Shown: positions 1-34,055 of the stretch, piece by piece
Layout: each line of letters begins with the position of its first letter
Numbering within the stretch: position 1 is the stretch's first letter
Origin: Candidatus Niyogibacteria bacterium
GTDB lineage: Bacteria > Patescibacteriota > Minisyncoccia > JACROR01
Length of the DNA stretch: 34,055 bases
Direction of reading: 5' to 3'
NCBI GenBank assembly: GCA_016186495.1
Contig: JACPLO010000009.1
Coordinates: 1 to 34,055 of the forward strand
Made by a program: the position numbers and the translations under genes
Notes under the pieces: model-generated
The model's database searches: none
What the model saw: the letters and a program-made list of their open reading frames with translations, nothing else
What the model was told of the DNA's origin: nothing

Positions 1-2
1 AG

Positions 3-383
3 GTATTAGATTGGTTGAGGCAACCCGGAAAAGTCCTAAATTCAAGCCACAGATTCGTGTTAAAATCAGTTGCAAGTTTGGTATCCATTATGCAAGAAAC
101 TCCCGTAAGTGATTTTACTTATACCCTTTTTGACATGTTGAAACAAGAAAAAGATAGGCCAACTTTAGAGGTATCACTTGAGATATTAAATGAGCTTAAA
201 CCGGGATACTCAAGGCGCGAGAAGGATTTTAAGGATTTACTTGACCGCCTCAAAGTGTGGCCTCAAAACGAAAATAAAACACTTGTAATAGAAAAAATTA
301 AAAACCTGAAATCTAACAATCCCGGTAAAGACGAAAAAGCGTTTTGGAAAGAGATGGATTCTCTGCTTGAAAAAGTGGAATAG
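3..383 (+). CDS. Hypothetical protein, 5' end cut off by the window edge
   Basis: The frame is open from the first bases of the window (first whole codon at base 3), so this is the C-terminal part of a longer gene. A TTG at 15 could be read as a start but has no ribosome site and there is no stop before it. The visible part, about 126 residues, is soluble, helical-looking and rich in Lys and Glu, with no membrane segment and no motif I recognise. It ends nine bases before a small acidic ORF on the same strand. No function is proposed. I am fairly sure it is coding because it stays open for its whole length with sensible codon use. Confidence 0.55.
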   Translation, partial: VLDWLRQPGKVLNSSHRFVLKSVASLVSIMQETPVSDFTYTLFDMLKQEKDRPTLEVSLEILNELKPGYSRREKDFKDLLDRLKVWPQNENKTLVIEKIKNLKSNNPGKDEKAFWKEMDSLLEKVE

Positions 384-392
384 ATAAAAACT

Positions 393-506
393 ATGGACGA
401 AGAAAAAGAGCGGCAAAAAGAAATAAAAGAAAAATTGGAAAGCGAGGGGCTCGACCCGGACGAGTTTGACGAGGACGAGCGCGAAGAACTCGCTGATTTA
501 CTTTAG
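393..506 (+). CDS. Very small acidic protein (37 aa)
   Basis: An ATG nine bases after the preceding stop opens a 37-codon frame. More than half of its residues are Asp, Glu or Lys; the N-terminal half is a charged amphipathic stretch (EEKERQKEIKEK) and the C-terminal half is very acidic (DPDEFDEDEREE) ending in ADLL. No Shine-Dalgarno site is obvious. The close spacing to the upstream frame suggests co-transcription. It could be a real mini-protein or a chance ORF; the strongly biased composition favours a real one. Function unknown. Confidence 0.4.
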   Translation: MDEEKERQKEIKEKLESEGLDPDEFDEDEREELADLL

Positions 507-516
507 TATAAAAATC

Positions 517-684
517 ATGGAAATAGAGTCCAAGCAACAAATTCTTGAGAGGCGTAATGAAATAGAAAAAGAGCTTTTGGATATGCTCAAGGAAACCAAA
601 AGTGATTTTGGGAATGTCTTAACATTCGGTGTAAATTCGGCTATGCTGGTTTATATCTGTAGAATTTCAGTGTTTCCGAGTTGA
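517..684 (+). CDS. Short hypothetical protein, possibly a truncated gene
   Basis: The ATG at 517 lies ten bases after the preceding stop and gives 55 residues; an in-frame upstream ATG at 466 would overlap the small acidic gene and is less likely. The first 30 residues are charged and helical (MEIESKQQILERRNEIEKEL). The rest becomes hydrophobic and ends abruptly, which reads like a broken C-terminus. Another frame around 662-706 gives a plausible peptide (VEFQCFRVDNGVPIV), so a frameshift remnant is possible. No family recognised. Confidence 0.35.
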   Translation: MEIESKQQILERRNEIEKELLDMLKETKSDFGNVLTFGVNSAMLVYICRISVFPS

Positions 685-820
685 TAACGGTGTGCCAATC
701 GTATAATTCCTTGAGAACTCGGTGCCACTGATTTCGCACAGCGTCCACCAACAGGAACTTTCAGAATTTTAGAAATAAGTAAAAAAAAACTTATAAATCT
801 TCATCAAAAAGATAGAAAAT

Positions 821-1075
821 ATGGAAATGATTACATTACTTGGATTAGCAGCGGCAACTTGTACTACTATTTCATTCTTGCCGCAAGCAATAAAAACAAT
901 AAAAACTAAACAGACTAAAGATTTATCTTTAGGTATGTATACAGTGTTAACGGTGGGAATTTTTTTATGGTTTTTATATGGAATTTTGATTAAAGATTTA
1001 CCAGTTATTTTAGCGAATGGAATAACTCTTATTTTTACAGCGATAATTTTATTTCTAATTATTAAATACAAATAA
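821..1075 (+). CDS. SemiSWEET-type sugar transporter (PQ-loop / MtN3 family)
   Basis: 84 residues, the usual size of bacterial SemiSWEETs, which work as homodimers of three-helix bundles moving sugars down a gradient across the inner membrane. Three hydrophobic segments are visible: about residues 3-22, 40-57 and 62-81. The first ends in the family's Pro-Gln pair (FLPQ, residues 19-22), followed by the basic loop IKTIKTKQTKDLSLGMY that is typical of the family. A start at 821 removes a non-hydrophobic leader. No clear Shine-Dalgarno site. The next possible ORF overlaps its stop codon (TAATG). The substrate cannot be told from sequence; glucose or sucrose are known for relatives. Confidence 0.85.
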   Translation: MEMITLLGLAAATCTTISFLPQAIKTIKTKQTKDLSLGMYTVLTVGIFLWFLYGILIKDLPVILANGITLIFTAIILFLIIKYK

Positions 1076-1176
1076 TGCCTCAAATAATGTTTAATGTTTC
1101 AAATATTACTCAAAAAAGAAGCATAAAAAAACCTATTAACCAGACCAACTTAGAAAATTTGTCAAAAAAACAATAA
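1075..1176 (+). CDS. Possible 33-aa ORF coupled to the SemiSWEET gene
   Basis: The stop of the transporter and an ATG share bases (TAATG), a classic coupling arrangement. The frame encodes 33 residues, basic and polar (for example QKRSIKKPINQTN), with no motif. It may be a real coupled mini-gene or chance. Only the overlap geometry supports it. Confidence 0.2.
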   Translation: MPQIMFNVSNITQKRSIKKPINQTNLENLSKKQ

Positions 1177-1195
1177 TTTATTAGACTTAACGTTA

Positions 1196-1651
1196 ATGAA
1201 AGAATTTTTGCTGTATTGCGCTGGTCCAATCACGAATGTCTCTTATAATGAAAGTGTTGATTGGCGCGAGTATGTTGCCGATAAACTCCCTGCGCACATC
1301 AAAGCTGTTTCTCCAATGCGCGGCAAAAAATATCTTGCCGCGGAAAAAAACATCAAAGATTCTTATGAAAAACATCCGTTAAGTTGCCAGAAAGGAATTA
1401 CCTGCCGCGACCGGATGGATGTTAAGCGTTGCGATATGATTCTTGTTAACTTCCTCAACGCCAGTAAAGTATCCATCGGTTCCGTAATGGAAATTGCTTG
1501 GGCTGATGCTTGGCAAAAACCAATCATCATTGTTATGGAAGAAAACAACATCCATTCTCACGCAATACTCCGAGAAGTTTCGGGCTTTATCGTTTCCAAT
1601 CTGGACGAGGCGATTGCAACCGTAACCGCCGTTCTCTCTCCAACTCTTTAG
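1196..1651 (+). CDS. Nucleoside 2-deoxyribosyltransferase-like protein
   Basis: 151 residues, matching the 140-170 of the family, whose members break or exchange the N-glycosidic bond of deoxynucleosides or nucleotides in salvage or base degradation. Seen: an N-terminal beta strand followed by the substrate-loop start YCAGPITN (residues 7-14); RCDMILVNF (78-86) with the conserved Asp; SIGSVMEIAWADAW (93-106), in which Glu99 is the expected nucleophile; then the strand PIIIVME. The segment MRGKKY fits the basic phosphate or sugar loop. Several phage-encoded proteins have the same fold, so the substrate is uncertain. No Shine-Dalgarno site is evident. Confidence 0.75.
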   Translation: MKEFLLYCAGPITNVSYNESVDWREYVADKLPAHIKAVSPMRGKKYLAAEKNIKDSYEKHPLSCQKGITCRDRMDVKRCDMILVNFLNASKVSIGSVMEIAWADAWQKPIIIVMEENNIHSHAILREVSGFIVSNLDEAIATVTAVLSPTL

Positions 1652-1772
1652 ATATTAATATTAAGTCAAGATTTATTTTAAATTATACAGGATTATTTTT
1701 TCAAAAAACTTGACTTTTTATGTTATTTGTCATATCATCAAAATAGAGGGAAAAGGAGAAAAAGGAGGGAAA

Positions 1773-1958
1773 ATGACTATAAGGCTGAATAAAGAAAAAG
1801 TTTTAAAAATAAGTACGGTGTTTAAACGAGATTTACTGGAATTGGCGGAAAAACCAATACCAGTAATTGCAAAGGATGAAGACTTTTTTCTTCTTGAAAA
1901 ACCATACAATGGGATAACAAGAATAAATAAAAGTTTTTGCAGTTGCAGTTTTAGTTAG
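1773..1958 (+). CDS. Small hypothetical protein (61 aa)
   Basis: The start is fixed by a strong ribosome site (AAAGGAGGG, three bases before the ATG at 1773); a frame that extends further upstream lacks this. The product is 61 residues, basic at the N-terminus (TIRLNKEKVLKIS), with an unusual Cys/Ser-rich end (SFCSCSFS). No membrane segment or known domain was found. It is followed by a strong terminator at 2007-2040, so it ends a transcription unit. The good ribosome site and terminator make expression likely; function unknown. Confidence 0.5.
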   Translation: MTIRLNKEKVLKISTVFKRDLLELAEKPIPVIAKDEDFFLLEKPYNGITRINKSFCSCSFS

Positions 1959-2006
1959 TCATTAGTTGTTATGTTTTTTTAAATTTATATTCTCCCTCCC
2001 TCATAA

Positions 2007-2040
2007 CCGCCATATTTGTACAAATATGGCGGATTTTTTT
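2007..2040 (+). terminator. Rho-independent terminator
   Basis: A perfect 26-base palindrome (13-base arms, CCGCCATATTTGT and its complement, 2007-2032) is followed by A and seven Ts. It lies 48 bases after the stop of the 61-residue gene. Confidence 0.85.
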
Positions 2041-2133
2041 ACTTAATAATTTGATTTTATCATTAAAATTTAATAATATCTGAACATGGTTCCTTAATAA
2101 ACGGCTTAAATTAAAAAGAAGGAGAAAAGAGAA

Positions 2134-2769
2134 ATGATAAAAAATATAGTTTCTGATTTGGGCGGATGTTTAATTATCTGCGATTTTAAATATGTCGTTG
2201 ACGGCCTCGCAAAATATTCTTTATTGAGCGATGAAAAAATACTGAAAATCATAGAACGAGGAAACGATTTCAGAGATTATCAAAAAGGGCTGATCAGTTC
2301 AGAAATATTTTATAGGAGAATGAAAGAAAAAATAAATTTTGAAGGTTCTTTTGAAACTTTTAAAAAAATCTGGATGGAACAGCTATTTTCAGTGAATAAA
2401 GAATACGCAAAATTATGCGTTGACCTCCTTAAAAGGGGCTACAAAATTTATTGCCTTAGCAATATCAATGAACTGCATTGGAAAAAAATCTCCAATAATT
2501 TCTGCGAAATGGAGATTTTCCACAGATGTTTCCTTTCTTATCAGATGAAAAAAATCAAACCATTTCTTGAAATTTATGAAGAAATCATAATAAAAACCGA
2601 GGGTTTGCCTCATGAATTTATAATGATTGACGATAAAGAAGAAAATATCAAGGGAGCAAAAAAAGCCGGAATGCACGCTCTTCTTTATGATTGGAAAAAA
2701 CACGCCGAATTCGCGCAAATGATTTCAAAGTTATTATTGAAGAACTCGCCGATATTATTGAAAAAATAA
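2134..2769 (+). CDS. HAD-superfamily hydrolase (YihX-like subfamily IA)
   Basis: 211 residues, typical of subclass IA HAD phosphatases. Motif I is VSDLGGCL: Asp8 is the nucleophile and the +2 position is Gly, as in the DLGNV/DLGGV variant of YihX-type enzymes rather than the usual DxD. Motif II is CLSN (Ser109-Asn110), motif III Lys is in KKIKP (about 139-143), motif IV is MIDDKEENI (Asp166-Asp167). The alpha-helical cap is between about residues 15 and 85. A ribosome site (AAGGAGAAAAGAGAA) precedes the ATG, and a strong terminator follows closely, so it is a single-gene unit. The +2 Gly makes standard phosphatase activity uncertain, although YihX with this variant is active on sugar phosphates. 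Substrate unknown. Confidence 0.8.
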   Translation: MIKNIVSDLGGCLIICDFKYVVDGLAKYSLLSDEKILKIIERGNDFRDYQKGLISSEIFYRRMKEKINFEGSFETFKKIWMEQLFSVNKEYAKLCVDLLKRGYKIYCLSNINELHWKKISNNFCEMEIFHRCFLSYQMKKIKPFLEIYEEIIIKTEGLPHEFIMIDDKEENIKGAKKAGMHALLYDWKKHAEFAQMISKLLLKNSPILLKK

Positions 2770-2773
2770 TTAT

Positions 2774-2805
2774 GCGGGCCGGAAACATCCGGCTCGTTTT
2801 TTTTT
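2774..2805 (+). terminator. Rho-independent terminator of the HAD gene
   Basis: The hairpin GCGGGCCGG / CCGGCTCGT with a six-base loop (two G-T pairs) is followed by a run of Ts, starting five bases after the stop codon. Confidence 0.85.
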
Positions 2806-2841
2806 ACAATCCCGCTAAACTTAAATACAGGAGCTGAAATT

Positions 2842-2875
2842 AAAAAAAATCCCTAAGAGAAATTTCTCTTAGGGA
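2842..2875 (-). terminator. Rho-independent terminator overlapping a coding end
   Basis: A perfect 26-base palindrome (arms TCCCTAAGAGAAA and complement, 2850-2875) is followed on the minus strand by eight Ts. The last codons and the TAG stop of the 90-residue membrane protein lie inside the hairpin. Confidence 0.85.
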
Positions 2876-3125
2876 TAAAATTTGAATTTTTCCAAATAAA
2901 AAAAGCAAAAATCAGCATAAAAACATTAAAAAATAAAAATATCGCGCACGGTATTGCAAAAATCAATCCGGGCAAAAAACTTCCATAAATTTTTCCAGAC
3001 CGCGATATCGCGTAAAATGCCAGAAAAAAGAGCCCCGATGAATTTAACACATTAAGAAAAATTACGACTTTTCTTAATATGTTTTGAAGCTCTTCTTTTT
3101 TTTCCTTTTCTATTTCTTTTGTCAT
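2853..3125 (-). CDS. Small two-helix membrane protein (90 aa)
   Basis: 90 residues: a charged N-terminal tail (MTKEIEKEKKEELQ), then two hydrophobic segments at roughly residues 20-42 and 50-77, and a short basic C-terminus. It looks like an inner-membrane protein with a cytoplasmic N-terminal tail. A purine-rich ribosome site (AAAGAGGAAA) precedes the ATG, 12 bases after the stop of a second small membrane protein, so the two form one transcription unit. The stop codon is within the terminator stem. No family recognised. Confidence 0.65.
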   Translation of the reverse strand: MTKEIEKEKKEELQNILRKVVIFLNVLNSSGLFFLAFYAISRSGKIYGSFLPGLIFAIPCAIFLFFNVFMLIFAFFIWKNSNFIPKRNFS

Positions 3126-3137
3126 ATTTTTTCCTCT

Positions 3138-3290
3138 TTAAAAAACTCCTTGATCGGGCCGGCGCACCGGATCGCTCTGTTCATTTTGCTGGCGAATCAT
3201 AAATTTCACTGACATAAATAACCCTAATATTAAGAGAAAAATAATGATCGGAGCACTGATCATTAAAAAAATTACCCCAATTGGTCCCAT
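3138..3290 (-). CDS. Single-pass membrane mini-protein (50 aa)
   Basis: A 50-codon frame with a strong ribosome site (AAAGGAGGTGAG, three bases before the ATG). It is hydrophobic from residue 3 to about 30 (isoleucine-, leucine- and phenylalanine-rich), followed by a polar, basic tail ending RRPDQGVF. This predicts one membrane helix with a soluble C-terminus. It is first in a two-gene unit with the 90-residue membrane protein. Function unknown; a small membrane regulator or an envelope component are both possible. Confidence 0.6.
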   Translation of the reverse strand: MGPIGVIFLMISAPIIIFLLILGLFMSVKFMIRQQNEQSDPVRRPDQGVF

Positions 3291-3393
3291 AATCTCACCT
3301 CCTTTTTTAAATTATTGATTTTTTAAATGTGCAAATTTAGTTGCTAATTTCAAATCAAAATACATCATACATCAAATCAAAAAAAAAGCAAGG

Positions 3394-3466
3394 TGCCCCG
3401 TGAGGGTCTCGAACCCCCAACCTTCTCCTTAAGAGGGAGCTGCTCTACCAGTTGAGCTAACGAGGC
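3394..3466 (-). tRNA. tRNA-Lys (anticodon CUU)
   Basis: 73 bases on the minus strand. Acceptor GCCTCGT pairs with ACGGGGC (one G-T), the D stem is GCTC/GAGC with GG in the loop, the anticodon loop is CTCTTAA giving CUU, and the T arm has GGTTCGAGA. The closing pair of the anticodon stem (G27-A43) is mismatched. The discriminator is A and the CCA end is not encoded (ACCT). Confidence 0.93.
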
Positions 3467-3533
3467 ATAAGCATTGGCGGACAAGTCTGCCATCCGCCAG
3501 CTGGCGGAGAACTATGGGCGGAAAACGCGATTT

Positions 3534-4016
3534 TTAGGTATGCCGATCTGCCAAGACAAAAGCGCCAAAAGAATCCGGCTTTATCGCCGCTTCAAAACCA
3601 AAACCGCGCACCATTCCGACAACGCCATCTATGAATTCTCGCGTCGGGCCGTTATATCCAACGTCTATATGGACGACAATTTTATTATCCCAAAAAAATT
3701 CTTCTCCCAGTTTATCTTTTAAAGCGCTTTTCAGCTCCTGCATCAAAGTGATGGATTGGATTGTTTCTTTGTAAATGCGGTCACGAAGGCTGGGACAATT
3801 TATCAATGCCGATTTAGCCCAAAAATACCGGCCGCCGTTTCCAATTCGCCAGATGCCCACCGCGCTGACCAACTGGACTTCGCCGCCGGATTGAGAATCA
3901 GTGCCAACGACGATTTGATAACGGCATTCCGGTTTTTCCCGCACGTAAAAAACCAGTTCTTTAATCAGTCCTTCAAAATCAAAAACACAGCTTAAATTAT
4001 GAAAAACAAACGGCAT
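3534..4016 (-). CDS. RNase H-like YkuK family protein (DUF458)
   Basis: 160 residues, the size of Bacillus YkuK and its relatives. The family has a ribonuclease H-like fold; its function is not established. Seen: the first strand with VVGTDSQ (about 36-42), the family signature containing the first acidic residue; a second strand region VHIDVGYNGPTRE, and the family-typical end AIKPDSFGAFVLADRHT. It is the last protein gene of a minus-strand block, 46 bases after the exonuclease-WYL gene, and tRNA-Lys follows. No Shine-Dalgarno site. Two nuclease-fold genes side by side hint at a shared role in nucleic-acid handling, which is inference. Confidence 0.8.
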   Translation of the reverse strand: MPFVFHNLSCVFDFEGLIKELVFYVREKPECRYQIVVGTDSQSGGEVQLVSAVGIWRIGNGGRYFWAKSALINCPSLRDRIYKETIQSITLMQELKSALKDKLGEEFFWDNKIVVHIDVGYNGPTREFIDGVVGMVRGFGFEAAIKPDSFGAFVLADRHT

Positions 4017-4062
4017 TAAATCATCTTAACAAAACAACGGCTAAAATGTCTATGGTTCGCGG

Positions 4063-4950
4063 TTAAAAAAGGCCGCCTTGAACATCTGTCTGGATTTGAT
4101 ATGTTTTATCGGTCAAACGGGCCGCCAAAACCCGTTCAATCTTAAAAATTCTTTTTGCTTTTCTCAAATGGCAATATCCTTCAAAAGAATCTCGGTTAAA
4201 TTTATAAATATCCACTAAACGTTTATGGCGCGCGCCGCCGGCCGATTGCTCATTCGCTTCACCGGCCAAAACTTCTGAAAAAATTTTAGGGGAATAAGAA
4301 ATTTTTGAAGAAAGTCCGGTAATATAATCTATTTCCACCCTTCTTCTTTTTAAAAACGCTTCGTTTAATATCTGCCGGGCGTCTTTTTTTGCTGATTGCC
4401 CCCAAGAAACCGCCAGCGCCATTTTTTGCCCCTGCTCGCGTGAAAGATAAAAAATATGGCCGTGTTTTTTGCCGAATTCGTAAAGTTCTTTGGTCACCCG
4501 CACGTCCTGAAGGCAATATTTTTTAATTTCTTCAATTTTTCCTTCTTTATACCAACGCAAGGCCTGCAATCCGTCCGCGGTTTTTTTCGCGCCGATTGTA
4601 TTGCCGGCCAGATTATCCAAAGAAAGCCGGAAACCCGCGCCTAAAACCACATCATCCATTAAATCCAAAAAAGCGAGATTGTAAGAAGAAACCGGCAAAT
4701 AAGGCTCCAACACCGGCAGATCAAAACTCTTAATATTAAAACCGATTAAAAGATTCGCCTGCTCCAGCCATTCTTTAAATTTATCCAATTCATGTTCTTC
4801 AAAAGCGAGATATTGGCCGCGCTGATAGGAATAAGCTCCTAAAACCGAAACGCCGAGCTGATCCAATTTATCCCGGCCGCCCGCTTCTTCAAAACTCTTT
4901 TTAGTTTCAATGTCAAAAACAAGAATATCTTTTTCCATAATCAGCATCAT
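4063..4950 (-). CDS. DEDDy-type 3'-5' exonuclease domain fused to a WYL-like domain
   Basis: 295 residues in two parts. Residues 8-165 are an RNase H-fold exonuclease: FDIETK (Asp13, Glu15), GFNIKSFD (Asn72-Asp77) and YCLQDVRVT (Tyr145, Asp149) supply the DEDDy metal ligands, most like the YprB branch. Residues about 195-285 resemble a WYL domain: LKRRRVEIDY, then VDIYKFNRDSFEGYCHL and a basic strand RIFKIERV. WYL domains bind nucleic-acid ligands and often regulate defence genes or allosterically control enzymes. A start at a later ATG (residue 5) is equally possible, since no ribosome site is visible. The same-strand block includes DoxX upstream and YkuK downstream. Confidence 0.75.
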   Translation of the reverse strand: MMLIMEKDILVFDIETKKSFEEAGGRDKLDQLGVSVLGAYSYQRGQYLAFEEHELDKFKEWLEQANLLIGFNIKSFDLPVLEPYLPVSSYNLAFLDLMDDVVLGAGFRLSLDNLAGNTIGAKKTADGLQALRWYKEGKIEEIKKYCLQDVRVTKELYEFGKKHGHIFYLSREQGQKMALAVSWGQSAKKDARQILNEAFLKRRRVEIDYITGLSSKISYSPKIFSEVLAGEANEQSAGGARHKRLVDIYKFNRDSFEGYCHLRKAKRIFKIERVLAARLTDKTYQIQTDVQGGLF

Positions 4951-4997
4951 AACAAAAAACTTGCTGTTCGGCGAGTTTCTTTAAAAAAAAGATTTTT

Positions 4998-5399
4998 TTA
5001 GAAAGGCAAATCCAAAGAAAAAGCGCCGGGTCCCAATGCCAGCAAAGAAAGCGCCATTACCAAAAGCGCCAGATCAAATTCCCAGCCATTGACAAATCCT
5101 TGCTTTCGTTTAACCAACACGATCGCTCCCAGCATCACCAAAGCGATTAAACTTGCCGCCGCTTGGGTAAAAATTCCCAAGAAAAGAAAAATCCCGCCAA
5201 AAAATTCCGTTGAACCGACCGCCAGCGCCCAAAACTTTGCCGGCTTTATGCCTACTTGCTCAAAAAATTGCGCCGTCGGCACGCGCGCCGTAAAAAGCTT
5301 GGGAAAGCCGTGAATAATAAAAATAATCGCCAAAGTCAGCCGAATCGCCAAAGGCGCCAGTTCCTGAAAAGCGAAAAGTTGAGGAAATAAACTTAACAT
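4998..5399 (-). CDS. DoxX family membrane protein
   Basis: 133 residues with four hydrophobic segments (about 15-34, 55-80, 82-97, 107-125). The N-terminal half has the family pattern LAIRLTLAIIFIIHGFPKL, followed by FFEQVGI and GSTEFFGGIFLFLG; a basic loop (VKRKQGF) precedes NGWEFDLALL. DoxX proteins are inner-membrane proteins linked to redox or thiosulfate metabolism in some species, but most are uncharacterised. It sits between the 116-residue charged protein and the exonuclease-WYL gene, 47 bases from the latter, on the same strand. Confidence 0.85.
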   Translation of the reverse strand: MLSLFPQLFAFQELAPLAIRLTLAIIFIIHGFPKLFTARVPTAQFFEQVGIKPAKFWALAVGSTEFFGGIFLFLGIFTQAAASLIALVMLGAIVLVKRKQGFVNGWEFDLALLVMALSLLALGPGAFSLDLPF

Positions 5400-5426
5400 A
5401 TTTTTTACTTTAAATTTTTTAAAAAA

Positions 5427-5777
5427 TTAAAAAGGCAAATCTTTTTGCCGCCGACCTTTTTTGAATTTCTCAAAAGCTTTTTTATTTTCGCGCGCTTCTT
5501 TTTTCGGATCGCGCGCCTTTATCCCGTTAGAAAGTCCTTTGCTCAAACCTTCTCTAAATATTTTGTTATCGTTGTTTCTATTAACTGTCTTTCTAACGGG
5601 ATTTATTTTTTTCCCTTCCTGTTCTTTTAACAACCATTCTTTTTCCGGCAAAGTCGGCTCATAATTTTCTTCTTTTTCTTTTTCCGCCGGCCATTCATCT
5701 TTAAGCCGCTCAACAAGTTTTTCGCGCGGCTTTTTAAAAAAATCAAATTGTTCAGGTTGGCCAAAAAGTTTTTTCAT
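5427..5777 (-). CDS. Charged hypothetical protein carrying a palindromic coding insertion
   Basis: 116 residues, extremely rich in Lys and Glu, with no membrane segment. The N-terminal (FGQPEQFDFFKKPREK) and C-terminal (FEKFKKGRRQKDLPF) parts look like the native protein. Residues about 57-86 are encoded by an 82-base DNA palindrome whose ends read NPVRKT and KGLSNGI; this block differs in character from the rest. The same KGLSNG DNA occurs in ymdB in this window. First gene of the minus-strand block leading to DoxX, divergent from the gene at 5805. Function unknown. Confidence 0.6.
   Translation of the reverse strand: MKKLFGQPEQFDFFKKPREKLVERLKDEWPAEKEKEENYEPTLPEKEWLLKEQEGKKINPVRKTVNRNNDNKIFREGLSKGLSNGIKARDPKKEARENKKAFEKFKKGRRQKDLPF
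5521..5602. repeat. Palindromic repeat element inside a coding region
   Basis: The outer arms are ATCCCGTTAGAAAG (5521-5534) and its exact complement (5589-5602), enclosing 54 bases. It lies in frame within the 116-residue gene without breaking it. An 18-base part (5523-5540) is identical to 14327-14344 inside ymdB on the other strand. This resembles the coding palindromic elements known from Rickettsia. Confidence 0.75.
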
Positions 5778-5792
5778 TTTATTTTTAAATGA

Positions 5793-5804
5793 TAATATAT
5801 AAGT
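5793..5804 (+). promoter_or_regulatory. Possible promoter -10 box for a leaderless transcript
   Basis: TAATAT at 5793-5798 lies six bases before the ATG at 5805 in the 27-base gap between divergent genes, leaving no room for a ribosome site. The arrangement is almost the same as at 27735. The -35 region is not clear. Confidence 0.35.
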
Positions 5805-6698
5805 ATGGATAAAAAGAATATGAATAAAGATGCGATAAACAGAGACCTCGGCTGGGTAATTCTTTTTTTAATTATTATAGGAGTAATGTGGTATACCCAA
5901 GGAGGCCATTTCAAACTGTCTTCTTCTAAGGATAAGATTATTTTAAATCCTCCGCAACAAGACGCGAACCGCTCTTCTTTTGAAACCGTAAAAAATCCTC
6001 CCGCAAAAAGCGAATCAACGCCGCCTTTAACAGATTCTTTGTTTAAAGGTAAAATCAGCCTTAGCGCCGGCGCGGCCACGGCCAGCCAGCCGGATAAAGA
6101 ATATATTTCTTTCAGAGTTTCTTCTGAAAATAAAGAAGCCGTCAATATCACCGGCTGGACGCTTCAAAATAAAAAAGGCTTGAAAGCCGTGATCGGCAAA
6201 GGAATTATCCTTCCATTTTTAGCGCGCGTCAATCCTGTTCAGGATATTTTTTTGGAACCGGGAGCGGAAGCAACCGTGATTACCGGAAAAAGCCCTGTTC
6301 AAGCAAGTTTCCGCTTAAATATCTGCACCGGTTATTTTAATCAAACGGAAAATTTTATTCCGTCCCTAGCCAGCCAATGCCCTGATCCGGAAGAAGTCGC
6401 CCAAAAACAAAATCTTTACCAAATAGACGACAATGTTTGTTTTAATTACGTGAGATCGCTTTCCCGCTGCGTGATGCCGCTTAACGCCCCTTATGGAATA
6501 AGCAATGATTGCCAGAATTTTTTAAGCGAACACATCAGCTATAACGGCTGCGTCAACGATTATAAAAAAGAAGAAAATTTTTACGCCAAAGATTGGCGGA
6601 TTTATCTCGGCCGCGACTCTGAATTTTGGGGAGAACAATATGAAAAAATAATTCTGCTGGACAAAGAAGGAAAAATTGTCAGCGAACTGTCTTATTAA
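5805..6698 (+). CDS. Membrane-anchored protein with an extracellular beta-rich domain
   Basis: 297 residues. A hydrophobic helix at about 15-33 follows a basic N-terminus (MDKKNMNK), with no cleavage site, so it is probably anchored with the rest outside. After a Pro/Ser-rich linker, residues about 80-175 form a beta-rich region (ISFRVSS, NITGWTLQNKKG, LEPGAEATVITG) resembling a lamin-tail-like domain as found in surface proteins of this group. The second half contains seven or so cysteines (for example ICTGYF, SQCPD, NDCQNF, NGCVND) that could form disulfides or bind a metal. It stands alone on the plus strand. Function unknown; the domain call is by pattern only. Confidence 0.65.
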   Translation: MDKKNMNKDAINRDLGWVILFLIIIGVMWYTQGGHFKLSSSKDKIILNPPQQDANRSSFETVKNPPAKSESTPPLTDSLFKGKISLSAGAATASQPDKEYISFRVSSENKEAVNITGWTLQNKKGLKAVIGKGIILPFLARVNPVQDIFLEPGAEATVITGKSPVQASFRLNICTGYFNQTENFIPSLASQCPDPEEVAQKQNLYQIDDNVCFNYVRSLSRCVMPLNAPYGISNDCQNFLSEHISYNGCVNDYKKEENFYAKDWRIYLGRDSEFWGEQYEKIILLDKEGKIVSELSY

Positions 6699-6706
6699 AA
6701 TTTAAT

Positions 6707-7207
6707 TTAAAACAATTCTCTTAATTCAAAAAGAGCGATGCCGCAGGCCACGGCGGCATTCAGAGATTCTTTTCGGCCAGCCATGGGAATTTCTATCGTC
6801 GCGCCGCATTGTTTAAGAATTTGAGAAGAAAGTCCGCGGACTTCGTTGCCGACGATAAGCGCGATGCCCGCAAAATGATTTAATTTCTTTTTATATTTTT
6901 TCTGAAAAGTTTTATAATCAATCGCGTTCAACGACTGTTCCAGAGCAACAACAAAAACATTTTCTCTTTTTAATTTTTCAATCACTGGGGAAATATTTTT
7001 ATGATATTCCCAAGGAATATTTTCTTCCGCGCCCAGCGCTGTTTTTTTGATTTCTTTATTTACTCGGCTAAACTTATCCAACGGTTTCCCTGTGTAGCCG
7101 GTTAAAAAAATTTTAGCCGCCGCCGCGCCGTCCGCGGTCCTGAAACAAGAACCCGCATTATGCGAACTCCTGATGTTATGGAGAATCAAATACAGCTGTT
7201 TTTTCAT
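6707..7207 (-). CDS. SPOUT-class RNA 2'-O-methyltransferase (TrmH/SpoU family)
   Basis: 166 residues, the length of a minimal SpoU domain without an extra RNA-binding part. Motif 1 is NIRSSHNAGSCFRTADG (about 12-28) containing the conserved Asn and Arg; motif 2 is ALIVGNEVRGLS with the Gly-Asn-Glu knot residues; motif 3 is IEIPMAGRKESLNAAVACGIALFE, the S-adenosylmethionine-binding trefoil knot. It would methylate a ribose in tRNA or rRNA; the target cannot be decided. It is the last gene of the ruvA-murE block and starts six bases after the stop of the basic protein upstream. Confidence 0.88.
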   Translation of the reverse strand: MKKQLYLILHNIRSSHNAGSCFRTADGAAAAKIFLTGYTGKPLDKFSRVNKEIKKTALGAEENIPWEYHKNISPVIEKLKRENVFVVALEQSLNAIDYKTFQKKYKKKLNHFAGIALIVGNEVRGLSSQILKQCGATIEIPMAGRKESLNAAVACGIALFELRELF

Positions 7208-7213
7208 TCTATT

Positions 7214-7540
7214 TTACAACATCGGTTGATTTCTGTCTTTTTTCGGCGCGGATTTTTTGTCAGCGGCTTTAGATTTGAATTTTTTAATTTCATCGAAACC
7301 AATTGCCTTCTTTTTTTTATCAACTGGTTTTTTCACAATTTCGCCGGTTGATTTTTCTTCTTTTTTTTCTTTCGGTTTTTTTTCTGGCAGTTTCTTCTCT
7401 GGCGGTTTTTTCTCCAACGCTTTATATAATTCGCCTACTTTCTTTTCGTAATCTTCCCGCGTTAAATTATCCCGCCGGAAACGGGCTTTTTCTTTCGCGA
7501 TATGTTTACGAATGCTTTTCGGCAAATGAGATTTAGTCAT
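7214..7540 (-). CDS. Basic, lysine-rich conserved hypothetical protein
   Basis: 108 residues. The N-terminal 45 residues (SHLPKSIRKHIAKEKARFRR, then a Tyr-Glu-Lys helix) look structured and basic. The rest is low complexity: repeated PPEKK, PEKKPKEKKEE and further lysine runs, likely disordered. Similar short basic proteins are common in Parcubacteria-like genomes, which I state from memory. It could bind RNA or the ribosome, but that is a guess. It lies between murE (25 bases) and the methyltransferase gene (6 bases) on the same strand. Confidence 0.6.
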   Translation of the reverse strand: MTKSHLPKSIRKHIAKEKARFRRDNLTREDYEKKVGELYKALEKKPPEKKLPEKKPKEKKEEKSTGEIVKKPVDKKKKAIGFDEIKKFKSKAADKKSAPKKDRNQPML

Positions 7541-7565
7541 AACTTTAAAGTTATACCATATATAT

Positions 7566-8861
7566 TTATTTAAGCATATTAAGTTCTTCTTTCACGACTG
7601 CCCGATCATCCCACGGAATGCGCTTTCCGGCCGGACCCATAATGGCGGACTCCGCTCCTTTGCCGGTAATAATAACAACATCGCCGGCCGCGGCGCTTTT
7701 TAACGCTTTTTTTATGGCTTCGCGGCGGTCAAGAATTTCATAAACATTAGAAATTGGAAATTGGAAATTGGAAATTCCAGATTTTATCTCCGATAAAATC
7801 TGGATTGGATCTTCGTCATAAGGGTCTTCGTTGGTTAAAATAATTTCTTGGCATAATTCTCCCGCGATTCCGCCCATTTTCGGCCTTTTCCATTTATCGC
7901 GGCCGCCGCCGGCCGCGCCTAAAACGCAGATTAATTTGCCGGAATTGCCGGCTTGAACCGAAGTTTTTAAAGTCCGATAAACTTTTTCCAAAGAATCAGG
8001 CGTATGCGCATAATCCACCGCCACTCGAAATAATTGGCCGCTATCAATAAATTCCATCCGGCCGGGGATATTTTTTATTTTTACGAAAGCCAATTTTATT
8101 TTTTCATCGCTGACGCCAAGCGCTCGCGCGACCGCTATCGCCGCCAGCGCGTTATAAACGTTAAATTCACCTAAAAGCGGCAGACTGAATTCCGTTTTAC
8201 CGACTAAAAATTTTATTTCATTATCCGCTAGCTTCACATTTTCCGCTTTAATCATCGCGGCGTTTTTTATCCCGTAAGTAATTTTCTCTTCAGCCGGAAA
8301 TTCCAAAAAATATTTTGCGTGGCCGTCATCCGCGTTCACAACGCTTACATTATGCGGCTCCTTAAATAATTTCCCTTTTGCCTGTTTGTAATTTTCAAAT
8401 CCGCCGTGCGATTCAATGTGCTCCGGCGTAAGATTGGTTATCGCTAAAATGCGCCATTTAACGTTTTTATGGCGAAATTGCCGGATCCCCTCGGAAGTCA
8501 CTTCAATGACCGCATGGCTAACGCCGGATTTTTTGGCTCGCGCTAAAAATTTTTGTAGAAAAAAACGGCCGGGCATCGTCATTTTGAGCGCGTTCGGCCA
8601 TTCTTTTTCTCCGATTCTAAAACGAAGAGAAGAAATTGAAGCAGTTTTAATTCCCGCTTCCTCTAAAATTTCCGCCAGTAAATTTACAACCGTGGACTTG
8701 CCGTTGGTGCCGGTTATACCGATCATTGTTATTTTTCGCGCCGGCCAGCCGTATTGCGCGGCCGCCAAAAAATTCAAAAGCCAATGATAAAACGGCTGAA
8801 AAAAAACAAATATCGGGCGAGGAATAATTTTTTTTGCGATTCGCAAAACTTTTTCAAGCAT
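7566..8861 (-). CDS. murE: MurE-like Mur ligase (UDP-MurNAc-tripeptide synthetase)
   Basis: 431 residues, shorter than the usual ~490 because the N-terminal UDP-binding domain is reduced to about 40 residues. ATP loop: GITGTNGKST (about 48-57). Central features: TMPGRFFLQKFL, then EVTSEG, TNLTPEHIESHGG, and YKQAKGKLF with the Lys expected to be carbamylated. The C-terminal domain has VAVDYAHTPDSLEKVYRTL and the motif TNEDPYDEDP in place of DNPR, the diaminopimelate-recognising sequence. It would add the third amino acid to the peptidoglycan precursor; the altered motif leaves that amino acid uncertain. The region 7751-7803 within it carries repeats. Same operon as ruvA and a membrane protein. 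Confidence 0.85.
   Translation of the reverse strand: MLEKVLRIAKKIIPRPIFVFFQPFYHWLLNFLAAAQYGWPARKITMIGITGTNGKSTVVNLLAEILEEAGIKTASISSLRFRIGEKEWPNALKMTMPGRFFLQKFLARAKKSGVSHAVIEVTSEGIRQFRHKNVKWRILAITNLTPEHIESHGGFENYKQAKGKLFKEPHNVSVVNADDGHAKYFLEFPAEEKITYGIKNAAMIKAENVKLADNEIKFLVGKTEFSLPLLGEFNVYNALAAIAVARALGVSDEKIKLAFVKIKNIPGRMEFIDSGQLFRVAVDYAHTPDSLEKVYRTLKTSVQAGNSGKLICVLGAAGGGRDKWKRPKMGGIAGELCQEIILTNEDPYDEDPIQILSEIKSGISNFQFPISNVYEILDRREAIKKALKSAAAGDVVIITGKGAESAIMGPAGKRIPWDDRAVVKEELNMLK
7751..7803. repeat. Tandem 7-base repeat beside a palindrome within murE
   Basis: AAATTGG is repeated three times plus five bases (7751-7776), followed directly by a perfect 12-base inverted repeat with a three-base loop (CCAGATTTTATC, 7777-7788, and 7792-7803). 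On the minus strand it encodes QILSEIKSG then ISNFQFPISN, in frame. Confidence 0.75.
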
Positions 8862-8875
8862 CTCTATGGATTTCT

Positions 8876-9346
8876 TTACGGCTTATGCACCACGCCTCCT
8901 ATATATATCAGAATGGCGGCGACGCTGATTTGAACGATAATTTTGAACAACTCGTCAAGATGATAGTTTTTAGAAAAAAAAGTAAGGATAATTGACGCAA
9001 AAAGCATTAACGCCCATGCGCCGACAAAAACTTCCCCCCGATGAAAACTGCCCGAATGTTTTATTTTCTTGCGGTATTCTTTAAGAAGAGTGTAGACCGC
9101 GACCGCGCCGATATACGGTTCTGAAAAAACCGATACCAAAAAACTAAGAGTGGGATAAGAATTCCAAAATCGCCCGAAATATAAAACAGCGATGGTGATA
9201 AAATAAAAATAAGTGAACGCGCTTAATCCGAAATAAAAAATAATGACTTGCCGGTAAATAGCCGTCTTAAATCTGCGGCGCAAAGAAGAAGATTTTTCTT
9301 TAATTGATAAATCACCCGCGCTGATTTCTGAATTAGATTGAACCAT
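8876..9346 (-). CDS. Four-helix membrane protein, hypothetical
   Basis: 156 residues. A polar, Ser-rich N-terminal tail (about 30 residues) and basic RRRFKTAIYRQ precede four hydrophobic segments at about 34-56, 68-88, 108-125 and 134-152. The loop between helices 2 and 3 is basic (LKEYRKKIKHSG), suggesting a cytoplasmic loop. No motif of a transporter or enzyme. It is located 11 bases after ruvA and 14 bases before murE on the same strand, so it should be co-transcribed with them. A link to cell-wall synthesis is possible from context only. Confidence 0.6.
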   Translation of the reverse strand: MVQSNSEISAGDLSIKEKSSSLRRRFKTAIYRQVIIFYFGLSAFTYFYFITIAVLYFGRFWNSYPTLSFLVSVFSEPYIGAVAVYTLLKEYRKKIKHSGSFHRGEVFVGAWALMLFASIILTFFSKNYHLDELFKIIVQISVAAILIYIGGVVHKP

Positions 9347-9357
9347 AAAAATTAAAA

Positions 9358-9942
9358 TTATTTATTTAATAATTTAAGCGCCGCTCTTATTCGCGCTTCC
9401 GTTCCTTCTGCCTCCGGCGGAATTTCTTTTAGAACATCTCTCGCTTCCCGTAAAGAATATCCCAGCGCTTGGAGAGCGTCAAACACGTCTTCTTCTCCTT
9501 TTATTACCGCGTCTTCCGAGCCGGCGCCCGCGGCGCGGCCCAGCTTATCCCTTAATTCCAGCACGATTTTTTCAGCGGTCTTGCGCCCGATTCCGGAAAC
9601 TTTTGACAGATAAGAAGTGTCTCCCGAAGCAATCGCGCGTTTGAGCAAATCAAGAGACGCGATGCCTAAAATGCCAATGGCTGATTTAGGGCCCACGCCG
9701 GATATCGCGATCAGCATTTCAAAAAATTCCACTTCCGCCTTTTCCAAAAACCCGTAAAGCTGAAGGGCGTCCTCCCTGACATGAAGATGAGTCCAAAAAA
9801 TTATTTCCTGATTTTCCGTTTGGCGCGATATTTTTTTAAAAGCGTCAAGAGAAACATAAAGCGCATAGCCCACTCCATTAACGTCCAAAATCAAACGTTT
9901 TTGCTCTCTGAATATTATTTTCCCTTTTAGCCGCCCGATCAT
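9358..9942 (-). CDS. ruvA: Holliday junction branch migration protein RuvA
   Basis: 194 residues, the standard length. Domain I, an OB fold, is residues 1-63 (MIGRLKGKI, VNGVGYALYVS, THLHVREDALQLYGF). Domain II with two helix-hairpin-helix motifs is about 64-140 (ISGVGPKSAIGIL and VSGIGRKTAEKIV). An acidic, Gly/Ala-rich linker precedes domain III (about 148-194, VFDALQALGYSLREARDVLKEI), which contacts RuvB. RuvA tetramers bind four-way DNA junctions and load the RuvB motor. No ruvB or ruvC is in this window. It is first in a block leading to murE and the methyltransferase. Confidence 0.95.
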   Translation of the reverse strand: MIGRLKGKIIFREQKRLILDVNGVGYALYVSLDAFKKISRQTENQEIIFWTHLHVREDALQLYGFLEKAEVEFFEMLIAISGVGPKSAIGILGIASLDLLKRAIASGDTSYLSKVSGIGRKTAEKIVLELRDKLGRAAGAGSEDAVIKGEEDVFDALQALGYSLREARDVLKEIPPEAEGTEARIRAALKLLNK

Positions 9943-9996
9943 ATAAATATGATAATGAGTTCAATAAATAAGCATAACATCCTTAAAAAAATAAGC

Positions 9997-10683
9997 CTAA
10001 CTTTTCAAATTTACGAGATAAATAAATTTATCCAAAAATTTATTCAACGAAAATTCATTCTTAAGTAAATTTTTCGTTCCAGCAGAAAAATCGAAATCAC
10101 CCAAATCAACAAATCTGGCTTTCTTGTTTTTATCAAAATCTAAAATACAAATGCCCAACAAATCCGGTTTGTGAGGAAAATCCATATCGTTGAATAGCTT
10201 TATATATTTTTGCAAATGTTTTTCGGATATAATTTCTATTTTCTTTTCTTTGCCTCGCAAGTTGCTTTTATTTTTTGAATAATACGGCGTATGACCGCGA
10301 AGCGCTAAAAAATGAGCAAAACCGATATTTTGTCGTCTTATATTGGCGGTTTCACCCATTAAATTTTCAAAATAATTATTGGCATTTTGCTTATAGTTAG
10401 AGGTGACAAACTTAAAGCTAATGGTCGCAATAATTTTATCGTTCTTAAATATGGCAATATCAAGGTCTTTTGGATAATATTTTCCGTCTGCTGTCGCTTC
10501 TTTGCCGTCGCCAATCCCTAGTGATTTTATAGAGTATTTATTTTTAAGTTTACTAAGTATTGTTTCTGATAAAAATTTATGAATTGGGATTAATTTTTTA
10601 TTGCTTCTCGCGCCACCTTTTTTATTATAAGCCGCGAAAGAAGCATTAATCGCTTTGATAAATTTATCTTGTAAATTTTCCAT
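9997..10683 (-). CDS. Putative type II restriction endonuclease
   Basis: 228 residues from ATG at 10683; an upstream in-frame codon at 10740 would overlap the methyltransferase. No recognised restriction-enzyme family, but residues about 71-91 read PKDLDIAIF then IIATISFKF, which fits a PD-(D/E)XK core in which Asp75 and Lys91 remain and the middle acidic residue is replaced by Ser89. A following polar segment (YKQNANNYFENLMGETANIRR) resembles the helix after the core in restriction enzymes. The gene is 13 bases after an adenine methyltransferase on the same strand, the standard arrangement of a type II system, and this context carries much of the call. Confidence 0.6.
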   Translation of the reverse strand: MENLQDKFIKAINASFAAYNKKGGARSNKKLIPIHKFLSETILSKLKNKYSIKSLGIGDGKEATADGKYYPKDLDIAIFKNDKIIATISFKFVTSNYKQNANNYFENLMGETANIRRQNIGFAHFLALRGHTPYYSKNKSNLRGKEKKIEIISEKHLQKYIKLFNDMDFPHKPDLLGICILDFDKNKKARFVDLGDFDFSAGTKNLLKNEFSLNKFLDKFIYLVNLKS

Positions 10684-10696
10684 AAGATTCTTGGGA

Positions 10697-12157
10697 TTAA
10701 AATAATACTGGCTGAGTTTTGTTAAACTGGGGGTGCACAAAATCTTTCAAAAAACTCTTTGCGTAAGATTTGTATCCTCCGCGATAACTTTTTGAAATTA
10801 AATTAATATACTCTCTCATTGAATCTGAATTTAATACTTCGCACAACGCGTAAAGATCGGCGTTATTTTTTGGCTTAACGCAGTAACCGGCATAAAAACT
10901 GGTCTTTTCATCTTCAATCACGTAAAAACGGGGCGCGATATTCATTGTGCTGGTTATGATTTTTTTTCCAAAACTGGTTTTCAGTCCTTGATTTCTTCCA
11001 AAGGCGTAAAATTCTTCATAATTTTTACCGCCGCCCTTATCTCTTGTTTCTAAAATATTGCGTTGTTGCAAGAAATATTTATACGCTTCGGGATATTTTT
11101 GTTGAAAAATGTTTTTTGGTATTATTTTTTCATTTTCATACGGAAAAATCAAAAACAAATTTTGGCTCTTACCCCTGTAAGTTGACGCTTTAATAATGGG
11201 AACGCATAAATCTTTTTCAATTTTAAAATTATTGAGATAAAAATAATTTTTATCAATTTTATCGGGTGAAAAGATATAAATATCGTCTTTGAGCGTGGCT
11301 ATTCCATAATGAATATCGGCGATTTCCTGAAGCGCGGAATATTTTTTATTAAGTTTAACTATCTTGTCTAAATATTTTTCATCAAAAAATTCCCATCTGT
11401 CCGACCTCATGTATTGGCGAGATATTTTTTTGTATTTAAGATTTTCGAAATCATTTTTAAAATTTTCCGTAAATAGGAAATTTGCGGAGTCCTCTTTTTT
11501 TAAAAATGTAATCGCCGTATACGCGGTAATATCTTTAAAGACCTGGAAATGATCAAAATTTATTATTTTGATTAAATGGGGAAGCAATAAATTGCGCAAA
11601 TTTTTTCCCGCTGCCGAATGAAAATGAGAATTTGGGGTAATGAACGCAATTTTTCCGTTTTTATTTAATAATCTTAACGCTTGTTCAAAAAAACAAAAAT
11701 ATAAATCAATAGATCCGCTTGAGGCAGTAATGTAATTTTTTTGCAGCTGTTCTTTTCTGCCGTTTAAATTTTGTATGCGAACATAAGGCGGATTGCCGAT
11801 TATAAAATCAAATTTTTCGTCAAAGTTATGAAAACAAAAATCATCTGTTATCGCGTTAAATTTTTTGATTTTATTTTTTGATAATTTTTGCAAATTTTGT
11901 TTCGTCTTTTCTGTGTATTCTTCCGAAATATCTGTAAAGTAAACATTATCTTCAATGACTTTTTCAATTTTTTTCCCGGATAATTTAGAAAATTTTTGAG
12001 CGGTAACTATCGCGAATACTCCTTCGCCACAGCCGGTATCTAAAATTTTTTCATCACCACTGATTTTTTGGCTAACAAGTATTTCTTTAGCCATAAAATC
12101 AGCCACCCATTCAGGGGTAAAAACGACTCCGTTTTCTTTTTTTATGATTGTATTCAT
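10697..12157 (-). CDS. N6-adenine DNA methyltransferase (gamma class, TaqI-like)
   Basis: 486 residues. Motif X-like start FTPEWVADFMAKE (about 13-25); motif I ILDTGCGEGVFAI (38-50) for S-adenosylmethionine; motif IV IIGNPPYVRI (119-128) with NPPY, the adenine N6 catalytic motif; then SIDLYFCFFEQALRLL and GKIAFITP. The order X-I-IV with a C-terminal target-recognition half (about 270-480) matches gamma-class enzymes such as M.TaqI. It would modify a specific DNA sequence that is not predictable from the sequence. It precedes the putative endonuclease by 13 bases. Its upstream region 12158-12423 holds no gene. Confidence 0.88.
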   Translation of the reverse strand: MNTIIKKENGVVFTPEWVADFMAKEILVSQKISGDEKILDTGCGEGVFAIVTAQKFSKLSGKKIEKVIEDNVYFTDISEEYTEKTKQNLQKLSKNKIKKFNAITDDFCFHNFDEKFDFIIGNPPYVRIQNLNGRKEQLQKNYITASSGSIDLYFCFFEQALRLLNKNGKIAFITPNSHFHSAAGKNLRNLLLPHLIKIINFDHFQVFKDITAYTAITFLKKEDSANFLFTENFKNDFENLKYKKISRQYMRSDRWEFFDEKYLDKIVKLNKKYSALQEIADIHYGIATLKDDIYIFSPDKIDKNYFYLNNFKIEKDLCVPIIKASTYRGKSQNLFLIFPYENEKIIPKNIFQQKYPEAYKYFLQQRNILETRDKGGGKNYEEFYAFGRNQGLKTSFGKKIITSTMNIAPRFYVIEDEKTSFYAGYCVKPKNNADLYALCEVLNSDSMREYINLISKSYRGGYKSYAKSFLKDFVHPQFNKTQPVLF

Positions 12158-12344
12158 GTTTATATTATAAAATAATTTAACATAAAATAAAAATTCTCTT
12201 TGAAAATAAAAACAGTGTTACGCTTCAAAGTTGAATGTAGGACTACAGAGTGGACAAAATAATCAAATTCCGCCATAATCTAATTATCTTTTATTAATAA
12301 TTTAAATCAAAAACCGTGAGTCTGTTTTCATTGAATTTACCCTG

Positions 12345-12373
12345 GTTAAATACTTCGCTTCGCGAAATTTAAC
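12345..12373. repeat. Hairpin repeat upstream of rny
   Basis: Arms GTTAAAT (12345-12351) and ATTTAAC (12367-12373) enclose a second stem TTCGC/GCGAA with a TTC loop, with a two-base AC bulge on the left. The same architecture occurs at 14873-14910 before the HU gene. The rest of the 266-base gap 12158-12423 shows no gene. Confidence 0.55.
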
Positions 12374-12423
12374 AGAGTTTAACATTACGCGTTTAATGAA
12401 AAAAATAAACGGAATATTATATT

Positions 12424-13959
12424 ATGACAATTATCACAACCTCCTTTCTTATCAAGGCGGTAATTTCAATCGCCTTGGGGACGATTGCCGGTTATATCCT
12501 GCGGAAAATAATCGCCAAGCAAAAACGCGACTCCATCGAATGGGATGTCAAAAAAATACTCCTGGACGCTAAAACTGAAGCGCGCCAAACTTTAGACGAA
12601 GCGAAGAAAAAAGCCGAAGCGGCTCTGGAAGCGGCTAAAAAAGAAGAACGCGAACGCGAATCTCAAATCAGAAAACTGGAAGAAAGAATCATAAAAAAAG
12701 AAGAACTGATAGAAAAGCGAAACCTTAATCTTGAAAAAGAAAAAGAAGAATTCCAAAAAAGAACGGAAAAAATCAAAAGCCGGGAAAAAGATTTAAGCGA
12801 AATAGAGGAAAAGAAAAGAAAAGAATTACAAAATATCGCCGGCCTTTCCCAAGAACAAGCCAAAGATCAGCTTTTGGAAAGTTTGGAGAAAAAATATGAA
12901 AGCGATATTCTGCTTCGCATCCAAAAAATAGAGAATTTCGGACGAGAAAAACTGGAACAAAAAGCTAAAGATATTTTAGCCACCACCATCCAGCGGCTGG
13001 CTTCTTCCACGGCTTCGGAAATCACCACTACTTCGGTGACTATTCCTTCGGACGATATAAAAGGAAAAATCATCGGTAAAGAAGGCCGGAATATCCGGGC
13101 TCTGGAAAAAGCAGCGGGCGTGGAAATAATCGTAGATGACACGCCCGGCGAAGTGGTTATTTCCAGTTTTGATCCGGTGCGCCGCCAGATCGCCCGCATT
13201 GCCTTGGAAAATCTGATTATTGACGGCCGTATCCAGCCGGCCAAAATAGAAGAATTCGTCGCTAAAGCAAAAACGGAAGTAGATAATATGATAAAAGAAG
13301 CTGGTGAAACAGCCGCTTATGAGGCGGGAATTTTAGATATTAATCATCGGCTTTTAATAATTCTGGGGCGTTTGAAATTCAGAACCAGTTACGGCCAAAA
13401 TGTTCTCCAACATTCCGTTGAAATGACCCATATCGCCGGCATGCTCGCGGCCGAACTGGGCGCGGATGCGGCCATCGCTAAAAAAGGAGCTCTGCTTCAC
13501 GATATTGGAAAAGCGGTTTCTCATGAAATTCAGGGAACGCACGTGGAAATCGGCCGGCGCATTCTTCAAAAATTCAATGTGGATGAAAAAATAATAAAAG
13601 CGATGCAAGCGCACCACGAAGAATATCCGTACGAAACCGTGGAATCAATCATTGTGCAGATTGCCGACGCCATCTCCGGCGCCCGGCCCGGCGCGCGCCG
13701 CGATACGGTGGAAAATTATCTCAAACGACTGGAAGATTTGGAACATATCGCCAATTCTTTTGTCGGAGTGGAAAAAACATACGCCATTCAAGCCGGCCGC
13801 GAAATAAGAATTTTCGTCACGCCGGAAGCGGTTTCTGATCTGGAAATGAAAAAACTGGCCCGCCAAATCGCGGACCGCATTGAACAAGAATTAAAATACC
13901 CGGGAGAAATAAAAGTCCACGTCATCCGTGAAACCAGAATCGTGGAATACGCCAGATAA
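12424..13959 (+). CDS. rny: Ribonuclease Y
   Basis: 511 residues, close to the usual 510-520. An N-terminal membrane anchor (about 5-27) is followed by a long, highly charged coiled coil (about 35-190, rich in EKK and KEE), a KH domain with the IIGKEGRNIRALE loop (about 220-232), and an HD domain (HSVEMTHIAGMLAAELG, then LLHDIGKA) that holds the metal-bound endonuclease centre. RNase Y starts mRNA decay at the inner membrane. A TATTAT sequence lies three bases before the ATG, so the transcript may be leaderless. It is followed 28 bases later by ymdB, a common pairing. Confidence 0.95.
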   Translation: MTIITTSFLIKAVISIALGTIAGYILRKIIAKQKRDSIEWDVKKILLDAKTEARQTLDEAKKKAEAALEAAKKEERERESQIRKLEERIIKKEELIEKRNLNLEKEKEEFQKRTEKIKSREKDLSEIEEKKRKELQNIAGLSQEQAKDQLLESLEKKYESDILLRIQKIENFGREKLEQKAKDILATTIQRLASSTASEITTTSVTIPSDDIKGKIIGKEGRNIRALEKAAGVEIIVDDTPGEVVISSFDPVRRQIARIALENLIIDGRIQPAKIEEFVAKAKTEVDNMIKEAGETAAYEAGILDINHRLLIILGRLKFRTSYGQNVLQHSVEMTHIAGMLAAELGADAAIAKKGALLHDIGKAVSHEIQGTHVEIGRRILQKFNVDEKIIKAMQAHHEEYPYETVESIIVQIADAISGARPGARRDTVENYLKRLEDLEHIANSFVGVEKTYAIQAGREIRIFVTPEAVSDLEMKKLARQIADRIEQELKYPGEIKVHVIRETRIVEYAR

Positions 13960-13987
13960 AAATAATAAAAAGTGAAATAAATTAAAA

Positions 13988-14821
13988 ATGAGAATATTAT
14001 TTTTCGGAGATGTCATCGGCAAAGCGGGAAGAACCGGCCTGGCGCGCCAACTGCCGCTTTGGCGAAAAAAATTCCGCCCGGATTTTGTCATCGTTAATAT
14101 GGAAAACGCGGCGCACGGCTTTGGCGTAGGCAGAACTCAACTTCAAGAAATAGAAAAATTAGGCATTGACGTGATGACCGGCGGAAATCATATTCTGCGC
14201 GGAAAAAACGCGCGGGAACTTTTGACCGATGAAAAAATTGCTTTATTGCGCCCGCTTAACGCTCCGCGGGCTTGGCCGGGCAAAGGAATAATTACTAAAA
14301 AAATTGTTGGACAAAAAAGCCAAACAAAAGGACTTTCTAACGGGGTAAATGAAACCGCCATAACCGTGGTTAATCTTATCGGCCAGCACGGCATGCGCGA
14401 ACATTATAATTCCCCTTTTGAAGCGATTGAAACGGTTTTGAAAAAAGAAGAATTAAAACAAAACATCATCATCGTGGATTGGCACGCGGAAGCCAGTTCG
14501 GAAAAAGTGCTTTTGGGCTGGTATCTGGACGGCCGGGTTTCAGCGGTCATCGGCACGCACACGCATATCCCGACCGCTGACGAAAGAATTTTACCGCGAG
14601 GAACGGCTTTTATTTCCGATGCCGGCATGGTAGGCTCTTATCATTCCGTTATCGGCGTAACCATAGATTCCGCCTTCAAAAAAATCACCGAATGTTTACC
14701 GGTTAGCCTGGAAATTGATGAAGAATGGCCGTTGGAAATAAACGCGGTAATGATTGACATTGAGCCGAAAAGCAAAAAAGCCGTAGGGATAAAACGGCTT
14801 AGAGCGATTGTAAAAAAATAA
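13988..14821 (+). CDS. ymdB: YmdB-type metallophosphoesterase (cyclic nucleotide phosphodiesterase family)
   Basis: 277 residues, slightly longer than the ~265 of Bacillus YmdB. Metal-binding motifs: FFGDVIGKAGR (Asp8), VNMENAAHG (Glu39-Asn40), TGGNHIL (Asn67-His68), DWHAEASSEK and GTHTHIPT with two His. YmdB acts on cyclic nucleotides and influences RNase Y-linked decisions in Bacillus. Residues about 107-121 (GQKSQTKGLSNGVNE) are extra relative to the family and are encoded by a piece of the palindromic element at 5521-5602; they fall in a loop between the ITKK and ITVVNL strands. Follows rny by 28 bases on the same strand. Confidence 0.92.
   Translation: MRILFFGDVIGKAGRTGLARQLPLWRKKFRPDFVIVNMENAAHGFGVGRTQLQEIEKLGIDVMTGGNHILRGKNARELLTDEKIALLRPLNAPRAWPGKGIITKKIVGQKSQTKGLSNGVNETAITVVNLIGQHGMREHYNSPFEAIETVLKKEELKQNIIIVDWHAEASSEKVLLGWYLDGRVSAVIGTHTHIPTADERILPRGTAFISDAGMVGSYHSVIGVTIDSAFKKITECLPVSLEIDEEWPLEINAVMIDIEPKSKKAVGIKRLRAIVKK
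14327..14344 (+). repeat. Partial copy of the palindromic coding element, within ymdB
   Basis: AAAGGACTTTCTAACGGG is identical to the complement of 5523-5540. It is read in the same frame in both proteins, giving Lys-Gly-Leu-Ser-Asn-Gly. Only one arm is recognisable here. Confidence 0.7.
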
Positions 14822-14872
14822 GATTTAAATTAAAATATATTCTATAAAAAAGCCTAAAGGTCGGCTCGGTAA

Positions 14873-14910
14873 ACCCCATTAAATAGTTGCGAAGCAAATT
14901 TAACCGGGGT
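14873..14910. repeat. Hairpin repeat upstream of the HU gene
   Basis: Nested stems: ACCCC/GGGGT outermost, TTAAAT/ATTTAA, and TTGC/GCAA with a GAA loop. It has the same layout as the one at 12345. A second imperfect inverted repeat (CCCATAGTAG and CACTACGGG) follows at about 14926-14961. Confidence 0.55.
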
Positions 14911-14978
14911 AAAAATAATTTTAAACCCCATAGTAGATTTTTGAAAAAAATTCACTACGGGATAAATAAATAATAAAA

Positions 14979-15251
14979 ATGAACAAAGCAAATTTAGCGG
15001 AAGCCGTGTATAATAAAATCGGCGGCACTAAGAAAGCGGCCGACGAAGTGGTAGATATGATTTTTGATTCAATCGCCAAAGAATTGAAAAAAGGCGGCGA
15101 AGTGTCCATTTCCGGCTTCGGTATTTTTATTGCCAAAGAACGAGCGGCCAGAACCGCAAGAAATCCGCGCACCGGCGAAACCGTGAACGTGCCGGCGATG
15201 AAAGTGCCGAAATTCCGCGCCAGCAAAACTCTCAAAGACGAGGTTAAATAA
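14979..15251 (+). CDS. hup: HU/IHF-family DNA-binding protein
   Basis: 90 residues, the standard length. The helical N-terminal half dimerises (NKANLAEAVYNKIGGTKKAAD, first 20 shown in part), and the beta arm carries the DNABII signature GFGIFIAKERAARTARNPRT (residues 46-65) with the conserved NPRTGE and the Pro at the arm tip that intercalates into DNA. The C-terminal helix VPKFRASKTLKDEV completes the fold. HU compacts and bends DNA as a dimer. Preceded by two hairpin repeats and no ribosome site; followed by a strong terminator. Single gene at the end of the rny-ymdB direction. Confidence 0.95.
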   Translation: MNKANLAEAVYNKIGGTKKAADEVVDMIFDSIAKELKKGGEVSISGFGIFIAKERAARTARNPRTGETVNVPAMKVPKFRASKTLKDEVK

Positions 15252-15256
15252 TAAAT

Positions 15257-15278
15257 AATTCTTTTCGCGAAAAGAATT
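15257..15278. repeat. Perfect palindrome after the HU gene
   Basis: A 22-base perfect palindrome with arms AATTCTTTTCG lies just before the terminator. It could extend the terminator structure or serve as a binding site. Confidence 0.45.
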
Positions 15279-15312
15279 AAAAAACGCTCCCGCGATCGCG
15301 GGAGCGTTTTTA
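15279..15312 (+). terminator. Rho-independent terminator of the HU gene
   Basis: A perfect palindrome with arms CGCTCCCGCGA and complement flanked by A and T runs. The GC-rich stem and T tract also work on the opposite strand. Confidence 0.9.
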
Positions 15313-15333
15313 CGTTATTTAAAAAAATTATTC

Positions 15334-15361
15334 TTGACGTTGTTTATTAATTCAATATAAG
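15334..15361 (+). promoter_or_regulatory. Sigma-70-type promoter of the alanine dehydrogenase gene
   Basis: TTGACG (15334-15339) and TATAAG (15356-15361) are separated by 16 bases. The start codon is at 15420, after a ribosome site AAAAAGGAGG. Confidence 0.6.
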
Positions 15362-15419
15362 ATTAAACATCAAGCACCCTGACAACTTAAAATTGATAAT
15401 TTAAAAAGGAGGCATAAAA

Positions 15420-16403
15420 ATGATAATTATCGGGATTCCGAAAGAAAAGAAGATCAACGAATGTCGGGTCGGCTTAACGCCGAAAGCGGTCAAAGAACTG
15501 ACAACAGGCCATGGATACTGCGTGCAGATTGAAAAAGATGCCGGTTTGGCTTCGGGCTACAGCAACGACGATTATATCGCGGCTGGAGCGGAAATTGTTC
15601 TGCTCAGTGCAAATCATTTTCATCTTCGGCGAGCCAAACTTATCGCCAAAGTCAAAGAACCTTTGCCGGAAGAATATCTTTTTTTTATTTCCGGAGAAAA
15701 AGCAGTGGCCGGATTTTTTCACTTTTCGGCAAATCCGGAACTTTGGCAATTTTTTCAAAAAAACAACATTAAGTTTTTGGATTACGGCGAAGTGGTTGAC
15801 GAAAATGGCGGCCGGTCGATTCTGGCGGCAATGTCAAAAATTGCCGGTGAATCCGCGGCCTTGGCAGGATTTTTTTATCTTCGCCAACCATTCGGGGGCT
15901 GTGGCATAATGCCAAACGATGCCGTAGTAACAGTAGTTGGCGCCGGAGTTGCCGGCACAGCGGCAATCAACACCGCTCTGAATCTCAAAATCAAAAAAAT
16001 TTTTGTTCTTGATGTTAAAGAATATGCAATTTTTGCCAGCGGTAAATTCCTGAATACCCGGCTATCTTCAGCAGAAAATATTGCCGAAATTCTGCCTCAA
16101 ACGGATCTCTTGATTTCCGCGCCCGCTTTCAAAGGTAAGCCGGCGCCAAAAATTTTTACGCGGGAAATGATCCGAATGATGAAAAAAGGCAGTGTCTTTA
16201 TTGATATATCAATTGACGAAGGCGGATCATCGGAAACTTCCCGGCCAACCACGCATGAAAAACCAGTTTATGTTGAAGAAGGGGTGCTTCATTATTGCGT
16301 GGCTAATATTCCCGGTGCTGTTCCGAAAAGCGCGAGTTCGGCTTTAAGCGAAGCCGCGTTGCCATATCTGATACAATTTCTAGCCAACCTATATTTAAAA
16401 TAA
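15420..16403 (+). CDS. ald: Alanine dehydrogenase
   Basis: 327 residues, against about 370 for the family. The enzyme interconverts L-alanine with pyruvate and ammonia using NAD. Seen: PKEKKINECRVGLTP with the substrate Arg16; AKVKEP with Lys77/Lys79; GFFHFS (His101); LAAMSKIAGESAA; the NAD loop VVGAGVAGT (173-180); IDISIDEGGS with Asp266; and SRPTTHEKP, HYCVANIPGAVP, which are diagnostic. The family's C-terminal ~40 residues after the ALPYL segment are missing. It has a good promoter and ribosome site and is flanked by terminators on both sides, so it is a single-gene unit. Could be an inactive relative, but all core residues are kept. Confidence 0.9.
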   Translation: MIIIGIPKEKKINECRVGLTPKAVKELTTGHGYCVQIEKDAGLASGYSNDDYIAAGAEIVLLSANHFHLRRAKLIAKVKEPLPEEYLFFISGEKAVAGFFHFSANPELWQFFQKNNIKFLDYGEVVDENGGRSILAAMSKIAGESAALAGFFYLRQPFGGCGIMPNDAVVTVVGAGVAGTAAINTALNLKIKKIFVLDVKEYAIFASGKFLNTRLSSAENIAEILPQTDLLISAPAFKGKPAPKIFTREMIRMMKKGSVFIDISIDEGGSSETSRPTTHEKPVYVEEGVLHYCVANIPGAVPKSASSALSEAALPYLIQFLANLYLK

Positions 16404-16419
16404 TTTTATTAAAAATTTT

Positions 16420-16458
16420 AACCCCCTGTCGTTTAATAAATGACAGGGGGTTTGATTT
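16420..16458. terminator. Bidirectional terminator between ald and pyrE
   Basis: The arms AACCCCCTGTC (16420-16430) and its complement (16442-16452) enclose 11 bases; a T-rich stretch lies on each side. Serves both convergent genes. Confidence 0.8.
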
Positions 16459-16485
16459 TATTATGACGAGATGCCGCTGGATGTT

Positions 16486-17169
16486 TTAACCCGCTTTCTT
16501 GCGAGCTAGATACTCCTTTCCTTTGCCAACGTCCGTGTTTATCGGCACGCTTTGAGCACAAAGTGGACAATCCGCTTCGTCCCATGCATTGAGCTTGACA
16601 TTGACAAGCGCAAAGAGTTTCGGCGGATTCGCCACATCATGCGGCATAATTTCTCCGCGATTGCAGAGAACGCCGAGACCGACAATATTACCGCCGAGAG
16701 CGCGAGTCGCCTCGACGACTTTCTTGGCGGAGCCGCCGGTGGTGAGCACATCCTCCACCACCAAGACGTTTTTTTCAGCCACGATTTTATCGTAGCCCCG
16801 CTTGATGACAAAGTTTCCCGTTTCGGTAAAACAATTTCGCCCACGATTTTCTGGATCGGGAATTGCAACTGTCTCTTTCTCGGCGTAAACGCCGAACACT
16901 TCGCGTCCAGTGATTTCCGATAAATGATGTGCAGTCCACTGCGAAAGGATCACGCCCCCGATTGCCGGAGCGATAACTACTTCCACGCCATCGTTTGCGA
17001 ACTGCTCGGCGATTGCTCGGCACAAATCCGATGTCTCCTTAGTATGCGGATAAATTGCATCCTTGTTGATATAAGCTGTGCCGTGCTTGCCGGAAGTGTA
17101 AACAATATGGCTGTTAGCGATGACTGCTCCGACTTTTCCTAGGACTTGCAAGACTTCTTGCTCGTTCAT
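16486..17169 (-). CDS. pyrE: Orotate phosphoribosyltransferase
   Basis: 227 residues from ATG at 17169, chosen because GAAAGGAGGTG lies five bases upstream; the longer open frame would overlap pyrF. It makes OMP from orotate and PRPP in pyrimidine synthesis. Seen: YTSGKHGTAYINKDAIYPH near the N-terminus, the strand-loop APAIGGVIL, the flexible-loop region and the PRPP motif VLVVEDVLTTGGSA (about 135-148). A C-terminal CPLC pair with the preceding Asp could bind a metal. It follows pyrF by 16 bases, encoding the next step, so both make UMP from orotate. Confidence 0.93.
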   Translation of the reverse strand: MNEQEVLQVLGKVGAVIANSHIVYTSGKHGTAYINKDAIYPHTKETSDLCRAIAEQFANDGVEVVIAPAIGGVILSQWTAHHLSEITGREVFGVYAEKETVAIPDPENRGRNCFTETGNFVIKRGYDKIVAEKNVLVVEDVLTTGGSAKKVVEATRALGGNIVGLGVLCNRGEIMPHDVANPPKLFALVNVKLNAWDEADCPLCAQSVPINTDVGKGKEYLARKKAG

Positions 17170-17185
17170 AATTTCACCTCCTTTC

Positions 17186-17980
17186 TTACAGAACTGCCAA
17201 GATTTCTTCAGTGATTCTTTTCGCCGCGTCCGCAGGCGTTCCGATTTCTGCCGGCGGGGCAGTAATGGGACGGCCGATGACAATATAATCAGCGCCAGCT
17301 TTTATAGCTTCTGCCGGAGTGGCAAAACGTTTTTGGTCATTTTTAGCTGCCCACTCTGGACGAATACCGGGAGTGACAATCTTGAAATCCGATCCGCATT
17401 CTTTACGGATGGCGCTAATTTCTTTCGGCGAAGCTACCACTCCGTTAAGTCCGCATTTCTGCGCTAACCAAGCCAGATGGACAACTAAATTCTCCATCCT
17501 ATACTTTTCTAAACACTTTTGACACTCATCAGTAATACATCCTAATTTCACATCAAAATCGAAAATTCCTATTTCAACCAGATCTTTAAATTCAAGTCCG
17601 GTCAAAATAGTTACGCCTAGAATTAAAGGCCTTACACAAAATTCTGATTCATTGACGACTTTATCTACTGCATCCCGCGCTTTTTTCATCGCTTCAGAAC
17701 CGCTCAAGCAATGAACATTAAACATCTTTACGCCCATCCTTGTTACTGCCCGACTAGCTCCAGCCACAGTATTCGGGATGTCCTTAAACTTGCCGTCGTA
17801 GAAAACCTGTCCGCCGAGCGAATGAACGAACTCGACGACTTTTGGAGCCCCAACGGCCGTGAGTAATTCCAAACCGACCTTGAAGCATCCGACGTGCGGA
17901 GCAAGGCTTTCCACGAGAGACTTTGCTTTGTCCAAGCTGTCCACATCCAGAGCCACGATAATCCTATCCTTTGCTCTCAT
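17186..17980 (-). CDS. pyrF: Orotidine-5'-phosphate decarboxylase
   Basis: 264 residues from the ATG at 17980, which is placed seven bases after GGAGGTG; a GTG two codons upstream falls on that site. It decarboxylates OMP to UMP. Seen: IIVALDVDSLDKAKSL at the first strand; the catalytic DGKFKDIPNT (Asp62, Lys64, Asp67); VHCLSGSEAMKKA; LNGVVASP; IVTPGIRPEW; and VIGRPIT phosphate-binding end. A long middle segment (about 140-165, with two Cys pairs) is bulkier than in short forms. First gene of the pyrF-pyrE pair. An inverted repeat (GAGTCAAGC/GCTTGGCTC) lies at about 18020-18042 upstream, which could regulate the leader. Confidence 0.93.
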   Translation of the reverse strand: MRAKDRIIVALDVDSLDKAKSLVESLAPHVGCFKVGLELLTAVGAPKVVEFVHSLGGQVFYDGKFKDIPNTVAGASRAVTRMGVKMFNVHCLSGSEAMKKARDAVDKVVNESEFCVRPLILGVTILTGLEFKDLVEIGIFDFDVKLGCITDECQKCLEKYRMENLVVHLAWLAQKCGLNGVVASPKEISAIRKECGSDFKIVTPGIRPEWAAKNDQKRFATPAEAIKAGADYIVIGRPITAPPAEIGTPADAAKRITEEILAVL

Positions 17981-18213
17981 AACCACACCTCCTATTTAAT
18001 TTTTAAACCTACAAATTGAGCCAAGCGTCAGCTTGACTCTCCTCTAAACGCACATTACAGAAAAACAAGGAAAAAAGCAAAAGTAAAACAAAAAACAGAA
18101 ATTTATCAGAATCTTTATAATAAACAGTAAAAAACTTTTCCTACGTGGTGCACTAGACGACGTTAGAACCTCTCATCGACTAAAACTGACGCTTTAAATA
18201 GTCCGAAATGCGG

Positions 18214-18963
18214 CTATCTACCGCTAAACGCCGTTTTTAGTTCTTGCAACTTTTGTGCCCACATCTCTCCCCTCAACCTTTTTATCAGATGGCCTTTTTC
18301 GTCAAATTCCGACCAGAGATCATTAATGTCCCATAATAGATAATTCATATCTGATCTTTCCTGATCTGAATAATCTGGGAGGTCTCGGTCGGTTCTTCTA
18401 TCCAACTCATGACCAACCAATGGCAGTGTATATTCAACGCGTTCCTGATACTTTTTTACATCTTCTATCGTTGGATTATCAATGTTTATACCTTTTCCGC
18501 GGTAAAAATCCTTTGAGTGCGGATCTAAACGAACAAATGTTTTTTGCGGATTTCGTTGATCTGCTTCTTTTTCCTTTGCAACCAACTTTTCAAATAAAAG
18601 TTCGTTATCTACGTAACGCATAAACAGTTTTTGCAATTCAGGCCTCAATTTTCGTAGTAATACCAAAGCTTCTTCAAGGCTTCGCGGCTTAGGAAATTCT
18701 TCGCTTCGAGGAAGCGAATGCCAATCAGCGGATTTCCAAAACGGAGCATAATATTCGCTGAGCTTATTCACGATCTCGTCTACTTCTTCGGGGGTTAGAT
18801 TATCTACTTCTGATAATCTTAAATTATCTAACTCCGCAATTGGAAGCTCTCTAGGGTTGGCTATATACTCACGGAGCTGTTTTTCTACTTGCTCCCATGG
18901 TTTTTCAGTGTCATCCAAATGCTTGTTTTCTTTTGATTGTTTCTTAAAAAATTCAAATCCCAT
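18214..18963 (-). CDS. Hypothetical soluble protein
   Basis: 249 residues, highly charged and apparently all-helical, with no signal, membrane segment or recognised motif. Repeating patterns such as LPIAELDNLRLSEVDNL and Glu-rich helices occur in the N-terminal half; the rest contains many Asp, Glu and Arg (for example HELDRRTDRDLPDYSDQERS). No ribosome site is visible. It is alone between pyrF and a repeat-rich tRNA-Gly region. No function is proposed. Confidence 0.55.
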   Translation of the reverse strand: MGFEFFKKQSKENKHLDDTEKPWEQVEKQLREYIANPRELPIAELDNLRLSEVDNLTPEEVDEIVNKLSEYYAPFWKSADWHSLPRSEEFPKPRSLEEALVLLRKLRPELQKLFMRYVDNELLFEKLVAKEKEADQRNPQKTFVRLDPHSKDFYRGKGINIDNPTIEDVKKYQERVEYTLPLVGHELDRRTDRDLPDYSDQERSDMNYLLWDINDLWSEFDEKGHLIKRLRGEMWAQKLQELKTAFSGR

Positions 18964-19081
18964 AACTCTATCATAAACCCAATAATTAATTTTTTCAATC
19001 TTATGTATTCTTTGTTAGAACCTCCGAGATTTCTGAAATAGAAACTACGATTGATGCGCGAGAACACGAAGAGTCCAACAT

Positions 19082-19314
19082 TGTGCGGACAGGGAGAATC
19101 GGGGTAAAGTTTCTAAGCTCGTCGTTCGCGCTTCGCGTTCCGACTCGCTAAGAACTTCCTCCCCGAGCTCGCCCGTCTCGCTCCGCTCGACATGGCTCCG
19201 CTTTTCGATTCTCCACGCGAGCAAAGCAGTTTGCTCGCTCTGCCTCGCAATGACAAACAAAAACACAGAGCATATACTCTGTGTTTTTGTGTCATGTGCG
19301 GACAGGGAGAATCG
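19082..19314. repeat. Direct repeats of the tRNA-Gly 3' end bounding a 213-base segment
   Basis: TGTGCGGACAGGGAGAATCG is present at 19082-19101 and again at 19295-19314, where it includes the 3' end of tRNA-Gly. The segment between contains a G+C-rich block at about 19118-19250 (with an inverted repeat GAGCAAA/TTTGCTC) and the tRNA terminator. No gene is evident in it. Confidence 0.7.
19255..19288 (-). terminator. Terminator downstream of tRNA-Gly
   Basis: Arms AAAAACACAGAG (19259-19270) and complement (19277-19288) with a six-base loop; on the minus strand it is followed by TTTTTGTTT. It lies nine bases after the tRNA end. Confidence 0.8.
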
Positions 19315-19367
19315 AACTCCCGCCCAGAGTTTGGAAAACTCTTATTCTGCCATTAAACTATGTCCGC
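19297..19367 (-). tRNA. tRNA-Gly (anticodon UCC)
   Basis: 71 bases on the minus strand. Acceptor GCGGACA pairs with TGTCCGC, anticodon stem AGAGT/ACTCT with loop TTTCCAA giving UCC, T arm GGGAG TTCGATT CTCCC. The D arm GTTT/GAAT contains AATGGCA. The discriminator is A; no CCA is encoded. The 3' half is partly duplicated at 19082. Confidence 0.93.
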
Positions 19368-19425
19368 TTGGAAAATAGACTTTTTGTATAATTATATAAT
19401 CATTATCAATAAAAATCAGGCAAAA

Positions 19426-19458
19426 GTAAAACCCTTCGCGAAACGCGAAGGGTTTTAC
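19426..19458 (-). terminator. Terminator of the zinc-ribbon mini-gene
   Basis: Perfect 15-base arms (GTAAAACCCTTCGCG and complement) with a three-base loop, nine bases after the stop codon. Confidence 0.75.
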
Positions 19459-19467
19459 TTGGAAAAT

Positions 19468-19581
19468 TTATTCCTCGTCTTCGGTTGAAGATTCGGAAGT
19501 AGTTTCTTCTTCCATTTCAGCGCCGCAACATTCTTTCGCTTCGTCGCTGACGCTGCCGCAAGTTTTACATTTGTAAGTCAT
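19468..19581 (-). CDS. Zinc-ribbon-like mini-protein (37 aa)
   Basis: 37 residues starting MTYKCKTCGSVSDEAKECCG, with CxxC (residues 5 and 8) and a CC pair (18-19) that can form a single zinc knuckle, followed by an acidic tail (MEEETTSESSTEDEE). It is similar in plan to short rubredoxin- or zinc-ribbon-type proteins abundant in this group. The terminator directly downstream supports a real transcription unit. No ribosome site. Possible roles in RNA or ribosome binding are unproven. Confidence 0.6.
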   Translation of the reverse strand: MTYKCKTCGSVSDEAKECCGAEMEEETTSESSTEDEE

Positions 19582-19643
19582 ATTTATTTTCAATTTAAAA
19601 TTGCACAAAACAATAAAAAAACGACCTTTTAGTCTTTTTATCT

Positions 19644-19668
19644 CTTATAAGATGCATGATCTTATAAG
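19644..19668. repeat. Inverted repeat upstream of the zinc-ribbon gene
   Basis: CTTATAAGAT and its exact complement are separated by GCATG. It is about 60 bases upstream of the 19581 start and is a candidate operator. The surrounding 19582-19795 shows no other gene. Confidence 0.4.
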
Positions 19669-19795
19669 TATTGTCTAATCTATCATTTTTTATTTAAAAA
19701 GTCAAGGAGTCGTACCTTTTATGGTACAAATTTTATCAGGACTTGCCCAAGGTGCATCGTCATTCTCTCGGTCAGCGTATCGATACTTTATTTTA

Positions 19796-19837
19796 TGAAA
19801 AAATTTAGCCCTGCTCCGACGGATCGGAACAGGGCTA
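19796..19837 (-). terminator. Terminator of the first G+C-rich gene
   Basis: On the minus strand, TAGCCCTG pairs with CAGGGCTA (with an inner CCGA/TCGG stem), followed by AATTTTTT. A palindrome GGGACT-GA-AGTCCC (19853-19866) lies between it and the stop. Confidence 0.75.
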
Positions 19838-19873
19838 AGGGCTAAGTTCAAAGGGACTGAAGTCCCGAGAGTC

Positions 19874-20512
19874 TTAGTGGTGTTGAGAACTGACTTGCGA
19901 CACGGCGAACGCGAACCCGTGGACACGAGACCACCTGTTGACAGGCCTGACGTTGAACGCGTTGAGCCAGCGACCATCGTCGAGACGGTTCGCGTCCAGC
20001 AAGCGCGGATCGCCGAAGGAGTCGCTGATGGGTTCGTGCATGGCAACGATGTACCACAGACCCATCGCTTCGATCTCTTTGTCCGTGAACTTCTCGCGGA
20101 TGAGGCAGGCCAGTTCGGCGTTTGGCTTCGAGAGCTTGCGCTTGTCGGCCTCGGCGCGAATCTTCTTCGTGATACGGCCGTTGTCCTCGAAGAGTATGCC
20201 CTTGAGAACGGCGACTTTGGTCGTCACGCCGTTGGTCGGCTTGAAGTCCGGCGAACGAAGCACCTGCTTGGCGTAGTCTCCGACGTGGAAACCGTTGCCT
20301 TCCAGATGCTTGATCCAGTCTTCGCCGGTCGTGCCGTCGGAGGTGACGCTGAAGTAGATGACGCCGTCTTCCTCGCGCCACGAACGGATCGGTTCGGAAA
20401 CCGAGAGTTCGTCGCGGAGAAAGCGGAGTGCCATGTCGTGGCCACCGAGCTTCTTGACGATGGCGTTGAGTTGGCCGGCGGTAAGTCCGGCGGATGCAAA
20501 TTTTCTGTTCAT
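19874..20512 (-). CDS. G+C-rich lineage-specific protein with a putative diversified C-terminus
   Basis: 212 residues with codon use (strong C or G at third positions) unlike most genes here. A strong ribosome site (AGGAGGTACAATT) precedes the ATG. Conserved-looking parts: FRDELSVSEPIRSWREEDG (about 32-50, written in part), GVTTKVAVLKGILFED and REKFTDKEIEAMGLWYIVAMHEP. The tail, from DPRLLDANR to GFAFAVSQ, is rich in Trp, Asn, Arg and Phe spaced irregularly, as in C-type-lectin-like variable regions. I recognise proteins of this type as recurrent in Candidate Phyla Radiation genomes, from memory, without a known function. It shares layout with the gene at 32944: structured leader, strong ribosome site, terminator. 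Confidence 0.6.
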   Translation of the reverse strand: MNRKFASAGLTAGQLNAIVKKLGGHDMALRFLRDELSVSEPIRSWREEDGVIYFSVTSDGTTGEDWIKHLEGNGFHVGDYAKQVLRSPDFKPTNGVTTKVAVLKGILFEDNGRITKKIRAEADKRKLSKPNAELACLIREKFTDKEIEAMGLWYIVAMHEPISDSFGDPRLLDANRLDDGRWLNAFNVRPVNRWSRVHGFAFAVSQVSSQHH

Positions 20513-20547
20513 AATTGTACCTCCTTAGGTTAATTTGCCCGTTTCGT

Positions 20548-20628
20548 TTTCCTCTAATCCGAGGAAACCATGGCCTGTGTGGTCATAGCGAGGAATGGCC
20601 TAGTTTTAAGCCACTTTTCGCTATGACC
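20548..20628. repeat. Two hairpins in the leader of the first G+C-rich gene
   Basis: TTTCCTC/GAGGAAA with a six-base loop (20548-20567), then GGTCATAGCGA and its exact complement (20581-20591 and 20618-20628) with an inner TGGC/GCCA stem. They lie upstream of the start at 20512. Confidence 0.6.
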
Positions 20629-20704
20629 AATCGCAAGTCTTATCAAAGAACTATGCCTACTATCATACACCTAAACGCCATATTTATCAATAGTCTGTCA
20701 TGGT

Positions 20705-23700
20705 TCAAAACAACCCAGCCGGACTGGTGGTGGCGGCATTATTCACAAACTCCACGGCGTTTGCCAGCCAAACGGAAGAAGTATCGCTGATAATGCCGAG
20801 TAGATTATTGGTAAAAGAAACATTGGCAAGAGTAGTGGTGGAATTAAAAACCGCCAAAGCCGCTTTGGTTCCCCAAGGGCCTGAATAATTGTGATTTTCA
20901 AAACGGCTGTTTGAGATATTTAAATTACTGCCAGCCGCGGCGTAAATGCCATAAGGATAGTTCTCTTTAAAGAGAGCGTTGGTAATATTAGCCGAGCCAG
21001 CCGCCATTTTAAGGCCGGCGCTGTCATTGCCGCCGCCGCTCCGGCTTCCGGCGTAACGGACAGTAAATCCTTTTCCTTCCAGAGAAGCGGTATTGGCCAA
21101 ATTAAGGCCGGGCCAATCTCCGGGCGTCGGCGAATTAACGCCGTTATCCGTATCGCCGCCTATCGCATCGTCATAAAGAGAAGTAAAAATTATGTCTTCG
21201 GGATTTTCGCCGTTCAATGTTAATCGGCCGCTGACCTGCAATCCTTTGCTTAATCCTTTGATTATCGCGCCGGATTCAACCGCTAAACCGGAATTAACCG
21301 GAACAACCGGAGTTGCTCCGGAAATGACATAAGGGATGTTATCGGCTTTCAAAGTGGAAGTGGCGCTGGCCGCGGCCAGATTACCGTCAAGAACAATGCC
21401 GTTTAAGCCGTTTTGCAAAGCTAAATTATTCGTAAATTTACCGACCGCTCCGGATGAATTGATTGCTTTCTGCATATTATTGGAAAAAGTGTTGGCGTCA
21501 ACAGCAGCCGGAGCGTCGCTAAGATACAGGCCTGTTTGATTCTGGGAAAATTCATTGTTTTTAATGGTGTAATTTCCGGAAGAAACAAATAAACCTTTGC
21601 CTTGTTCGGAGTAATTGTCATTGTACCTGAAAATATTGTTTTCCACGGTGGAAGTGGAATTGATTAAAACAAGGCCGTGGGCTTTTGAGTATTCAAAGAT
21701 GGAATTTTTTATGGAAATATCAGGAGTGTCCTGAATTTTAACCAAAACTCGGTCTGTTTCCGAAGTCGGAGCGTAATACTTGCCGCCGTATCGGAAAATC
21801 ACGCGGTCAAGAATTGAGCCATTTGAGCCGAAAACAACATCAACTCCGTACCAATCGCCGATGCTTGGTACAGAAGATGTCGCGTCAGCATTAGTGTCTC
21901 CGCCATATTCATCATCGTAAAAACTGGTGAAAACAATCGGCGTGTTTGAGGCGCCTTGAGCCATTATAGCGGCTTGATTAAAATTCATTCCAGCGTCATT
22001 GTAAAATTTAAGGACCACTCCGGGTTCAATGGTTAAAATAGAGCCATTCTGAAAAACTTGGACAATGTTATTCACTAAATAAGGGCTGTTAGCTTTAGTC
22101 AAAACAACATTTTCATTGGAGATCGTTGCCGCGCCTTTGGCAATCAAATAGTTGACGCTGTTGCGGGCTTTGGGAGTGCCGTTAAGAGGGTTTCCGGCGC
22201 CGTCTTTGCTGTTTCTGATGATCGTGATGTTGGTGCCCCAATTAGAAAGTTCTTCTCCTGAAATATCAGGATCATATCTTTCCATTGTCCGGTAATTGCT
22301 GATTGTTCCTGCCGGCCAGCTGGCTAAAGGCGTGCTATCAATGGTAGTTGAAGCATAACTTAAAATTAAAGTTTCTATGCCGGTGTTATTGAGCGCCCAG
22401 TCCGCGCCGTCATTGCCGTAAACCAAGTCAGCGCCAATATCGCTTATGGTCTTGTCGTCCGCGCGTTCCAATAAATAATATCCTTTGGCGGAAATAATTC
22501 CTGAAAGAGGGATATACGGCCGATTATCTGAAACTCGCAAGACCCAATTATTAAGATTTATAGCGTGATTTGTTCTGTTGTAAAGTTCTATCCACTCGTC
22601 TTCGGTTGAAGAAGCCGTGCCCATCCAAGCCGCTTCGTTAATGACCACCGGCATTGCGGATATTTCGGCTGCGGAGGTTGTTGCTTGCGACCAATTGCCG
22701 CTTTGATCCCGCAGCCGCAAAGAAAAAGCATAGGCCGTGTTATCGCTTAAATTCAAAACAGTGGAAGTTGCGATAGTGGTTGAAGTGGTTGTTGAAGTCA
22801 AATTTCCGTAAGAAAGTTCAAAATAATCCAAATCTTGAGCCGGGCTTGACCAATTTAAATGAAGAGTGGTGGTGGCGGTCAGGCAAGCGCCGACAGCCAG
22901 CGAATTTTGGCATTCGGCGATTGTTAATGTTGGCATCGCCGGCGCTTCGGAACCAACCGGAGGAATGATATCTGAAAGCGGTTCGTTTTGATTGTTTGAA
23001 TTTGAAACTTGGCTGTTTTCGTTTACCGCGGACGCCGCTCCTCCGCCAAAACCGGCATAAGGCAAAGCCCCCACACTTATATTTAAGTGTGGGGGCAAAG
23101 CCGCAAGTTGATTTGGATGCTCGGCCTCCAAGTGCGCTTGCGTTTGCGCGATTTCCGCCAATTGATTCTCTAAAACTTTTACTTTTGTTTTTGCTTCATC
23201 AAGACTGGCTTGTAAATCCTCTAAACTTGGGGATTCAATCTCCAAGTTAATTTCTTGAACCGGATTAAAAACTTCTTCTGTTTGTTTAATCTCCAATGTT
23301 AAAAGTTTATCCGGTTCAATATCAATATCCGTTGTTGATATTGAATCAAAAGCCGGAGAAGCGATGTTGGCGGTTATGGGAACTTTTTTGGATACGCTCA
23401 ATTTAAGTTTAAGAAAATCAACGGCGTCAGTTATTTTTTGTCTGGTTTTAGAGAAAAAATCAAAAATTGCGTAGGCCTCGTTCATAAGCGAACTTATGCC
23501 CGCGGTTTCCGGCGGCGGTTTTTCCAAAGTATTTAAATCTTGTTTTGCTTTTTCGCCTTCACGGAGAAAAAGATCAATCACTCCGGCGCCATTAATGATT
23601 GCTTCGCGAGAAAGGCGGGTGAAGTATTGGGAGAGAATTTGTTCATAACCATTGTCATTATTATTTTTAGGAAAGAAATATTGGCTCACAAATTGCATAG

Positions 23701-24544
23701 TTGCTAAATCTCGCACAATTTTAAAACCAATCACCTCAAACTCTTCCCCATTTTTATCCATTCCATACCCATATTCATTCTCTTCACGGACTATTTTTGG
23801 ATCAGCATACTTTGGATCGTTGATCGTGTCTTTGGAAAAAAAATATTTGTTGGAGTATTCAGCGAGAGAAGCCAGATAATCATCCGCAGAAGCAAACGCT
23901 ATCGGTTTTAATCCTTGCCGCGCTAACTCTCCGGCAATATTTAGAGCGCTTCTCGTAAATCGCTTGCTAAATTCCTCATAAGGACTGCCAAAATCGCCGG
24001 TTAAAAATTGCAATTCATGAGCGTGAGTATCGTCTCTGGTGTGATCTGGCACTGTGGCGTCTTCAATGAGATGCAGAATATAGCCAAGCGTATAGTAGGC
24101 TTCTTTGGTATTGCCGTTTGCATATTCATAGATTGCTCGTTCCCAAGTGCGATTGCCTTGATAATCGCCGTATTCAGCTTGCAGTTTTTGGTTGTGCAGC
24201 CAATCTAAAGAAGAAACCGGTTCGGCGCTAGAAAGAATTTTTTCAGAAAAATACTTAATAAGCATGGCTGGCCAAATACCGGTGTTTTCTCCGGTCCAGC
24301 CGACTTTGTAAATCGGGTCATAGAAATGATTTATCCATCTTGGAGGAGTATCTTCATCCATCGCTCCCTGAACGACCCATTCTTTTTCTTCTGATGTTAA
24401 TTTAACATCGGAAAACAAGTTGTAAAAATCAACGATTTCGTCGGTGAGCGCGGGATGAGTAGTTTGATCATCGTAAGCAAAAACTCTGCCGCTCCAAAAC
24501 AATAGTAAAAAAATAATGAAAATTTTATGCCAACTATATTTCAT
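20705..24544 (-). CDS. Very large secreted multidomain protein (zinc phospholipase C-like, FN3, LTD, beta-helix)
   Basis: 1279 residues. A signal peptide (about 1-23, ending RVFA-YDD) precedes a helical domain of the zinc-dependent phospholipase C / P1 nuclease type: THPALTDEIV (His30), INHFYDP (His73), LHLIEDATVPDHTRDDTHAH (His158, Asp162, His168, His174, His176). A coiled coil spans about 435-481; a palindrome encodes about 483-493. A fibronectin III-like domain is at about 535-625, a lamin-tail domain (INEAAWMGT, DEWIELYN) from about 630 to 770, and parallel beta-helix repeats fill about 800-1279. No LPXTG or transmembrane anchor at the C-terminus. Its start overlaps the upstream 156-residue membrane protein gene by 11 bases. 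Probably on the cell surface, binding or degrading host or matrix material; this role is inference. Confidence 0.8.
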   Translation of the reverse strand: MKYSWHKIFIIFLLLFWSGRVFAYDDQTTHPALTDEIVDFYNLFSDVKLTSEEKEWVVQGAMDEDTPPRWINHFYDPIYKVGWTGENTGIWPAMLIKYFSEKILSSAEPVSSLDWLHNQKLQAEYGDYQGNRTWERAIYEYANGNTKEAYYTLGYILHLIEDATVPDHTRDDTHAHELQFLTGDFGSPYEEFSKRFTRSALNIAGELARQGLKPIAFASADDYLASLAEYSNKYFFSKDTINDPKYADPKIVREENEYGYGMDKNGEEFEVIGFKIVRDLATMQFVSQYFFPKNNNDNGYEQILSQYFTRLSREAIINGAGVIDLFLREGEKAKQDLNTLEKPPPETAGISSLMNEAYAIFDFFSKTRQKITDAVDFLKLKLSVSKKVPITANIASPAFDSISTTDIDIEPDKLLTLEIKQTEEVFNPVQEINLEIESPSLEDLQASLDEAKTKVKVLENQLAEIAQTQAHLEAEHPNQLAALPPHLNISVGALPYAGFGGGAASAVNENSQVSNSNNQNEPLSDIIPPVGSEAPAMPTLTIAECQNSLAVGACLTATTTLHLNWSSPAQDLDYFELSYGNLTSTTTSTTIATSTVLNLSDNTAYAFSLRLRDQSGNWSQATTSAAEISAMPVVINEAAWMGTASSTEDEWIELYNRTNHAINLNNWVLRVSDNRPYIPLSGIISAKGYYLLERADDKTISDIGADLVYGNDGADWALNNTGIETLILSYASTTIDSTPLASWPAGTISNYRTMERYDPDISGEELSNWGTNITIIRNSKDGAGNPLNGTPKARNSVNYLIAKGAATISNENVVLTKANSPYLVNNIVQVFQNGSILTIEPGVVLKFYNDAGMNFNQAAIMAQGASNTPIVFTSFYDDEYGGDTNADATSSVPSIGDWYGVDVVFGSNGSILDRVIFRYGGKYYAPTSETDRVLVKIQDTPDISIKNSIFEYSKAHGLVLINSTSTVENNIFRYNDNYSEQGKGLFVSSGNYTIKNNEFSQNQTGLYLSDAPAAVDANTFSNNMQKAINSSGAVGKFTNNLALQNGLNGIVLDGNLAAASATSTLKADNIPYVISGATPVVPVNSGLAVESGAIIKGLSKGLQVSGRLTLNGENPEDIIFTSLYDDAIGGDTDNGVNSPTPGDWPGLNLANTASLEGKGFTVRYAGSRSGGGNDSAGLKMAAGSANITNALFKENYPYGIYAAAGSNLNISNSRFENHNYSGPWGTKAALAVFNSTTTLANVSFTNNLLGIISDTSSVWLANAVEFVNNAATTSPAGLF
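23067..23096. repeat. Perfect palindrome inside the large secreted protein gene
   Basis: GCCCCCACACTTA (23067-23079) and its exact complement (23084-23096) with a four-base loop. It is much more G+C-rich than nearby sequence and lies between the coiled coil and the fibronectin-like part. Confidence 0.7.
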
Positions 24545-25004
24545 TTATCTTCCAGAGATTAGAGGGATAGATAATCAATTCAGTAAATGCTGGTTTTTTA
24601 ATAGTATAAATTTTTTGATCACTTGAATAATATCCAGTATATTTTTCTATTTGCAATTTTAAATTATCTGCTAACCATTTAATATTTTTAGTTTCTAATG
24701 TTTGTAATCTATTTTTCCAATCCCCCTGCTTCTCCACCACAAAATATTTGCTCGCAAGTTCGTAGTCCCCGACTTCCACGGCTTTAATAAACATATTCAA
24801 AGTTTCCTGCGGGGTTTTGCCGCCATAGGTGTCGGCTTCAATAAGCGATTTTAAGCGGTTCTGCTCGGAGGTGAATTGATCCGCCTCTAATTTTATCTTT
24901 CGCCAAAAAATCCATTCCTTGTATTTTTTAAAACCATACCATCCGGCCGCTGCCGCAACTATAACCAATGACGCGATTAAAATGATTTTTTTTGTCTTAC
25001 TCAT
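24534..25004 (-). CDS. Membrane-anchored protein, partner of the large secreted protein
   Basis: 156 residues. A basic N-terminus (MSKTKK) and one hydrophobic helix (about 7-24) suggest a single-pass anchor with the rest outside the membrane. The soluble part has a helical segment TPQETLNMFIKAVEVGDYELASKYF, which resembles small accessory domains of the NTF2-like type, but this is only a pattern. Its last 11 bases overlap the start of the 1279-residue gene, so the two are translationally coupled and probably act together. It follows the 275-residue gene by 28 bases on the same strand. Confidence 0.65.
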   Translation of the reverse strand: MSKTKKIILIASLVIVAAAAGWYGFKKYKEWIFWRKIKLEADQFTSEQNRLKSLIEADTYGGKTPQETLNMFIKAVEVGDYELASKYFVVEKQGDWKNRLQTLETKNIKWLADNLKLQIEKYTGYYSSDQKIYTIKKPAFTELIIYPSNLWKINEI

Positions 25005-25032
25005 ATTTTTTATTTAATAAAAATTAATCAAA

Positions 25033-25860
25033 TTATTCCTTGAAATTCCGACAATGCTCAATAATCGCGGAGAAAACTTTGTCGTCAGCTGACAACAAAG
25101 GCGCGCTTTTTCCTTTATTTTCCGAGATAATTCTCTCTATAATTTTCAAAGAAGCGTTATACGAATCAGCGATATCTTTTTTTCCGCGGCTGGCGGCATA
25201 ATCGGAAAAAGTTTTAAGCTGGATTATTATTTCGTCTAAAATAATCTTCCGCATCGGATGAATCGCCAATTCTTTGTTTTTGTTTTCCAGCCATAATTCG
25301 CCTATTTGCCGGACAGTTGAACGATCGGCGCCAATAATAACTCGCGGCACATTTTTTAATTCGCCGCGGAAATTTTTTGAGTTGAAATATCTAATTTGCG
25401 GCAGATAATCATCATCTATTTCTTCGCGGATTCTTGAAAATTTTTCCGCCAGCAAATCGCTGGTCGTCACATCCACTGCCAGCGCCAGATGCCGTGAAAC
25501 TTCCTCCGGAAATTCCACGATCATATCCACACCGTTCACATAATCGTCAAATTTAGAGGCGCGAATAGTCATCGCGTCCGCGCCAAGCCAATTGGAACGC
25601 TCCGTTTGATCCAAAACCAGCGCTTCAAAAATAAGAGCCAGCCGCTGCCAACGCTCTTTTTCAGGGTGTTCTTTCGCTCGTTTAAGAAATTCTTGTTCGC
25701 AATCGGCAATCGTCCGTTTATCTTCATTAATCATCTCTCGCGCGTAAAAATCCGCAAAATCATCAAGATTAATCGGCGGATTATTTTTCAAAAACTCGCA
25801 GACTTTAGCGTAAATTTTTTCTTCAAGCTCTTTATTCTCAAAAGACGAAAAAGTTTCCAT
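25033..25860 (-). CDS. Hypothetical protein with a degenerate PD-(D/E)XK-like core
   Basis: 275 residues, soluble. Residues about 75-135 (FEALVLDQ; GVDMIVEFPEE; LAVDVTTS) have the spacing of an endonuclease-fold core: Glu79, Asp112 and Asp130, with the catalytic Lys replaced by Thr132. Residues downstream are helical (AEKFSRIREEIDD, then a Lys/Asn-rich segment). The fold assignment is by pattern and the lysine replacement suggests loss of activity or a different role. It heads the minus-strand unit leading to the membrane-anchored and large secreted proteins, divergent from the L,D-transpeptidase gene. Confidence 0.55.
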   Translation of the reverse strand: METFSSFENKELEEKIYAKVCEFLKNNPPINLDDFADFYAREMINEDKRTIADCEQEFLKRAKEHPEKERWQRLALIFEALVLDQTERSNWLGADAMTIRASKFDDYVNGVDMIVEFPEEVSRHLALAVDVTTSDLLAEKFSRIREEIDDDYLPQIRYFNSKNFRGELKNVPRVIIGADRSTVRQIGELWLENKNKELAIHPMRKIILDEIIIQLKTFSDYAASRGKKDIADSYNASLKIIERIISENKGKSAPLLSADDKVFSAIIEHCRNFKE

Positions 25861-25871
25861 TTTATTTATGG

Positions 25872-25877
25872 TATAAT
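25872..25877 (+). promoter_or_regulatory. Likely -10 box of the L,D-transpeptidase gene
   Basis: TATAAT at 25872-25877 is 46 bases before the ATG at 25924 in the divergent gap; no convincing -35 was found. Confidence 0.4.
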
Positions 25878-25923
25878 AAAAATCAGTTCTTTGTAAATTT
25901 AAATCAACGAAACAGGTGAAAAA

Positions 25924-26724
25924 ATGAAAAAATTGGCAAAAATTCCATTGATATTTATTTTTTTATTCTTTTATGTCTTTTATTTTTATTCTTATGCTTT
26001 CTCTCAAATTCCGAAAAAGCCGCCAAACTCCTGCCAGCCGCTTTTTCCAAGCGACAAACTGATAGAATGGGAATGTTATAGAATTAAAAAAGGCGAAACG
26101 CTGGAAAATCTTTTTGGAGATTATTACGAAGCGGTGCTTCGCTTCAACAGAATTGACCGCCGCCATATCTGGCCCGGAAAATGCCTAAAAATTCCGCAAA
26201 ATTTTGAATCTATCAAAAATTTCACCCCTCTACCTAAAAATTTGGATAAAGCGAAAAATTATCCGAAATATGTCTTTATCAGCCTAAAAGAACAATTTTT
26301 GGGCGCTTATGAATTCGGCGAGCTGAAATTTTCTATGCCGATTACTTCCGGCCGCAAAGGCCATTTTATGCCTAAAGGAATTTTTAAAGTGTTGGGGCGC
26401 GATAAAAACCATCGCTCCTCTCTTTACAAAATAGAGAAAACCAATATTCCTTACCCGATGTTCTGGGGCGTTAAATTCTATATTTCAAAAGACGGAACCA
26501 CATTTTGGATCCACAGCCGCGATTTGCCCGGTTATCCCGATTCTCACGGCTGTATCGGGCTCTACGACGAAGAAATGCAAAAAAAATATTACGGTTTTCC
26601 CAAAGAGCCGAGACTTAATGACTCTAAAAAGTTTTATTTTTGGCTTTTTCCCGACAGCGCAAACGATGAAAAACCGTTTGATTTTCCAAAAAACGGGCCG
26701 ATTATTCCAATTGAAATAATTTAA
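25924..26724 (+). CDS. L,D-transpeptidase (YkuD) with a LysM-like domain
   Basis: 266 residues. A hydrophobic N-terminal helix (about 8-27) is a signal or anchor. Residues about 50-92 (ECYRIKKGETLENLF to WPGKCLKIP) form a LysM-like peptidoglycan-binding module. A YkuD catalytic domain follows (about 113-245): SLKEQFLGAYEFGEL, MPITSGRKGHFMPKG, and the active site WIHSRDLPGYPDSHGCIG with His197, Ser207, His208 and Cys210. The enzyme cross-links stem peptides in the cell wall or attaches proteins. Its presence with MurE points to a real murein layer. Single plus-strand gene with its own terminator. Confidence 0.9.
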   Translation: MKKLAKIPLIFIFLFFYVFYFYSYAFSQIPKKPPNSCQPLFPSDKLIEWECYRIKKGETLENLFGDYYEAVLRFNRIDRRHIWPGKCLKIPQNFESIKNFTPLPKNLDKAKNYPKYVFISLKEQFLGAYEFGELKFSMPITSGRKGHFMPKGIFKVLGRDKNHRSSLYKIEKTNIPYPMFWGVKFYISKDGTTFWIHSRDLPGYPDSHGCIGLYDEEMQKKYYGFPKEPRLNDSKKFYFWLFPDSANDEKPFDFPKNGPIIPIEII

Positions 26725-26725
26725 A

Positions 26726-26758
26726 TACCCCGAAGTCTGACTTCGGGGTAAAATTTTT
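26726..26758. terminator. Bidirectional terminator
   Basis: TACCCCGAAGT/ACTTCGGGGTA with a three-base loop (26726-26750), followed by AAATTTTT. It lies between the convergent L,D-transpeptidase and secreted-protein genes. Confidence 0.8.
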
Positions 26759-26769
26759 ATAAGAAAACT

Positions 26770-27615
26770 CTAATAAAGAGAATTTTCAACAATGAGCGGC
26801 AGAGGAAAAGGATATGGCATTACATAATGCCAAACAATATGTTTCTGTCCTTTATTATCCAGCCAACGAAGCTCAAAAACCGGAGACTCTTCCGTTGATT
26901 CGGGACTGTTGAGATGGCCGCGAAAATAAAAACCAACCATATCTTCCCTGAACTTATTTGTTTTATCCATATAATCATATTTAATAACACCGGTAATAAG
27001 GGCATTTGAAAAATCAATATCGCTGTTTTTTTCCAGAAAAATTCCTAATCGGTCAAAATTCACGCTGAATGTTTTATCAATTTCAGCGCGGTATCTTGAA
27101 CTCTCAAACCGGCGCCATAATTCCAGGAAAATTTTCGGATCATGATAGTGAATAATCCAACCGAGTTTTTTTAATCTCCTGATATATTCTTCGCCCTGAT
27201 GATAAAAAAACTCGTATTTTTGATATTCTTCAAAAAATCCCGCCAACTTGGCTAATCTATTTTTTTTCTTTATCAAAACCGCCGCGGTTTTTTTTGATTC
27301 ATCTTCATTCTGAAGATAAAGTTTATTGATTTTTTCATCTAATCCTTGGATTAAATTATCTAATTCATTTAGAGAAATTGCGTCAAAATCACGGAATGGA
27401 AAATCAAAAAAATCTTTATTCATCTTATCCATCATTTCTTCTACCCTATGCTTCATTTGCTCAATCATTTTTGGCAGAGGATTTTTCCAGATAATCTTTT
27501 CCTTTTCTTCCGCGGTTTTTTTCAACGGTTTTTCAGCTGCCGCTGGTTCAACCTTAACATAAAAAAATACAGATAAAAGCGTAAACAGCGCTAAAACCTT
27601 TATTAAATTTTTCAT
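26770..27615 (-). CDS. Secreted hypothetical protein
   Basis: 281 residues. A signal peptide is visible at about 1-27 (MKNLIKVLALFTLLSVFFYV, then AAAEK). The remainder is charged and mainly helical, with a coiled-coil-like part (about 80-130: LDNLIQGLDEKINKLY, KKTAAVLIKKKNRLAKL) and a C-terminal beta-like part (FELRWLDNKGQKHIVWHYVM). A strong ribosome site (AAAAGGAGGTGG) precedes the ATG. No known family. It is a lone minus-strand gene sharing a terminator with the L,D-transpeptidase gene. Confidence 0.6.
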   Translation of the reverse strand: MKNLIKVLALFTLLSVFFYVKVEPAAAEKPLKKTAEEKEKIIWKNPLPKMIEQMKHRVEEMMDKMNKDFFDFPFRDFDAISLNELDNLIQGLDEKINKLYLQNEDESKKTAAVLIKKKNRLAKLAGFFEEYQKYEFFYHQGEEYIRRLKKLGWIIHYHDPKIFLELWRRFESSRYRAEIDKTFSVNFDRLGIFLEKNSDIDFSNALITGVIKYDYMDKTNKFREDMVGFYFRGHLNSPESTEESPVFELRWLDNKGQKHIVWHYVMPYPFPLPLIVENSLY

Positions 27616-27734
27616 TTATTGCCACCTCCTTTTAATAATGGATTTTCAAACAGCAAATTTACTTTATTTTAATATAGCAGAACAATTAAAAAATGGAAGC
27701 TTAAAAACCTTGTTTTTTTTCTTAATTATTAGTT

Positions 27735-27745
27735 TAATATAAGTA
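27735..27745 (+). promoter_or_regulatory. Possible -10 box directly before the tpl start
   Basis: TAATAT at 27735-27740 is five bases before the ATG at 27746. With no ribosome site, a leaderless transcript is likely, as at 5793. Confidence 0.35.
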
Positions 27746-29119
27746 ATGAAGTTTTTTCCTCCTCCGTGGAAAATAAAAATGGTTGAACCGGCTCGTTTAA
27801 TTCCGCGCCGCGGCCGCGAAAAAGCCATTAAAGCCGCGGGCTTCAACACTTTTTTACTAAAATCGCGCGATGTTTTTATTGACCTTCTGACCGATTCCGG
27901 AACTTCGGCGATGTCGGACCGGCAGTGGGCCGGCCTGATGATTGGAGACGAAGCTTATGCCGGATCGGAAAATTTTTACAATTTGGAAAAAGCCGTCAAA
28001 GACATTTACGGTTTTCGGTATCTCGTGCCAACTCATCAAGGAAGAGGCGCCGAACATCTGGCCGCCAAGGCCCTGATTAAAAAAGGCCAATCTGTCCTTT
28101 CTAATATGTACTTCACCACTTCGCGCGAACACGTTGAACGCCAAGGCGGCATTTGGCGCGACTGCATTGTTAAAGAAGCTTATAATCCCAAAAACAAAGC
28201 TCCTTTTAAAGGCAATTTTGATCTTGCCAAAACTGAAGCTTTTATTAAAAAATTCGGGGCGGAGCAAATCGCTTTTATCCGGGTTGAACCAAATTGTAAT
28301 ATGGCCGGAGGCCAGCCAATTTCAATGCAGAATTTAAAAGCTTTGAGCTTTTTGGCTAAAAAACACAAAATTCTTTTAATGATGGATGCCACCCGGGCGC
28401 TGGAAAACGCTTATTTTATAAAAATCCGCGAGCGAGGATGGAGCGATAAACCGATAAAAATAATCCTAAAAGCTATGATGAGCCTGGTTGACGGCATTAC
28501 CGTGAGTTCTAAAAAAGACAATCTGGTCAATATCGGCGGGTTTTTGGCGACCCGCGATAAAAATTTATTTGAAGAAGTCCGGGCTTTGGTGGTGGTTTAC
28601 GAAGGCCTGCACACTTACGGCGGCATGGCTGGCCGCGATCTGGAAGCGCTTGCCCGCGGCATTCGGGAAATGGCGGATAATGACGATCATATCAAACATC
28701 GAGTTGAACAGGTAATTTGGTTCGGAAATTTACTAAAAGAAGCCGGCGTCCCGATTGTTCTGCCGATTGGCGGACACGCGGTTTATTTAGACGCCAAAGA
28801 ATTCCTGCCTCATATTCCTTTAGCGCAATATCTGGCGCAGACCTTGGCCGCGGCGATTTATGAAGAAACCGGCGTCCGCTCCATGGAGCGAGGCTCGGTT
28901 TCAGCCGGCCGCGACCCTGAAACCGGAAAAGAACACGGTTCAAAACTGGAACTGGTGAGGCTGACAGTGCCGCGCCGCGTCTATACCAACGACCATCTTG
29001 GTTTCGCGGCTGACGGAATTATTCAACTTTTTAAAAAACGAAAAGTCATCCGCGGTTTGAAAATGATTTATGAGCCCAAACAGCTCCGTTTTTTTCAGGC
29101 CCGTTTTAAGAAAAAATAA
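27746..29119 (+). CDS. tpl: Tyrosine phenol-lyase (beta-eliminating lyase)
   Basis: 457 residues, the length of the tyrosine phenol-lyase/tryptophanase group of PLP enzymes, which cleave tyrosine to phenol, pyruvate and ammonia. PLP site: SSKKDNLVNIGGF with Lys256-Lys257; PTHQGRGAEH (about 95-104); MDATRALE with Asp214 and Arg217; EPNCNMAGG with Asn185; DEAYAG with Tyr71; YFTTSREH with Thr124. VRSMERGSV (about 377-386) carries the Met and Arg typical of tyrosine phenol-lyase, while tryptophanase has a different sequence here, so phenol-lyase is favoured. YEPKQLRFFQARF at the end also matches. Unusual for a minimal genome. No ribosome site; divergent from a secreted-protein gene. Confidence 0.88.
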   Translation: MKFFPPPWKIKMVEPARLIPRRGREKAIKAAGFNTFLLKSRDVFIDLLTDSGTSAMSDRQWAGLMIGDEAYAGSENFYNLEKAVKDIYGFRYLVPTHQGRGAEHLAAKALIKKGQSVLSNMYFTTSREHVERQGGIWRDCIVKEAYNPKNKAPFKGNFDLAKTEAFIKKFGAEQIAFIRVEPNCNMAGGQPISMQNLKALSFLAKKHKILLMMDATRALENAYFIKIRERGWSDKPIKIILKAMMSLVDGITVSSKKDNLVNIGGFLATRDKNLFEEVRALVVVYEGLHTYGGMAGRDLEALARGIREMADNDDHIKHRVEQVIWFGNLLKEAGVPIVLPIGGHAVYLDAKEFLPHIPLAQYLAQTLAAAIYEETGVRSMERGSVSAGRDPETGKEHGSKLELVRLTVPRRVYTNDHLGFAADGIIQLFKKRKVIRGLKMIYEPKQLRFFQARFKKK

Positions 29120-29138
29120 CGCATTATTTAATTTAAAT

Positions 29139-29172
29139 AAAAAAGCTCCCGTTAATTATAGGAAGCTTTTTA
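29139..29172. terminator. Bidirectional terminator between tpl and citrate synthase
   Basis: AAAAAGCTCC pairs with GGAAGCTTTTT (one mismatch) around an 11-base loop. Confidence 0.7.
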
Positions 29173-29180
29173 TTACCTGT

Positions 29181-30347
29181 TTATTCTCTATTTTCTAAAT
29201 CAATCCATTCCTGATTTTCCGGGCCGGTATATATTGCCCGCGGCCGCAAAATCCGGCCTTTTGGGTCGTGAAACTGCTCTATGTAATGAGCCGTCCACCC
29301 TGCAATCCGAGCCATTGCGTAAATCAACGGAGAAATTTCGGATCGAAATCCGATGAAATGATTAACAAGAGCAAAATAAAAATCAACATTGGCGCATAAG
29401 TCCTTTTTTTCGCCAATGTATTTTTCAAGTTTTTCAGCTATATCAAAAAAAATTCTGTCTCGCCTGTTCTTGCTTAAATTCATAGCCCATTCTTTGAATA
29501 TGGCTGTTCGCGGGTCGCTTCCTTGGCCTTTATAAACACGATGGCCAAAACCCATTATAATCCGGTCTTTTTTATCCGTAGCCGCAAGTTTTTGATCAGC
29601 CCATCTTTGGATATTGTCGGGATTGCCAATGAGCTTAAGCATTTTTACTATAAATTGGCTCGCGCCGCCGTGATAAATTCCGGCAAACACGCTCAAACCC
29701 GCTGACACCGCCAAATACATATTACTGCCGGCTGATGCTGCTGTCCTTACTGCAAGCGTGGAAGCGTTCATTTCGTGCTCGCAGCACAAAATTTGTCCGA
29801 CTTCAAACGCTCTTTCCATTTTTTCATCCATCCGGATATTTAAAAGATCAATAAAATTGGATAGCGGCGAAAGTTTTGATGAAATAAATTGCTGTCCTGC
29901 TCCGGTTTTTGCCAATACCGCGTTAGCGGCGATAATCGGAAATTTAGAGATTAATAACAGAGCTCTTTTGTAATTTGCGTCAAGGGTCGCATCTTCTAAA
30001 TTATTATCGTATTTAGCAAGGCTAAGAACTCCGGCCGCCGCCATATTAAACAGGGAAATTTCGGGCCCTAACGACCTGATTGCGCTAATCGTGCGATTTA
30101 ACAGATATTGCTCTTCTCGCATCTGCTCTTTGAAATATTTAAGAGATTTTTCTGTTGGCAGTTTGCCAAACAGAATAAGATAAGCCACTTCTTCAAAACC
30201 GGCTTTTTCAGCCAGGATATTTATCGGGTAGCCGCGGTAAAAAAGCATTCCTTTTTCAGTATCCGGAAACGATATGGCGCTTTCAGCCAAAGCCGCGCCA
30301 TCCAGATATGGAATCAAAACAATATTTTTATCTATTATTTCCGTCAT
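29181..30347 (-). CDS. gltA: Citrate synthase (type II, possibly methylcitrate synthase)
   Basis: 388 residues. It condenses acetyl-CoA (or propionyl-CoA) with oxaloacetate. Catalytic residues: HEMNASTLAVRTAAS (His191), YHGGAS (His226), GFGHRVYKG (His269-Arg270) and NVDFYFALV (Asp322). The end PKGRILRPRAIYTG is the family-typical tail. An AAGGAGGG ribosome site lies just before the ATG. Citrate and 2-methylcitrate synthases are too similar to separate by eye; the B12-linked gene next door, divergently transcribed, makes propionate chemistry worth considering. It is convergent with tpl. Confidence 0.9.
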   Translation of the reverse strand: MTEIIDKNIVLIPYLDGAALAESAISFPDTEKGMLFYRGYPINILAEKAGFEEVAYLILFGKLPTEKSLKYFKEQMREEQYLLNRTISAIRSLGPEISLFNMAAAGVLSLAKYDNNLEDATLDANYKRALLLISKFPIIAANAVLAKTGAGQQFISSKLSPLSNFIDLLNIRMDEKMERAFEVGQILCCEHEMNASTLAVRTAASAGSNMYLAVSAGLSVFAGIYHGGASQFIVKMLKLIGNPDNIQRWADQKLAATDKKDRIIMGFGHRVYKGQGSDPRTAIFKEWAMNLSKNRRDRIFFDIAEKLEKYIGEKKDLCANVDFYFALVNHFIGFRSEISPLIYAMARIAGWTAHYIEQFHDPKGRILRPRAIYTGPENQEWIDLENRE

Positions 30348-30524
30348 TTTTTCCCTCCTTATTTCTCTATTTTCAACGAACCGTTTATTTTAAGATTATA
30401 CGGATAAAAAGCAGCAGTCAATAATTTTTTGTAATTTCATATTATTTATGATAAAGATAATTTAGAATTCATCTCAAATACTGTTCATTAAAATCTTTTA
30501 TAGAAAGGAGTGATAGCGATAACA

Positions 30525-31655
30525 ATGAAAAAGAAAATAAGAATTATTTTGGCTAAAGGCGGGTGGGATGGCCATGATCGGGGAATTAATATCATTAAAG
30601 ATTCTCTGATTAATGAAGGTTGTGAAGTATTTTATTTCGGACTCTTCCACGATTTGAATGACATTGTTGAAATTACCGTTCAAGAAGGGGCGGATTTCCT
30701 CGGTTTAAGCGCCCACAGCGGCGCTCACCGAGAATATATTAAAAAAATTTTTGAACGGCTGAAAAGCCATTCAGCCTTGGATATTGGCTTAATTTTAGGC
30801 GGGATTATTCCGCAAAAAGACAAGATGTTTTTAAAAGAAAATTATCTCGTTAAGAAAATATTTATTTCCGGCACTCCCGAAGCTGATTTAAACAAAATCA
30901 AAACTTTTTTCCGTGAAAATCTCGGAAGAGCCATTACCGCAAAAGATTTTTCATTAAAAACAAAGAATGATGTTGGTCTGGCGCTTTCTGCAATAAGCAA
31001 TGGTTCGCTTGAAATAGAAACGATAGGCAACTTGTCAAAACAGCCGAAAAAAAATATTTTAACTATCGGCATTACCGGCCCTTTGGGAGCAGGTAAAAGC
31101 AGCCTGATAGACAAAATGATCGCTGAATTCCGTATGCTTAATAAAAAAGTTGGAGTTATTACCGTTGATCCCAGCGACCCTTTGGCCAGCGGCGCTTTGC
31201 TGGGAAGGGACAGAACCCAAATGTGGCGGCATCTTTATGATCCGGAAGTTCACATTTACAGCATGGCTACAAGAGGATTTCAGGGAGGAATCGCCGAAGC
31301 TACGCCAAAAGCCATGAAAATTATGAAAGCAGCCGATTATGATGTTATCCTGGTGGAAACAATCGGCATTGGGCAAGATCAAGTGGCAATAAAAAACATC
31401 GTAAAAAAAGTTATTCTTGTTTTAACGCCGGATGTGGGCGAAGATCAAGTCCATAAATCCGGCATTATGCAGATTGCCGACTATTATGTTATAAACAAAG
31501 CGGATATTAGCAACCCTCTAACGCTTGAAAAAGCGATTAACAATATGCTGGACCAAAAACAGTTTGACGTTCGCCCTTTGGTTTTTAAAACCATGGCTAA
31601 TAAAATCAAAGATAACAACATTAAAGAACTGGCGGAAAAAATAATCCAATCGTGA
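30525..31655 (+). CDS. Cobalamin-binding domain fused to a MeaB/ArgK-type GTPase
   Basis: 376 residues from ATG at 30525 (a GTG at 30510 overlaps the GGAG site). Residues 1-130 are a B12-binding domain like the small part of methylmalonyl- or isobutyryl-CoA mutase: DGHDRG (15-20, with the lower-ligand His17), LGLSAHSGAH, LGGIIP and SGTPE. Residues about 175-376 are a MeaB-like GTPase: GPLGAGKS (185-192), VITVDPSDP (211-219), ETIGIGQ (278-284), NKAD (324-327). This is the order of the fused mutase IcmF, but the catalytic mutase domain is missing. MeaB proteins load and protect B12 in mutases. Divergent from citrate synthase. Confidence 0.88.
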   Translation: MKKKIRIILAKGGWDGHDRGINIIKDSLINEGCEVFYFGLFHDLNDIVEITVQEGADFLGLSAHSGAHREYIKKIFERLKSHSALDIGLILGGIIPQKDKMFLKENYLVKKIFISGTPEADLNKIKTFFRENLGRAITAKDFSLKTKNDVGLALSAISNGSLEIETIGNLSKQPKKNILTIGITGPLGAGKSSLIDKMIAEFRMLNKKVGVITVDPSDPLASGALLGRDRTQMWRHLYDPEVHIYSMATRGFQGGIAEATPKAMKIMKAADYDVILVETIGIGQDQVAIKNIVKKVILVLTPDVGEDQVHKSGIMQIADYYVINKADISNPLTLEKAINNMLDQKQFDVRPLVFKTMANKIKDNNIKELAEKIIQS

Positions 31656-31708
31656 AAATACAATTGATTTTCAAAATATAATCTTACTTATAAAGAGGAG
31701 GAATAAAG

Positions 31709-32047
31709 ATGATAAAGAAAATTATGAAGGAAGAGTTGGATCGCGAAGAGAAATTGCGTACCGAACACGCGCAACTCATCCGCACAGTCGCGAAAGCGGC
31801 GATCAATCGGACACCGATTGATTCAAGCGATATCCAAATGCTTTCTAAATTAGGATTGTTAAAAGCAAGCACTAAATTTAGAAGCGAGATTCTTTTCCCT
31901 GATGAATCAGCAATACTCTTGTATAATTTCATTGAGAATGAAATCATATATGCTGGTTATATCGGGTTTGACATTAATCTCCAGCTCATCTCAATTGACG
32001 AGTTTTTTCCAAGAAAAAACCGAGTTTATTTAAAAGTGATAATTTAG
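31709..32047 (+). CDS. Small hypothetical protein
   Basis: 112 residues with a good ribosome site (GAGGAGGAATAAAG) before the ATG, 53 bases after the B12-GTPase stop, so it may be co-transcribed. The N-terminal half is charged and helical (MIKKIMKEELDREEKLRTEH); the rest is mixed with short hydrophobic strands (AILLYNFIENEIIYAGYIGF). No domain recognised. It is closed by a terminator. Confidence 0.55.
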   Translation: MIKKIMKEELDREEKLRTEHAQLIRTVAKAAINRTPIDSSDIQMLSKLGLLKASTKFRSEILFPDESAILLYNFIENEIIYAGYIGFDINLQLISIDEFFPRKNRVYLKVII

Positions 32048-32057
32048 TTTTCACAAG

Positions 32058-32102
32058 CTCCGCATTTTGTCAAAAAAATAAGACAAATGCGGAGTTTTTT
32101 TT
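32058..32102 (+). terminator. Terminator after the small gene
   Basis: CTCCGCATTTTGTC pairs with GACAAATGCGGAG (one bulged T) and is followed by eight Ts, 10 bases after the stop. Confidence 0.85.
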
Positions 32103-32157
32103 GAAATTTTACTGTCAGGTATTCTGGATGACCGGTACCCCAAATTTTGAACACCCG

Positions 32158-32188
32158 TTCTACGAATTATCAGCATAATTTCGTAGAA
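32158..32188. repeat. Inverted repeat upstream of the IS3-type orfA
   Basis: TTCTACGAA (32158-32166) and TTCGTAGAA (32180-32188) with a partly paired centre. It probably belongs to the left part of the element. Confidence 0.5.
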
Positions 32189-32197
32189 TAACGGCAT

Positions 32198-32458
32198 ATG
32201 AAAAAATATCGCATCGCTCCCGAATTTAAGGAGCAAATATTAACCCGCATTAAAAACGAGGGTGTGTCGGTTCTTCAGGCCGCCGAAGACCACGGCGTTT
32301 CAACGCACAGCATATATAAATGGCTGGGCGGCGGCGCGGACGCCCTGTCCTGCGTCGAGATGGCGAAACTTCGAAGAGAAAATAAATCTCTGCCGGAGCT
32401 AGTCGGAGAAATGACCCTGAAGCTCTCCGAAACCCAAAAAAGAATTGAGAAAAATTAA
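32198..32458 (+). CDS. IS3-family transposase OrfA
   Basis: 86 residues, a usual OrfA size. A helix-turn-helix DNA-binding part is evident (YRIAPEFKEQILTRI, then SVLQAAEDHGVSTHSIYKWL), followed by a leucine-rich coiled coil (LRRENKSLPELVGEMTLKL) used for multimerisation. OrfA of IS3 elements recognises the terminal repeats and, fused by frameshifting to OrfB, makes the transposase. It overlaps a truncated orfB frame that is +1 (or -2) relative to it. The element has lost its catalytic region here, so it is likely inactive. Confidence 0.8.
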   Translation: MKKYRIAPEFKEQILTRIKNEGVSVLQAAEDHGVSTHSIYKWLGGGADALSCVEMAKLRRENKSLPELVGEMTLKLSETQKRIEKN

Positions 32459-32678
32459 ATTGTCGGCCAAAACAGCGTTGGCTCGGGAGCTGGGCATCTT
32501 CCGCGGCAGCCTGTATTACCGACCCAAAAAACCAGACAAGGATTGGCAAGTGAAATGTTTAATCGAGGAAGCGCTCCGGGACAATCCGAGTTATGGGCAT
32601 AAAAGATTGGCCGGGCATCTCTTGATGAACAAGAAAAAAGTGCGTCGGGTAATGAAACCTTTCGGTCTCAACGTATGA
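32445..32678 (+). pseudogene. Truncated IS3-family OrfB (transposase catalytic subunit remnant)
   Basis: 77 codons from TTG at 32445. The N-terminal region matches the HTH-like start of IS3 OrfB proteins: ALARELGIFRGSLYYRPKKP and NPSYGHKRLAGHLLMNKKKVRRVMK, ending at FGLNV before a stop. The integrase-type DDE domain, about 150-200 residues, is absent, so no transposition can be catalysed. The sequence stops close to two palindromes that lead to the second G+C-rich gene. Confidence 0.75.
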
Positions 32679-32692
32679 GTTTCCCCACACGA

Positions 32693-32770
32693 CCATCCAA
32701 GGATCCCTGACGACGGGTTCTATACCTTGGATGGATTAATGCCATGCCTGTCGAAAATTACTACGACAGG
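32693..32770. repeat. Two inverted repeats between the broken IS3 element and the second G+C-rich gene
   Basis: CCATCCAAGG (32693-32702) and complement (32725-32734); CCTGTCG (32747-32753) and CGACAGG (32764-32770). The 265-base stretch 32679-32943 has no gene of its own on either strand. Confidence 0.55.
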
Positions 32771-32836
32771 TTTAGGCAATTCAATTGTACCTTCATTATA
32801 TCAATAAAATTTAGTTTTGAACATATGTAAAAAGAG

Positions 32837-32878
<42 letters not shown>

Positions 32879-32943
32879 TCGACCGCCTGCGGCGGAATTC
32901 AAGGGATCAAAAGCCCCAAGAATTCAAGACCTCAAGGATCGAT

Positions 32944-33852
32944 TTACTGCGAGAGGAAGCCGGACACCGAACCGAAGAAGTCGTGCGGGTAGCCAACGAA
33001 GCGCGCGTCGAACTCGACCTCGCCGCCGCTGAAGTAGAAGTCGGGAGACAAGGAGAAGTCGCCATCGGCCCCCGGAGAGAACTCGTCGCCGGAACAATCC
33101 ATGTCCAGTTCCTCCCAACGGACGAGCCGTTCGGGATGAGTCAGGACGATGGAACCGACTGCGAGACTTCCGAGACCGAACTCGTTGGCCACGAAGACCT
33201 CACGAGCCCGACGGACGGACTTGCCACGATGGCGCATGCCGAGCTGGGCGGCGACGATCAGGATGTCGCCCTTCTGTGTTTCGGCGATCAGATCGAGCGC
33301 GTGCGCCGTGCGAGCGTGAACCCGCAGTTGCGCCGGCGTGATCTGACCCTCACGGTAGTTGTAGAACGACCGGGAGTCGGCGATCTTGGTGTGAACGAGC
33401 TGGACCGCCTGGCAGTACTTCTGGATCGGATCGGTCACTTCGGGGAAGTGCTTCGCCGCCAGTGCGTCCACCGAGGGAATCGCGAACCATCCTTCGGCAC
33501 CGTTCGGGAGTTCCGGCAGGGTCTTGGCGAATTCGAGCGCGTGGCTCGGATCAAGACCGAAGATCTTGGCGATTGCCTTGACCCGGTCGTTGATCGGCTT
33601 CGGCCCCTTGTACTCCTTCGGGTACGTGTAGCTGGAACGGACTTCCTCGTTGGCGTACTGGTTGGACTGGGACAGCTTGGACTGGGACAGCTCGGCAATG
33701 AGCTTCGCTATCCCGTCCTGTAGTTCGCCACCGCGCTCGTTGAGCCGCTGTGCGCGTGCCTCGTCGAGCTTGGACTTGTTGTAGACGGCCTCGAAGAGAC
33801 CGGTTGCGTGGAGACCTTTCGGGTCTCGGCTGGTGATCAATGTCTGTGACAT
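32944..33852 (-). CDS. Second G+C-rich lineage-specific protein with a putative diversified C-terminus
   Basis: 302 residues from the ATG at 33852, six bases after an AGGAGG site; upstream in-frame starts lack that. G+C content is far above the surroundings (38 of 60 bases at 33001-33060). Recognisable conserved stretches: SRDPKGLHATGLFEAVYNKS, LNERGGELQDGIAKLIAEL, GWFAIPSVDAL, and GKSVRRAREVFVANEFGLG near residue 220. A 15-base tandem duplication (33662-33691) doubles SQS(K/N)L. The tail after SGDEFSPGADGD is rich in Phe, Tyr, Asp, Gly and Ser, ending GSVSGFLSQ. I recall related proteins from other Candidate Phyla Radiation genomes. No enzyme motif was seen. Confidence 0.6.
   Translation of the reverse strand: MSQTLITSRDPKGLHATGLFEAVYNKSKLDEARAQRLNERGGELQDGIAKLIAELSQSKLSQSNQYANEEVRSSYTYPKEYKGPKPINDRVKAIAKIFGLDPSHALEFAKTLPELPNGAEGWFAIPSVDALAAKHFPEVTDPIQKYCQAVQLVHTKIADSRSFYNYREGQITPAQLRVHARTAHALDLIAETQKGDILIVAAQLGMRHRGKSVRRAREVFVANEFGLGSLAVGSIVLTHPERLVRWEELDMDCSGDEFSPGADGDFSLSPDFYFSGGEVEFDARFVGYPHDFFGSVSGFLSQ
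33662..33691. repeat. 15-base tandem duplication in the second G+C-rich gene
   Basis: TTGGACTGGGACAGC is present twice in a row without mismatch. It adds five residues in frame. Confidence 0.85.
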
Positions 33853-33915
33853 CGTCATCCTCCTTCTATGTTTGGATTTGCGAGATTCGCCCTCGCTGTT
33901 GCGGCCCGCCTCTGC

Positions 33916-34014
33916 ATGAGGTAAGCCCGCCGTCGCCAAGGCTTTGACGGGCAAAGCGCATTTTGTCAGTGCGTTTTACCCTTCGTAGCTTTAGCGAAGA
34001 AGGGCTTACCTCAT
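33916..34014. repeat. 99-base palindromic leader upstream of the second G+C-rich gene
   Basis: Outer arms ATGAGGTAAGCCC (33916-33928) and exact complement (34002-34014). Inside are further stems: CCGTC/GACGG, GCGCA/TGCGT, and CTTCG/CGAAG around TAGCTTTAG. A further AAAATAGC/GCTATTTT pair (34017-34046) follows to the window end. Confidence 0.75.
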
Positions 34015-34055
34015 AAAAAATAGCCCTCTTTTCAATGTGCTATTTTACTAATGTA

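Follow-up and report, generated by a model that had tools for sequence, protein, structure and literature searches.

Among the systems already known are IcmF (a fused isobutyryl-CoA mutase), MeaB and the split mutases, one of whose small subunits is IcmB of Streptomyces. In published work on B12 delivery, IcmF stands as a notable exception to stand-alone G-protein chaperones. A B12-dependent mutase is likewise known in Parcubacteria: the Parcubacterium 'Candidatus Parcunitrobacter nitroensis' has one beside methylcitrate-cycle genes (PMC5220378). B12-dependent metabolism in a small-genome bacterium, which the original prediction, made from the DNA letters, called unexpected, already has a precedent here.

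Here, we propose that a protein encoded at positions 30525..31655 (+) of a 34,055-nucleotide stretch of Candidatus Niyogibacteria DNA (hereafter the window) is the small subunit of a two-gene isobutyryl-CoA-type mutase fused to its chaperone, and that the window copy has survived intact from a B12-dependent acyl-CoA pathway that has since been lost. We regard this reading as reasonably probable.

The open reading frame of this two-domain gene (B12-binding small subunit plus MeaB-type GTPase, 376 aa) begins with ATG and runs for 376 codons without an internal stop; an in-frame GTG lies 15 bases 5' of the ATG, and a possible ribosome-binding site, AAAGGAG (30504..30510, +), can be read in the sequence 14 bases before it. 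By Pfam, residues 6-107 are a B12-binding domain (E 8.6e-16) and residues 179-375 a MeaB domain (E 1.6e-48); the NCBIfam IcmF model NF045497 aligns residues 4-375 with its positions 2-393 of 1076, that is, with its two N-terminal domains only (168.4 bits against a cut-off of 1500). The mutase substrate-binding barrel is absent from the polypeptide, the frame stopping after the G domain. The domain order of IcmF, ending after the GTPase as originally predicted, is borne out by Pfam, NCBIfam and the structural match described below. Residues 4-130 (30534..30914, +) form the cobalamin-binding domain (PF02310; TIGR00640, 89.5 bits against a cut-off of 57.5; structural match to 4r3u), residues 131-176 (30915..31052, +) a linker that has two predicted helices in the structure model and is poorly conserved in the alignment, and residues 177-376 (31053..31652, +) a MeaB/MMAA-type G domain, whose PF03308 match covers profile positions 34-233 of 273. 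Aligned with separate MeaB proteins, most of which bear a C-terminal dimerisation arm, the G domain stops short and the arm is missing; the NCBIfam MeaB model scores the protein at 175.5 bits, under its cut-off of 240.75.

The motifs had been described as intact, and both sequence and alignment confirm it: DGHDRG at 15-20 (with the cobalamin-ligating His17), S62 and GG at 92-93 in the cobalamin-binding domain, and the P-loop GPLGAGKS at 185-192, DP at 215-216, DR at 229-230, ET at 278-279 and NKAD at 324-327 in the GTPase. Gln308 and Lys311 align with switch III Gln341 and Lys344 of solved IcmF, where substitution lowers GTPase activity (PMC10481361). The window copy keeps 48 of the 53 columns that are invariant in the other five two-domain proteins considered below, the count for its closest relative being equal, and the two genes differ by 0.32, 0.21 and 0.51 at the three codon positions. 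Judged by this conservation and these differences, the window gene shows no decay; the date of mutase loss is not readable from either.

An AlphaFold2 model of the protein, built from a 22-sequence alignment, has a mean pLDDT of 85.7 and a pTM of 0.88, with pLDDT falling below 50 only at residues 218-226, in the switch I region. In Foldseek searches with this model the best 14 PDB matches are all IcmF (about 400 columns, query TM about 0.78, 28% identity across both domains), with MeaB and MMAA ranking behind (TM about 0.55, about 250 columns), and the B12 domain matches 4r3u, the small subunit of 2-hydroxyisobutyryl-CoA mutase, with an rmsd of 1.3 over 128 columns. Since the match to IcmF extends over the whole length, the two domains are predicted to pack in the IcmF fashion.

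Among 384 genomes of the same class, the two-domain frame occurs in five besides the window's (G016, G243, G173, G127 and G041), and the protein of G016, the Parcubacteria genome GW2011_GWA2_38_13b, is 57% identical to ours. In 5/5 of these relatives the gene directly upstream encodes the PF01642 mutase large subunit and ends just before the two-domain gene or slightly overlaps it; in G127 this mutase gene is broken off at a contig end, with its beginning on a second contig. This stand-alone mutase upstream argues that the protein is not a truncated IcmF but a small subunit fused to a chaperone. Hence the original description of a protein that lacks its mutase domain stands in so far as the frame holds no barrel, but is better put as the mutase being a separate gene. 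Elsewhere in the class the mutase and B12 domain share one frame with MeaB separate (G037, G107 and G056), or separate genes are present (G207 and G382).

How rare is the fusion? In a scan of 84,980 species genomes it was found only in GWA2_38_13b among the best 80 of 422 matching loci, the others being mostly separate genes, and since few patterns were used and the best 80 of 422 matches considered, its rarity is an estimate. A single-protein query gave no matches in viral contigs and none in the first scan of genome contigs. Rather than the common, well-described family that the original prediction had allowed for, we thus see a form that is rare in the samples searched, and we found no published account of it in the open-licence literature. 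A plausible forerunner of the fusion is seen at L081, L105 and L097, where mutase, B12 and GTPase follow one another in that order as separate genes, and one Planctomycetota frame among the best 80 of 422 loci (L128) has the domains joined in reverse order. In the GTPase tree, the window and G016 proteins form a clade (100/99). Its starred branches require the 'fused' label to change two or more times, which leaves a single origin of the fusion unsupported, although long branches make this result unsafe. In the two-domain proteins of family f36 (L034, L035 and L036) the switch III Gln is replaced by R; they sit on a long separate branch, so the fusion may have had more than one origin.

With what kind of mutase might the fused protein work? 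In alignment with human methylmalonyl-CoA mutase, the G016 mutase has F for Y in RQYAG and Q for R in EFMVRN, and the G243 and G041 mutases carry the same F/Q, a pair that marks isobutyryl-CoA mutase. From these residues we infer that the mutases neighbouring the relatives' two-domain genes are of the isobutyryl-CoA-mutase type. The G016 mutase pair has as neighbours ETF, thiolase, acyl-CoA dehydrogenase and prpC/prpD/prpB, named from their translations except for the mutase, PrpB, PrpC and PrpD. In G016 and G041 the genes prpC, prpD and prpB are on the contig that carries the mutase pair, and in G127 they adjoin the cut mutase; the loci concerned are L154 (7518-10948), L036, L156 and L157.

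The two-domain protein would then be a cobalamin-carrying small subunit, fused at its C-terminus to a G-protein chaperone that loads and repairs the cofactor, and mechanistically an IcmF divided where its GTPase gives way to the mutase barrel. The cobalamin-binding domain would hold adenosylcobalamin via His17, the G domain would clamp and release it with GTP hydrolysis, and the catalytic barrel would be supplied by the gene normally upstream. We infer this mechanism from IcmF and MeaB, and with it the cofactor loading, substrate class and GTPase activity of the protein.

The role first suggested, as a chaperone or switch for a separate mutase, suits the relatives with their adjacent mutase but finds no counterpart in the window's genome (653,689 bases in 12 contigs, estimated completeness 100%), where the search which had been proposed as a check found no mutase, neither type of adenosyltransferase tested and no NrdJ. 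The PF01642 family profile, which was positive in 8/14 control genomes and 14/16 relatives, found no mutase in this 654 kb genome, and the G016 mutase as a protein query, in a search run without a positive control, gave no match there. Of the adenosyltransferases neither PF01923 nor PF02572 was found, the enzyme being likewise missing from several mutase-bearing relatives, and NrdJ, the B12-dependent ribonucleotide reductase, reached at best 26.7 bits against a cut-off of 400. Adenosyltransferases and NrdJ are present in the closest relative, G016, and NrdJ is strong in G016, G243 and G041. MmgE/PrpD was not found in the window's genome, unlike in G016 and G041/G127, where prpC, prpD and prpB are present. 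Four other B12-binding matches in the genome are not mutase clients, since three have radical-SAM domains and the fourth a radical-SAM-like cysteine motif only. With no mutase, neither adenosyltransferase type and no NrdJ found, the window copy reads as an apparent orphan, a leftover that probably serves no mutase in the cell. Elsewhere, a MeaB-like GTPase (L037, G308:C10) in a genome with a BtuR-type adenosyltransferase and no PF01642 mutase is apparently a second orphan, a chaperone alone.

At the locus itself, the 177 bp intergenic stretch in the mutase gene's place (30348..30524, +) holds no mutase remnant, and the mutases of two relatives, compared by tblastn with the entire window, gave only chance matches (E of at least 2); a mutase frame lying just beyond an assembly error, as had been envisaged, did not appear next to the gene. 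No cobalamin riboswitch was found in the window. The divergent neighbour (29181..30347, -) belongs to the citrate synthase family and shares 30% identity with the PrpC-type enzyme of GWA2_38_13b; we considered it as a methylcitrate-cycle member, a reading left unsupported by the missing PrpD and the roughly 30% identity to the relatives' PrpC. At 27746-29119 (+) is a tyrosine phenol-lyase-like enzyme (672 bits with TIGR02618, whose cut-off is 721), unexpected for a genome of this small size. The two-domain gene lies 2.4 kb from the contig end, and just downstream of it are an IS3-like transposase remnant (32198-32678, +) and, adjoining the tail of that remnant, a LOOT RNA (RF03000, 79.4 bits; 32654-32778, -). 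The contig has 41% GC, but two of its frames, 19874-20512 (-) and 32944-33954 (-), are GC-rich, their third-position GC being 0.78 and 0.79, and the latter has no Pfam or NCBIfam match.

The leftover reading has to be weighed against the intactness of the gene, which is as compatible with a retained function as with recent loss, against an assembly whose 12 contigs leave room for a mutase lying wholly in a gap, and against the lack of adenosyltransferase in several relatives that do encode a mutase. One alternative, which we think unlikely, is that the organism does have the mutase gene, which has moved from this locus and is missing from the assembly, the protein working as it does in the relatives. 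The 12 contigs and the intact two-domain gene would suit such a history, as would the contig end 2.4 kb away, the transposase remnant just downstream and the precedent of G127, where the mutase gene is split over two contigs. Yet no mutase fragment turned up across 654 kb, estimated completeness is 100%, and one gap would not explain why the adenosyltransferases and NrdJ of G016 were not found either.

About equally likely, and so also improbable, is that the catalytic subunit was lost while the B12-carrier/GTPase module was kept for a mutase-free role, whether as a GTP switch, a B12 store, in sensing or in handover, for instance to radical-SAM proteins. All motifs are kept, including switch III Gln308/Lys311, the genome encodes four other proteins with B12-binding domains, and G308 offers the example of a MeaB-like GTPase and BtuR-type adenosyltransferase without a PF01642 mutase. 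However, the conserved positions are those of the mutase-linked relatives, the sequence has no new feature pointing to another partner, and B12-binding radical-SAM proteins are not known to depend on a MeaB-type loader. To a truncated IcmF, its mutase domain deleted, we give almost no credence: the domain order and the 28% identity across the two domains when the structures are matched are as such a protein would show, but the GWA2_38_13b protein stops at the same point, and the two-domain length recurs in five genomes that encode the mutase separately, before and not after it, which leads us to reject both a truncation and an assembly error at the gene. We retain the proposal of a fused small subunit and chaperone whose window copy outlived its pathway. 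As an orphan, this copy would exemplify how a B12-dependent pathway may go piecemeal in a reduced genome.

How, then, does the protein compare with known systems? Like IcmF of Cupriavidus metallidurans (4xc6), it has a B12-binding domain followed by a MeaB-like G domain, the switch III Gln and Lys and a similar predicted fold (TM 0.78), but nothing like the linker and mutase barrel of IcmF follows its G domain, and in the relatives the catalytic subunit is a separate upstream gene. With MeaB/MMAA it shares a G domain with P-loop, switches I-III and NKxD, and by analogy the same cofactor-delivery role would be expected; unlike them, it has its own cobalamin-binding domain and no C-terminal dimerisation arm. 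Its B12 domain, with DxHxxG, S and GG, resembles the small subunits of split mutases (4r3u, rmsd 1.3), and the relatives' two-domain gene similarly adjoins a separate large subunit, whereas the window protein is fused to a chaperone and the partner large subunit, present in 5/5 relatives, was not found in the window's 12-contig genome. The mutase of 'Candidatus Parcunitrobacter nitroensis' is also parcubacterial and lies near prpC/prpD/prpB, as in G016 and G041, but it is named there a methylmalonyl-CoA mutase, and the part of the report available to us describes no fused subunit (PMC5220378). The engineered minimal system of MeaB and a cobalamin-binding domain (8dpb, PMC9974510) has the same two modules without the mutase barrel, while the window protein is a natural single polypeptide from a different lineage. 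The small fusion is a natural counterpart of the minimal chaperone and B12-domain pair that had to be engineered for crystallography, and would make a convenient single-chain system for studies of cofactor loading.
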